Shown here piece by piece: positions 1 through 64,000 of a stretch of 64,000 bases of DNA. Every line of letters begins with the position of its first letter. Position 1 is the first letter of the stretch. The notes beneath the pieces were generated by a model. The model did no database searches. It worked only from the letters and a program-made list of their open reading frames with translations, and had not been told where the DNA came from. This DNA comes from Mesoplasma syrphidae (GTDB lineage: Bacteria > Bacillota_I > Bacilli_A > Mycoplasmatales > Mycoplasmataceae), in assembly GCF_002843565.1 (NCBI RefSeq), contig NZ_CP025257.1, positions 310,001 to 374,000 of the forward strand. The letters run 5' to 3'. A program made the position numbers and the translations under genes.

Positions 1-1384
1 TTGGTTTTCACATTTCATAATAAATTGGAACAGTTGCACCATCTTCAACTGCTTGATTCATAGGATATGTATCAATATAATCTCCGAAAATATTTCTCGT
101 ATCTTTTTCGTTACCCATTAAAGGAGTACCGGTAAAACCTGTTATTTTTGCATTTGGGAATGCTTCTCTCATATATCTTGCATAACCAAATTTAATAATA
201 AATTCTTCTTGCTCTCTTGAAAGCTTTCTTTCTCCGTTAATATTATTTTGAGTTCTATGTGCTTCATCAACAAGAATAAAAATATCAGAACGATTAGTCA
301 AAATACCGGTCTGCTCAGCAAATTTCTGAACAGTTGAAAAATAAATACCAAAATGCTTTTTGTCATTTAATTCTTGAATTAAATCATTTCTTGAAGAAAT
401 ATTTTTAGATTTGTTTCGCAAAAATGTTTCAGCATTTAAAAATCTTTTATATAATTGTTGGTCCAAATCTCTTCTATCAGTAACAAGTAAAATAGTAGAA
501 GTTCCGAATTGCTTTATAATTGCTTTTGTTAAAAATACCATAGTCACAGATTTTCCTGATCCTTGAGTATGCCAAATTATTCCGCCACGATTATCTTTAA
601 TATTTTTTAAATGTTCAATAGTTTTATTAACTGCTCTTATTTGATGAGGAGCTGCCAAATATTTAATAGGACTTTGATCATCAGAATAAAATGAGAAATT
701 AAATATTATGTCTATTATATTTTTTTGTGAGAATAACATTTTGATTGGGTTCATTTTATTGCTTATTTCTCATTTGTTTCATCCATAAAAATGTCGAAAA
801 CCGGCTGTAGTAGAACCGTACTTGGTTGAAATTCTATTTGATACAAAATTTATTATATTAAAATATCAAAGTTCAGGTTTAAAAAATTTTAATGATTCAT
901 TCTGCAAAAATGCCTCATTTAATCCTTCGCTTCCTAATGGTTGTTTTAATTCCAATACAGCTATTGGTAACCCATTTATGAAAAGAACTATATCTGGTAT
1001 TCTTTTTTTATCGACGCCGTTTGTTATTTCAAATTGTCTAAAATAGCCAAACTTATTTAGATTTGAATCTTCAGAAATTAATTTAATTGTCAAGTTTCTT
1101 TCTTCATTTTCATCATATATTTTTATTCCGTCAAATAAAAATTGCATTCCTTTAAAATTCAGTTTTTCAAAAGAGTCAACATTTTTGATAATTTCATAAA
1201 TGACTTTATCTGCTTTTTGTTCATCTATATTATTTATTCTTTGAATAGAATTTTTTAAAATATCAAAATTAATAACTTCAGAGTAATCTTTTCTTTTAAA
1301 ATTTTTATATGTAAGTTTTTCTCATCCCAAATTTTGCAATTCTTCTTCTACATTGTCTTCAAAAAGTTTTTCATTAATAATCAT
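1..1384 (-). CDS. hsdR: Type I restriction enzyme R subunit, 5' part (runs off the window)
   Basis: This is the ATP-dependent translocase and nuclease subunit of a type I restriction-modification complex, cytoplasmic, which cuts unmodified foreign DNA. About 461 N-terminal residues are visible and the frame is still open at base 1 when TGA is read as Trp. In order: an HsdR N-terminal nuclease domain with a PD-(D/E)xK-like stretch (PDIVLF...AVLELK, about residues 110-130), Walker A HTQGSGKS, the DEAH box VDEAH, and the helicase motif GFTGTP. ATG 1384 is chosen because AGAGG lies just upstream and no in-frame ATG precedes it. The gene is divergent from the galactanase. The partner genes hsdM and hsdS are not in the window and may lie to the left. 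Family assignment is confident; whether the gene is intact cannot be judged. Confidence 0.9.
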
Positions 1385-1436
1385 TTCATAACCTCTTTTA
1401 TTTTCATAACTTTTTATTTTTATTATTTTATCATTT

Positions 1437-1450
1437 ACTAACTTGTTAGT
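1437..1450. promoter_or_regulatory. Small perfect dyad between hsdR and the galactanase gene
   Basis: ACTAAC-TT-GTTAGT is a perfect 6+6 inverted repeat in the 134-bp divergent intergenic region. It lies on the upstream side of both start codons, so it could be an operator; chance occurrence in AT-rich DNA is possible. Confidence 0.25.
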
Positions 1451-1489
1451 TCTTTAAATAATAAAATATTTAAGTAAAATATTTGGTAG

Positions 1490-1495
1490 TATAAT
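1490..1495 (+). promoter_or_regulatory. Candidate -10 element of the galactanase gene
   Basis: TATAAT lies 23 bases before the ATG at 1519, with GGAG at 1511-1514 as ribosome binding site. No convincing -35 is visible, which is common in mollicute promoters. Confidence 0.5.
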
Positions 1496-1518
1496 TTAAT
1501 AAATAAATTTGGAGAAAT

Positions 1519-3684
1519 ATGAAAAATATAAAATTGAAACCATTAATGATATCAATCTTTATTTTGCTGACATCATTTTTAGCTACATTTGCTAGTAGTT
1601 GTACACCATCATCTTTAAGAGAAGATTTTCCTGCAAATGGAAAAATTATTACTAATGAAAAATTTATAAAAGGTGTTGATGTTTCTTCTTATGCAGAAAT
1701 TATTGAGCAGAGTACATTAGATAATGGAGAAGTAAAATCTTATAGTAATTTAACAGATGACGAGCAAAAAATTTATTACAATTTTGCTGGTGAAAAAGAA
1801 AACTTATTCAAGATACTCGCAGACAATGGCGCTAATTCAATTAGATTAAGAGTTTGAAATGACCCTTATGAAAATGGCCAAACCTATGGTGGAGGACATA
1901 ACGACATAGATACTAATATTTGGATAGCAAATCAGGCTAAGAAAAATGGAATCAATGATGTCTTATTAAACTTTCATTATTCTGATTTCTGAGCTGATCC
2001 AAGTCGACAATGATTACCTAAAAAATGAGTTGACATTACCAATGAAAAAGAATTGGAAAACGGAATTTATCAGTATACTTTAGATAGCTTGATAAAATTT
2101 GAAAAAGAAACTGGAATAATACCTTCAAAAGTCCAAATTGGTAATGAAATTACAAACGGAAGTTTTTGAAATTGAAAAAGATCAAATACACAATATAAAA
2201 ATTATCAGTATACTTCAAGATTATTAAAAAAAGGTCTTGAAGCAGTTGAAGATTTTGCTCTTTCTAAAAAAGCAAAAATTTCTAAATCAATACACATAGA
2301 TGGAAGCATTACTTTAAAAAGATGAAAACAATTATTGCATATTTATTTAATTGAAGGAGACCTAATTAATTTAGTAGATGGAATAGCTATTACCCATCAT
2401 CCTGATTGAAATGGTAATAGCAAAACTCTTTATGATGTAATGTCATTAATTAAAAGGGAATATAATTTACCGTCATTTGTTTCAGAAACTGCTGCAGTAT
2501 CAACATTTGATGAAACAAATTTGGCAGGAGACATTACTACTTCACAACATAATCCAAACTCATATTACAATATCCCTGATGCTGCTACTCAAATGATTTT
2601 AATAAATTCTATGATGGAAGCAAGTTCACAAGCATTACCAGATAACGAAACTGGAATTTACTGATGAGAACCAGCTTGAATTTTATCTAATAATTCTGGA
2701 TGAGCGACTAGAAAAGGAATAATATATTCAGAACCACTTGATGAACAAAAACAAAAAGATTTTAAGACTGGTAATTCATGATGAAATAGTGGAATTTTTA
2801 CAAATCAAGCAAAGCCATTGCCTGTTTTAAAGGTTATAAAAAATTATGAACGTATTAATCAAAGTAAAGATAATTTGAATTGACATCAAATTACTAATAA
2901 AAGCATTTTTAAAAATTTTAATAAAGATCCAGTTTTAGAATTTTCAAAAATAGCAGGTTTCAAAAATAAGCTTGATATTAATGACTGAATTGATGATCAT
3001 AATTTATTAATATATGATTATTCAACTGAAGCTGATATTTATAAAGCTTTTCTAAAATTAAATCCTAGAATTTTAGAAAAGCATATTACTTATGAAAATA
3101 TTGTTTGAGATCAAAATAAGGAAGCTGGAAAATTAAAAATTAAAAATGCCAAAACAAATACAGTTTATAAACCTTTCGAATTAAGTATTGATTTTAAAAT
3201 TTTGGATTATGAAGAAAATACTTATAGAATAACAGAACCAATTGAAATTGGAAGAAATGATACAAATTGACTCTCAAAAATAGTAGAAGCAGTTCCAAAT
3301 AAAAAAGAGACGATTAAACAAGGAGAGACTGAAATTGATTCATTTATTTATGAGTCAATTAGGCCAGAATTTTACAAAAATGAGTATTATTCGTGAGCTG
3401 GAAAAAGTAATAATGCATTAGTTTTTTATGATGATAAAAATGGCGAAAATAGATTTTTAGATACTAAAATTTTAAAGAATAATAATACAAAAATTTTCAA
3501 AAATAAAAAAGTTGATTATTCTTATTTAGCGAAAAATTCTCAAGCTTGGCAAAATGTATTATCAATCGGAGAATATGAAATTAGCTTGGTTTTTACAAAG
3601 AGAATTGAATTTGAAAATTTTGGATTGGAAAATTGAAAGGAACTTGGTGGGTTTGCAATTAAAGCCAAAGTAAAGGTAATTTAA
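1519..3684 (+). CDS. Surface-anchored arabinogalactan endo-beta-1,4-galactanase (GH53) lipoprotein
   Basis: Predicted to hydrolyse beta-1,4-galactan side chains of plant pectin at the cell surface. The 721-residue product begins with a lipoprotein signal peptide with lipobox Cys28 (FASSC). The catalytic domain, about residues 45-400, carries GH53 hallmarks: LRVWNDPY, GGGHND, NFHYSDFWADP, then GNEITNG with the presumed acid/base Glu210, and VSETA with the presumed nucleophile Glu323. The C-terminal 300 residues are not recognised and may bind carbohydrate or extend the enzyme from the membrane. Many Trp are encoded by TGA, so the gene is adapted to this genome's code rather than a fresh import. 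It is monocistronic, and no sugar transporter or beta-galactosidase lies beside it. GH53 is confident; exact substrate is inferred from the family. Confidence 0.88.
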
Positions 3685-3777
3685 AAGGTAAACAACTCAT
3701 TTAGAAACTGAAAAAATTTAGTAATTTTTGATGCTTATTTTTGATAAAATTAAGAAAATACTAGAAAGAAAAAACGT

Positions 3778-4542
3778 ATGGAAAAAATTACATCAGTAGC
3801 AAATTCTAAAATTAAAGAGATTTTAAAACTGAAAGACACTAAATATCGTAATCAAAGTCAGCGTTTTATTGTTGAGGGGTTTCATTTAGTTATGGAGGCC
3901 CTAAATAAAGGAACAGTTCTTACAATTTTGGGAACTGGACATGGGATTGAAAGCTTAACTAGTAATATTAAAAATGCTGATCAAATTATTGAAATTTCTG
4001 ATAGCATTGCTCATAAGTTAAGTGATACTGTTAAAACACAAGCAGTTTTCGCTGTTTGTGAAATGCCAAAACCATCGATTGATTTTCAAAATAATATTCT
4101 TCTGCTTGATAAAGTACAAGATCCTGGAAATATTGGAACCCTAATTCGTAGTGGGGCTAGCTTTAATTTCAAAACTATTATCACTGCACCTAATTCGGTT
4201 AGCTTTTATAATGATAAAGTGCTACGATCAACACAGGGAACATTTTTTGATGTAAATTTGATTAATGATGATTTAATTTCTGTAATTAAACTTTTAAAGA
4301 CAAACGGGTATACAATTATTGGGACCGAACTTCATAGTAGTTACAAAAAACTGGCAGATTTGGAATGTCAAAAGTATTCTAAAGTTGCTCTATTAATCGG
4401 AAATGAAGCACAAGGAATTAGTCAAACACTACTTGACTATATTGATTTAAATGTAGTGATTGAAATGAGAGCCGGAATTGAATCTTTAAATGCTGGGGTT
4501 GCTGGGTCTATTATTATGTATCAGCTTTACAATAAAAAATAG
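3778..4542 (+). CDS. TrmH/SpoU-family RNA 2'-O-methyltransferase
   Basis: A 254-residue SPOUT-class methyltransferase that transfers a methyl group from S-adenosylmethionine to a ribose 2'-OH in rRNA or tRNA. The N-terminal substrate-binding domain (residues 1-95, with RFIVEGFHLV) is followed by the knotted catalytic domain. All three SpoU motifs are visible: DPGNIGTLIRS with the catalytic Arg, LLIGNEAQGIS, and the C-terminal IESLNAGVAGSI. The target nucleotide cannot be read from sequence; the closest named relatives are 23S rRNA methyltransferases of the RlmB/TsnR type. The next gene starts 9 bases downstream with a ribosome binding site on the stop codon, so the two are probably co-transcribed. 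Confidence 0.9.
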   Translation: MEKITSVANSKIKEILKLKDTKYRNQSQRFIVEGFHLVMEALNKGTVLTILGTGHGIESLTSNIKNADQIIEISDSIAHKLSDTVKTQAVFAVCEMPKPSIDFQNNILLLDKVQDPGNIGTLIRSGASFNFKTIITAPNSVSFYNDKVLRSTQGTFFDVNLINDDLISVIKLLKTNGYTIIGTELHSSYKKLADLECQKYSKVALLIGNEAQGISQTLLDYIDLNVVIEMRAGIESLNAGVAGSIIMYQLYNKK

Positions 4543-4551
4543 GAGAAATTT

Positions 4552-5076
4552 ATGAATACATTTACATTGGTTTTTTTACTAATTATGATAGCATGCATAC
4601 TTGCGTCACTTGTAACTTTTTTAATATCTCTTTATTTGCGTTTTGTCAAAATTACTGAAACAAGCTTTTCAAAGCAGGTAATTAAACGTAAAAAACATGC
4701 TGAACGTCGAATTGGTTGCGAAATTGCTTCAACTATTTTGTTAATTGCAGCAATGTTCATTTTTCTTCCAATTTTTATTTTATTTTTGGATAATGTCAGC
4801 TTGGAAAGTTTTATTGGAATCGTGATTACTTGCTTAACATTTGCAATTACTTCAATTATTGCTGTTTTTTTATACTTCACTAAGCTAATTAATCGTGATG
4901 AAAAAAAGTATACTTTTGAAGCTTGAAAAAAGCTTGAAATTGATAATCAGTGATATAAAAATTTTTGTGATAATTCCGATGATGAAATTAAAGTAAAGTA
5001 TTTTAGCAAAAAGATCAAAATGAACAACCGTCGAATACAAGAAATTATTGATTACTTTGAAGAATTTAATAAATAA
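4552..5076 (+). CDS. Two-helix membrane protein of unknown function
   Basis: A 174-residue protein I do not recognise. Four stretches could span the membrane: residues 4-28, 58-78 and two adjacent segments near 85-108. They are followed by a charged cytoplasmic tail that holds two TGA-encoded Trp. It lies 9 bases after the RNA methyltransferase gene with AGGAGAAATTT before the ATG, implying translation from the same transcript. No catalytic motif is seen. Expression is likely because reading frame, codon use and ribosome binding site all agree. Confidence 0.7.
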
Positions 5077-5720
5077 AAAAATATTTTTAAAAAAATTGAA
5101 CGCTAGTTTTTTATTTAAAGTCCGAGCTTACAAATTTTGAAGTGTGATTTTTGTCAATATTAAAGCTCGGCGTTTGCAAATATTAATATCATTTTGGAAA
5201 AAAACTTGATGCTTCTTAAAAGCATTAAAGTTAACTGAAAAATATGGCATTATTAGAACTATCAAAATTAATATAAATTCCATATTCAAGATACAAAACA
5301 ACATGTTTATTTGTTTTACCTATAATCAATTAAATATACTTTGCATTAAAATATTTATATTACATATTTATTGTCACGATTTCTTTAAAAAAGAAGCATT
5401 CTCATTGAAACAATACAAGCTGCTCTAAAGCCATTTTGCAAATCAATATGAAAAAACATACTGCAAATATGAATAAACTTTAGAAAATAAGTTACCTTTT
5501 TTGTGCATTTGCTATGAAAGTTTTTCAATGCATAAATTGTTTCTAACAACTTATAAGTTTTGTGAAAAAATATTTTTTAATGCTTGATAAAAGTTGGAAG
5601 TTACAATATAGTTAAGACAATGAACCGCTTTCAATTAAATTTGCGTGCCATATTTAATAGATGAAAGTGATGTTTTTTTGCATAGTAGCAATCTTTTAGA
5701 AATTACTTTTGGCTTTAAAA
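5077..5720. other. Long intergenic region with no gene recognised
   Basis: About 640 bases without a coding frame on either strand. One perfect 8-bp inverted repeat, CCGAGCTT (5122-5129) with AAGCTCGG (5163-5170), encloses a 33-base loop that has a further ACAAA/TTTGT pairing. It has no T-run, so it is not a classical terminator. The region ends in a strong terminator (5721-5764) that has no gene directly before it, which leaves room for an untranslated RNA or a decayed gene. Confidence 0.4.
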
Positions 5721-5764
5721 AAACCTTGAACCCTTTTCCGGTTCAAGGTTTTTTTTTTTTTTTT
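5721..5764 (+). terminator. Strong intrinsic terminator with a 16-T run
   Basis: Perfect 12-bp arms AAACCTTGAACC and GGTTCAAGGTTT around a 7-base loop, followed by T at 5749-5764. The nearest upstream stop codon is 645 bases away. The hairpin therefore ends a long untranslated tail, an unrecognised RNA, or shields the downstream lipoprotein gene. Confidence 0.85.
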
Positions 5765-5836
5765 AAACTTTTGTTATTACTTTTGTTATATTTTTATTTT
5801 GTGCTTATAAAACAATAAGTAGAAAGGCAAAATAAT

Positions 5837-6754
5837 ATGAAAAAATTATTAGTAATATTAGGTGCAATGAGTTTAGCTACAACAGTAAGTATTTCTGCAG
5901 TAGCTTGTACTCCTAAAGTAAAAGAAGAGAAAAGAATTATTAGCAAAGATGGTGAGTCAGCGTATGAAATAGCTGTAAAAAAAGGATTTGAAGGAACTGA
6001 GGACCAATGACTAGAATCATTAGTTGGTAGAGAAGGCAAAAGTGTATATGATATTGCCAAAGAAAATGGTTTTAAAGGAACACCATCAGATTGATTAAAA
6101 ACTTTAATTGGTGAAAAAGGTGACAAGGGTGAAAAAGGTGACAAGGGTGATCAAGGAGTAGCTGGAAAAGATGGAACTAATGGTAAAGATGGAGCCAAAG
6201 GTGACAAAGGTGAAAAAGGTGACAAAGGTGACAAAGGAGTAGCTGGAAAAGATGGAACTAATGGTAAAGATGGTAAAGACGGAGCCAAAGGTGAAAAAGG
6301 TGACAAAGGCGAAAAAGGTGACAAGGGTGACAAAGGAGTTGCTGGAAAAGATGCAAATCTTGAGGATGTTAAAAAACTTTTTGATGAGTTAATAAAAAAA
6401 CAAGAAGAGGAAGTAAAGTTACTAAAAGAAAAACTTGCAAATTTAGAAAAAGAAAATTCGAAGATTAATAATGAACTTTTAGAGCAACGTAAAGCAAAGT
6501 TTAATGCGGCATCAAAAATTTTTAAAGAAAAATTTAATGGCTTAAAATTCCATAGTAAAAAAGATTTTAACGAATTTAGAGACATTATTGATAAACTAAT
6601 AGAAGAATTTAAAGAAAAATTTATGGGCCTAAACTTTCAAATAAGAGAAGAAAATACAGAATTACCTGGAGAACAAAAACGAATTAGACTTATCTTATGA
6701 AAAGATGGGGTATGAGATCAATCGGATTCTATTATTTTAAATTTCGAGCACTAA
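5837..6754 (+). CDS. Collagen-like repeat lipoprotein
   Basis: A 305-residue surface lipoprotein with signal peptide and lipobox Cys24 (SAVAC). Two copies of a short repeat of the form YEIAVKKGFEGTEDQWLESL occupy residues 40-95. That repeat commonly precedes collagen-like tracts in Firmicutes proteins. Residues about 95-175 are uninterrupted Gly-X-Y triplets (GEKGDKGEKGDK, GKDGTNGKDGAK), the collagen triple-helix signature; a predicted coiled coil of about 50 residues follows and could trimerise the stalk. The C-terminal 70 residues are unrecognised. At DNA level the triplet region contains a near-identical duplicated block, so its length may vary by slippage. The ribosome binding site AGAAAGG lies before the ATG. 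A role in adhesion or host contact is inference. Confidence 0.88.
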
Positions 6755-7059
6755 ACACTTTTTAGCAAACTGCATTATAAAAAATAAATGCAAAAAATAT
6801 GACTAAAAAGTACTTTTTGAAAAATCGAGTAATGACTTTTTTATAAAAAAACATAGCAAGTTTCCAGACAAGAGACAAGCATTAATAGAAACTATTATAG
6901 AAAAATTTCTTTAGAGAATTGAGTTGTCATAAATTTTTCATTCGGAAAGCAAAAAATAACCAAAATCATGCTCAGTTTAATATCAAAGCAAAAGATGGTA
7001 TATAACACTTAAAATATTGAAATGTGATGGTGAGTAGTTAAAATTTCAATAAAAAAAGG
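6755..7059. other. Intergenic region with a possible gene remnant
   Basis: No intact gene. On the + strand a run of about 34 codons ending at the TAG near 6912 reads like protein (KFPDKRQALIETIIEKFL at its end) but has no start or ribosome binding site. It may be the relic of a lost gene; I cannot name its family. Confidence 0.25.
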
Positions 7060-7086
7060 AAAAATGTCGCAAGGAGCGACATTTTT
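7060..7086. terminator. Bidirectional terminator between convergent genes
   Basis: A perfect 11-bp hairpin AAAAATGTCGC / GCGACATTTTT with a 5-base loop. It has A-runs before and T-runs after, so it can terminate transcripts from both the lipoprotein side (+) and the SDR gene (-). Confidence 0.8.
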
Positions 7087-7098
7087 CAATATTAATAA

Positions 7099-7935
7099 TT
7101 ATTTAACATGTAAATCAGTTGCAGGAATTTTTAATTTATCCATATCATTTCGGATACTATTAATTTTTTCTTCGGCATGTTGATAGGCATCACGCCCAGC
7201 AAATATGTGAACGGGCAATTGTTCATTTAATTTTGTAATCTTAATAATAAAATCGCAGTATTTGTCTGGATCACCATCTTGATTTTTATCTCACGTTTTC
7301 AAGCTATCAAATCATTGATTGCGTTCTCTTTTGTAATCTTCAATCAATTCTGATCCGAATACAAGAGAAGTCGAACTCAAGAAGTTAGTTCTAAAACCGC
7401 CTGGCTTAATTGATGAAACAGTAATTCCTAAGGGCTTCAATTCATGAGCTAATGATTCAGTTCATCCATCAGTTGCAAACTTAACAGCCGCATAGGTACT
7501 GTTATATGGAACTCCGACATATCCCCAAACTGAACTTGTTGTAAAAATATGTCCTGACTTTTGTGATCGCATTACTGGTAAGACTGCACGAGTAACGTTC
7601 ATTGTTCCAAATAAATTAACCTCAAAACATTCACGAATTTCAGCATCACTTGATTCTTCAAATGTTCAAAGTTGCCCATAACCAGCATTGTTTAGTAAGA
7701 TGTCAATTCCTTCAAATTTTTCAACAGCTTTTTCAACAGCATTGTCAATTTCTTTTTGATTTGAAAGATCAACTTTTAAAACCAATAAGTTAGCGTGGTT
7801 ACCCAATTGACTTATTAGTTTTTCTGGATTACGAGTAGTTGCAGCTACTTGGTATCCTTGTTCTAGTAAGCGTTTGGTAATTCCTAAGCCAAAACCTTGA
7901 CTAGCTCCTGTAATAAACCATGTTTTATTTTTCAT
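7099..7935 (-). CDS. Short-chain dehydrogenase/reductase
   Basis: A 278-residue NAD(P)-dependent oxidoreductase of the classical SDR family. It shows the Rossmann cofactor motif TGASQGFG at residues 9-16, NNAGYG at 81-86, the catalytic Ser pair TTSSVWG near 134-135, and YAAVK with Tyr148 and Lys152. The proton-relay chemistry should therefore be intact; the substrate, an alcohol or ketone, cannot be told. The ATG at 7935 is preceded by AAAGGAGG, a near-perfect ribosome binding site. The gene is divergent from a MerR-type regulator and its promoter has the unusual 19-bp spacer typical of MerR control, so it is probably induced by a small molecule or stress sensed by that regulator. Confidence 0.92.
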
Positions 7936-7947
7936 AATTGTACCTCC

Positions 7948-7994
7948 TTTTAGTACTAAAACTATAATAAAACATTGTAGTTACTATAATGCAA
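7948..7994 (-). promoter_or_regulatory. MerR-type promoter and operator of the SDR gene
   Basis: On the minus strand TTGCAT (7989-7994) and TATTAT (7964-7969) are separated by exactly 19 bp, the over-long spacer that MerR activators untwist. The spacer lies within an almost perfect 19-bp dyad, CATTGTAGTTACTATAATG on the plus strand (7973-7991). A second, perfect 14-bp palindrome, TTTTAGTACTAAAA, lies at 7948-7961 near the expected transcription start. MerR binding is inference from geometry and gene context. Confidence 0.6.
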
Positions 7995-8376
7995 GTGATA
8001 TTTTCAAAATAATTTAAATAGGCAAGCAAGATACTTGCAAGGCAATAAAACCAAAAATATATTATCACTAAATACTTCAATTGAATTTTACTTTAGAGTG
8101 AAAAAAGTAGTAATTATGAGTGTGTTATCAAAAGACACATCAGTTTTACTAATTTGCAAATTTACTGCCTCAGTATTTTCCTAGAAGCACGATTCTTTAT
8201 ACTCAACTGAAATAATTCTATACAGTAGTTATAATAGACTTTACTTAGATCTTATTATAAAATGTATAGCAAATTGACTAGTTATTTTACAAATGATGTT
8301 AAATGATTTTTTTAAAAAAAAGGCTTTTTAAAAAAACAAATAATTTGTTTGATATAGTAATGAAGTTGGAGGTTAT

Positions 8377-8799
8377 ATGGATAAAGTAGGAATTAAAGAG
8401 CTATCAAAACTTTTTAATGTATCTGAACAAACAGTTAGATTTTATGATTCTAAGGGTCTGTTTCCGTTTTTTTATCGCGAATCTAATAATTATCGATTTA
8501 CATATGAAAAAGATTTGCAATGATTTAGAATGGTTTTTTTGCTAAGAAAATCAGGAATGGAAATTAAAAATATTCAGCGTTACATTAATTTATGTATGGA
8601 AGGTGATCAAACTTTGATTGAGAGATTAGAGATTATTCAGAGTCAAAAAATTAGTCTTCAATCTAAAATTGATGATCTTCAAGATGAAATGCGAGTTTTA
8701 ACTAGCAAAGAGCAACATTATCAAATGGTGATTGAAACTGGAACAGTAGATGATTGAAATCCCGTTAATTTTAAGGAGCTTCTTCAAAAAACTAACTAG
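8377..8799 (+). CDS. MerR-family transcriptional regulator
   Basis: A 140-residue DNA-binding regulator. The winged helix-turn-helix at the N-terminus (IKELSKLFNVSEQTVRFYD, residues 6-24) is followed by the second MerR helix pair around YRFTYEKDLQWFRMVFLLRKSGM and a long dimerisation helix at residues 80-115. No cysteine cluster for metal binding is visible, so it fits the family branch that senses organic compounds or aldehyde and redox stress. GGAGG precedes the ATG. It is transcribed away from the SDR gene, 441 bp apart. The SDR promoter carries MerR-type geometry, making that gene the likely target. Confidence 0.9.
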
Positions 8800-8975
8800 C
8801 AACAAAAAATACATGCAATGCATACAATTTTATAAAAACGAAATTTTAAAAATGTTGGAGTCATAGTATTTTTTAAGTAATATAAGACGTATTAAGGTTT
8901 TTTAAGATTATTTGAATTATACTAAAGTTGCCTACAAGTTAAAAAACTTGTTTGTGCACGAAGGGTAATTTATAT

Positions 8976-10085
8976 ATGATTAAATTATTAGTTCTTATTA
9001 GCGGAACTGGAGTTATTGCAGCGCCGATAGCACCAATGGTAAGCTTAAATACAATTCAAAAATTAGATAGTACATCAGCAAGTGATACAAGTTTTTCGTT
9101 AAACCCACAAGTTCAACTTTTTACTAGAGAAACAATTGCAAAATCTAGCCGTTTTGTTGGAAGCGGAGTTGAGACTTCAACTTCTGTTAAAGATGAACCA
9201 ACTAGTATTAATCTAAACTGACTCATAGGAAATAAAAGTGTGACTGTAGGAACATATGATGCAATTATTATTATGGATCAAGAAACAATTTCTCAATCTG
9301 CTCAAAGTGTTTTATTAACTAGAGTTGATATTGAAAATAACTCTGAAGTAAAGTGAGTCGGATCAATTAAAAATAAAAATGAAGATGGAAAATTAATTTC
9401 AGCATTTGACTTAAATTTGAAATTTTACTTTGCTGAAAATGGCAGAGCAATGTTAAGAACTGAGTTAACACACACTGCAGTTGATGCAAAAGATAATTAC
9501 AATGCATCGACAAAAGAACATGGTATTAATCTTTTCTTTAAAGGAAAAGCAATTAATTTTTTTAAAGAGCAAAATAATAATTCAGTAGATCAAAGCTTTG
9601 GAGAGACTATTATTAGAGAGTGAAATATTGATGCTTCAAATAGTCTCGTAGTAGTTGATAAAAGTTTAAAAAGCTCATCAAGAGTTTCAGGACTAAGTGG
9701 CACATTGCTAAGTATTCCTAAAAATATTGAAAAAGTTACCCGAGTATCATATGAAGGAAATTTAAAAAGTGCTGTGGTTGCTAATCCAGTCAACTGAAGC
9801 ATAATTTATAGTTCGTTTAATTTATTTAAAAATGAGACTGCTTCAACTGCTACGCACATGGTTTTTGATAGTGAATTCCGAAGTGCATATAATACACCTG
9901 AGTCAGGAGAAGTGTCATCTCTTTTAAAAATGCAACTAATAATTGATTTGGATTATAGTAAAAATTACACAAAATTTACGCCTTTGGCAATTATTGAACT
10001 AGATAATAGTAAAACTAATCCTGCAAGTAACTCATGATTAGAGACTACTTATGTTTTTGATAAAGTTAAACTTTGAGTTAATTAA
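8976..10085 (+). CDS. Secreted or membrane-anchored protein of unknown function
   Basis: A 369-residue protein with an N-terminal hydrophobic signal (MIKLLVLISGTGVIAA) but no lipobox Cys, followed by a Ser/Thr-rich, beta-strand-rich extracellular part. I recognise no domain. ATG 8976 is chosen over the in-frame TTG at 8952: AAGGG (8962-8966) precedes it and the protein then begins with the signal sequence. Trp codons are TGA throughout. It stands alone, ending at a terminator (10111-10140). Non-lipidated secreted proteins of this layout recur in the window (the decayed gene at 20560 and the giant protein at 21449), which suggests a surface-protein class. Confidence 0.75.
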
Positions 10086-10110
10086 AAATTATTTTTATTT
10101 TCTAGTAACA

Positions 10111-10140
10111 GTCGCTTAATTAAATTTAAGCGACTTTTTT
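10111..10140 (+). terminator. Intrinsic terminator
   Basis: Arms GTCGCTTAA and TTAAGCGAC around a 6-base loop, then a 6-T run, 25 bases after the preceding stop codon. Confidence 0.85.
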
Positions 10141-10328
10141 AATTGCCTTCAAGTAACTATAATGTTTTATGATTTTATTGTGTAGTCAAAATTAAGTTTT
10201 TGCTATACTTTCATCGCTTTAACTAACTACCAAAATTTCTTATAAAAAAAATAATAAAGGCAGTTGTTAATTTATAATTATAATAAGGATTCATTTCGTA
10301 TGGGTCTTTTAGGAATAGAGGAATCACT

Positions 10329-11744
10329 ATGTACAAATTCAAGGCAATGATCAACAATAAATTTATTGACACGGCAGCACAATTAGAAATTATTAATCCC
10401 GATGGTTTAGAAATTTGTGGTAGCGTTAGCGCATTATCAAAAGAGCAAATTAACCATGCTTTTTTGGCAGCTCGTCAAGCTCAAAAAAAATGAGAAAAAA
10501 TTAGCTTAGACAAGCGAATTGAATATTTAAATGGCTGAAAAGAATTATTAGTAGCAAACAAAAATGAATTGGCGACAATTATTATGAGTGAGGTTGGGAA
10601 AGGCTATAAGGATGCTTTAGTTGAAGTTGAAAGAACAGTTGAATATATGACTGAGACTTTTGCCCAAGCAACAAAGTTAGAACCTTTAAAATTAGATGGT
10701 TCCAAATATGGCGCTCCCAATAAACAGGCAACCTTTTCTCGAGTAGCTAAGGGTGTTGGAGTTGCAATTTCGCCATTTAACTACCCCATTAACTTGGCAA
10801 TTTCAAAAATTGCTCCTGCTTTAGTTATGGGAAATACATTAGTATTTAAACCAGCAACTCAAGGAAGTCTAATTGGGGCTCGTCTTGGTGAACTAGCTGT
10901 TGAAGCTGGCATTCCCGAAGGAATTTTTAATGTCGTGACTGGTCGTGGACGTGATATTGGCGATGTTATTGTCACAAATTCTGAAATTGATTTTATTTCA
11001 TTTACCGGAAGTGTTGGTATTGGAAAACATCTATTAGAAATTGCTTCAAGTAAAGATATTGTTTTAGAACTAGGTGGAAAAGATCCAGCAATCGTTATTG
11101 ATGCAGATAATTTGGAAAAATATGCTAATGAGATTGTCAGCGGAGCATTTAGCTATTCTGGACAACGTTGTACAGCGATTAAACGAGTACTAACAACTAA
11201 TGAAATTGCTGACAAGTTAGTGCCATTATTGGTTTCAAAAATTAATACATTGTCTGTCGGAAAACCAATAGATAATGCTGATATCACACCATTAATTGAC
11301 TTGAAATCGGCGGACTTTGTTTGAGATTTAATTAATGATGCCAAAGCAAAAGGTGCAACCGCATTAACTGGAGATTCACGAATTGCCAACTTAATTACGC
11401 CAACTTTAGTTGATAATGTTACTACTGAAATGCGTTTAGCTTGAGAAGAACCTTTTGGTCCAGTTTTACCAATTTTGCGTTTAAATAGTATAGAAGAAAT
11501 GATTAAAGTTGCTAATGCTTCAAACTTTGGTTTGCAAGCAAGTATTTATGGAACAAATCTTGAACAAGCACTTGAGATTGCTTATCAAATTGAAGCAGGA
11601 ACTGTTAATATAAATGGAAAATCTCAACGTGGACCAGATCAATTCCCATTTTTGGGAATCAAAGATTCTGGATTTGGAACTCAAGGAATTGGTGAAACCA
11701 TTTTGTCAGTTACTCGTTATAAAGGAATTGTTATTAACCATTAA
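10329..11744 (+). CDS. gapN: NADP-dependent non-phosphorylating glyceraldehyde-3-phosphate dehydrogenase
   Basis: GapN oxidises glyceraldehyde 3-phosphate directly to 3-phosphoglycerate and makes NADPH, bypassing the ATP-yielding step of glycolysis. The 471-residue product is a full-length aldehyde dehydrogenase. Visible landmarks are the Rossmann region with FTGSVGIG, general-base Glu247 in LELGGKDP, nucleophile Cys281 in SGQRCTAIKRV, and EEPFGPVLP. The C-terminal INGKSQRGPDQFPFLG segment is characteristic of GapN rather than other aldehyde dehydrogenases, and the spacing of Glu247 and Cys281 matches known GapN. GAGG at 10317-10320 sets the start. The gene is monocistronic and has its own terminator. 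In a mollicute without a full oxidative pentose phosphate pathway it is a plausible main NADPH source (inference). Confidence 0.92.
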
Positions 11745-11767
11745 TTGACAAAAATGTATTTTTTAAA

Positions 11768-11817
11768 AAAGAATTGATAACCAATAGGTGGTTGCCAATT
11801 CTTTTTTTTTTTTTTTT
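11768..11817 (+). terminator. Terminator of gapN with a 16-T run
   Basis: Arms AAAGAATTG and CAATTCTTT with inner AACC/GGTT pairing, then T at 11802-11817. The T-run is followed by G and CATACT, a weak -10-like hexamer, just before the next lipoprotein gene. Confidence 0.85.
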
Positions 11818-11895
11818 GCATACTAAAAAAAGTTTTTTTAACATATAAGAGAGTTTTAACAAAATGCTCTGAAAGTGAAAGGAAAATATTATTTT

Positions 11896-14250
11896 ATGAA
11901 GAAATTAATGACGATGTTAGCAACAATATCACTTGTTGCTACAACAACTACAACTGTAATAAGTTGTAGAACTAAAAGTGATGATGCTATTATTGATTTA
12001 AAAAAACAATTAGAAGATCTTAAAAAGCAAAAAGAAGACTTAATTGAGGACCACGATAAAGAACTTAAAGAAAGACAAAAAGACTTAAACAAGTTAAACC
12101 AAAAAATTACCTTAAGGGATAAAGAAATTAGTGAATTGAATACTCTAATATTTAATAAGGAAAAACAAATTGTTGATTTTAAAAGAAAAGTTAATGAAAT
12201 GACAGAAGCAATAGAAGATAAAGAAAAAACATTAAATGAAAAACAGCAAGAATATGAAAATTTGTCACAAAAATATCAGAAAAAAAATGAGGAGCTTAAA
12301 AATTTAAATCAGGACTTTGAAACAAAAGAAAAAGAGGTTTCTTTTCATAAGCAAAATATTGAAAAACTTCAAAAACAAATTGAATCTCAAAATATAGCAA
12401 TACAACAAAAACAAAAAAATATAAATATCTTGATTAGGCAAAATAATTTAAATGAAAGTAGAATAGGAAAACTTTCAAATTTGCTAGAGGAGGCCAAATT
12501 AAAAAAACATAATCTGGAAACTGAAATTACTAGTCTCAATGGTAAATTATATAAAAATGCTAATGAAATTGCTAATCTAGAAATACGGGTGCAAAATTTA
12601 GAAACTGAAAAACAAAAATTAGCAAAACTATTGGCAGATGCTCAACAAAAAATATCAAATTTTGAAAAGGAATCTCAAAACAAAGTTTGATCAGAGATTG
12701 ATGATTTGATTTTATCACACAATGCATTAATACAATTTAAGCAAAAAGTTTTGGAATTTGAAACGGAATTGAAAAATAAAAATGTAAGCTTGCAAGAAAA
12801 AAACGACCAATTGGAAAACAAACGTATTGAAAATGAAAATTTGCAAAACACAATTACACGTTTAGAGCAAGAAAACCTTAAAATTGAAAAGCAATCTATA
12901 GAGATTAAAAATGAATTAAAAAAAGTTAATCAAATTGTTGCTGAAAAAATTGCTGAAATTGCTAACCTAAAAAGTGAAAATGAGCAACTCTCAAAATCAA
13001 AATCTGAGATCGAATCTGCTTTAAGAGAATCACGAAATCAAAATTCTCAACTATCAAAGCTGAAGTGTCAATTAGATGAGCAACTAAAACAAATTAACAA
13101 AACTTTGCAAGCAAAAAATACAGAAAATGCTATGTTACAAAAAGATAAACAAGCTTTGGAAAAAGAAATCGAAAATCTGAATATTCAATTAGCAAAGGCA
13201 ATAAATTCCAAAAGAACAATGCAGCAAGAAATTGACACTTTAAGGCAAGAAAAACAGTCATTTGAAAGTCATTATAATTTATTAAAACAAGAATACGAAC
13301 AAATATCAAAATCTTTTAGATTTAAACAAGTTTTTAAAAAAGAGTTAGAGCCTGCTTTTTGGTCATTGTTAGATACAGAACAATCTGATTTAAAAATTCG
13401 ACAAAATGCTGATGATTATAATCAAAAGCAGAATAAATATACCGACAAAAACTTTTATGTAATTAATAATAATTATCATTTGAAAAAACAAGATTATTTT
13501 TATAATGGTATTAGAGAGTTTTTATTAGAATTTATGACAAATTATGATATAGAAAGAGATCAAAAATACTGAAAAAAATTGACGAAGACTGAGTCAAACA
13601 TTAAAAAATATGAAAAATTTAGAACAAGCGATAATGTTTACTTAACCGGTTTGGCTAATCCTGATAATTTAAAACTAGTTCAGAATCAAATGCAACTTTG
13701 ATTAAATGATTTAAAGACAAATTCCAATTATCATCAAAAATATTTTGGCAGAGCAAAATACTGAATAAATTTACTAAATCCAGTCGTAAAAGTTTATCAT
13801 TTAACTAAAGAGCATAGTAACGTTCGAAATCTAGTCAGTTACAGACTAAAAGATGGAAGAGAATATACCCATTCAAAATCAACAAGGTTTGAAATTTCTC
13901 TTCAACCACAAATAAAATCAACCGATTCACCAGAAGATAAACTAATTAAAAAAATAGTATATGGTAACAAAAAATTTTTTGATCTTGCAAGAATTGATTT
14001 TACAAATGACTGATATGAAAATGGGATGTACGCTTTTAATGAAGAAGGCCCAACGAGACTCTCATTTGATCCTAAAGATTATAATCGTGGTTTATATGAA
14101 GAAGGATACTATAGCAATGGTTACTCAATAAGAATTAGAAAGTTTGAAAAAAAGCTAGATGAGCAAACTAAAAATGATAGATTATCATTATTGGGACAAA
14201 AAAGTCAAAAATATGCTAAATGATTTTTTTCTATTAAGTTTAATGAATAA
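11896..14250 (+). CDS. Long coiled-coil surface lipoprotein
   Basis: A 784-residue lipoprotein: signal peptide with lipobox Cys24 (TVISC), then an almost unbroken alpha-helical coiled coil of heptads rich in Lys, Glu, Gln and Asn from about residue 30 to 475. A C-terminal domain of about 300 residues contains many aromatic residues and TGA-encoded Trp. The coiled coil would form a rod of tens of nanometres projecting from the membrane and carrying the distal domain, which I cannot assign. The in-frame GTG at 11875 was not used because it has no ribosome binding site and would place seven residues before the signal peptide; AAAGGA sits upstream of the ATG. It has terminators on both sides, so it is a single-gene unit. 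Confidence 0.82.
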
Positions 14251-14256
14251 TATATG

Positions 14257-14306
14257 AAGGTTCTAAAACCGCGAAAAGGTTTAAGAACCTTTTTTTTTTT
14301 TTTTTT
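14257..14306 (+). terminator. Intrinsic terminator with a 17-T run
   Basis: Arms AAGGTTCT and AGAACCTT with inner AAACC/GGTTT pairing, then T at 14290-14306. The next bases are G and TATACT (14308-14313), a good -10 hexamer, 58 bases before the following lipoprotein ATG. Confidence 0.85.
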
Positions 14307-14370
14307 GTATACTCGTGCATATTTTAAGTGTTCCAACTAAAATTATAGATAAGACATAGGAGGTCTGAAC

Positions 14371-14952
14371 ATGAAAAAATTATTAACATTATTGGGAGCA
14401 GTTGGATTAACTGCAACTGCAAGTAGCGCTGTTGTGGCATGTGGAAACAAAGATAAAAGTGTTGACACAAAAGAATTTGAAGCAGCAGCAAAAATAGAAG
14501 CAAATGCTAAATATGCAACAATTAAAGAAGCAGCAGCAGCTATTGAAAAACTTGCTAAGCCCAAAGGTGTTTCTAAGATTACTGTAACAGGTAATGAGGA
14601 AACAAAAAAAATTACTATTAAATTTACAGTTGAAAAAGGCTACAAGGCAATCAATGATATGGTTTTAGACTTTAAAGCAGCTGGAGAAGAAAAAACTCCA
14701 GTTATTAAAGGAGCTGAAGCAAAATCTGTTGAAGTAGGAAAAGAAGTAACTCTAAATATTACAATTGATAATGCTATTGAAGGAGAAAAATTAACAGTTA
14801 AATCTTCAGATGCAACAATTGCTACTGTTGCTGTTAATGATACAAATGTTGTGACAGTTAAAGGACTTAAAGCTGGAAAAGCAACAATTACGCTTTCTTA
14901 TAAAGGAGCTGCAGATGTTACTTTCGAAGCGACAGTTACTACTGCAGAATAG
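14371..14952 (+). CDS. Small lipoprotein with an Ig-like (BIG2-type) domain
   Basis: A 193-residue lipoprotein with leader MKKLLTLLGAVGLTATAS and lipobox Cys24 (VVAC). The middle section (residues 30-100) is Ala/Lys/Glu-rich. The C-terminal 80 residues show the bacterial Ig-like group 2 pattern: SVEVGKEVTL, then TVKSSDATIATV, then GLKAGKATITLSY, which forms a beta-sandwich common in adhesins. The ribosome binding site AGGAGG is strong and the gene ends at its own terminator just before the rRNA operon, so it may be abundantly made. Its size and make-up recall spiralin-type major surface lipoproteins, but I see no clear spiralin motif, so that link is speculative. Confidence 0.85.
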   Translation: MKKLLTLLGAVGLTATASSAVVACGNKDKSVDTKEFEAAAKIEANAKYATIKEAAAAIEKLAKPKGVSKITVTGNEETKKITIKFTVEKGYKAINDMVLDFKAAGEEKTPVIKGAEAKSVEVGKEVTLNITIDNAIEGEKLTVKSSDATIATVAVNDTNVVTVKGLKAGKATITLSYKGAADVTFEATVTTAE

Positions 14953-14980
14953 TAAGAACGATTTAAATTCATTATTTTAT

Positions 14981-15007
14981 AAAAACGAGAAGTACTCTCG
15001 TTTTTTT
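14981..15007 (+). terminator. Intrinsic terminator after the Ig-like lipoprotein gene
   Basis: Arms AAAAACGAGA and TCTCGTTTTT around a 5-base loop, ending in a 7-T run, 29 bases after the stop codon. The following 200 bases to the rRNA promoter hold nothing recognisable. Confidence 0.85.
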
Positions 15008-15206
15008 ATACGAACAATAAGCTCTTTAAAAATATCAATTTTTGATTTGCAAATTGATAATGGATAATAAAAATCATTTGATACTTAATTGATATGAAGA
15101 ACATACAATCATTCCTTTTATATAAATAAAATATTCTACTTTTGCCAAATTTTGAAAATCATATTTTGTTAGTCAAAAAAATTTTTGATATTTTTTAAAA
15201 AAACTA

Positions 15207-15235
15207 TTCCATTTCCATTTTTGCTATGCTAATAT
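15207..15235 (+). promoter_or_regulatory. Candidate rRNA operon promoter
   Basis: TTCCAT (15207-15212) and TAATAT (15230-15235) are 17 bp apart, with TG at 15227-15228 forming an extended -10. It lies about 30 bases before the leader processing arm. Only a pattern match. Confidence 0.45.
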
Positions 15236-15265
15236 CTAAAAGTCGCCAATTGGCAACACAATGAT

Positions 15266-15285
15266 CTTTGAAAACTAAATAGAAC
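15266..15285 (+). promoter_or_regulatory. 16S processing stem, 5' arm (boxA-like leader)
   Basis: CTTTGAAAACTAAATAGAAC pairs with 16960-16979 (18 of 20 positions) across the 16S gene. The two form the RNase III precursor stem. The CTTTGAAAACT core is the boxA-like leader element shared by Firmicutes rRNA operons. Confidence 0.75.
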
Positions 15286-15383
15286 AACAATTGTACAAAT
15301 CTTGATCAATATCAATTTAATTTGAGTAGACAATATTATATATACAATAAAAAAAGAAACAGTCAGAATCAATTCACATTTTT

Positions 15384-16912
<1,529 letters not shown>

Positions 16913-17129
16913 ATGGAGTAAATTTTAAAAAGCAGCGTGAAACTGCTTTGACTGTTTCTGTTCTATTTAGTTTTCAGAGGTTATTAATTTAATCTCTGAA
17001 AAGAATTGTTCTTTGAAAACTGAATATTAGATGAAAAAACAATTTTCTTAATTGAATTATATTCAATTATCAAATTTGACATCAGTTATAAAAAAACTAA
17101 AATTAATGTTATAAATTGCAAATAGATTT
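16913..17129 (+). other. 16S-23S spacer without tRNA genes
   Basis: About 217 bases. It holds the 3' arm of the 16S processing stem (16960-16979) and a local hairpin TTTTCAGAG / CTCTGAAAA (16971-17001). It also holds the 5' arm of the 23S stem (17005-17032), which pairs with 20093-20120 at 27 of 28 positions. No tRNA cloverleaf is present, the usual mollicute arrangement. Confidence 0.8.
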
Positions 17130-20045
<2,916 letters not shown>

Positions 20046-20130
20046 AAATCTATTACTCAACGCACATTTATATAAAAACAATAAATTTTTCAATCTAGTA
20101 TTCAGTTTTCAAAGAACAATCAAAATTAAG

Positions 20131-20241
20131 ATCTGGTGATAATAGCATAGAGGTCACACCTGTTCCCATACCGAACACAGAAGTTAAGCTCTATTACGGC
20201 GACAATATTGCATTCGTGAGAAGATAGCGAGTTGCCAGTTC
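20131..20241 (+). rRNA. rrf: 5S ribosomal RNA
   Basis: A 5S gene of about 110 bases ending the operon. It contains the conserved CACACCTGTTCCCATACCGA and GAACACAGAAGTTAAGC segments, with complementary ends TCTGGTGAT / GCCAGTT. Confidence 0.93.
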
Positions 20242-20242
20242 T

Positions 20243-20275
20243 AAAAAAGAAACCTTTAATTAGGTTTCTTTTTTT
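20243..20275 (+). terminator. rRNA operon terminator
   Basis: Hairpin AAAGAAACCT / AGGTTTCTTT followed by T-run, directly after the 5S gene. Confidence 0.88.
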
Positions 20276-20559
20276 GTCTAATAAGTTTGTGAATCTATAA
20301 ATGACATTATTTAGAAAAATTATTTCATTAAAGTTTACTTTAATAGTTAAAAAGCATGTTAAATTGTAACTCATTTTTTAAAATAAAAGTATCAAAGGAA
20401 ACTATTGTATTAACAGGAGATGATTTCAAGCATTATAAAATTTTTAAAACATTTACTTTAATAATAAAGGCTATTTTAATATAGTGTAATAAATTAGTAC
20501 TTGCTCAAAAGTTAAGTTATACCAATATCTTGACAATACAAACCAAAAAAACTAATTTA
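20276..20559. other. Intergenic region after the rRNA operon
   Basis: Very AT-rich, with no coding frame or strong hairpin seen on either strand. Confidence 0.4.
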
Positions 20560-21228
20560 ATGAAATTAATAATCGCGATACTAGGTGTTGGAGCACTTAT
20601 AGCACTAACTGGTGTTATCAGCTTCAATTCACTAGATAATGAATAGCAATCAAATAGCAGACAGCTAAAAAACGATAGTAACAAAGAAAAAATGCATTTA
20701 GAAGATCGCACTCAATATGAAGATATTTGAATTTCTGGTCAGTATCAAAATTTGGTGTTGTTTTATGATGTAGTTGCAACAAATTCAAATGTAAAACATT
20801 TTAGTGTAGAAATAAAAATTACCAAATACCAATTGACCAAAAGTACGCTAAGAGTTTCTTCAAAGGGAAATACTATATTAAGAAATGCACATTATCTTCA
20901 AGGAAGACAAACTCATTAGCAAATAACATTGAGGTTAATACTACGGTAAGAAGATACTAAAGCAACCCAACATCTAGCTCAATGGGTCACATATTTTTAC
21001 AGCATATACTTCTGAGTTACATAATGATAGAATTGGACAACGATGAGCTGGATATAATGGAAGCCTTAGATCATCAATAGAATATTATGAAGATAAGTTT
21101 TATCTACTAATGGAATTTATGGCTATATCAGTGGATTTGGAAGCCAAGTTGGAAAATATTCTTATTGTAAATATAGAGCTTATAAAAGTTTACAGCTAAG
21201 TCAAAAGATCGTCAAAAAGAATTTTTAA
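20560..21228 (+). pseudogene. Decayed gene for a secreted protein
   Basis: The frame opens with a signal-like leader MKLIIAILGVGALIALTG and continues as protein-like sequence. It is interrupted by in-frame TAG stops at 20644-20646 and 20917-20919, which no code change explains. Protein-like stretches then continue in shifted frames: SELHNDRIGQRWAGYNGSL around 21010-21065, and YGYISGFGSQVGKYS near 21120-21165, ending at TAA 21226-21228. At least two frameshifts and two nonsense changes are therefore present. The original was probably a non-lipidated surface protein of the same class as the genes at 8976 and 21449. The family is not recognised. Confidence 0.65.
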
Positions 21229-21298
21229 CAAGATAGTATTTCAAAAACAGTGCACAGTAGTTAGCTTAATAAAATCATCTACAAAAACATATATTTAA

Positions 21299-21341
21299 AC
21301 AAGAAATTTCTTAGATTAGAAGAATTTTGTTGTTTTTTTTT
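21299..21341 (+). terminator. Probable terminator before the giant surface protein gene
   Basis: Imperfect hairpin ACAAGAAATTTCT / AGAAGAATTTTGT followed by a 9-T run. It lies about 70 bases after the end of the decayed gene and may be its old terminator. Confidence 0.5.
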
Positions 21342-21448
21342 CGTTTTGACTTAAAATAAAGTTATAAGCTTTAAAAGCTGTTCCTATTTTATAGATTTTA
21401 AAATTTTTTAAATTAAAGTATGTTGCTACCAAAAAAACGAGGAGAGAT

Positions 21449-24400
21449 ATGAAAGTATTACTAGGATTGTTATCTGCATTAACTGTAGGAGAACAAGCAA
21501 CAACTATGTTGATGTCAACTAATCTAAGTCATAGTACCAAGACCAATGAACAAGATATAATTAAGGATTATGAAATAGTTGATCGTGCGGTTGTATATCT
21601 TGGAGCTAAAGTTGAGCAGTCTTTTTTTGACAAAAAAAGCGGTGCTACTTTTTGACGTGGGCTTTTTAGAAAAGAAAAACGTAACCGATTGGCTTACACA
21701 AAAATGAAGGCAGATTACTCTGGTTTTGAAACCTACAAAGCAATAGATTCAACTACAAATGAAAATGGTTGAGACGGACCTGGAAACAGAGCAAAAAAAG
21801 CTATGGGCATTGACTTAAAAGATCAAACGATTTTTTATGCAGCCAATGATGAAGTTTTTTATTTTAGTGAAAAGGGAATAACAAAATTTGAATGAAATAT
21901 TCAAAAAAGCAATGAAAATCAGTCAGATGGTTTAGTTGAAGGAATTGCTGGTGGAGTTAATGGTCTTTTGGCAGGATTTGGGGGTCTTTTGACTCCAGCA
22001 AAGCCAACTCCAATTGATTCAACTGGAGAAGAAATTATTTTGTTAAAACCAGAACAAGAGACAGTAAAAAATGCTGTTTTTTCTGAGGTTAATAATGCTA
22101 TTTATTATACAACTGTAAGTAGCATTGAAAATATTTGAAGAATAAATAGGCTTGACTATGAAACTTTGAAATCAACGGTAATTGATTCTGGACCAATGAT
22201 AGGTGAAAATAATTATCCAGCTTTGGCAACTTCAAATGATTCTGATACAGGATTTGTTTATTCTGTTTTGTCTGGAAATATTTCTTTGATTAATGGGGAA
22301 AATATTCAAGTAATTCATCAGTATAGTGATTCTAATCAAGCAATTAAGGTTATTGCTGAAAAAGATGGAATGTGAATTGTCAATGCCAGCAAAAAAAATG
22401 GTGTTGTAAATTTAGAAAATACTATTAGCTATTTTGTAGACATTGTTTCTAAAGAAACTAAAAAAGTGGCTGAAACAGGAACGTGAATTGAAGATGTTGT
22501 TTGAATTAATGATTTAACAAAATATACAATTTTCAATAATCAAGTAAGGATAAAATCAACAAATAATGCCTCATCAGAATATCTGTATAAGCAAACACCA
22601 CTTCCATCCACAAATGAATTTAGTGTTAAAACAGTAGAAGGCTATAGTGGAATTTTTGATTATGCAGTGAGTTTTCAAACAGATGAAATGTTTCGACGCA
22701 AAGGTGGGATTTTAGGCGGTGGAAAGTGAGACGGAATGTATGTTAACCGTACCATCAGCGATAAATTTCAAGAAGCACTACGATTTACCAATCTTGGAAA
22801 TCAAGAAGGCCAACTTGAATATTCATTGGGAGAAAAAGACGAAGTTTATGTTTGAGCAGATCCTGAAAAGCATGCAATTAAAATTACGGGCAATTCTTAT
22901 ATTTCCAAAGTTACATTATTAGATGAAGATAGTGAAGAAGAAATTGATGTAGTGTTGGAATACAATGATAATGACAAGTTCTGATCAGTACCGATTGTCA
23001 AGCCGGGTTCTGCTAAAGGAACTGATATTTTAATTCAGTTTTATGATGAAGAAAATCCTGAATTTAAAAAAGAAGCTCGCTTAAAATTGAGAGATCGCCA
23101 AAATGTCCAAATCGATTTAAGTTTGCCGGAAAACTCAATTGAAAATAACTTGAAAGTCAGTAATGAAACAAAAGAACCTGAAATTTTTGCAGCGATTAGA
23201 GAAAAGTTTGGCCTAAATTTGACCAATAATGATATCAATATTTTTTTTGAAAAAGCCACTTACAGCACTCCAGGAAAAATAAAAATTGAAGCAAAACCTG
23301 AATCTCATTTAGTAATCAAAAGCCAGGAAATAAAAATTCCAACCTTAGTACTTGACATAGAAACTTTTAGGTTTGAAAATTTAACGTCTTTAACAGACGA
23401 AGGCGAAATTCGCAATGCTGTTACTAAGCAATTGAAAGCTGCTACAGATATGAATTTAGATGTCGGCAGCAATTATGATTTAGATTACGAACCCGCAACT
23501 CAAACAGAAAACGGATACATTGATATTAAAGCAAAAATGAATTCAACTTTATTTATTAATAGTCAAAGGATAGTTTTATCAGCTAGCGGAGCTATTGATT
23601 TGGCAACCTTATTAGTTCATGAGAATATTCAGCTATCAAACGACATAACTAACGAAAAAATTTTGGAAATGATTAACAAGGCCATAAAAAAAGAATTTCC
23701 AAACTCAGATGAGATAAGCTTAAGTGATTTGATTATTGAAAAATCTGAAGCAAAAATAGGAGTCAAGGGTTCATTATATATTGCAGCTGATCCTGATACT
23801 GCTTTAATCAAAAATTCAGTTACACTAGATATTCCATGACTAAAATTTGACTTAGATAAGCTTTCGGTACAATTTGATAGTAATGAAGCAAACCAAGAAA
23901 ACTTCTTAAATCAAATTAATGCAATTCAAGGATTAAAAAAAGTTGCTAATAAAGATTTTGATTTTACTATAAATAAAGCGACTATCCAGAGTGAAGGAAA
24001 AATTGTGCTGACCGCCAATAAAAATTCAGAATATCTAGTAGGAAAAAAAGTTATTAGTATTCAGAAAATTTATGACTTGTCAACTGCAAATTTGTTTGAT
24101 GACTTAAAAGTTTTTAAAGAGACTAATGTTGATGACATTGTCGAATATTTAGCTAATAAAAAAGGCTGAGAAAAGGTTTCAGAACTTGATCTTGAAGTTG
24201 CAATTTCTAGAGATTCATCTTCAACTGAAGAAGGTATGATGCTAATTAAGGCGTCGTCTAATTCAACAAGAATTCAAAATCAGAAAGAAGTTGCTATTTT
24301 GAGAGATCGCCAAGATTTAAATGAGATTATCTTAGAAAAGGATAATTTTATTGGCAATATTACTCCAAATGATGTTGAAAATAAAACTGAAGAACAAGTA

Positions 24401-25840
24401 TTTGAGTTTATCAATAAATTGCTAATTAAAAAATATCCAAATATCAAACTTGATGAAATTTGATTGAAAGGCTATGACGAAAATGAAATTGAAATTGCAG
24501 CAAAGCCTGATTCAGAGGTTTACAAAAATTCAGCGACAGTAACATATACCTATAAAAGAGACTTAGAAGTTGAGATTCCCGAAGAAAAAAGAAGTCTGGG
24601 AATTAAAGATATCACTCCAACAGTTGCTGCAGTTAGAGAACATTTTGCTGATTTGAATTTTAATTGGGAACAAATAGAAATAGATATGAATACCAAAGAA
24701 AAAGAAAAAATTATTATATTAAAGGCTAAAAAAGATGCCAATTTTTATAAGGGAAGTGTGGAAATTAAATACGCCATTCCTGAAGATTTACAAGAAGTTA
24801 TTAAGGAGAAAAAATTAGGTAAGATTTCTAATTATAAAGAGAGTAATATTAAAGCGAAATTGCAAGAATTAAACCCCAATTTGGATATTGAAGCAGTTAA
24901 AATTGAAAATATAAGAAATGAAAATGCTAATTCAAGTTATCAAATTGTTAACAAACACTATATTGCCACTATTGAATCAGCCAACGAAGAAATTTATAAA
25001 AATTCGGTTGAGATTACTTTTAATGTTGATGAGGGAGAGGCTGAAGATTTATCAACAGTTATTAAAAACAAAACTATCAGTGTACCTTATGGGAAGACAA
25101 CAGAGATAGATACAATTAAGAAAGCAATTAAAACACAAAACCCTTATCCAACAATTGACTGAGACCTAATTGAACTTAAATTTAATGACAAAAATCAAGT
25201 AATATTACATTCAAAAAATGTCAATTATTATTATGGGGAAGTGGTCATTACAGTTAAAGAATTGGGAAAAAACTTAGCTGAAATTATAACTAAAAGTAAA
25301 ATTATTGTAGAGCATGGGAAGACTCAAGATAAACAGATTATTAAGCAAATTATTGACAATAAAAATGGTCACATTAATTGAGATGCCGCCGAGATTGAAT
25401 TTAAAGATGGCAAAGTTTATTTAGTATCAGTAAATCAAGAAGTTTATGTTGGTGAAATTGAAATTATTGTTGGTGAGCTTGGCCCAGAGCTATCAAGCGT
25501 GATAAAAAAACAAGAGATCGGAATTTCTTTTGCCAATAGGGGTAATCAAGAATCAATCAAGCAAGCAATTATTGAAGCTAATAAAGAACTTGGAATTAAA
25601 TGAGCACAAATCAAATTTACTTTTAATTCTGATGGAACAGTGACTTTATCTACGTTGGACCAAGATGTCTATATGGGAGAAATAGTTCTTTCAATTTTTG
25701 AAATCAACGAAGAAAAGGAGACTTATACAGTATTGATTATTTCAGTTATTGGGGTAGTAAGTTTTGCAACTTTTATTGCCTTATTATTATTGCTATTAAA
25801 AAGAAAAGACAAAAAAGAAGAACAAGATTCTCAAAAATAA
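21449..25840 (+). CDS. Giant modular surface protein with C-terminal membrane anchor
   Basis: A 1463-residue protein. It starts with a short hydrophobic leader without lipobox Cys (MKVLLGLLSALTVG), after a strong GGAGAG ribosome binding site. Residues about 40-480 look like repeated beta blades (NAIYYTTVSSIENIW, TGFVYSVLSGN). From about residue 560 to 1430 there are around eleven diverged modules of 70-80 residues. Each ends in a strand pair such as IEIAAKPDSEVYKNSATVTY, IATIESANEEIYKNSVEITF or YLVSVNQEVYVGEIEIIV. The pattern resembles the mollicute lipoprotein-associated repeat domain. One hydrophobic helix (about 1431-1453) and a short Lys/Glu tail anchor it in the membrane. Adhesion is a reasonable guess, not shown. 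Trp is mostly TGA. Confidence 0.82.
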
Positions 25841-25957
25841 TTGGTTAAAATGGATGATTGTCAAAGAATAAAAATTGTTAAAATGAAATATATTTTTAAT
25901 TAGGTAAAAGTACTATTTTTCTTTTATAATAAGTATGTAAAAGAATAGAGGAGAAAT

Positions 25958-26920
25958 ATGTACGCTTTTGATTATGAAGATATCCAATTAATTCCCAACA
26001 AATGTATTGTCACATCAAGAAGTCAATGTGATACCAGTGTGGAATTGGGAAAATATAAATTTGCTATGCCAGTTGTTCCTGCTAATATGGCGTCAGTTAT
26101 TAACGAAGAAATTTGTGTGGAGTTGGCAAAGCAAAATTATTTTTATGTTATGCATCGCTTCAATGTTGATGCTGTAAAATTTGTAAAAATGATGCATCAG
26201 AAAAATCTGATTGCTTCAATAAGTCTTGGAGTTCAACCAGCTGATTATCAAATAGTTGCTGATTTGGTGGCAATTGAAGAAATACCAGAGTTTATCACAA
26301 TTGATATTGCTCATGGGCATTCTGAGTCTGTAAAACAATTAATTGAATACATTAGAAAAATGATGGGTGATAGAACCTTTATTATTGCTGGTAATGTTGC
26401 AACGCCTCAAGCAGTTCGCGATCTTGAGTACTGAGGAGCTGACGCGACTAAAGTTGGGGTTGGACCTGGTAAAGTATGTATTACAAAATTGAAAACCGGT
26501 TTTGGAACTGGTGGATGACAATTAGGAGCAATCAAGTGATGTAGTAAGGCAGCCACTAAGCCTATTATTGCTGATGGTGGATTACGTGTAAATGGCGATA
26601 TTGCCAAATCAATTCGTTTTGGAGCGACTATTTGTATGATAGGAAGTTTGTTTGCAGCACATGAAGAATCGCCTGGTAAAAATGTTACAGTTGATGGAAT
26701 AATGTTTAAAGAATATTATGGAAGTGCTAGTGAATATAACAAAGGTGAGAAACGTTATGTTGAAGGTAAAAAAGAGCTAATTAAGGTTCGCGGAAAGTTA
26801 ACCGAAACTTATAAAGAAATGCATGAAGATTTGCAATCATCAATTTCTTATGCTGGAGGAAGCAAACTAAAGGCAATTAAAAAAGTTGATTATGTGATTT
26901 TAAAAACAAGTAACTTTTAA
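25958..26920 (+). CDS. guaC: GMP reductase
   Basis: Catalyses NADPH-dependent deamination of GMP to IMP, linking guanine and adenine nucleotide pools. This matters for an organism that salvages rather than makes purines. The 320-residue product is a full-length TIM barrel of the IMPDH/GMPR family. It lacks the CBS insert of IMP dehydrogenase, which is the main discriminator. It begins [15 protein letters not shown]. The catalytic Cys174 lies in [10 protein letters not shown] and the phosphate-binding segment is [15 protein letters not shown]. Motif GFGTGGWQLGA also fits GMPR. A TATAAT at 25925-25930 and AGAGGAG before the ATG support the start. Confidence 0.93.
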
Positions 26921-27510
26921 AATTGCTTGTCGCTAATATAGGTATGTATAGGTATGTATTTAAGATTTTTTAAGTAGAATTTTGTAGTATGTAAAACAAT
27001 TTTAAAATTTGGGGGCTTTAAATAAAAAAAATTTTATTTAAAGTTTTTTATTTTTTGAATAAAATACAAAAAATATTAGTTTTATTAAAGTGCTCGATTT
27101 ATACTTCCGCTGTTTAGAATTTTGCAAACATTTGTAGAAGTAAATAGTAAGATAGTGCTGATTTAGTCGTTCAAAAAATAAGAAAATTTTAAAACTGATA
27201 AGTCAGTAATTGATATTTTGATTAAATATTATTAGAAAATTGTATGTAAAAAAGGTATCTCAAGTTTAAACTAAGTCAAAAATAAAGGCAAATATTGCAA
27301 ATAGTTGTCAATTCAAAATTCTCAAAAGCCTATTATAAAGAACATTATTAAAAATTAAGTAAAAATATGTTTTTAGATAAATATTAAACTGACATTTAAA
27401 TTGCGAAAGTTAGCAGTTTTTAAGCATACTACAGGATTAACTAAACCCAAAATTTTTATACTAGATACTTGCTTTAAAGTTTTTTAAATCCACAGAAAAT
27501 TAAAAAAATA
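26921..27510. other. Long intergenic region with a hairpin and a short tandem repeat
   Basis: About 590 bases without a recognisable gene on either strand. It holds two head-to-tail copies of TAGGTATGTA near 26939-26959, then the guaC terminator hairpin (27016-27049). The remainder is AT-rich and may be decayed coding sequence. Confidence 0.4.
27016..27049 (+). terminator. Terminator of guaC
   Basis: Perfect 12-bp arms CTTTAAATAAAA and TTTTATTTAAAG around a 4-base loop, followed by a 6-T run. The arms hold only two G/C pairs, so the hairpin is weak for its length. Confidence 0.65.
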
Positions 27511-27550
27511 AGACCTTTTTGGTAAAGGGTCTTGTTTTTTTTTTTTTTTT
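27511..27550 (+). terminator. Terminator with 15-T run before the ABC gene cluster
   Basis: AAGACC / GGTCTT arms with additional TTT/AAA pairing, then T at 27536-27550. The T-run is followed by G and TAAAAT, a possible -10 for the ABC operon. Confidence 0.8.
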
Positions 27551-27598
27551 GTAAAATTAACCTCGTAGTTTAATACTATGTAAAAGGAGACCGATTAT

Positions 27599-28858
27599 AT
27601 GAGAAATAAGAACCTTGACAAAAGTTCTTTGCTATTTCAAAAAAATTCAGTTGTGGCCGTAGATTTTCACAAAAAATTTAAGGATATCGATATTGGACCT
27701 TTCTCATTTAATATTGAAAAAGGCAAAGTTACTGCCTTGTTGGGAAGCAGTGGATCTGGTAAAAGCGTGTTTTTGAACTCACTCTTGGGAGCGACATTAA
27801 ATTATAATGGAGATATTTATATTAATGGAAAAGAAAGAAAATCATCAAGCTCAATTGAAAATAATGCTAATGTTGGGTTTTATTCGCAAATGGATTTTTC
27901 ATTGTACTCAATTTCAGCTTATGATTTTTTAAAAAATATGTGTAATGTTATGGGACTTGATATGAGAATTGCTGATAGCAAAATTGAATATTGACTAAAG
28001 AAATTTGATTTGTGATCTGCAAAAGATAAATCTTTAAATGCTTTTTCATGAGGGATGAAAAATCGTATGAATTTAATTTTGTGTTTCATTAAAGAACCTG
28101 AAATTTTAATTTTAGATGAGCCAGGAGCAAATCTTGATTCAAAATGAAGAAACTATGTCTATGAAATTCTTAAAGAGTTTAAGGAAGAGTCAGAATGCAC
28201 TATTATACTAACAGTTCATAATATTGATGAAGTTTATGATATTATTGAAAACTTTGTTGTTCTTGAAAAAGGAAAATTAGTTTTTTCAGGTACCAAAGAA
28301 GAGTTAAATTTGTACAAAAAATTAAAGCTGTCTTTTGAAAATGATATTAGTATTGAAAATGTTGAAAAGCACTTAAACGAGCATAATATTTTAACTTTTG
28401 AAACTAATAAAAAAACTAGTAGCATAATTGTTGGTCTAAAGAAAGAACAAACGTTTAATGATGTTCAGGCAGTACTTAACAAGTATAGTACTAAGGCCGA
28501 AAATATTATCGCTCAGACAATTAATATTAGTGAGATTCAGAAAGCACTAAAAGACAAAACATTACCGCATATTCCAAAATATCAGCCAATTACTTATGCT
28601 GAAAACTTTAAAGATAATGATAAGCAAATATTTATCTATGAAGAGTTTGATGAGATCTTGAACGAGCCTGATAAGACTTATTTTTATTCCTTGGATAAAA
28701 AAACAGATTCTAGAGAAACCAAAATACGAAAAACTTCATTTGAATTAGGGGTAGAAATAAATAAAGATATGAATAATGAAATAAGTAAATCGGCAAACGT
28801 TGATTGTGACATTTTAAAACGCATCAATGATATTAAAAAGCGACTAAAAATTGTTTAA
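27599..28858 (+). CDS. ABC transporter ATP-binding protein with C-terminal extension
   Basis: A 419-residue cytoplasmic ATPase, expected to drive transport through the membrane protein two genes downstream. The nucleotide-binding domain (residues 15-235) has Walker A GSSGSGKS (49-56), a Q-loop near VGFYSQMD, Walker B ILILDEP, and the H-loop His in TVHN. The signature motif, normally LSGGQ, reads FSWGMKNR with a TGA-encoded Trp in place of the first Gly. About 180 residues follow with no recognised domain. The ABC-2 (drug, antibiotic or polysaccharide export) group is the best fit by overall layout. AAAGGAGA lies before the ATG. First gene of a six-gene unit. Confidence 0.88.
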
Positions 28859-28898
28859 TTAGCAAATAGTAATTTAAGAAAAGGAGAGCAAAAATAAT

Positions 28899-30530
28899 AT
28901 GAAAAGACTGCTAGCAATTTTAGGTGTCGTGGGGTTAAGCGTGACAACAACTACAACGGTAGTTTCTTGCAATGTCAAAGATAGGTTTACCGAAAAAATT
29001 TCCAGCATTGAGAAGAAATTAAAACTGCTTTTGTACTCAAAAACTGAAATAGCCGAGCCATGAGAAAAAGAAAAGTTAGAAAAAGCCATTATTGATCAAA
29101 AGATTGATAAAGCTGGAGGAATATCTGTTGATGTTGGTAAACCAATTAGCCCTGGAGCTAATACACAGTTTGAGCAAAAAATAACATTTATTGGAAATGG
29201 CAAAAATGAAAACAACTTTACATACTCAGGCAAGATTACAATTGCATACGCGTATGGTGAAAATTTGCCTCCGGGTAAAATTAAGATTACCAAAAATGAT
29301 GTGGAATCTTCAATTGCAAGTTTGAAAGATTTTTTAGAGGGCACAACTTTTAATAATAAAGAGCTGGTTCAAAAAATTTTTAAGTCCAATAGAAATATGC
29401 CGGGCGCACCTACAGAAGGAATAATGTTTGGAGAAGTAATCAATTTAACTATTGAAAATTTTTCACCAGCAAGTAACGGACAAAAAGACTATCAAAAAAA
29501 TAGAGAAACTGTAAGGTTTAGTTTCGAAGCAAATGTCGGCTTAAAAGATGACGAACAGTATAAATTTGCAAGTGATGTTGACAATGGGTTTAGAAAATTT
29601 GAAGGAAAAATGTTAATGCCGATTATCATAAACGAGCAAAAAATAACTGAGCTATCTGCCAAAATAAAACAACAAGCTCAAACATGAATATTTTTAGATA
29701 TAAATGTTTTTAGAAATGAAATTAAAACTAAAATTGAAAATATTACTTTTGATGATGGCATCTTGTATGACTCACTTTTTGTAAAAAAAATTGAAGGAGA
29801 TGCTCAAGCAAACAAGTCTTATTGAAATGTCGAGATTGAACTAACTTTAAAGCCAAATGTAAATTTGGGATATGAATTTGGTGGCAATGATATAAGAAAA
29901 ATAACAATTCCTGTAAGTTTGTTATCACTACGAAATATTGACAATACTACTTTGTCCTGAAAGCTGTTTGAACAAAAGAACGGAAAAATGTTAATTAATC
30001 CGCAGTTTATAAATTTTGGAAAAGTAGGTCAAAATTTTCTTGAAGATCAAGGTAATTATTTGATTAAAGAAAAACTAACATCAAAATGAGGAAGAGTTAC
30101 AGAAAATCCAGTATCTCCAAATGAGGATCCGTGAGAAAACGCCAACAAAGAGAGTACTGGATATAATGCCAAAATGAATTTCGTATCAAAACTATTAAAT
30201 TCTGGCAATGTGTTAGAAAATCATCTTTTTGTTGAAAAGCATATGAAATATACAACAGCTTTTAATTATGAAAAAGATTTCAATTTGCAAGCCAACGACA
30301 AAGCTCTATTTTTTAATGAAAATGATATTAATTTTGAGGCAAATATAAAAGCTAAGTTGGACAAAACAGGTTCACTAAGCGAATTGCAGGAGCAGACAAC
30401 TATTATTACTAACACAAGTTTGAGTGGTAAAGAATACTATCATATGATTCTGTTATCTAAAAATAAAGATGGAGCATATAAAACATCATCCAAGGTTTTT
30501 AGAGTGCGATTAGAAAGCATAAAACTTTAG
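28899..30530 (+). CDS. Lipoprotein of the ABC cluster (543 residues)
   Basis: Lipoprotein with leader MKRLLAILGVVGLSVTTTT and lipobox Cys24 (VVSC); the rest is predicted extracellular. It is mixed alpha/beta with several TGA-encoded Trp. Two similar segments, roughly residues 125-260 and 265-345, each begin with a helix resembling KNDVESSIASLKDFLEG and continue in strands, suggesting an internal duplication. I do not recognise the family. It lies 40 bases after the ATPase gene and 35 bases before the permease gene, with AAAGGAGAG before its ATG. It is probably a surface component of that transporter: substrate receptor, exported cargo, or assembly factor. Confidence 0.8.
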
Positions 30531-30565
30531 TACTTTATACCAACTGTAGAAAGGAGGTAGACATC

Positions 30566-32368
30566 TTGGAACTAATTAATAACAACACGACTAAGGAAAT
30601 CAAACATAAAAAAAAGCCAAAAAAGCTAATAAAGTATAGCAGAATACCTTTTTTCAAATTGATAAAGTTTAGTTTTAAAAGTATCACAAAGGAGATATTA
30701 TTTTATGTTCTGAATATTTTAGTTTTAATCTCTTCAATTATCATTGGAATTCTGTTGGCGTATGCCAAGTCCGGAGAATCACAGGTCATTATTTTCAACT
30801 TTTATATTTTATTTTTTACTTGCTGTTTAATGTTTGTTTTTATATTAAGGATGATCCAATTCTTTTTCAACAAAAATTTTGAAGATAAAACAACATATAT
30901 TGTATTAACAAACCAAGTTAATCGAGTGAAGTTCTTTCTAGCACAATATATTCTTGTTCTTCTGATTATAATGGTTAATATTATAGGCAGTTTTTTGACT
31001 ATTAATTTATTTTACTCAGCTTTTAATTTGTTGAAGTACGATGTTTTTATTTTGAAGATGACAGTCACATATAGTCTGTATACGCTTTTAGCTACATTTC
31101 TATTAACCAACTTTGTTATCTTTCTAATTTTTGTTTTCAGTTTGCAAACTACAACAATTATTTGTACGTTATTGTTAGCAGTTTCTTTTGTAGCAAATAT
31201 TCCAATGTCATTTGTTAAAGCAAATGAAAAAAGTTACAACATTCAATTTGAAAATAATCAATTATTTAAGCTAAATGATATTTATGATGCTTACAATTTA
31301 AACAACAATGTCAAAAATGGAAACATAAAATATAAATATTTATCAAAGTATATTTATGATTATTTTTTAAATTCTCAAATGACTCAAGAAAGTTTTAGTA
31401 GCAAGCAGACTATTTTGCTCAGAACAGAAATGTGATCAAAATTAGGATTAATAAGAAAAGAGCCAGTAATTGTTAATGAAAGCAATTTGGAATTATTTTC
31501 AAAACCATTAAGAGACAAAACAGTTCCAGAAACTTGAAAAAGTGGTGACAAATTTGATATTCAATTAACTTTAAATGAAACATTTATTAGCAATAATGAG
31601 CTTGAAACTTTAATTTCAAAAGCGACTTCAGAAAATACCAAGAACATATTAAAAGATTTTAAAAATTTTACAAATGAAATAACCGCTCACTTTAATAATA
31701 ATGTGCAATTTGAGAAGTATGATTTATTCTATGATTTCTTGTTCATGGAATCTGGAGTTGATAAGAGTTTTTTAAAAAAAATTAATCCTGGCGGTGGTGA
31801 AAAAGACAAATATGCATTGAAAGATCAAGACTTAAAAACTCTTTATGAATATGCCCTTATTGGTCGTAACAGTGATGGCTTTAAGTTTTCAAATGCAGAT
31901 GACTTAGTCAAAAAGCAGCTTGATTTTAAATTAATGTATACAGCAAGAATATTGGAGCAATACTTTATTAAATACTCAAGCAATTATTTAATAATGTCCA
32001 CAAATTCTATAAAAACATCTTCTGCTGATTGAGACACTTATCAAAATGGACGAAATACAATAGGTATATTATCTTACTTTAATTTATATAGTGGTTTGTG
32101 AATGCTATATACTGAAAACTTGGGATTTTATAATCAGGACATTTGATTTTCACCAAATTCAGATTCAAAAATTTACTTAGAAAATCAGAAAAATATGTTT
32201 CTTGGTTACAAAGAGTACAAATTGGATTTGAATAATCAGAATCGAATTAAAGAAAATACAACAACAAACTATACTAAATCTTGATACTATACTGCCATAC
32301 TCATTGGGATAAGCTTACTTGGATTTACTGTCGCTTTAATTAGATTTAAAAAATATGATTTCAAATAA
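30566..32368 (+). CDS. ABC-2-like membrane protein with large extracellular domain
   Basis: A 600-residue membrane protein, presumably the channel partner of the upstream ATPase. A basic cytoplasmic N-terminus (HKKKPKKLIK) precedes five or six helices within residues 40-215 (for instance LVLISSIIIGILLAYA). An extracellular domain of about 350 residues follows, then one closing helix (about 570-590) and a short KKYDFK tail. This 5-6 + 1 layout with a loop before the last helix is typical of ABC-2 permeases. The start codon is TTG at 30566: AAAGGAGG sits 7 bases ahead and no in-frame ATG precedes the first helix. Substrate unknown. Confidence 0.75.
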
Positions 32369-32394
32369 AAGGTTCAGAGGGCAATAAAAATAAA

Positions 32395-32490
32395 ATGAAA
32401 AATAGTTGAGAAAATAAAAAGCAAAAACAAAAAGCAAAAGGAAAAACTAAAAAACCTAAAAAGGCTAGTCGTTTTTTCAAAATGTATTAA
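32395..32490 (+). CDS. Possible 31-residue Lys-rich peptide
   Basis: A short frame, MKNSWENKKQKQKAKGK onward, with 12 Lys and one Arg in 31 residues, ending FFKMY. It fills the gap between the permease and coiled-coil genes with 26 and 34 bases on either side, and uses TGA for Trp5. GAGGG lies some 15 bases upstream, farther than usual. It could bind nucleic acid or an acidic membrane partner, or be a chance frame in A-rich DNA. Confidence 0.4.
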
Positions 32491-32524
32491 ATATCAACCA
32501 ACCAAAAGTGAGGAACTATTAATT

Positions 32525-33958
32525 ATGATAACAAAGTTGAAAGAGAATTTTTATATAGAAAAAAATGACAACTTTTTCTGCATTAAAGATTTCAAAAATA
32601 ACATAGTAAAGATATGTAGTAATTACTTGGATGCAATTATTGAATTAGAAAGTATTTACAACAAATCCATTACAAATAATGACTATAATCTTGAAGAAAA
32701 AAAGCAAAATTATTTAAAAGATAATAATACCATTAGTGACAAAAAGTTTGACAAAATAGCAGACCTAATTAATTTAAAAATTAGCAATTTGGAGCACATT
32801 TTGAAAACTGAAATAGCACATAGTAATTTAAAAACAAAAAAACCAGGCGATTTGAATACTGAAAATAATAAAATTATAAATTATGTCTCAAGTGAAGATG
32901 AAAAATCCTCAAAATACATAGAATCTTTAAGAAAACTTCAAAATAGTTTGAGAGAAAGTAAGTATTTTACTGATAATGAGGATGACAGTTTATTTAAAAA
33001 ACTATCAGAAGATGATAGTTATACTTTAGAAAATGTAAAAAAGAAAATAGTAGACCAACTTGAATGAGAAATTGATGATGTTAAAAAGCAATGCAAGGAG
33101 CTTACTTTAGAAAACTCAATTTGTGACAGCAAAATTAATGACTTACATAATAATTTGGAATCAGTCATTTTAAATTTAAATAAAATTAAAGAAAACTGCT
33201 TGGAAAAAGTTTCAAGGGATGAACTTTTTGACAGAGAACAAAAGATTATTGACAGTTTTCAAATAGCTTTAAATAAAGAAATGAAGTCATTTGATTCTGA
33301 CATTTCAATAATAGAACAGACAATTCAAAGTTTAAAAGAAAGTAACAATCAATTAGTCCAGAAAGATGTTTTTTTTAGCTGTCAAGAAAAACTAAAAGAA
33401 GAGATTAATGATCTTGTTGATAGAAACAATCAAGAATCTGTTGAATTATTGAACATGCTAAGAACAGAAATTTTTAAAAATAAAAAAGCAACTGATGAGC
33501 TAACTGAAAGTGTCAACAGTTTGATAAGTTACTCAGATTTAGAAAAATTGAAAGACGAAATTTTTAACAAAATCCAAAATCTTGAAGCGACTGCCAAAAG
33601 AACAGATTTTAAGTCAGAAATAGAAGATATGAAAAATGTAGTGGCTCAAATAAGCGAAGAAATAAAAAGTAACAACTCAGCAACTACAGATTTTGTTTCA
33701 CTGGATAAAGTAAACAATATCAAATTGGAAATGTTTAAAGCTTTTCAGGATGAGTTAAAACTTACAAAGTCAAACTATGAAAAAAAACTAATGGAAAATA
33801 ATAAGAAGTATAAAAAAGACTTTGACTCTTTGAAATTGGAATTTGTTGAATCTTTAGATTTGCTTTTAGCATTAAATGGAAAAGTTAATGACTTAGCTAC
33901 AGAAGAAAAGTTAAAAGAAATTAAACAAGGAGTAAAAGTCAATCTTGGAAGTCAATAA
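32525..33958 (+). CDS. Cytoplasmic coiled-coil protein of the ABC cluster
   Basis: A 477-residue protein without signal peptide or membrane segment, so cytoplasmic. The first 60 residues form a compact part (FYIEKNDNFFCIKDFKNNIV). From about residue 75 onward it is largely alpha-helical, with strong coiled-coil heptads from about 175 to 465 (LEKLKDEIFNKIQNLEA, FDSLKLEFVESLDLLLA). I do not recognise a family. The operon position suggests a scaffold or filament under the membrane that organises the ABC complex, but this is inference. GAGG lies 12 bases before the ATG. Confidence 0.75.
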
Positions 33959-34007
33959 AAATTATTAGAAAAGTAAGATATGAAGCATTACAGAAAAGGA
34001 AAATGAA

Positions 34008-36041
34008 ATGAAAAAATTATTAACAATATTGGGAGCAGTTACTTTAACTGCAACTGCTGGTTTATCAGTTGTTGCTTGTGGAAATAAAGATGACAAAAAT
34101 GTCAATCCAAATCCTGAGCAAGGAAAAGAAGAAATTAATAAATTAATAAAACAATTTGAAAATGAAGTAATTACAAAGTGAACTTCAGTTGTTTCAGCTC
34201 CAATCGCTGATAGCGCAACGCTTTTAGAAAGTGAAGCTAGTAGCAATAACTTAGCTTTCTTTGGAAAAGATAACTTAGAAGATGTTTACAATAAGGCAAA
34301 AAGCGAGATTCCTAAAGTACTAGATGAATCCGAAACTCCAACACCAGTTAATTTTTACAAAGTTTTAGATGATAAGCAAAAAGATACTCTAAAAAGAAAT
34401 ATTGAATCATTATTATCACCTGCTTCAAAAGTTAACAATCTAAAAAAATCAATTAGTGCCTCTATTTATCAAATTATCATAGGATCATTGGGGCAAAACT
34501 GAATTCAAAATATTGCCTTTGATTATGAAACAGCATTATTAAATTATACCAAAGTTGAAGGAGACAGTTTTCTTTCAAATCTTGAAATTAACTATTCTTC
34601 AAAATATTCTTACATGGATGCAGAAGATAGCAAGCAAACTAAAACTATAAAAGGAACTGTATCAATCACAATTTCTGATGACAAAATTATTGTAGAAACA
34701 ATCAAAAATATTCAAGAAAATTTTGCGGCTAATTTGTTAAAAGCAGGAAATGATTCAGTATGAATTGATAAAAATGATTTAAATATTGATTCTATAGAAA
34801 CTGTTGGTGGGAAATCTGAAAAATACAAAATCGCTTTGGAAGAGTACTATAAAAAATTAGCTAAAAATATGGTTAAAAATATTGAAAAAGACTATTTTGC
34901 AAATAGTGAAAGCAATATCTTGAAAGCCGTAAAAGTTTCTATAAACGATCCTGAAAATGTTGTAAGAAGTAGCTCTAAAAGAAGCGAAATCGGATCTCTT
35001 AATATACAAAAAATTAAACTTACAAAATTGATAGGGCCAAAAAAGGGAATAATTGATGCAAATGAAATAAAAAGACAAAAAATGTATTTTGGTGCAGTAA
35101 ACGAAGATATATCAGTTAAATTGGCTGATGGCGTAATTGCCAAAAATAAGATTTTATTTGAAGATTTGCAAGCTTCATATAAGGAAGCACAAAAAGATTA
35201 CAAAACCACTTTTGAAGCAGAGTACAAAGAAATTATTAAAAACTCTACTGTTGAAGAATCAGCAAATATTGAAAACTTAATGAGTGCTTCAGTTTCTAAT
35301 GAACAGGCCGGAATTAAGGGAATTCAGTTTGCTCTAAAAAATGGTTATACGCAAAAACTAAATGATATTAAAGTCAATTTATCTGTAGCTGTTGACAAAA
35401 CATCAAATACTGAAAATGAAATTGAAACTAACAAAATTTTTGCCGCTTACTATAGTGGCGCTGAGTTGGCCCTAAAAGAGTTTCACAAATTTTATGGTAT
35501 ATCACCAACTGACATTGATGAATTGTCAAATGATGCAAAACTTGAAGAAAAAGGTCTTCTATTTTATATGTCAGGAAAATCAGGGGCTAAGAAAGCAGAT
35601 GGAACCGACTTTAATATATGGGATTATTGAAAAGGATTGAGCAATGACACAACTTTCCTGAAAAAAAGACCATATAGTGATCAAGTTACTAAAGGATTAA
35701 ACCTAATTGCTGACAATGATCCTGAAGTAGCAAAAATTAAAAATGAGTATTTTTTAAGTAAGTTGAAGGGAATGGATAGTTTCAATTTTGAATATATTCA
35801 AACGGCTCCAACATACTGAAGAAATTTAAAATCTTTTTCAATTGCAAATGTTAATTCTGATATATTGAAAGGATTGCAAACTACAGGTGTTTCTGTTCCA
35901 AGCGGAGGTAATTACTATCAAACACTAGAAATGATAATATCAAATGACCTATTTAATGTCACATTGGGTGAAAGCGGTCAAGATGGAGATGTCTTTTTTG
36001 ATGACGGACACGTAGTTTTTACAATGATTGGAATGAAATAA
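34008..36041 (+). CDS. Lipoprotein of the ABC cluster (677 residues)
   Basis: Last gene of the six-gene unit. Leader MKKLLTILGAVTLTATAG with lipobox Cys24 (VVAC) followed by a hydrophilic linker. The extracellular part is long and mixed helical. It has a mid-section rich in Lys and Ser (residues 280-340) and a C-terminal region with FNIWDYWKGLSND and FEYIQTAPTYW. It may belong to the paralogous lipoprotein families that mollicutes carry in many copies; I cannot name the family with confidence. AAAAGGAAA lies before the ATG. It converges with the PadR gene at a shared bidirectional terminator. Confidence 0.8.
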
Positions 36042-36070
36042 TAGAAATAGCAGTTAAAATTCTAATTAAT

Positions 36071-36099
36071 AAAAAAACCAAAGTAAATTTGGTTTTTTT
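36071..36099. terminator. Bidirectional terminator closing the ABC cluster and the PadR operon
   Basis: Perfect 12-bp arms AAAAAAACCAAA and TTTGGTTTTTTT around a 5-base loop. It overlaps the stop codon of the convergent PadR gene. Confidence 0.8.
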
Positions 36100-36406
36100 A
36101 TTGATTTAGCAAGTTATTAATTACTTTATGAAATTCGTCTCATTCTGCCTTGTTTTTTTGCAACTCAGCAAAACCATCTTTGGTAATTTTATAATATTTT
36201 CTTGAAGGTCCATTTTGTGACTCTTCAACGTAATATTCAGCATATTCCTTAATAATCAATTTTTTAAAAATAGCATAAGACGTTGACTCATTTGTTTGAA
36301 TAACGCCATTTAAAGCTTTGTTTAATTCATATGCGTAATAATTTTTTTTGCTCAAAAAATGTAAGACCAACATTTCTAAAACACCTTTTTTTAATTGTGT
36401 ATCCAT
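36098..36406 (-). CDS. PadR-family transcriptional regulator
   Basis: A 102-residue winged-helix repressor. It begins MDTQLKKGVLEMLVLHFLS, the typical PadR opening, continues with YYAYELNKALNG, and has the recognition and wing region ESTSYAIFKKLIIKEYAEYY and RKYYKITKDGF. The last 14 residues follow a TGA-encoded Trp. Its ATG overlaps the stop codon of the upstream membrane protein gene by one base, so the two are translationally coupled. In Firmicutes such PadR proteins commonly accompany HAAS-domain membrane proteins and control the pair in response to envelope stress. That regulatory role is inferred here. Confidence 0.9.
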
Positions 36407-37509
36407 TAAACAACCTCACCTGAGTTATTTGGCTTAAAGTTATAAAAAATTTCATATCTTTCAAAACTTGTTACACCCACAATTGCATTTCATGGCAAAT
36501 TTGAAGATAAGTAAATTTGATAGTCATTATTATTTGAAGAACTTAAATTAACAACGTCAACTTTTGTATCAAGCGTATATTTTTCTTTAATGTTATAGTG
36601 TCTAACTAATTTAATAGACCCATATTCCAAGGTTGAATCAAATTTCTCATTAGTGTTTCGAATCATTGAAGAACTTAATTCATCGTAAATAAGGTGTACA
36701 GCAGAAGCATCCTTAATTTCATCAGCAACATTAATTTCAGTTACCTGAGAGTAACGGTAATTATTGTTATAGTTTGAAGCCAAAACGCTATTTTCTGGTG
36801 CTAAGTTTATTGCTGCTCCAAAACCTGTAATTATTGCAAAAGTTATTGCAGAAATTAGCATAATTTTGTTAATCATTGATTTTTTGAAAAGCATGGCAAA
36901 TGGACGCTCATCAGTATAGACAATAAAAATTCCGTTTATTATTACTTTTGTAGACTTTTCAAAAAACTTAGCAATATATCAAAGTGCTATTGTCAGTAAA
37001 GGAACTAATCCTAGGATTAGGACAAATAGGCTTATTGCAATTGCAAAGTCATAAGTGACAAAAAAAATTGTTATCATAAATGGAAAACCAATTACTAAAA
37101 CAAATGCCACAAGATAAAGCGCAGCGCTTATTAATGCCAAAGCGATAGCAAAAATGCTCATAATAAAATTTGGAAATGTAAAAGCTAGCTTTATTCCAAC
37201 AGATTTTCCCTGCGGTTTTTGAACTTTAACCTTTTCGACCTTAGTTTTTTGAGTTTTGCTTTTTTTCTCATGCTTTGGTTTTGCATTATAATCTATACCA
37301 AGTTCTAAGTAGATTTCACGAGCAATGACTTCAGTATTTGAAAGCTGATCCAAAACAATTTGCATGTTTCCTAGCTCATTAAACTCTTCATTAATTTTTT
37401 CTTCATATGACTCTATAATATCATTAGCATCATCTTCAGCTAATAGTTTTAGTGCCTTACGCAATTTTTGTAATCATTTCTTTTTTAATTTTATTTCTTT
37501 CTTATTCAT
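36406..37509 (-). CDS. HAAS-domain (DUF1700-type) membrane protein
   Basis: A 367-residue membrane protein. Residues 5-72 form the helical HAAS-type domain (KWLQKLRKALKLLAEDDAND, then LGNMQIVLDQLSNTEVIARE). A very basic linker (about 75-95) follows, then three or four helices between residues 100 and 180, another helix near 210-230, and an extracellular Asn/Ser-rich beta domain. HAAS proteins are usually partnered with PadR regulators, as here, through a one-base stop/start overlap. The ATG at 37509 has GGGAG upstream. Function is probably envelope sensing or stress response; direct evidence is lacking. Confidence 0.78.
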
Positions 37510-37529
37510 ATTTTATCTCCCTAAGGATA

Positions 37530-37558
37530 AATATAATATAACTACTATACATTATCAA
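37530..37558 (-). promoter_or_regulatory. Promoter of the HAAS-PadR operon
   Basis: On the minus strand TTGATA (37553-37558) and TATATT (37530-37535) are 17 bp apart, about 20 bases before the ATG. Close to the housekeeping consensus. Confidence 0.55.
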
Positions 37559-37658
37559 GTAGATAATTAAATTATTTTTACATTTATGTTTTTAATGCAA
37601 AATGGTTTTCAAACCAACAAAAGAATAAGCAACCAATAAAAAAGGAAAAATAATAATT

Positions 37659-39158
37659 ATGAGAGTAGAAAAGAGAAAAATGAAATTAAATTCTATCAGT
37701 AAATCCAAAGTTAGAGTTTTTAAATCAAAATGGCTTAAAACTTTTCCATTAGTAATCTTAGCCTTGGCAGATGTTGCTGTATTTGCAATTCCTTCGTATA
37801 TGGAAAATTTTGTTCCAAATGTTTATAGCTATTTAGGATTGCATGCTTCAGAATATTCACAAGGAAAAGCCCTATATGGGTATCTATCTATACCGTGCTA
37901 TATTTTGGGTATGTACATTGGGGATAAATTTAAAAGCAAGCATTTGATTGGAGCAGCTTTAGCATTAATTACAATTTTGGCTACATGATATATGATGTTA
38001 CCCTTCATTAATGCTTGAACGGGCAACAGAATTTTAGTTAAATATCAATTGTATGCGCTTTTCTGTTTTTATAGTTTTGCGAAGAGCGGACTATTTTGAG
38101 CTCCGTTATGAAAGTTAGTTAAAAATAATGATACCGCTGATTTAGTAGGAATTGCCAAAGAACAAAAAGTTGGCAAAAATAATGGTATTCAAGGTTCCTT
38201 AAATGGACTCTTTGGTTTAATACTAGCAGGGGTTGGAATTTTGCTATTAACTCTAAACGCTAATGAAATTTTACCCAACATTGTAGTCAACAATTATCAG
38301 ATTAGTTCAGGATTTTTTATCCTTGTTAGTTTGTATTTAGTCTGCCTAGTTTCTGCAACAGTTATGGTTTTTCTATTTATTGAAGAAAAAAAGAGCACCG
38401 ACAAAAGTTTTTCTTTAAAAGAAATGTTCAAACTTTTAAAGAACTGACAAATTTGAGCTTTGGGAATTTTAGTCCTTGGAGTGTACATGCTACAAATGGG
38501 ATTAAGCAGCTACATTAACTATTTAGATAATATCTTCTTGGTTGGAGCAGTTGTGGTATCAATTATTGGAATTTTTAGAACCTATGTAATGCGATTTATA
38601 ATTTCGCCATTTGCAGGTAGAGCAGCTGATAAGAGCCATTCCTACATTTTATGAATGTGTATTGGTTTATTTTTAGGAATTTTGCTAATTTTAATTGCAA
38701 TCATTTTGCCAGGATTTAAAAATGATTTTCGTCAGTGAGCTTTAGAAGAGCCATATAATTGAAGAGTTATTGCAATAAAAATTGCCGCATGTTTAAACTT
38801 AATCATTTTAGGTGCATTAACCTGAGCAGTTGTGACAATTCGCTGATCACCAATTTCAACTGAAATGAAAGTTTCAAATCATCAATACGCAGCAGCTGTC
38901 AATATCATTTCAATTATTGCATTCACACCAGATTCATTTTTTCAGCAAGTTAAAGCAAAAATCGAATCCAAGCATTACGAAGTTATTATTAACCCCAATG
39001 GAGACTCTATTCATATTGCTAATCAAACGGGAAATCAAATTATTTTAGGTATTGCAGTTGGTATGGGGATTATTGCCCTAATATTTGGAATAGCTCTATA
39101 TTTGAAATTACATAAAACAAATTATCAAAATCTTAAAGGATATAGCAGAACAAAATAA
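37659..39158 (+). CDS. Major facilitator superfamily transporter
   Basis: A 499-residue secondary transporter. After a basic N-terminus (RKMKLNSISKSKVRVFKSKW) there are about twelve hydrophobic helices in two halves, with a cytoplasmic connection near residues 240-265 (EEKKSTDKSFSLKEMFKLLKN). Loop 2-3 reads GDKFKSKHLIG, and GRAADK sits at the matching place in the second half; both fit the MFS G-x-x-x-D/R-K pattern. A periplasm-facing loop of about 60 residues precedes the last helix. Many helices contain TGA-encoded Trp. Substrate cannot be deduced. The start could also be the ATG at 37680; 37659 is kept because AAAAAGGAAA precedes it. Confidence 0.85.
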
Positions 39159-39442
39159 AATTATGGGCTAATTTTATTTTTATACAATGTCTATTGGAAG
39201 CAAATAGGATTTGCCAAAAAAAGTTAAAACAAATTTAAAATTTACTGCGATTTTGAAACTAAATTCAAGTATCTAAAGAAAAGCTATATTATTGGTGGAA
39301 CATACTTCATAATCGTTATTATCAAATCAGAACTTATAAAATATAAATTAGGTTTTGATGATGTTGAAACAGTGGCTTAAATGTTACTGTTTTATTTTGA
39401 GTTTTGAGGTGTAGATAGTTTAAAATATAAAATAGATATATA

Positions 39443-39496
39443 ATGGAGGTTGCTATGAATCAAGAAAAAATGGAGGTTGCTATGAATCAAGAAAAA
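39443..39496 (+). repeat. Perfect 27-bp tandem duplication over the helicase start
   Basis: Two identical copies, 39443-39469 and 39470-39496, of a unit that opens ATGGAGGTTGCTATGAATC and ends AAGAAAAA. Each carries a ribosome binding site and a start codon. The length is a multiple of three, so both starts feed the same frame. Confidence 0.95.
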
Positions 39497-42229
39497 TTCT
39501 TTACTAACAAAGATCAACAAAAATTACTTCTAGAAATGCAAAAAGAGATTACTAGTTGTGACGAAGTATATTTAATTTACCCGTTTATTTCTAAAGCAAT
39601 TTTAAATCGCATTGTTACAAGTTTTGATTACTGTTTAGAGCACCACATTCCAATCAAAATCATATCGACAACCTTTGATGATTTATCTCAGTTTAATAAC
39701 CTTAAAGAGCTAGTTAAAATAGCTGAAAAATATTCTAACATAGAAATTAAAATTGAAGACAACCTAGAAAAACATAGTGAAAGAATTCATATTAAGGCAT
39801 CGATTTTTAAACGCAAAAATGGCAACCACAGTGCGATTATTGGGTCATCAAATTTAACCTACAATGGAATGATTGCAGGACGAGAATGAAATGTCAAAAT
39901 TTTTTCAAAAAACCCCAAAGATTCCAATGATATCGTTAATCAAATGATTTGTGAGTTTGACAGTTTGTGAGAAGAAAATTTTGTGGACTTTAAAAACTTG
40001 CAGGAACGTGATTTTTTATTGCAAAGAGTTAAAGAAAATCAAATGTCCAAAATTCAGATAGATAATATAGAAGATAGTAAGTTTCTTTCTATGCGTCGAT
40101 ATTTATTCAAGTTTCAGAAAGAAATTATTAATAAATTATCCTATCGTCGATTTCAAAATAAGAATAAGCATTTAATTGTTATGGCGACCGGAACTGGAAA
40201 AACAACAGTAGCTGCTTTTGATTTTAAGCGTCTTCAGGAAAATCAAACAAAAGAACTAAGGCTATTATTTATAGCTCATCAAAAAGAAATTATTGATCAA
40301 GCAATTGTTACATATCGTCAAGTTTTAAATGATTTGAACTTTGGAAAAGTCTTGTATGACGGAGCCTTCATTGATGAGAAGCCAAAGCATTTATTTACTA
40401 CAATTCAATCACTGTCAAATCGACTGGACTTTTTCAACCCCGATGATTTTGACGTAATTGTTTTTGATGAAGCACATCATTTGGCTGCTAATAGTTTTGA
40501 TAAAGTATTTAACTATTTTAAACCTCAAGAAGTTTTGGGGTTAACTGCCACTCCAGAGCGTGAAGATTTACAAGACATTAGTAAATACTTTGATAATGAA
40601 TTTGCTTATGAACTTCGTTTGTGAGAAGCAATTAACCAAAAGTTGTTATGTCCATTTGATTATTATTGTATTGATGACACAACAACGAATTTGCAAGGTG
40701 TTGATTTGACTTCTGATCGAGCGATTTTTCAAAAAATTAACACTGATTCACGAAATAAACTATTATTTGATGTGATTGAAAAGTATTTGGGAATTTATGC
40801 TCGTCCCACTTGCCTAATTTTTTGTGCCACTGTTGAGCATGCTAAAATAATTGCAAATTATTTGAAAGCTAAAAATTTGCGTGCTGAGTATTTAACTTCA
40901 GAAAACAATAAAGAGCGTATGCGTATTTTACATGAATTTAAAAACGGTCGAATTAACTATTTATGTGTAGTTAACATTTTTAATGAAGGAATTGATGTTC
41001 CTGAAATTAATACAATTATTTTGCTCCGACCAACTAGTTCAAAAACAGTTTACCTACAGCAGTTGGGTCGTGGATTAAGAAAGACAACTTTAAAAAATCG
41101 CTTAGAAGTTTATGACTTAATTGCCAATATAGATAGTAAATATGATTTAACTGTAGGAATTAAGAATTTATTTGAACAAGGAATGAAAGTCACTGATTTT
41201 ACAAATGGAAAGAATTTTTTGCCCTACGATTGTACGATTCGCTTAGAAAAGCAAACCGAGCAACTAATTTTGGAAAGTTTGAAAAAGTGATATCACAATA
41301 AAAATCAATTGCAATTAGATGTCATTAAATATTACAAACAACACAAAAATCAAGCCTTATTGCAAATGATTAAAGAATATGAGTTGTCAATTTATGATTT
41401 CTACAACAAACTAGATGAATTATTTTTAAAAGTGGCTTGCCAAGGCAAAAGTCGTTTGCTGCATCAAAATGATACAAGACGTAATAAAAATATCATTAAG
41501 CAGTTTATCTTTTTGAACAATTATCAGATCATTAATTATTTCTACTTGCGCTTAACAAATAAATTATCTGATAGCGAAATTGATTTGGATTATGATAATT
41601 TATTGATGACGTGTTTTTTATATGAGGTTACGAGTCTGGATAAATTTCTTGCAATTTATCCCAACTATTTGGAAATACCTGATTTAGTTACAAATTTTAT
41701 TAATAGTCATCAAATAATTGTTGAAGAAATTCTAATGATTCTAGAATATAAAATGGAAAATGAAAATTTGATTTTTGAAACTACTAGACATAAGTTGTTA
41801 AATATGAAATCAACTTACACAGTTAAGCAAGCCTTAGCTGCAATTGGAAGAACAAACTTTTTGTGATATCGTCAGGAGCTAAAAATCATCACCTTTCAAG
41901 CGGGATATTTAACATTTGATTTGTCAAAACAAATTATTTTAGCTGATGAAGATGGCAATGGATATGGAAAAATGACTCGATATGATTCTGGGAGTCAAAA
42001 GTTTTATTGATCATTGCCAGAAAAAATGACAGTTGCGCATAAAATTGTACAAGATTTTAAAACGACATCAATTGTAAAATATTTGTTCATTCATAATAAA
42101 CAAAATTATCATCATTCAAAGTTATTTTTAAAATTATATGACTTTGTTGGAGAAGGAAATTATATTCAAATGCACCAAGAAAATGCATTAACTGTCGAAT
42201 TTCAGATTATAGACTCTAATTATAAGTAG
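39455..42229 (+). CDS. PLD-nuclease/SF2-helicase fusion (DUF3427-type)
   Basis: A 924-residue DNA-processing enzyme. Residues 1-180 form a phospholipase-D-like nuclease domain with one HKD-type motif, HIKASIF...IIGSSNLT. Next is a superfamily 2 helicase with Walker A MATGTGKTT (about 243-251), DEAH in FDEAHHLA (about 338), LGLTATPERE, and motif VI QLGRGLRKT (about 536). The C-terminal third ends in a DUF3427-like domain (ITFQAGYLTFDLS, YGKMTRYDSGSQKFYWS). Proteins of this layout are thought to act in DNA repair or defence. The start region is duplicated: 39455 is the first ATG with a proper GGAGG, and 39482 is an equally good in-frame alternative. Confidence 0.85.
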
Positions 42230-42337
42230 ACTTTAGAGTTTGGGATAATAATTAATCAGAGTTCAATTTTTAAAATAGGTTTTATAAACTCGCAAAAGTG
42301 GTTAAAATTATTATAATGGGAAATGGAGGTTCCAAGT

Positions 42338-45300
42338 ATGAAACAAATTATCAAAAGTTATATGAAGACATTTTTTAAAAACTGAGTTTCAACAATTGGA
42401 ACTTTAATTTTTATTATTATTTTGGCAACAATGATTATTGGATTGTTATCAACACCTTTGCAAATGAATTCTAGGATTAAAGAAATTGAAAAACATACAA
42501 CACAATATAATTCAAAAATGGTAGCAGCCAATTATAGTGAAAAGTTTGTTTTGGAATATATTTTAAATCCTCAAAATGATTACAAAAAAACTGGCAATAC
42601 TGATGAAACAGTGATTAACAGTCCTAAAATTGATTTAAGCAATTATCAGGAATATACTTACCCCTTTTTAACAGGTGATAACGGCCAAGCAATTTCGATT
42701 CGATCAGGAATCATTTCAAAATTTGGAATTGAAATGATTAATTCTATGGTCAATGACTTGTTGAATATCGATGAATCATCAGATAGTTTTAGTTCTTTTG
42801 AGAATGTCAAATTATCAAAAGAAAAGCAAGAACTTATTAAGTTATACATTACAAATTACGCTCAAAATTTTCTTTACAGTTTTGAATCCAAAGAACTAAA
42901 TCGATGAAGTCCTTTTAAAATTAATTTAAAGTATGACAAAGACGGTAGCAATATTGAAAAAAACTTATTTGAAAATCAAAAATATAAAGATTATTTGAAG
43001 TTTTTTTCAAGTGCATTCATAGAATACTCAGTTAGAGAATTTGCAGATATTGGTATAAAAGTTGATGGTAACAATTTTTTTGAAAGCTTAATCAAGATTA
43101 TTAAAGAAATAAACGCTAATGATCAACAAACAGACGAATATTTAAGAAATCAATTTAATGGTACTTTGTACCAACAAATTGGAACTTATATTTCATCGAT
43201 TCCTGAACGAAAACATGACTTTACTAAATTGAGAAATGAAATTTATCAAATATTAATTAGCAAAAATAATGAGGCTTCAATAGTTGAAAATTTAAAAAAT
43301 AAAGTAAAAGAAGTCATTACCAAGGAATATCAAGAATTAATGAATGGGACTGAATTTAAAGATCCCTCAAAGGAAAATGAATTTTTGGAAAATAAAAATA
43401 TTTCGATTCCATTTGTTACAACTTTAGCAATTAATCCTAGTTTTAAAAATGAATTGAAAAATTATAGTTATTCTTTTGATCAATATGTGGCAGAAAAGGT
43501 AATTTTCAATAAAAGAAATCGTTTGGCTCATGATGGTAATAATAACTTTAAATTTATGTTAGAAAAAGAAGATGTTTTTTCAATCGTTAAGAAAAACTCA
43601 ACTTCAGTTGGCTCATCATTTTCGATCAACATTGGGTCAAATATTTTAAATGGAAAAATTAATCAAGTGTATATTCAAGAGGGTCATCAACCACAAAAAT
43701 GAAATCCCCAAGATTATCTAACTAAAGTTCCAGAGATTGTTATTTCCGAAACTTATGCCAAAGCTAATAATATTCAAATTGGAGATATTTTAAGTGAAAC
43801 TCTTAATTTTTCATCTTCTAGTTTGGATAGTTCTGAATATGATAAGGAAAAGGCTTTTTATAATTCTGCTATAAAGTTTCGTGTCGTTGGATTTGGAATT
43901 AAGCATGATGATATTACACCAGGAAGAAGCTATAGTTCAGCGGTTCAAGAATTTAAAAATTACACATATGGATATATTGATAGTAATTTTTTAGCAATCT
44001 TAAAAAACAACTTGCGATCAAACGTTTCTTATGAAGGCATCAATACTGGAACAAAAATTCGTATCAAAAACTTAACAAAAAGTGATGACACACCCCAGAC
44101 TTTGTTTAGTAGTGATCCAGCTAACTACAAGACTTTAATTTTTGACACACAAAAAAATCCCAAAATCTTTGAGAAATATAAAGATAGTTGAGAATATAAT
44201 AGGCTAAATTTGATTAAAATTCAGATTTTAATTTATGAGTTGATGGGAGTAGCAGTTTTAGTATTGGCGTTTATTTTTATTAACTTTTTAATTAAAAAAG
44301 AAATGAATGAAACTCGCAAGCAACTAGGAGTTTTTAAATCATTTGGTTACAAGGTCACTGAGCTGTCATGAATTTTTGCACTTAAAACCCTCATAATTAT
44401 TTTCTCGGGATTACTAATTGGATACTTTTGCTCGATTCCACTGCAAATGTTCTCTGCTTCAACAAGTGTTAAATCAGTGATGTTTATATTTTCGCAAGTA
44501 TATATTTCGCTACCATTTGCTGCACTAATTTTTGTTGCAATTCCGTTAGTATTTTTATCAATATCTTACGGAATAACAATTTTATATATTAAAGAGCCAG
44601 CATTAAAATTGATTAATGAAAAAAGTAAAATATCTCGTTCCGCTTCAAAAACGACTTGAGTTGTTCGTAGATTGAATGCGAATAATGCAATGTTTGGTTA
44701 CCGCTTACGTAGGGCATTTGTAAGAACATCTTTAAGTAAATTTGTTGTAATTCAAACTTTATTTGCCTTGACATCATTTGTATATGCATTAATGTTTGGT
44801 GCTCAAACTATTTTTGCTCAAATGTCTCAAGAAGGCTTCGCCAATTATAATGATAAGTTAGATCATAAGTATACTTATAAAAATGTTTCGGATTTTGCTT
44901 TATCACCAATTGATAGAAAATTTTCATTGCCAACTGGAGTCGAACCAAATAAATGGGCAAGTCAATTAAATAATTATCGAGACATTTCAGATTTTAGTTC
45001 CTATAATCAATATTTAAATGCTCAAGATGACCAAAGCAATTCGCGTTATGGAATTAGACTATTAGTAGATTCAATTTCTAATAGTGTAACTTCATATGAA
45101 AATGAAAAATGAACTGGAATAAATAGTATTATGCCTTTGTATGTTAGTGCATTGTTAATGCGTGATAAAATTAATGATTTTGATATAAGTTTAATTTTTA
45201 AAGATGAGCAGTTTTCAAAAAATATTACGGATGTTCGCAAATGATTTTTGTTTAGTTTATTAACTTATAAGGTAGTTGGAATTGAAGAAGATAATGTATC

Positions 45301-47086
45301 ATATTATGAATTAATTAATAAAATTAAAAATAATGATCAGGTTGATACAACCATTGAAGACTTGGAAAAAATACCAAATATTAAAATTGATTTCACAAAG
45401 ATTAATAAAAAAAGTGATGAATTACTTAAGACTCTTATTGGAATGAAAGCAATTTATGCTTCACAAACTGCCGATCAAAAAAATAGCAATTTGTATAATT
45501 CTTTATTTCTATCAGATCTTTCAAAAATTGTTTCAATGATTTATGCGATGCAGTACTCTCAAAATATTTTAATTCAAAGTATTAATGCAAGTGGAAAGGA
45601 AAAAGTAACTTTTAAAGAGTTCACTGAGGCCTGAACACAATTGTCTAAAAATAGTGTATTGAAAAACTATGATCCTAAAAATGACAAATATTGAGGACTA
45701 ATTAATAATCCTTTAATTGATTCTAAGAAACCTGGAACTATTACAGGTTTAAACTCACAGAATTTGAAGCAAATAAGTAACACTTTTGGCAGTCAGTTTA
45801 ACAGCTCAATAGGAATTGATTTAGAAGGAATTGCTCCAGGTTTGAAATCGCTAATTATGAGTTCAATGATGGGAAGCAAAAGTAATAGTATTGATAAAGA
45901 AAAAGTTGTAACTTTTAATCAATTCTTGTTTAATAAAAAAACAGATCTTTTAATAAAAAATATTAGTGTTCTTAATGTTAATCCAGATAAAACCGACAAC
46001 TTGCAATTAAGTTTAGTCGATTTTAAAGAAAATGCTTATGGAAATATTTATAGTGCCTACAATTTTACAGGAGTTACTCAACAACAAATTGATCAGACAA
46101 CAGAAATTAATGATGATGGATCATTGAATGTAATTATTCCATATTCAGTAGCTCGAGCTGACAATCTAAAAGTTGGTTCAAAATTCCAAATTAAAACTAA
46201 AGATAAAAAGTATGCTCAAATTGATTTAAAAGTTGTAGGTATTAACAGATCTGAAACATTTAATATTGACACCAGTTGGAATTTATTTGTTGACTATCGC
46301 ACATTTGCAAAAGCATATTTTAGCGATAAATTATATGATTTAATGTTTAATCAGAAAAAGGAACACTTAATTTTTTCAAGTCTATTTTCACAAGAAAAAA
46401 TGCTGGAAGGAAATATCGACATTTTCAATATTCCTAAATCGCTAAACTCCTTAAAATTTACAGGAAATGCATTAGCCTTAGAATTAAATGAAGACACTTC
46501 AATATTTTATTCGTTATCTTTAGGAATTGGTAAACCATTACAAATGCTTTCGCAATATACAAACTTAAAGGCCTCAACTGAAATTTATGCTCTAACTAAT
46601 CCAAACCCGGTATCTTTAACTAAAGGATATAAGGCCCAACCAATTAACTTACTGCGACAGGGAGTGACAATTCTTGCTTCAAAAGTTTCGCAATTGTTGT
46701 ATATATTTATTGGATTGCAAACAATTTTGTTGATTATAATTTTGGTGATTATTATGAACATAATTGTTGAAGAAGCAGCAGTTATAATTTTGACATTGAG
46801 AGCAACTGGTTATAAGTCAGGGCAAATTAATTGAATCATTATGGGAAGTTATATTATTTGAGCATTTGTTTCATTTGTAATTGCGTTTACGTTATCAACA
46901 ATTTTATGGCAAGTTATTACATATATAGCCGCTTACAAATGGCAAATATATATTAGTCTTGGATTTGACTGAAGGGCACTGATCGTAACATTTTTAGTTA
47001 GTTCAATGATTTTAGCAGTTGGATGATATACATCAAGTCGTCAAGTAAATCGCAAGCCACTAAATCAAATTACAAATATGGATTAA
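42338..47086 (+). CDS. Very large FtsX-type ABC transporter permease
   Basis: A 1582-residue membrane protein with two permease halves. One N-terminal helix (about 17-37) precedes an extracellular region of some 580 residues. Then come three helices of a first FtsX domain (about 625-760, with RKQLGVFKSFGYKVTELSW), a helix near 800, a second extracellular region of about 600 residues, and a second FtsX helix triplet at the C-terminus (ILTLRATGYKSGQIN). This matches MacB/FtsX-like permeases that extrude or handle lipids, lipoproteins or peptides, using mechanical coupling to an ATPase. No ATPase gene is adjacent. GGAGG precedes the ATG. Trp is mainly TGA and the frame is unbroken. Confidence 0.85.
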
Positions 47087-47110
47087 AAAAACACTTAAAG
47101 GTGTTTTTTT
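47085..47110 (+). terminator. Terminator of the FtsX-type permease gene
   Basis: AAAAAAACAC / GTGTTTTTTT with a 6-base loop; its first arm overlaps the stop codon. Confidence 0.8.
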
Positions 47111-47164
47111 ATTTACTATTATTTTGTATTATATTTTTAGTGTTAAATAGTCAAAGGAGCAAAT

Positions 47165-47905
47165 ATGAAAAATAGAGCGCAAGTTTTTTGCTTATTATGA
47201 ATAGCTGTTATTCCGCTGGGAGTAGTTTTACTAGACTTATTTTTATCAATTGTTGAACAAAACAATGACTCTGTGTCAAATAACTTTGATATTTCCTTAA
47301 TTAATCAAGTTATTTATTTATCCGTTTGAAATGCGATAATTAGTTCAATATGAGGAATTTGCAATTTAATCAAAATTAGCAAACCACAAGCCTACCAATT
47401 TTTAGGATCACGAGAAACATTTACATTAATCACCACTTTAAATATTTTTGTGTTTTTAGTTTATGCAACTAATTTCATAGTTGCCCCTGATACTATTCCA
47501 GGCTTTAAAAGTTGATATCAAATTTTGAAATCAGTTTTGGAACACTTTGTTACTCCACCGTTGGTAGTACTGTTGTATTTCATGACAGTTGAAAAACGTT
47601 ATTCTTCAAGGCAATATGCAAAGCGTGGAGGATGAAATGCAATGATAATTCCAGGTGCCTATATAGTTTTCATTATGATTAGAGCCGCATTTTTATATAG
47701 TTTTAGTGAAGACCCATTTACACCATTTCCATATGCAATCGCTGATCCTTGAAAAGTTCCGTTATGACTTTCTGCTGGAGCCATACTGGGAGCATTATTC
47801 GCAAATTATGGAATTGCAACATTTTTAAATTGCATGAGCAATCGTATTCACTACTATCGCTATTTGAAGCCATGTCAAAAAGTAAAAAGCAAGAAAGCTT
47901 TGTAG
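47165..47905 (+). CDS. Six-helix membrane protein of unknown function
   Basis: A 246-residue integral membrane protein with about six helices (for example LWIAVIPLGVVLLDLFLSIV, IFVFLVYATNFIVA, PPLVVLLYFMTV, AMIIPGAYIVFIMIRAAFLYS). Conserved-looking polar residues are embedded between helices (YGIATFLNCMSNRIHYYRYL at the C-terminal end; HFVTPPLV in the middle). Several Trp are TGA. It looks like a mollicute-specific family, but I cannot assign one. AAAGGAG precedes the ATG. The 3' end of the gene is also the first arm of its terminator. Confidence 0.75.
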
Positions 47906-47918
47906 CTTTTTGCTTTTT
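47884..47918 (+). terminator. Terminator overlapping the end of the six-helix protein gene
   Basis: AAAAAGCAAGAAAGCT pairs with AGCTTTTTGCTTTTT; the upstream arm encodes the last residues of the protein. Confidence 0.75.
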
Positions 47919-47968
47919 ATTTATGCATATTTTGATAAAATTATTTAAATAGATTGTTAGGTGATGCT

Positions 47969-48589
47969 ATGGATGAGTATTTTAGAGTCCAAGAAAATTT
48001 TAATTTGACTTCTGTAGCTAAGCAAAATTGCACAAAATTTGAAGGCTATCAAATCAATTGATGTTTCGAGGGGTTTCCCAAGTTAATATCAAAGCCAAGC
48101 TTTTTAACCTATTTACAGACAAGTTTTGATTACCAGTTTAGTAGCTTGATGATTGATGCAATTGAGCAAGAAATTGATAAAATACGTTTTTTGTTTAATC
48201 AAGTAGATGAAGCGACAAAAAGATATTTGAATGAGCTAGGAGATGTCGCAATTATTACCCGTAATTATAGTCGATTTTTGTTAAATGCCTATAGTGATCT
48301 TAAAAATTTTGTTAATGAGACTTTAATTAATTGAGTGTTTTATAATGCTTTGCATGAAGATTGAAAAGAAAAAACCATGAGATATGATACGGAAATTTTT
48401 TATCAAGCTCGTTTTAAAAAACTAGAGCTTGATTTTCAAAATAACTTAAAAAAGACATTGAAAGCAATTTACAAATTAATACCAAATGATCAAACAATTA
48501 AACTTATGATAGCAACTTATGAAGCTGATATGAAACAAAAAGAACTTTGCATTGTGAAATTACGTTCGCAAGCAAAATTAAACAAATAA
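47969..48589 (+). CDS. Helical cytoplasmic protein of unknown function
   Basis: A 206-residue protein without signal or membrane segment, predicted mostly helical from residue 55 onward and basic near its end ([18 protein letters not shown]). It contains TGA-encoded Trp at several places, so the intact frame is only seen with the mollicute code. No family recognised. AGGTGAT precedes the ATG. It is separated from pheS by 28 bases and may be the first gene of the pheST transcript. Confidence 0.7.
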
Positions 48590-48617
48590 AATGAAAAAGG
48601 AAAAAGGGAATATAAAA

Positions 48618-49670
48618 ATGATTAATAAATTAACGATAATTTTAAATGAATTTAATGATCAATTAAATTCAGCAAAGGGTTTAGAAGAATTAGAAGAAGT
48701 TAAAAAGCAATTTTCTGGAAAAGACTCACCCTTAAATGATATTTTGAAAGGTATGCGTGAAGCATCAGTTGAAGAGCGCCAGGAAATAGGAAAGTTGGCA
48801 AATCAAGTTCGTGTTGAGATTACCAATAAATTAAATTTGCGTTTTGAGGATTTTAATCGCGCAGTTTTAAATGAAAAGTTAAAAGCTGAACAAATTGATG
48901 TTTCTTTACCAGGAACTAATCTTGATTTTGGTACAAAACATCCTTTAAATTTAGTTATTGAAGAGATTAGTGACATATTCACTGAAATTGGATTTGAAAT
49001 GGTTGATGGAACTGAAGTTGAATTAGATTTATTTAATTTTCAAAATTTAAATTTGCCAATTGGACATCCAGCTCGCGATATGCAAGATACTTTTTATATT
49101 AATGATGAGGTAGTTATGCGTACTCATTGTACTAATGAAACTGCAAGAATGTTTACTCAGATTTCAAAAACAAACAGCAAAAGCAAGAATTTGGCAGCCA
49201 TTTCGTATGGAAATGTTTATCGACGCGATGATGATGATGCCACTCATTCGCATCAGTTTATGCAGGTTGATGGGTTTGCTCTTGGAGAAAAAATTTCTTT
49301 TGCAAACTTAAAATGAGTTTTGAAATATATGTGTCAAAGATTGTTTAATGAAAGTGTCAATATTCGCTTAAGACCATCATTTTTTCCTTTTACAGAACCA
49401 AGCGTTGAAGTTGATGTTTCATGTTTTAAGTGTGATGGAAAAGGTTGTGCTTTGTGCAAACAATCAGGATGAATTGAGATCTTGGGTTCAGGAATGATAA
49501 ATGATCAAGTTATGGAATTAAATGGTTTGGACCCAAAAACACAGTCAGCTTTGGCATTTGGAATTGGAATTGAAAGAATTGCAATGCTGAAATTTGGAAT
49601 TAATAATATTAGAAACTTTTATGAGAACAATACTAAATTTTTAGATCAGTTCAAATTTTATGGAGAATAG
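48618..49670 (+). CDS. pheS: Phenylalanine--tRNA ligase alpha subunit
   Basis: Catalytic alpha subunit of the (alpha-beta)2 class II synthetase that charges tRNA-Phe. The 350-residue product has the N-terminal coiled-coil arm (1-85) and the class II core. That core shows motif 2 ([18 protein letters not shown]), [15 protein letters not shown], the cysteine-rich [17 protein letters not shown] insert common in PheS, and motif 3 [16 protein letters not shown] 48618 is preferred to the in-frame ATG at 48591, since it starts the canonical N-terminus and AAAAGGGAA precedes it. pheT follows 11 bases later in the same operon. Confidence 0.96.
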
Positions 49671-49681
49671 GGAGAAAATAT

Positions 49682-52060
49682 ATGATTATTACAAGAAAAT
49701 GATTAGAGCAGCATCTAAACTTAAATAATATCAGCAATGATCAAATTTCATTAGCCTTAAATTCTCTTGGATTTGAAGTTGAAGAAACATGTGATTTTGC
49801 TAATTTAAATGAGGAATTGGTAATTGGATATGTTGTTGAATCAATTCCAATTGAAGGTACACATTTACGTTTCAATAAAGTCAATATTGGAGCTCAAAAA
49901 TTGTTAGAAATTGTTTGCGGGGCTGCAAACGTAAATTCAGGTCAATTTGTAATTGTTGCCAAAGTAGGAACAAAAATTGCGAATGGAATGAGATTAGACG
50001 AACGTGAAATTCGCGGATATAAATCACAAGGAATGATTTGTGCTTTAAATGAAATTGGTTTGTCAAATAATGTATTGACAGAATTAGAAGCTGATTCAAT
50101 TTATGTGATTAACTCAGCAAAAGATTTAACATCTAAATTAGGTAAGTCAATTAGTGAAATTAATTTTGATGATTATATTTGAGATATGGATTTAACTTTG
50201 AATCGCAGTGATGCTTTAGCAGCGACACAGTTATTAAAAGAAATTTCTAACTATTTTAAAATTTCATATGACAAAAATAATTTCAAATCTATTGTAAATA
50301 AAACAAATGCTTTTGAAGTAAATATAGAAATTGCCAAAGAGATAGAAGAAAACGTTCGTACTGTTGCTTATGCAACTATTGAAATCACTAATAATGATTT
50401 TAGATTAGAAGCCAAAGATGATTTGTGATTAAAATTTTCTCATTCAAAAGCGACTGACAATAATTTTGAGCAATTAGCAAACAAAGCAGCACTTGAATCA
50501 GGACAACCAGTTATTTTATTAGACGCTAATAAAATTGAAAAGAATTTAAAACTGGAAAGTATTAGTGTTGATAATAAGAGTGCTATTGCTTTAACATCAA
50601 ATAATAAACTTGTTAATATAATTGGTAAAAAAACAGAACTTGAGTTTGCAATTAATCAGCAAACAACTCAGGTAATAGCCGTTTTTTTAAATTTTAATCC
50701 AGTAACAATGCGTAAGCAGCAAAAAGATTTAAACTTGTCAAACATTGATCTACAGCGCTACATTAAACCACTAAATCCAAATTTATTCGGCTTTGCATAT
50801 GAAGTTTTATTAAGTAATTTATCAGCTTATGGTTTGGTAAAAAAAGCTAGTGAAGTTAAATCAATTAAACAAGCTTATATAAATCGCGTAATTTACGAAT
50901 TGCCGTTATCAAAAATCACCGATTTGTTGGGAATTAATATCTCAATTAAAGAAATCAAAGAGCTTTTCAAATATTTGGATTTTGAAGTAACAGGAGAGGC
51001 CAAAAACTTGGTCTTTAAAATTGACCCAAATAGAACTGATTTGTATGGCCAAAATGATATTTGTGAAGAAGTTGCTCGTCTATATGGTTATGATAATATT
51101 TTAGAACAGCCATTAAACGTTGTTGCTCGTAAAAATACCAAAAATATTAGTCACAAATTACAAGTTAAGATTGGAGATTATTTAATAGGTCAGGGGTTTA
51201 ATAACACTAAAACTTATTCACTAATTGCTAGTGAAAAAGTTGAAAAGTGAAATTTATTTGATATAAAAAATCCCGTTAAATTAATGAGTCCATTGTCAAA
51301 ACTGCATGAAACATATCGAACAAACTTAATTTCATCATTAATCGATGTAGCAATTTATAATTCGTCAGTTGGCAATAAAAATTTAAAGTTATGGGAAGTA
51401 GCAGATTTATATGCGCATGATAATTTCCGTGAACGCCATTTAGCATTCTTAGTTTCAGGAACTGTATTGGATGACAAGATTACTAAAACCAAAGTTGAGG
51501 CTAATTATTTTTATGTTAAGGGAATAACTGAAGCAATTTTAAGATTGTATCGAATTGATTTAAGCAAAGTATCATTTACAGTTTGTGAGTCTGTTATTGA
51601 TGAACTACATCCATACGTTAATGCAGAAATTAAGTATGAAAATCAATTACTAGGATTTATTTTTGAACTAAATCCCAAATTTGAAAACATTAAAAAACTT
51701 AACAAAACTTTTGGAATTGAGTTAAACATTAATGCTTTGGAGCACGTTTCTCAAAAACAATATGTGTCTCAAGAATTTTCTAAGTATCAACAATCATCAA
51801 GAGATATATCATTAGTTGTTAGCCATGAACAACAATATCAAGACTTAATTAAAAAGTTGACAGATAATGTAGATTATTTGATAGCTACAAATTTAATTGA
51901 TGAATATCAAGATCATGAACTTGCAGCAGCTCAAACTAAGTCAATTGCTATTTCGTTTATATTCAATGCTTTTGATCATCAATTAACTGAAGCTGAAATT
52001 AACGACCAGTGAGCTGTGGTCTTGAATAATGCTAATAGTTTAAACGCAAAAGTAAGATAA
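49682..52060 (+). CDS. pheT: Phenylalanine--tRNA ligase beta subunit
   Basis: A 792-residue non-catalytic and editing subunit of PheRS. In order: an N-terminal arm, the tRNA-binding OB fold (about 38-150, ending near MICALNEIGL), the B3/B4 editing domain, the B5 domain (SITDLLGINIS-like, then VFKIDPNRTDLYGQNDICEEVARLYGYDNI), the class II-like core (SPLSKLHETYRTNL), and the C-terminal ferredoxin-like anticodon-binding domain (SQEFSKYQQSSRDISLVV). Length is normal. Its stop codon overlaps the ATG of the next gene (TAATG), which implies coupled translation. Confidence 0.96.
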
Positions 52061-52551
52061 TGTATTTAGCAGAATTACTAAGCAAGCAACATCAAGAACT
52101 GACTGCAAAAATTGATAGTCCAGAAAAAATAGTCTCAGCCAATATTTTAATTAAGCAATTTTTGGAAATTGATTATGATATTGATGTAGATTATTTTGAA
52201 GATATCCAAACTGTTAAGGTAATTGGAGTTATAAACTTTAGACTGTTGGCAATTGATGCTCGTGATGGTCAGGAATTTGAATATAGCGATGGGATTGATT
52301 GGAATGATGAATATACTTTTAATGCCGAATTAAATGATCAGGCCAATTTAATCTTAGGTGAAGAGTTTAGTTTACAGGACTATATTATTGAACAAATAAA
52401 TATTAATATTCCTGTTAACTTGTCAAAAAACAATGATATAATTTTAAAGGCTGGTTCTGGATGGGAGTTGTTAACACAACAACAATTCGATGAGTCGGAA
52501 AATGACAATCCAGATCCTAGATGAGAAAAATTGTCAGAATATAAAAAATAA
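52060..52551 (+). CDS. YceD/DUF177-family protein
   Basis: A 163-residue acidic protein directly upstream of rpmF, the conserved position of YceD (DUF177), which in other bacteria supports 23S rRNA accumulation and ribosome assembly. The sequence shows the family's layout: beta-rich N-terminal half ([18 protein letters not shown]), then [13 protein letters not shown] and an acidic C-terminus with [17 protein letters not shown]. The usual cysteines of the family are absent. Its ATG overlaps the pheT stop by one base. Confidence 0.8.
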
Positions 52552-52567
52552 GGGGAGGTGTCATTAC

Positions 52568-52747
52568 ATGGCTGTACCATTTAGAAAAACTAGTAAGGCT
52601 GCTAAAAATAAAAGAAGATCTCACTTAGCTTTAGCAGCAGCATCAATTGTTTCATGTGGAAACTGTGGTGCTATGATTAAACCACACCGCGTATGTAGAG
52701 AATGTGGTTTCTATAAAGGAAAAGAAGCAAAATCAATTGAAGCTTAA
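52568..52747 (+). CDS. rpmF: 50S ribosomal protein L32
   Basis: A 59-residue large-subunit protein. It begins [20 protein letters not shown], the standard L32 start, and retains two CxxC pairs ([17 protein letters not shown]) for a structural zinc ion. It follows the YceD gene by 16 bases with GGGGAGGTG as ribosome binding site and ends at a strong terminator. Confidence 0.97.
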
Positions 52748-52770
52748 TTTTCATACAGAATAATAAAAGG

Positions 52771-52802
52771 AACAAGGCGACGCCTTGTTTTTTTTTTTTT
52801 TT
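52771..52802 (+). terminator. Terminator of pheST-yceD-rpmF with a 15-T run
   Basis: Arms AACAAGGC and GCCTTGTT around GAC, then T at 52788-52802. Confidence 0.88.
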
Positions 52803-52838
52803 GTTAAAAAAATACTTTTTTGTGTTAATAAACCATTT

Positions 52839-52894
52839 TTGATTAATTTTTGTGTAATAATATAGACATGTGGGAGAAAGTGGGGCGAAATGTC
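52839..52894 (+). promoter_or_regulatory. mraZ promoter with MraZ-box-like repeats
   Basis: TTGATT (52839-52844) and TATAGA (52861-52866) form a candidate promoter with a 16-bp spacer. Immediately downstream are two direct repeats, GTGGGAG and GTGGGGC, starting 10 bp apart, the second preceded by AAA. MraZ binds tandem GTG-containing repeats at its own promoter in other bacteria, and AAAGTG-type boxes in mollicutes. Autoregulation of the division operon is therefore likely. Confidence 0.55.
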
Positions 52895-53323
52895 ATGTTA
52901 TTGGGAACTTATGAACATAATTTAGATGACAAGCTTCGTCTTACTATTCCATCTAAACTTAGAAACAAATTGGGAAATACAGTTTATGTTTCTAAGGGTT
53001 TTGAGGGCAGTTTGGAATTACGAAGTATTGAAGAATTTACTATTTGGTCTCAACAAGTATTGTCGTATCCAAATATGAATTCTGAAGCGCGTATGTTAAG
53101 CAGAACAATTTTTGCTAATTCAGCTGAAGTTGAAATTGATTCATCAGGGAGAATTAAAATTCCTGCAAACTTATTGCAATTGGCAAATATATCAAAAGAT
53201 GTTTATATTTTAGGTTTGGGAACTAAGGCAGAAATATGAGATCGTACTGAGTTTGATTCATATGAAAATGAAAATGCGAATAAAATGGAAGCAATTGCTG
53301 ACAATCTAGGAAGCGTGGCTTAG
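52895..53323 (+). CDS. mraZ: Transcriptional regulator MraZ
   Basis: A 142-residue protein of two SpoVT-AbrB DNA-binding domains. The first begins MLLGTYEHNLDDKLRLTIPSK; the second contains VEIDSSGRIKIPANLL. It forms rings that bind repeats at the head of the division cluster. ATG 52895 is chosen because it gives the canonical MLLGTYEH start; earlier in-frame starts would add residues not seen in the family and would run through the promoter repeats. The stop codon is 2 bases from rsmH. Confidence 0.95.
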
Positions 53324-53325
53324 TT

Positions 53326-54252
53326 ATGGAACAACATATTCCAGTGTTACTTTTTGAATCAGTTGATATGTTGAATATTAAACCAAACGGAATTTATGTT
53401 GATTGTACTCTTGGTCGCGGAGGCCATTCTAGTGAAATTTTGAAACGCTTGACCACTGGGAAACTTTATTCAATTGATCAAGATCCAACAGCAATTAAAG
53501 AAGGTAAAGCAAAGCTATCAAATATTTCTAATAACTTTCACATTCTTGAAGGCAACTTTTTAAATATAGCTGCGCTTCTATCAATTAAGGGAATTTTCAA
53601 AGTTGATGGTATATTATATGATTTAGGTGCTAGTTCGCCACAGTTTGATGTTCCTGAGCGGGGATTTAGTTATCGTTTTGACGGACCATTAGATATGCGC
53701 ATGGATACAATTAATAATTCACTTACAGCAGCCAAAGTTGTCAATGAGTATAGCGAAGAAGAACTCAAAAAAATTTTGTGAAATTATGGCGATGAAAAAT
53801 TTGCTCCAAGTATTGCTAGAAATATTTGTAACTCTCGGCCAATTGACACGACTTTTAAATTAGTCGAAATAATTAAAAAATCGATGCCTCAAAAAGAGTT
53901 AAAAAAGCCTAAGCATCCAGCAAAAAAAACATTTCAGGCATTAAGAATTTATGTAAACAATGAGATTGAAGTTTTAAAAGATTCTTTGAGACAAGGCTTG
54001 GAACTACTAAATCGGCAAGGAAGGATTTCAGTTATTACATTTCATTCCTTAGAAGAAAAAATTGTGAAAGAAATTTTTAAAGAAGTAACTTTTTCGAAAC
54101 AAGATCAGGTTTTAGCTTCTTTGCCAATTGAAATTCAATCGAATTCAAAATTTAAGCTTGTTATTAAAAAACCGATTAAAGCTTCAAATGATGAGCTTAA
54201 TCAAAATCGTCGTTCTCATAGCGCTAAATTATGAGTAATTGAAAAAAAATAA
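53326..54252 (+). CDS. rsmH: 16S rRNA m4C1402 methyltransferase
   Basis: A 308-residue S-adenosylmethionine-dependent enzyme (formerly MraW) that N4-methylates C1402 in the decoding centre. It shows HIPVLLFESVDML, the SAM-binding VDCTLGRGGHSSEIL, YDLGASSPQFDVPERGFSY, and the late motifs KTFQALRIYVNNE and ISVITFHSLEEKIVK. The last four residues follow a TGA-encoded Trp. Second gene of the division cluster, immediately after mraZ. Confidence 0.96.
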
Positions 54253-54271
54253 AATGGATAGGAGTGATATC

Positions 54272-55654
54272 ATGATTAACAAATTTAATATTGATGTTTA
54301 TGCAACATTGGAAATCAGAAATGATGGAATGATTTTTTCAGTATTTAAATACATTGGAAATAACCCGATACTTCTTTTCACAAGAAAATCAATTGCACCT
54401 GCCGTCTTGAGTAGTAATTGATTAGATAAAGAAGAGCATGTCAAGGACACAGCAAAGACAGCAAAAGAATTTAGTAAAATGATTTCTGAGTTTGAAAATT
54501 CTTATGATGGCTTAAAAATTGATAATGTTATTTTGATAGCTCCCAATAAAAATATCAAATATACAGAAAAGCCATTTACAAGCAATTTCGTATCAGAGAG
54601 CAATCCGCATGGAATTATTGTTACAAAAAAAGTTATTAAAAAAATTATTAGCGATTTAAAGATAAAATCAAAAGTCGAAAACTGTGAAATTTTTAGTGAA
54701 GAAATTATTGAAATTCAGGCTGATAACAAATGTACAACTCTTGAAAGAATTGCCAATATTCAAACTGAGAAATTAACTGTAAGAATTAAGTTTGTTCATA
54801 TTTCTGAACAAATGCTAAATTCTCACAGAATGGTGATTACCAAAGCAGGAAAAGAAGTTCTGAAAGTTAACGGAGTTAATACGAGAATTAGTTCACTCTA
54901 CAATGCTGTTGCCGATCAATACAATAAAAAACAACGTGTTTTGGTTATTGATTGAAAAGAGAGTCAAATTGAAGCAGGAGTTTTTGAAGGTCGCAAGTTA
55001 GTTTGCTTGAAAACTTTTGTTGATGGAACTGATAAAATCATTAGTATGATTTCTAAAAAACTTCGTGTAAGTAAAGAAATTGCCAAAAAGTATTTAATGC
55101 ACAATCTTGATTTTGGATCAAATAATAATGATCAAAGTGTTGTATATCAAAACTGAAATTCAACAAACAAGGCATTAGATAAAATGACCGGATTGCAAAT
55201 TAAAGATGCAGTTGCAACAATTTTTGATAGTTTTTATGGGCCCATTAAAAGAAATATGAGCAAGAATTTTACTCAAGGAGAATTAATTACTCATAACTTT
55301 GGAACCATCACTGAGATTCCTGGAGTGGAAACTATTCTTCGAGGAGGTTCAAAATTTGCAAATGATTATGTATATGGAAAAAGAATTTTTGGTGCCAATA
55401 ATAATCATGAAATGGTCAGTGCAATTGGAGCAGTCAACTACGCAAAAATCATGAATTCTCGTCGTAAAGAACGTCAAGATAAAATTGTCACATCTATTTA
55501 CAGTGGGATTAACATTCAACAAAGTAGAGATCAGGAAACAGAAAATCGAGCATTTGGGAATTTTGTTCCAAAGAAAAGTCGATTTAATGCCAATCAGCCA
55601 CTATTTTTAAAAGATAATGGAATCTTAATTGATGAAAAAAAATTTAAAAGCTAA
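54272..55654 (+). CDS. ftsA: Highly diverged FtsA-like division protein
   Basis: A 460-residue protein occupying the ftsA position between rsmH and ftsZ. It has an actin-like fold by residual pattern: N-terminal strands (INKFNIDVYATLEIRNDG), a mid-protein LVIDWKESQIEAGVFEGRKL where FtsA normally has IDIGGGTTDIA, and EIPGVETILRGGSKF where FtsA has LTGGG. The Gly-rich phosphate-binding loops are thus mostly lost. No clear C-terminal amphipathic membrane helix is seen. FtsA tethers FtsZ to the membrane; here that role is inferred from synteny. ATG 54272 has GGAG upstream; the in-frame start at 54239 lies inside the end of rsmH. Confidence 0.75.
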
Positions 55655-55678
55655 GAAAAGTTAAAGGAGCGATTTATT

Positions 55679-56818
55679 ATGGAAAATAATTTTACACAAA
55701 AGGCAGTCATTAAAGTAATTGGGGTTGGTGGAGCAGGTAATAATGCTGTTAATAGAATGATCGATGAAGATGTTAAAGGAGTCGAATTTATTGTTGCCAA
55801 TACAGATGCTCAAGTATTACTTAGCTCTAGTGCAGAAAATAAAATTATTCTAGGAGAGAAAACATCAAAAGGTTTAGGAGCAGGAGCAAACCCAGAAATT
55901 GGAAAGCAGGCAGCTTTAGAATCAGAAACTGAAATCAAAAAAGCTTTAGCAGGAGCAGATCTTATTTTTGTTGCCGCTGGAATGGGTGGAGGAACAGGAA
56001 CTGGAGCAGCCCCAATTGTTGCTAAAATTGCTGCTGAATCAGGCGCTCTTGTTATTGGAATTGTTACCAAACCATTCCGTTTTGAAGGTCGTCACCGTTT
56101 AAAATATTCTGAGCAAGGATTAATTGAACTTAAAAAATATGTTGATTCGGTTATTGTTATTTCTAATGATAAGTTACTACTATCAGGAGGAATTCCAATC
56201 GAAGAATCATTTAAAGAAGCTGACTCAATTTTAAAAGAGGGAGTCAAAACAATTACTGATTTAATTGCAACACCTGCTGTTATTAATTTAGATTTTGCTG
56301 ATGTTAAGACTGTTATGTCTAAAAAAGGAAATGCATTATTTGGGCGTGGAGCAGCTGGTGGAGAACGCAGTGCTGAAACTGCTGCTAAGCGTGCAATTTC
56401 ATCTAGCTTGTTGGATACAAAAATCACTGGAGCTAAAGATATTATAATCAATATTATGGGGGGGCCTAACACTTCACTAAATGATGCTTATGATGTAGTG
56501 GACATTATTACAGATGCTACTGAAAACGAAGATGTAAATATTGTTTTTGGAATCTCAGTTAACCAGCATTTGGGACAAGAAGATGATATTGTTGTAAGCG
56601 TCATTGCGACAGGATTTAGTGAGAAATCAAATGAAGAAATTTCAGGTGAGCGTCCCGCTCGTCAAATCCGTCCAGGAGATCGTGATCCACTAGATAAAAT
56701 TCTTAAAACAGAAGTTGACGTAAACATTAACAAAGCTCGTCCAAGTCAAAATGCTGAAGATCCATTAAAAGCTGAAGATATTTTTAACAATGACGACTTT
56801 CCAACATTCTTAAAATAA
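55679..56818 (+). CDS. ftsZ: Cell division GTPase FtsZ
   Basis: A 379-residue tubulin homologue that polymerises into the division ring. The GTP-binding elements are complete: GVGGAGNNAVNRM near the start, NTDAQVL, the tubulin signature GGGTGTGAAP (about 103-112), and the T7 synergy loop region NLDFADVKTVM. A C-terminal linker of about 50 residues ends in DDFPTFLK, comparable with the conserved tail that docks FtsA and SepF. AAAGGAGCG precedes the ATG. sepF starts 1 base after the stop codon. Confidence 0.97.
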   Translation: MENNFTQKAVIKVIGVGGAGNNAVNRMIDEDVKGVEFIVANTDAQVLLSSSAENKIILGEKTSKGLGAGANPEIGKQAALESETEIKKALAGADLIFVAAGMGGGTGTGAAPIVAKIAAESGALVIGIVTKPFRFEGRHRLKYSEQGLIELKKYVDSVIVISNDKLLLSGGIPIEESFKEADSILKEGVKTITDLIATPAVINLDFADVKTVMSKKGNALFGRGAAGGERSAETAAKRAISSSLLDTKITGAKDIIINIMGGPNTSLNDAYDVVDIITDATENEDVNIVFGISVNQHLGQEDDIVVSVIATGFSEKSNEEISGERPARQIRPGDRDPLDKILKTEVDVNINKARPSQNAEDPLKAEDIFNNDDFPTFLK

Positions 56819-56819
56819 T

Positions 56820-57218
56820 ATGAGTATTTTCAAAAATTTAAAAGTCAAGCCGCCAAAACTTGAAGATCATTCAACTAGCATAATTGATGAGTACAAAGAA
56901 GAATTTAGTCAGCAGCTAGTTGAATTCGATAGCGGTTTAAAAGAATTTGAAGACGTCACTATTGAACAAGGAAAGTCAGAAGCATTATTGTTTGATGTCA
57001 AGAAAAAAACTCATGTTTTTGCACCAAAAAAGTACCGCGAAATCAAAACCATGATTGATGAGTTAATTCAAAACAAAGTAATTTTAATTGATTTTTATAA
57101 TCTTCAACCAGATGAGAAGCGTCGAGTTAAAGACTTTCTTAGTGGAGTTACTTATGCTTTGGATGGTGAATACCGCAAAATTGAAAATGAAGTTTTTAAA
57201 TTTATAATTTCTAAATAA
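56820..57218 (+). CDS. sepF: Cell division protein SepF
   Basis: A 132-residue protein with an acidic N-terminal linker and the SepF core from about residue 52: LLFDVKKKTHVFAPKKYREI, KVILIDFYNLQPDEKRRVKDFLSG, ALDGEYRKIENEVFKF. SepF binds the FtsZ tail and membranes and can replace FtsA. Its presence next to a degenerate FtsA suggests it may be the main FtsZ anchor here (inference). The extreme N-terminus MSIFKNLKVKPP could be a short membrane-binding helix. Confidence 0.9.
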   Translation: MSIFKNLKVKPPKLEDHSTSIIDEYKEEFSQQLVEFDSGLKEFEDVTIEQGKSEALLFDVKKKTHVFAPKKYREIKTMIDELIQNKVILIDFYNLQPDEKRRVKDFLSGVTYALDGEYRKIENEVFKFIISK

Positions 57219-57240
57219 CTCTCAATCGTTGAGAGTTTTT
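57217..57240 (+). terminator. Terminator of the division cluster
   Basis: Arms AACTCTCAA and TTGAGAGTT around TCG, then T's; it starts at the sepF stop codon. Confidence 0.85.
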
Positions 57241-57304
57241 ATTTTGCCAACATAATGTCAATCTTATCTTAGTGTTATAATAACAATATTGTAAAGGAGT
57301 AATT

Positions 57305-58291
57305 ATGGGATATTCAAACTTAGCTAGAGCATTAATTTCAATGTGAAACTCACATTTTTCTAAAACAATTTTTGAGCGTCAAGATGGCACAAACTTGAAA
57401 CTAAATATAATTAAGATGTTTGATCTTTCACCAATTACACGTAACTCTAATAAGAAATTAGGAATTTTACAATATAAAACTCCTAATGTTAGCTTTATGG
57501 TTCCTTCAAAGGATGGAACTAAAATTGCTGGAAGTATTTGATTAAATGATCGACCATCAAACAAATGAATTATTGGAGTTCATGGATTTAATTCTGATCG
57601 TTTTAGCGTACTTTATTTAACCTGACATTATCGAGAACTAGGATATAATGTATTAACATTTGATTTTCGTAATCACGGTGGCAGTGAAGTTGATGTTGTT
57701 ACCTGGGGATTCAAAGAGAAGTGAGATTTGATAGCAATTATTAATTGATTAATATCTAGCTATCAAGTTGATGAAATGGGACTAGTTGGTACAAGTATGG
57801 GGGCTTTCACAATTAATCATTTAGCATTGTCTGAACCTGAATTAATAAAGCAGGCAAATATTCGCTGAGCAATTGCAGATTCAGCATACATGTCAGTTCC
57901 AGAATTATTAGAACGAATGATTAATAACAATGCTCCGAAAATGTTTGAAGGATATGCTCGAGAAGTTTTAAAAGATATGATGGCAATTTATCGTGAAGAG
58001 TATGGAGTAAATTTAGAACATTTAGCGTTTTTAGATTTGATAAAACCAGATACAGAATATATTCCAATCTTGTACTTTCATAATCGCCGTGACCGTATTA
58101 CTGATCATTTAGATAGTTTTAGAATGAGCGATTTGAAAAATAATTTGGAGGACTCAAATCGCAATGAAGTCGTTATTTATGATAAAGGATATCATCACAC
58201 GAAATCAATTATTGAATTTGGGGAAAATTATCGAGAGATATCATTAAAGTTTGTTAAAAAAAATCAGGTGCCAGGAAAAAAGTCAAAATAA
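57305..58291 (+). CDS. Alpha/beta hydrolase
   Basis: A 328-residue serine hydrolase. It has the oxyanion segment VHGFNSDR, the nucleophile elbow GTSMGA with Ser164, an acid near FHNRRDRITDH, and a catalytic His in the C-terminal KGYHHTKS. FDFRNHGGSEV sits between, as in the DUF-type esterase/lysophospholipase branch. The first 60 residues are hydrophobic and basic in places (MGYSNLARALISMWNSHFSK) and could associate with the membrane, but there is no signal peptide. Substrate, perhaps an ester or lysolipid, is unknown. TATAAT at 57276-57281 and AAAGGAG give it its own promoter and start. Confidence 0.87.
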
Positions 58292-58337
58292 ATTATTTTA
58301 AATTATTTAAAAATAACATATAATTTATTTATACAAA

Positions 58338-58565
58338 TCGAAATAGACACGGTCGTAATAGGATGTTATTAAGAGAGCTAGTGGTTGGTGTAAACTAGTT
58401 AACTAAGATTATGATTATCACTATTTTTTAACAGAAAAGAAAAAAGCAATTTGAGTAGAATTCTGCGGTGGTCCCGTTAAAACCTAAAGATGATAAACAG
58501 AAGTTTATTAATTAGGATGGTACCGCGGTTAATCGCTCCTTTTTATAGGGGCGATTTTATTTTAT
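58338..58565 (+). promoter_or_regulatory. T-box leader controlling ileS
   Basis: An untranslated leader of about 230 bases with the invariant T-box AGGATGGTACCGCGG (58514-58528). A terminator stem AATCGCTCC / GGGGCGATTT with T's lies just before ileS. Stem I begins around AGAGAGCTAGTGG. ATC at 58417-58419 is a plausible isoleucine specifier codon. Uncharged tRNA-Ile would pair at both sites, form the antiterminator and allow ileS expression. A TATAAT at 58319-58324 is a likely -10. The T-box is certain; the specifier position is inferred. Confidence 0.93.
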
Positions 58566-58577
58566 AGGAGAAATATT

Positions 58578-61310
58578 ATGGCAAATAAATATAAAGATAC
58601 ACTATTAATCGGACAAACAAGTTTTGATATGCGTGCAGGACTAAAAGACAAAGAACCGGTTTTTGAAAAGTTTTGAGAAGAAAATCATATTTACCAACAA
58701 AAGCTAGCATTAAATCAGCAAAAACCATTGTTTATGTTGCATGATGGCCCACCATATGCAAATGGAGATTTGCATATTGGTCATGCTTTAAATAAAACAT
58801 TAAAAGATATGATAATTCGTTGAAAAAATTCTTATGGATATCAGGCACCATTTATTATGGGATGAGATACTCATGGCTTGCCAATTGAAACAGCTGTTAC
58901 AAAAACTGGTGTTGATCGTAAAACAATGGACCCAGTAGCATTTCGTAAGCTGTGTGAAAAATATGCTTTAGAGCAAGTCGATAAACAAGCGTTGCAATTT
59001 AAACGTTTAGGAATGTTTACCGATTATAATACTAAATATGTAACTTTGGACCATGATTTTGAAATTTCTGAATTGCGCTTATTTCAAAAAATGTATGAAA
59101 AGGGACTGATCTATAAAGCTTTAAAACCAATTTATTGATCACCTTCAAGTGAATCAGCTTTAGCAGAATCTGAAATTGAATATGCAGATATTAAATCGCC
59201 AACGATTTTTGTTGCTTGTGAAATTACAACTGGAAACAGTCATGTAGAATCAGGTGTTAATTTAGTAATTTGAACAACAACGCCTTGAACAATTCCTTCA
59301 AATCAACTAATTGCTGTTGGTCAGACAATGAATTATGTAATAGTTCAACCAGCAAATGAAAGTCGTCAGTTTATAATTGCCGAACAATTAGTTAATTCCG
59401 TTAGCGAAGCAATTGGCTGAGAAAGTATTAATATAATAAAACATCTTAAAGGTATAGAACTTTTAGGTTTGGAATATGCTCACCCATTGTATTCATCAAA
59501 AAAATCGCAAGTTGTTCATGGAGACCATGTAACAGCTGAAGCAGGAACAGGATTAGTTCATACTGCTGGAGGTTTTGGAGAAGACGATTATGTTATTGTT
59601 AAAAAACATGGTTTAGAACCATTTGCTCCAATTGATAATCAAGGAAAATTCACTGAAGAAATTGCTCAATATGATCCATCGTTAGTTGGGAAATTCTATG
59701 ATGACACAAATAAAGAAATTGGTCAGCGATTGGCAGAAACTAAAAATTTATTGAAATTAAAATTTATTTCACATTCATACCCACATGATTGAAGAACTAA
59801 AAAGCCAGTAATTTACCGTTGTACTTTACAATGATTTGTAGGATTAGAAAACGCTAAGGCTGAGATTCTTCATAATGTTGATCAAATAACAACAAATCCG
59901 AAATGAGCAAAGCAACGTTTGTATCAAGTTTTAGATGACCGTACTGATTGAACAATTTCACGTCAGCGTTTGTGAGGAGTTCCAATTATTGGATTTTATA
60001 ATAGCCACGATGAACTTATTTTGAACAGTGAGATTTTGGAATTTGCAATTAGCAAAATTGCAGAATTAGGAACTAATTCATGATTTGAGTTGCCAACTGA
60101 TGTATTCTTACCAGAGCAATGAAAAAATCAAAACTTACGCAAAGAAAAAGACATTTTGGATGTTTGATTTGATTCAGGTTCAAGTGCAATTGCTCTTCAA
60201 CAAAGATTTGCACAATACAAGCTACCATATGATATTTATCTTGAAGGTAACGATCAATATCGTGGATGATTTAATGCTTCAATGATTAATTCGACAGTTT
60301 ATGGTGGGGTTGCTCCGTATAAAAAACTAGTTTCACATGGAATGACAACAGATGAAAAAGGTAACAAAATGTCAAAATCATTGGGTAATGGAATTGATCC
60401 AATAAACTTTGCCAATGATTTGGGAGCTGACATTCTACGTTTGTGAGTAGCTTCAACTGATTATACTGATGATCAAAAAATTGGACCAGAGATTATTAAG
60501 CAAGTTTCTGAGACTTATCGTAAATTTAGAAATACAATGCGCTTTATTTTAGCGAATTTGGCTGATTTTGATAGTCAAGAACACTATCAAAATGATTTAG
60601 CAGAAGTTGACAAATTTGCATTGCATAACTTAACAGAATTTAAGACTAAAATTGTTGAAGCATATGAAAACCTACAATATAACATTGTTTACAATGCGAC
60701 TATTAATTATGTTACTAAAGATTTGTCAGCATTTTATTTGGATTTCATTAAAGATATTTTGTATGTTGAAGCACAGGATTCGTTAAGACGTCGTCAAGTT
60801 CAAACTGTTTTGTTTGAGCAATTATGAGTACTAATTGATACTTTAAGACCAATTTTAGTTCACACAGTTGAAGAAGTTTATCAATCATTGTCAATTGGCA
60901 ATAAAGCGGCGTCAGTTCATTTATTGGATGTCCGCAAACAAGAGTTTGAACAGTCATCAGAATTTGTTAAAAAATGAGCAAGTGTTATGGAATTAAGAGA
61001 TGATATTAACAAGGCTTTGGAAGTAGCGCGAGAAAATAAAATTATTAATAAAGCTTTCGAAGCAACAATTGAAGTCGAATTAAAACCACAATATGCAGAT
61101 TTGGCAAAAGTTGAAAATTTGGCGCAGATTTTTATTGTTAGCCAGCTTAATTTTGTTAAGAAGACTGAAAATTTTGTTGAACAAAATTTAGCATTTACAA
61201 ATGTCAAATTGCGTGATGGTGTTAAATGTGAACGCTGCTGAGGAATTTTTGATGAGCTAATCAATCAAGAAATTTGTCAACGTTGCTATGAAGTGGTAAA
61301 TCAAAAATAA
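58578..61310 (+). CDS. ileS: Isoleucine--tRNA ligase
   Basis: A 910-residue class I synthetase that charges tRNA-Ile and edits valine. It has HIGH in [10 protein letters not shown], the CP1 editing domain with WTTTPWTIPSN and [23 protein letters not shown], the KMSKS loop [10 protein letters not shown], and a C-terminal zinc finger with CERCWGIF and CQRC. Length is normal for the bacterial type. At least fifteen Trp are TGA. It is under T-box control and heads an operon with lspA and rluD. Confidence 0.97.
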
Positions 61311-61325
61311 TCAAAAGGAGATTAT

Positions 61326-61928
61326 ATGTGATTAGAGTTAAGTCAAAATTTAAAAAATCGTGATTATCAATGAAAATTTAAATTAGCAATATGTTCACCA
61401 ATTTTTGTTATTTTAGTTGCCTTGGATTGAATATCAAAAGCAATCGTTGTTGCCAAAATGGAGCAGGATGGCTCTCCAATTACCATTATTAAAAATTTTC
61501 TTGATTTTAAATTTATTATTAACATGGGTTCTGCTGGTGGAGCCAATGCTGACAAACTAGCATTAACTATCACATTAGCAACAATATCAGCAATTGTATT
61601 AATTATTGCTTTTATTTTCTTGACAGATCGTAAAGTTTTGATAGGGATTACCATTATACTATCTGGAGCTATTGGAAATTTAGTCGCAAGAGCTTGAGCA
61701 CCACCAAATCTAATGGGTCAATATGGAGGAGTTGTTGATTTTATTAGTGTCGCTTCATGATTGCAACTTCCATGAGCCAAAAATGCAATTTTCAATTTGG
61801 CAGACATTTGAGTCAACATTGGTGTTATTTGATTCATTATAGCGATTATTATTGAAGGTACCAAGCAATTGAAAGTTTATATGAAAGCCAAAAAGAATAG
61901 TCAATCAGAAAAGGAAACAGGGGTTTAG
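61326..61928 (+). CDS. lspA: Lipoprotein signal peptidase (signal peptidase II)
   Basis: A 200-residue membrane aspartyl protease that cleaves prolipoprotein signal peptides before the lipidated Cys. It should process the MKKLL...AC lipoproteins of this window. Four membrane helices are visible. Conserved parts are LDWISKAIV, INMGSAGGA (the usual NxGxA), GAIGNLVARAW, VVDFI with catalytic Asp138, and FNLADIW with catalytic Asp160. Oddly, the normally conserved Asp of the GNxxDR motif is Ala here. A loop GQYGGV lies before the first catalytic Asp. AAAAGGAG precedes the ATG; rluD starts 1 base after the stop. Confidence 0.93.
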
Positions 61929-61929
61929 A

Positions 61930-62856
61930 ATGGAAAAACAAATTAAAATTATTGCCAAAGCTAAAAGCAATCGCTTAGATAAGTATTTAGCAGAGGCATT
62001 AAAAGAAGAGCATGATCTTTCAAGAGCTTTTATTCAAAAGCTTATTAAAGATCAAAATATTCAAATTAATGGTATTTTTGCTGAATCTCAAAAAGTTAAT
62101 ATTGCTGAAAATGATGTAATCACAATTACTATTCCCGCACCAAAATCAACTGAAGTTATTGCTGAAAAAATTGACTTTGAAATTATTTATCAGGATCAAG
62201 ACATTTTAGTAATTAATAAACCAAATAATATTGTAGTTCATCCAGGAGCTGGCAATACAAGTGGAACTTTAGTTAATGGGTTGTTAGAGGCTATTGATGA
62301 TTTGTCTTCAATTGGGGGTGTTGAACGTCCTGGTATTGTTCACCGTTTAGATCGCCAAACTACCGGATTATTAATTGTTGCCAAAAATGATAAGGCTCAT
62401 AAAGTAATGTCACAAATGTTAGTTGATCATGAAGTATATAAAGAGTATCAAGCTTTGGTATGAGGTGTGATTTCTGAAAATAAGGGAATTATTGATGCAC
62501 CAATTGGCCGTCATCAAAATGACCGTAAAAAAATGATGGTGACAAACAAAAATGCAAAGCACGCCAAAACAAACTTTGAAGTTATTGAACGTTTTGATAA
62601 TGCAAGTCTCGTTCGCTGTTCAATTGAGACTGGACGAACTCATCAAATCAGAGTTCACTTCAATTTTATTAAACATCCAATCATGGGCGATCCGATGTAT
62701 GGACGCTTAACAGATAAGGATACTAACTGAGGACAATATTTGCATGCATATAAATTAGTATTTAATCATCCGATTACAAATGAAAGAATGGAGTTTATAG
62801 CTGACCTTCCGAAGGAATTTAGTGATAAAATTAAAGAATTAAAGGGGGAAGCATAA
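61930..62856 (+). CDS. rluD: Large-subunit rRNA pseudouridine synthase (RluD family)
   Basis: A 308-residue enzyme that isomerises specific uridines of 23S rRNA. An S4 RNA-binding domain (residues 1-75, RLDKYLAEAL...LIKDQNIQING) precedes the catalytic domain with VINKPNNIVVHPG, the active-site HRLDRQTTGLL with Asp141, and the RTHQIRVH motif. The lspA-rluD pairing is widespread in Firmicutes. Target positions are inferred from family membership only. Confidence 0.94.
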
Positions 62857-62857
62857 T

Positions 62858-64000
62858 ATGGATTTTACTTACAGTGAAATTAAAACAAGTTTAGTTAAAT
62901 TTTTAACTAAAGTTGAAAAGTATAAGGCCATTAATTCAAAAGTTACGGATGGATTAGTTTTTTTAATTCATAAAAATCATGAATATGGAATGATTGTTAT
63001 CAGTGAACATGACTTTGATTTGAAGGCAAATTCTGAAGCAATGACAATTAGTAAAAAAGCCAAGATAAATGATCGTCATAAAATCAAAATGTTGAAAATA
63101 ATTATTAATAATGAGACACCAGAAGTTGTTAAATTTGCTGATGAAGTTAAAGTAGTAACTAATCAAAAAAATGTTAAAGAAATTTTACTGGAGTTTTTTC
63201 CAAATATTGGCTTAGTCGAATTTACCAAATCTAAAAATGGAACTGTTGTTGAACCAATTGTTGAAGATGAAAAAGCAAATCAGGAAACTTTAAGCAAATT
63301 CGTTGCTGCTCTTAAAACTAATAGGGTAACGACTAGTTGAGCTATTTTATTTTTATTTGTAGTTACGCCAATAGTGTTGTCCTTAATAGCAATATTTACA
63401 GCGTCAAGTAGCGAAGCTGTTGAGCTAAATCAATATTCAAAGACTGTTACTTTAATTTTTGGTGGAACAACATACTCATTGACAATTCTTGGTGGGCAGT
63501 GATGAAGAATTTTTACCTATGGTCTAGCGCCACATTCTTCTAATATTATTTTAATTATGCTGTTCATTTTCTTTATCGGGTCAACGATATTTTTGACAAC
63601 AAAGATTACCGAAACACGTATGGGTTCATACCGAATGATTGCAGCTTTTGTTCCTGCTTACATCTTGACTGGATTTTTGGCATCAACAACTTTACCTGCA
63701 ACTATTACTGGTGGAATGCTACCAATCTTATCGATTATTTGCGGAATGTTACTAATGAATACATCAGGTGATCGTACAATTACTGCTAAATTTTCAAAAT
63801 TAAAATCAGTTTGACCATTGGTCTTAATTATAATTTTTTCTTTTGTAATGGGAGATGCTCAGGACTTTTTAGTTAATGGGGTTGCAATTGTATTAGGATC
63901 TGCTTTTTCAGGATTGGTTAAACCAAAAGATAAATATAATTGAACTCATGGAGTTATGGTAGCAATTATTGTGGGTATTTTTGTCACTAGTTTAGTATTT
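62858..64000 (+). CDS. Rhomboid-like membrane protein lacking catalytic residues (cut by window end)
   Basis: About 381 residues are visible. Residues 1-160 form a soluble domain of unknown type. From residue 162 there are at least six hydrophobic helices. The loop after the first helix, GGQWWRIFTYGLAPHSSNI (about 209-227), matches the rhomboid WR-loop and helix 2. The place of the catalytic GxSG in helix 4 reads TGGMLPILSIICGML without Ser. The helix-6 segment VNGVAIVLGSAFSGL has Asn where His is expected. It may therefore be a rhomboid pseudoprotease. GGGGG lies before the ATG, one base after the rluD stop. The assignment rests on visual pattern only. Confidence 0.6.

What the first reader, a model, noticed from the sequence alone, without database searches (positions are those of the whole stretch)
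27599..36041. Six-gene ABC/lipoprotein/coiled-coil unit: candidate undescribed surface or export system
Seen: six consecutive + strand genes, gaps of 26-49 bp, most with their own ribosome binding sites. They are bounded by a terminator before (27511-27550) and after (36071-36099), with no internal terminator found. They encode an ABC ATPase with a 180-residue extension, two lipoproteins, an ABC-2-like membrane protein with a 350-residue ectodomain, a Lys-rich 31-mer and a cytoplasmic coiled-coil protein. Known: ABC-2 systems export diverse cargo. Inference: a membrane-spanning machine with an inner scaffold (coiled coil), motor, channel and two surface lipoproteins. I know of no named system with this gene set.
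Basis: partly seen in the sequence, partly recalled or inferred. Interest (0 to 1): 0.7.

Follow-up and report, generated by a model that had tools for sequence, protein, structure and literature searches.

The report
ABC motor with surface lipoprotein partners
Insect-associated wall-less bacteria (Mesoplasma and Spiroplasma relatives) share an undescribed ATP-driven membrane machine made of a motor, a membrane protein with a very large outer part and one or more surface lipoproteins; some relatives carry a dozen or more copies, and what it moves or does is not known.

Summary
The six genes are real and placed as described. Across Mycoplasmatales genomes, 64 of 65 ATPase homologues lie beside a homologue of this membrane protein; the exception borders a stretch that reads N. 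An LP2-type lipoprotein lies nearby in 53 of 65. Identity falls from ATPase (median 49%) to permease (32%) to lipoprotein (16%), and the three diverge together. LP1, the coiled-coil gene and the 31-mer are clade-specific additions; in Mesoplasma a coiled coil is fused to the ATPase. The membrane protein is predicted to have a six-helix ABC-2 (type V) fold, nearest NosY (Z 20.2) and PmtD by sequence, with about 350 residues inserted between TM5 and TM6. The permease and lipoproteins have no significant Pfam family, and the LP2 model has no PDB match. All catalytic ATPase motifs are kept, but the signature reads FSWGM instead of LSGGQ. Two relatives carry 12-14 copies. Best reading: a type V motor that moves an amphiphilic cargo to, or does mechanical work on, surface lipoproteins. 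Cargo and direction are inferred. New variant of a known kind.

The parts
27502..27541 (+). terminator-like hairpin with T run, upstream boundary
27599..28858 (+). ABC ATPase (419 aa), ABC-2/DrrA-GldA-ABCA-like NBD; Walker A GSSGSGKS, signature FSWGM, Walker B ILILDEP, GANLD, VHN
28899..30530 (+). LP1, lipoprotein (543 aa); found only with the subfamily of this permease
   Evidence: LP_plasma signal
30566..32368 (+). PERM, ABC-2/type V membrane protein (600 aa), elbow helix 29-41, TM1-5, ectodomain about 222-570, TM6
32395..32490 (+). K31, Lys-rich 31-residue ORF, conserved only in M. seiffertii; coding status unproven
32525..33958 (+). CC, predicted cytoplasmic coiled-coil protein (477 aa)
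   Evidence: heptad periodicity z 6.0 against shuffles; homologues
34008..36041 (+). LP2, core lipoprotein (677 aa), mixed alpha/beta predicted fold
36071..36100 (.). A/T-rich hairpin between convergent LP2 and padR genes, probable shared terminator
   Evidence: read in sequence; below the scan's G-C threshold

Best explanation
A dedicated type V (ABC-2) ABC machine of Mycoplasmatales. SHOWN by sequence and synteny: ATPase, membrane protein and LP2-type lipoprotein form a co-inherited core. PREDICTED: the membrane protein is a six-helix NosY/PmtD/ABCG-like domain with a ~350-residue ectodomain inserted between TM5 and TM6. INFERRED: two ATPases and two membrane proteins form the motor; ATP-driven movement is coupled through the conserved cytoplasmic TM2-TM3 motif to TM2/TM5 and the ectodomain, moving an amphiphilic cargo (lipid, lipopeptide or hydrophobic peptide) from the membrane to the outer face, where LP2 (and LP1 here) receives it, gates it or gives specificity. 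The coiled-coil protein is inferred to organise or regulate the motor from the inside.
For: 64 of 65 ATPase ORFs of 270 aa or more have the permease adjacent on the same strand (52 within 100 bp), and 53 of 65 have an LP2-type lipoprotein near. Distances co-vary in 25 non-redundant triads: Mantel r 0.72, 0.81 and 0.69, 0 of 999 permutations. Full-length LP2 in 27 of 45 family genomes with the permease and 0 of 14 without, p 3.7e-5. LP1: 11 full-length copies, the same genomes and counts as the 11 close permeases. Permease profile to PmtD E 9e-4; model pLDDT 82.8; NosY Z 20.2, rmsd 3.6, 267 aligned of 269 residues; ABCG2 Z 17.6. Top PDB NBDs are ABCA3/ABCA1. TM2 and TM5 are the best conserved helices (1.71 and 2.02 bits against 1.2-1.5); these line the pathway in ABCG-type exporters (established knowledge). 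All catalytic motifs kept. Mesoplasma ATPases carry a tail of about 540 residues with heptad periodicity z 5.0.
Against: No cargo, direction or complex is shown. The nearest fold, NosY, belongs to a complex thought to do mechanical work rather than classical export (own knowledge). Foldseek gave no PDB match at E <= 0.001. TM2/TM5 conservation could reflect dimer contacts. The signature substitution (W/F/Y for the first Gly) could slow ATPase turnover. LP2 is not detected next to the motor in 12 of 65 cases, among them the g12, f5 and f9 loci.
Confidence: 0.5

Rival explanations
1. Mechanotransmission machine: nothing crosses the membrane; ATP-driven movement of the ectodomain changes the shape or activity of surface lipoproteins (adhesion, enzyme activation, surface remodelling), as proposed for NosDFYL and MacB/FtsEX-like systems.
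For: NosY is the top fold match (Z 20.2). The ectodomain is as conserved as the membrane part (1.58 bits; 29 of the 40 best columns, about 23 expected from its length). Lipoproteins are usual partners.
Against: Different insertion site from MacB (ectodomain between TM5 and TM6, six TMs); NBD and TM1-5 resemble exporters.
Confidence: 0.28
2. Peptide or antimicrobial export or immunity pump of the Pmt/LnrLMN kind, with the lipoproteins as accessory immunity proteins.
For: PmtD sequence match of TM1-5; the ATPase matches PmtA and lantibiotic-protection models below cut-off; multi-copy expansion in some genomes.
Against: No precursor peptide or processing gene was seen to travel with the core; K31 is limited to two species; no two-ATPase two-permease layout.
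Confidence: 0.15
3. Importer in which the lipoproteins are solute-binding proteins.
For: Lipoprotein beside ABC genes is the usual importer layout in mollicutes; S. citri Sc76 is such a lipoprotein (PMC4804543).
Against: No solute-binding family in LP1 or LP2; LP2 model has no usable PDB match; the permease model matches type V folds.
Confidence: 0.05
4. Chance neighbourhood of unrelated genes.
For: The six-gene set as such is found only in two species.
Against: Conserved adjacency, copy-number match and co-divergence.
Confidence: 0.02

Closest known systems
NosDFYL (nitrous oxide reductase maturation ABC complex)
   Same: NosY-like six-TM domain over its whole length (Z 20.2), separate ATPase gene, a lipoprotein partner (NosL, own knowledge)
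   Different: NosY (269 aa) has no 350-residue insertion; the LP2 model is mixed alpha/beta; no copper link seen
PmtABCD phenol-soluble modulin exporter
   Same: TM1-5 sequence match to PmtD (E 9e-4); ABC-2 half-transporter with separate ATPase
   Different: PmtD is about 250 aa without the ectodomain; Pmt has two ATPases and two permeases (own knowledge); no modulin genes seen here
ABCG2 / ABCG-type exporters
   Same: elbow helix, six TMs, extracellular element between TM5 and TM6 (class features in PMC8386196)
   Different: ABCG loop is short and the NBD is fused (own knowledge); here about 350 residues and a separate NBD with lipoprotein partners
ABCA lipid exporters (ABCA1, ABCA3)
   Same: closest solved NBDs by sequence; large extracellular domains
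   Different: ABCA is a single chain with ectodomains after TM1 and TM7 (own knowledge)
MacB / type VII
   Same: large outer domain; partner proteins outside
   Different: four TMs (PMC8386196) with the outer domain between TM1 and TM2 (own knowledge); here six TMs, insertion between TM5 and TM6

Membership tests
Type V (ABC-2) ABC transporters | NBD with Walker A, Walker B, D-loop and H-loop | tested here: met
   the signature is FSWGM, an unusual variant
Type V (ABC-2) ABC transporters | six TM helices in ABC-2 arrangement, preceded by an elbow helix | tested here: met
   predicted model, helix 29-41 and six TMs; NosY Z 20.2, ABCG2 Z 17.6; PmtD E 9e-4
Type V (ABC-2) ABC transporters | extracellular element between TM5 and TM6 | tested here: met
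   present but enlarged to about 350 residues; whether it keeps the re-entrant helices of the class was not tested
Type V (ABC-2) ABC transporters | ATP-driven transport | not testable with these tools
   needs reconstitution
NosDFYL | NosY-like membrane domain | tested here: met
NosDFYL | periplasmic beta-helix NosD | tested here: inconclusive
   the LP2 model is alpha/beta; LP1 was not folded
NosDFYL | copper lipoprotein NosL and NosZ client | not tested
   no NosL or NosZ family hit among the neighbours scanned, but the genome was not searched for them
PmtABCD exporter | two ATPases and two permeases in one operon | tested here: not met
   one of each
MacB / type VII | four TMs with outer domain between TM1 and TM2 | tested here: not met
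Binding-protein-dependent importer | lipoprotein of a solute-binding family | tested here: not met
   no solute-binding Pfam or NCBIfam match
PADLOC defence systems | system-specific genes | tested here: not met
   only generic ATPase matches; none for the other four proteins

The most novel reading that the evidence does not exclude
A new class of ATP-powered surface machine in wall-less bacteria in which a type V ABC motor with an inserted ectodomain drives dedicated lipoproteins on the cell surface mechanically (not by classical transport), with a coiled-coil linkage on the inner side, and which has been expanded into a repertoire of variable surface lipoproteins in some relatives.
Probability: 0.22. 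Interest if true: 0.8.

Novelty: new variant of a known kind. Interest (0 to 1): 0.5.

Why it matters
The core is kept or multiplied in 45 of 60 family genomes in a group known for small genomes, yet the permease and lipoproteins have no significant Pfam family and no paper found here describes them. It ties large uncharacterised surface lipoproteins of Mesoplasma and its relatives to a named motor, so their function can be tested as a unit, and it adds an architecture (large insertion between TM5 and TM6 plus lipoprotein partners) to type V ABC proteins.

Tried and rejected
Importer/solute-binding reading: no binding-protein family. Anti-phage defence: only generic ATPase hits. Homology between the ectodomain and LP2, or between LP1 and LP2 beyond the signal peptide: none detected. 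Sequence homology between the coiled-coil gene and the Mesoplasma ATPase tail: none detected, so equivalence rests on architecture. DUF1508-like N-terminus of the coiled-coil protein, suspected by eye: no Pfam support. LP2 fold: best Z 5.0, i.e. no usable match; absence is not evidence of a new fold. Plasmid carriage: no tblastn match, weak because of the TGA code. Literature searches found no description; most subscription papers are not held. None affects the results. In G023 (793,224 bases) the region next to the ATPase reads N and was not pursued.

Full report
OBSERVATION. The window lies in a 908,214-base genome; the same-genus genome G002 is Mesoplasma seiffertii ATCC 49495. Read with code 4, the six + strand ORFs are at the stated places with gaps of 26-49 bp. 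A terminator-like hairpin precedes them and an A/T-rich hairpin follows between convergent genes. In M. seiffertii the same neighbourhood is kept: guaC-like gene, ATPase, LP1, permease, 31-mer, coiled-coil gene, LP2, then convergent padR and HAAS genes.

WHAT THE PROTEINS ARE. The ATPase is an ABC_tran protein whose best models include the ABC-2 type ATPases DrrA and GldA, below their cut-offs, and whose best solved relatives are the NBDs of ABCA3 and ABCA1. The permease and LP2 have no significant Pfam match, alone or across their family alignments. LP1 and LP2 carry the mollicute lipoprotein signal. The coiled-coil protein shows heptad periodicity (z 6.0 against shuffles).

THE CORE. I searched relatives with the ATPase, took stretches of up to 20 kb and mapped genes with profiles. 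Of 65 ATPase ORFs of 270 aa or more, 64 have the permease adjacent on the same strand, 52 of them within 100 bp; 53 have an LP2-type lipoprotein near. A few places are read twice in overlapping loci, and the loci were chosen through the permease, so the fraction is approximate; the loci were chosen mainly through the ATPase and show the same. The single exception, in G023, borders bases that read N. Profile comparison shows that the lipoproteins next to the permease in different clades belong to one family (LP2 against the Mesoplasma LPm 99.4%, LP2 against the g11 lipoproteins 99.5%). In 25 non-redundant triads the median identity is 49% for the ATPase, 32% for the permease and 16% for the lipoprotein, and the distance matrices correlate (0.72, 0.81, 0.69; 0 of 999 permutations). 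Shared species history contributes to such correlations.

DISTRIBUTION. The permease profile matches 61 of 320 genomes of the order: 45 of 60 in the window's family, strongly in two further families (f5 and f9), and weakly in a few others. Across 392 genomes of the phylum, hits outside the order are weak and cover only parts of the membrane region, mostly in frames of 270-300 aa, which suggests that an ordinary ABC-2 permease gained the ectodomain (inference). Full-length LP2 occurs in 27 of the 45 family genomes with the permease and in none of 14 without (p 3.7e-5; only three candidates per genome were scored, so absences are soft, and related genomes are not independent). LP1 has 11 full-length copies in nine genomes, exactly matching the 11 closest permeases. 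The coiled-coil protein is found by sequence in 3 of 60 genomes, with more distant relatives next to other copies; in Mesoplasma relatives the ATPase itself carries a tail of about 540 residues with heptad periodicity. The window's genome has a second, divergent copy of the system within G000:C1:650000-665032. Genome G013 has 14 ATPase copies and G030 at least 12, some with internal stops, in tandem or dispersed lipoprotein-permease-ATPase triads. That these two belong to the Spiroplasma citri clade is my guess from genome size and content; their names are not given.

STRUCTURE. AlphaFold2 gives a confident permease model (mean pLDDT 82.8): an elbow helix, TM1-5, an ectodomain of residues about 222-570, then TM6. 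VIA-align ranks NosY first (Z 20.2, 267 residues, rmsd 3.6), tied within 1-2 units with other NosY entries and a mycobacterial efflux pump, then ABCG2; Foldseek finds the same folds only weakly. Helical bundles reach Z of about 13 by common arrangement alone, so the margin is real but not large. Sequence profiles find PmtD (E 9e-4), which agrees independently. Type V features are given in PMC8386196. The matched residues are mainly the membrane part; the ectodomain fold remains untested. LP2 is predicted as a mixed alpha/beta protein (pLDDT 81.7) with no usable PDB match.

MOTOR. Walker A, Walker B glutamate, D-loop and H-loop are intact in the family. The signature reads FSWGM in nearly all family-f1 copies, with F, Y or L in place of W in a few and S in the distant ones, so an aromatic residue usually replaces the first glycine of LSGGQ. 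This is a clade marker whose effect on turnover is unknown.

MECHANISM. Shown: a co-inherited core. Predicted: the fold. Inferred: ATP-driven movement acts through TM2/TM5 and the ectodomain on a cargo and on the lipoproteins. TM2 and TM5 are the most conserved helices, which fits a transport path but also fits a dimer interface. NosY as nearest fold, and an ectodomain as conserved as the membrane part, fit mechanical work. I rate amphiphile handling with hand-over to lipoproteins first, mechanical work second, peptide export or immunity third.

NOVELTY. The motor is a known kind. The TM5-TM6 insertion, the dedicated lipoproteins, the occasional coiled-coil linkage and the copy-number expansion make it an undescribed variant as far as I could search. 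The library holds mainly open-access papers, so an earlier description elsewhere cannot be excluded.

Noticed in passing
L068:13764-14903 (-); L069:8531-9625 (+); similar-sized genes in L070 and L071: Proteins of 360-380 aa with two predicted TM helices and a C-terminal HU/IHF DNA-binding domain (PF00216, 1e-14 to 1e-16) downstream of LP1 in Mesoplasma clusters: apparently a membrane-anchored HU-like protein.
   Followed up: partly
L039:12502-12987 (-); L049:7154-7645 (+): PTS EIIA_1 domain proteins (E 1e-16) encoded between lipoprotein and permease, or just before the permease, in the second copy of the system; by eye the usual active-site histidines look replaced, which suggests a regulatory use.
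   Followed up: partly
ATPase family, window 27599-28858 and homologues: ABC signature motif LSGGQ is FSWGM (aromatic for first Gly) across most of the family, with all other catalytic motifs kept.
   Followed up: partly
window 21449-25840 (+): 1463-aa surface protein with repeated Spiralin domains (PF05215, 4 stretches) and a C-terminal TM helix, just upstream of the guaC-like gene.
   Followed up: no
window 36098-37509 (-): PadR regulator followed by a HAAS-domain membrane protein, convergent with LP2; the same arrangement is kept in M. seiffertii.
   Followed up: no
LP1 residues about 27-117 (window 28899-30530): This region matches tandem units of about 90 residues in other lipoprotein genes of G004, G015, G022 and G027.
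   Followed up: no
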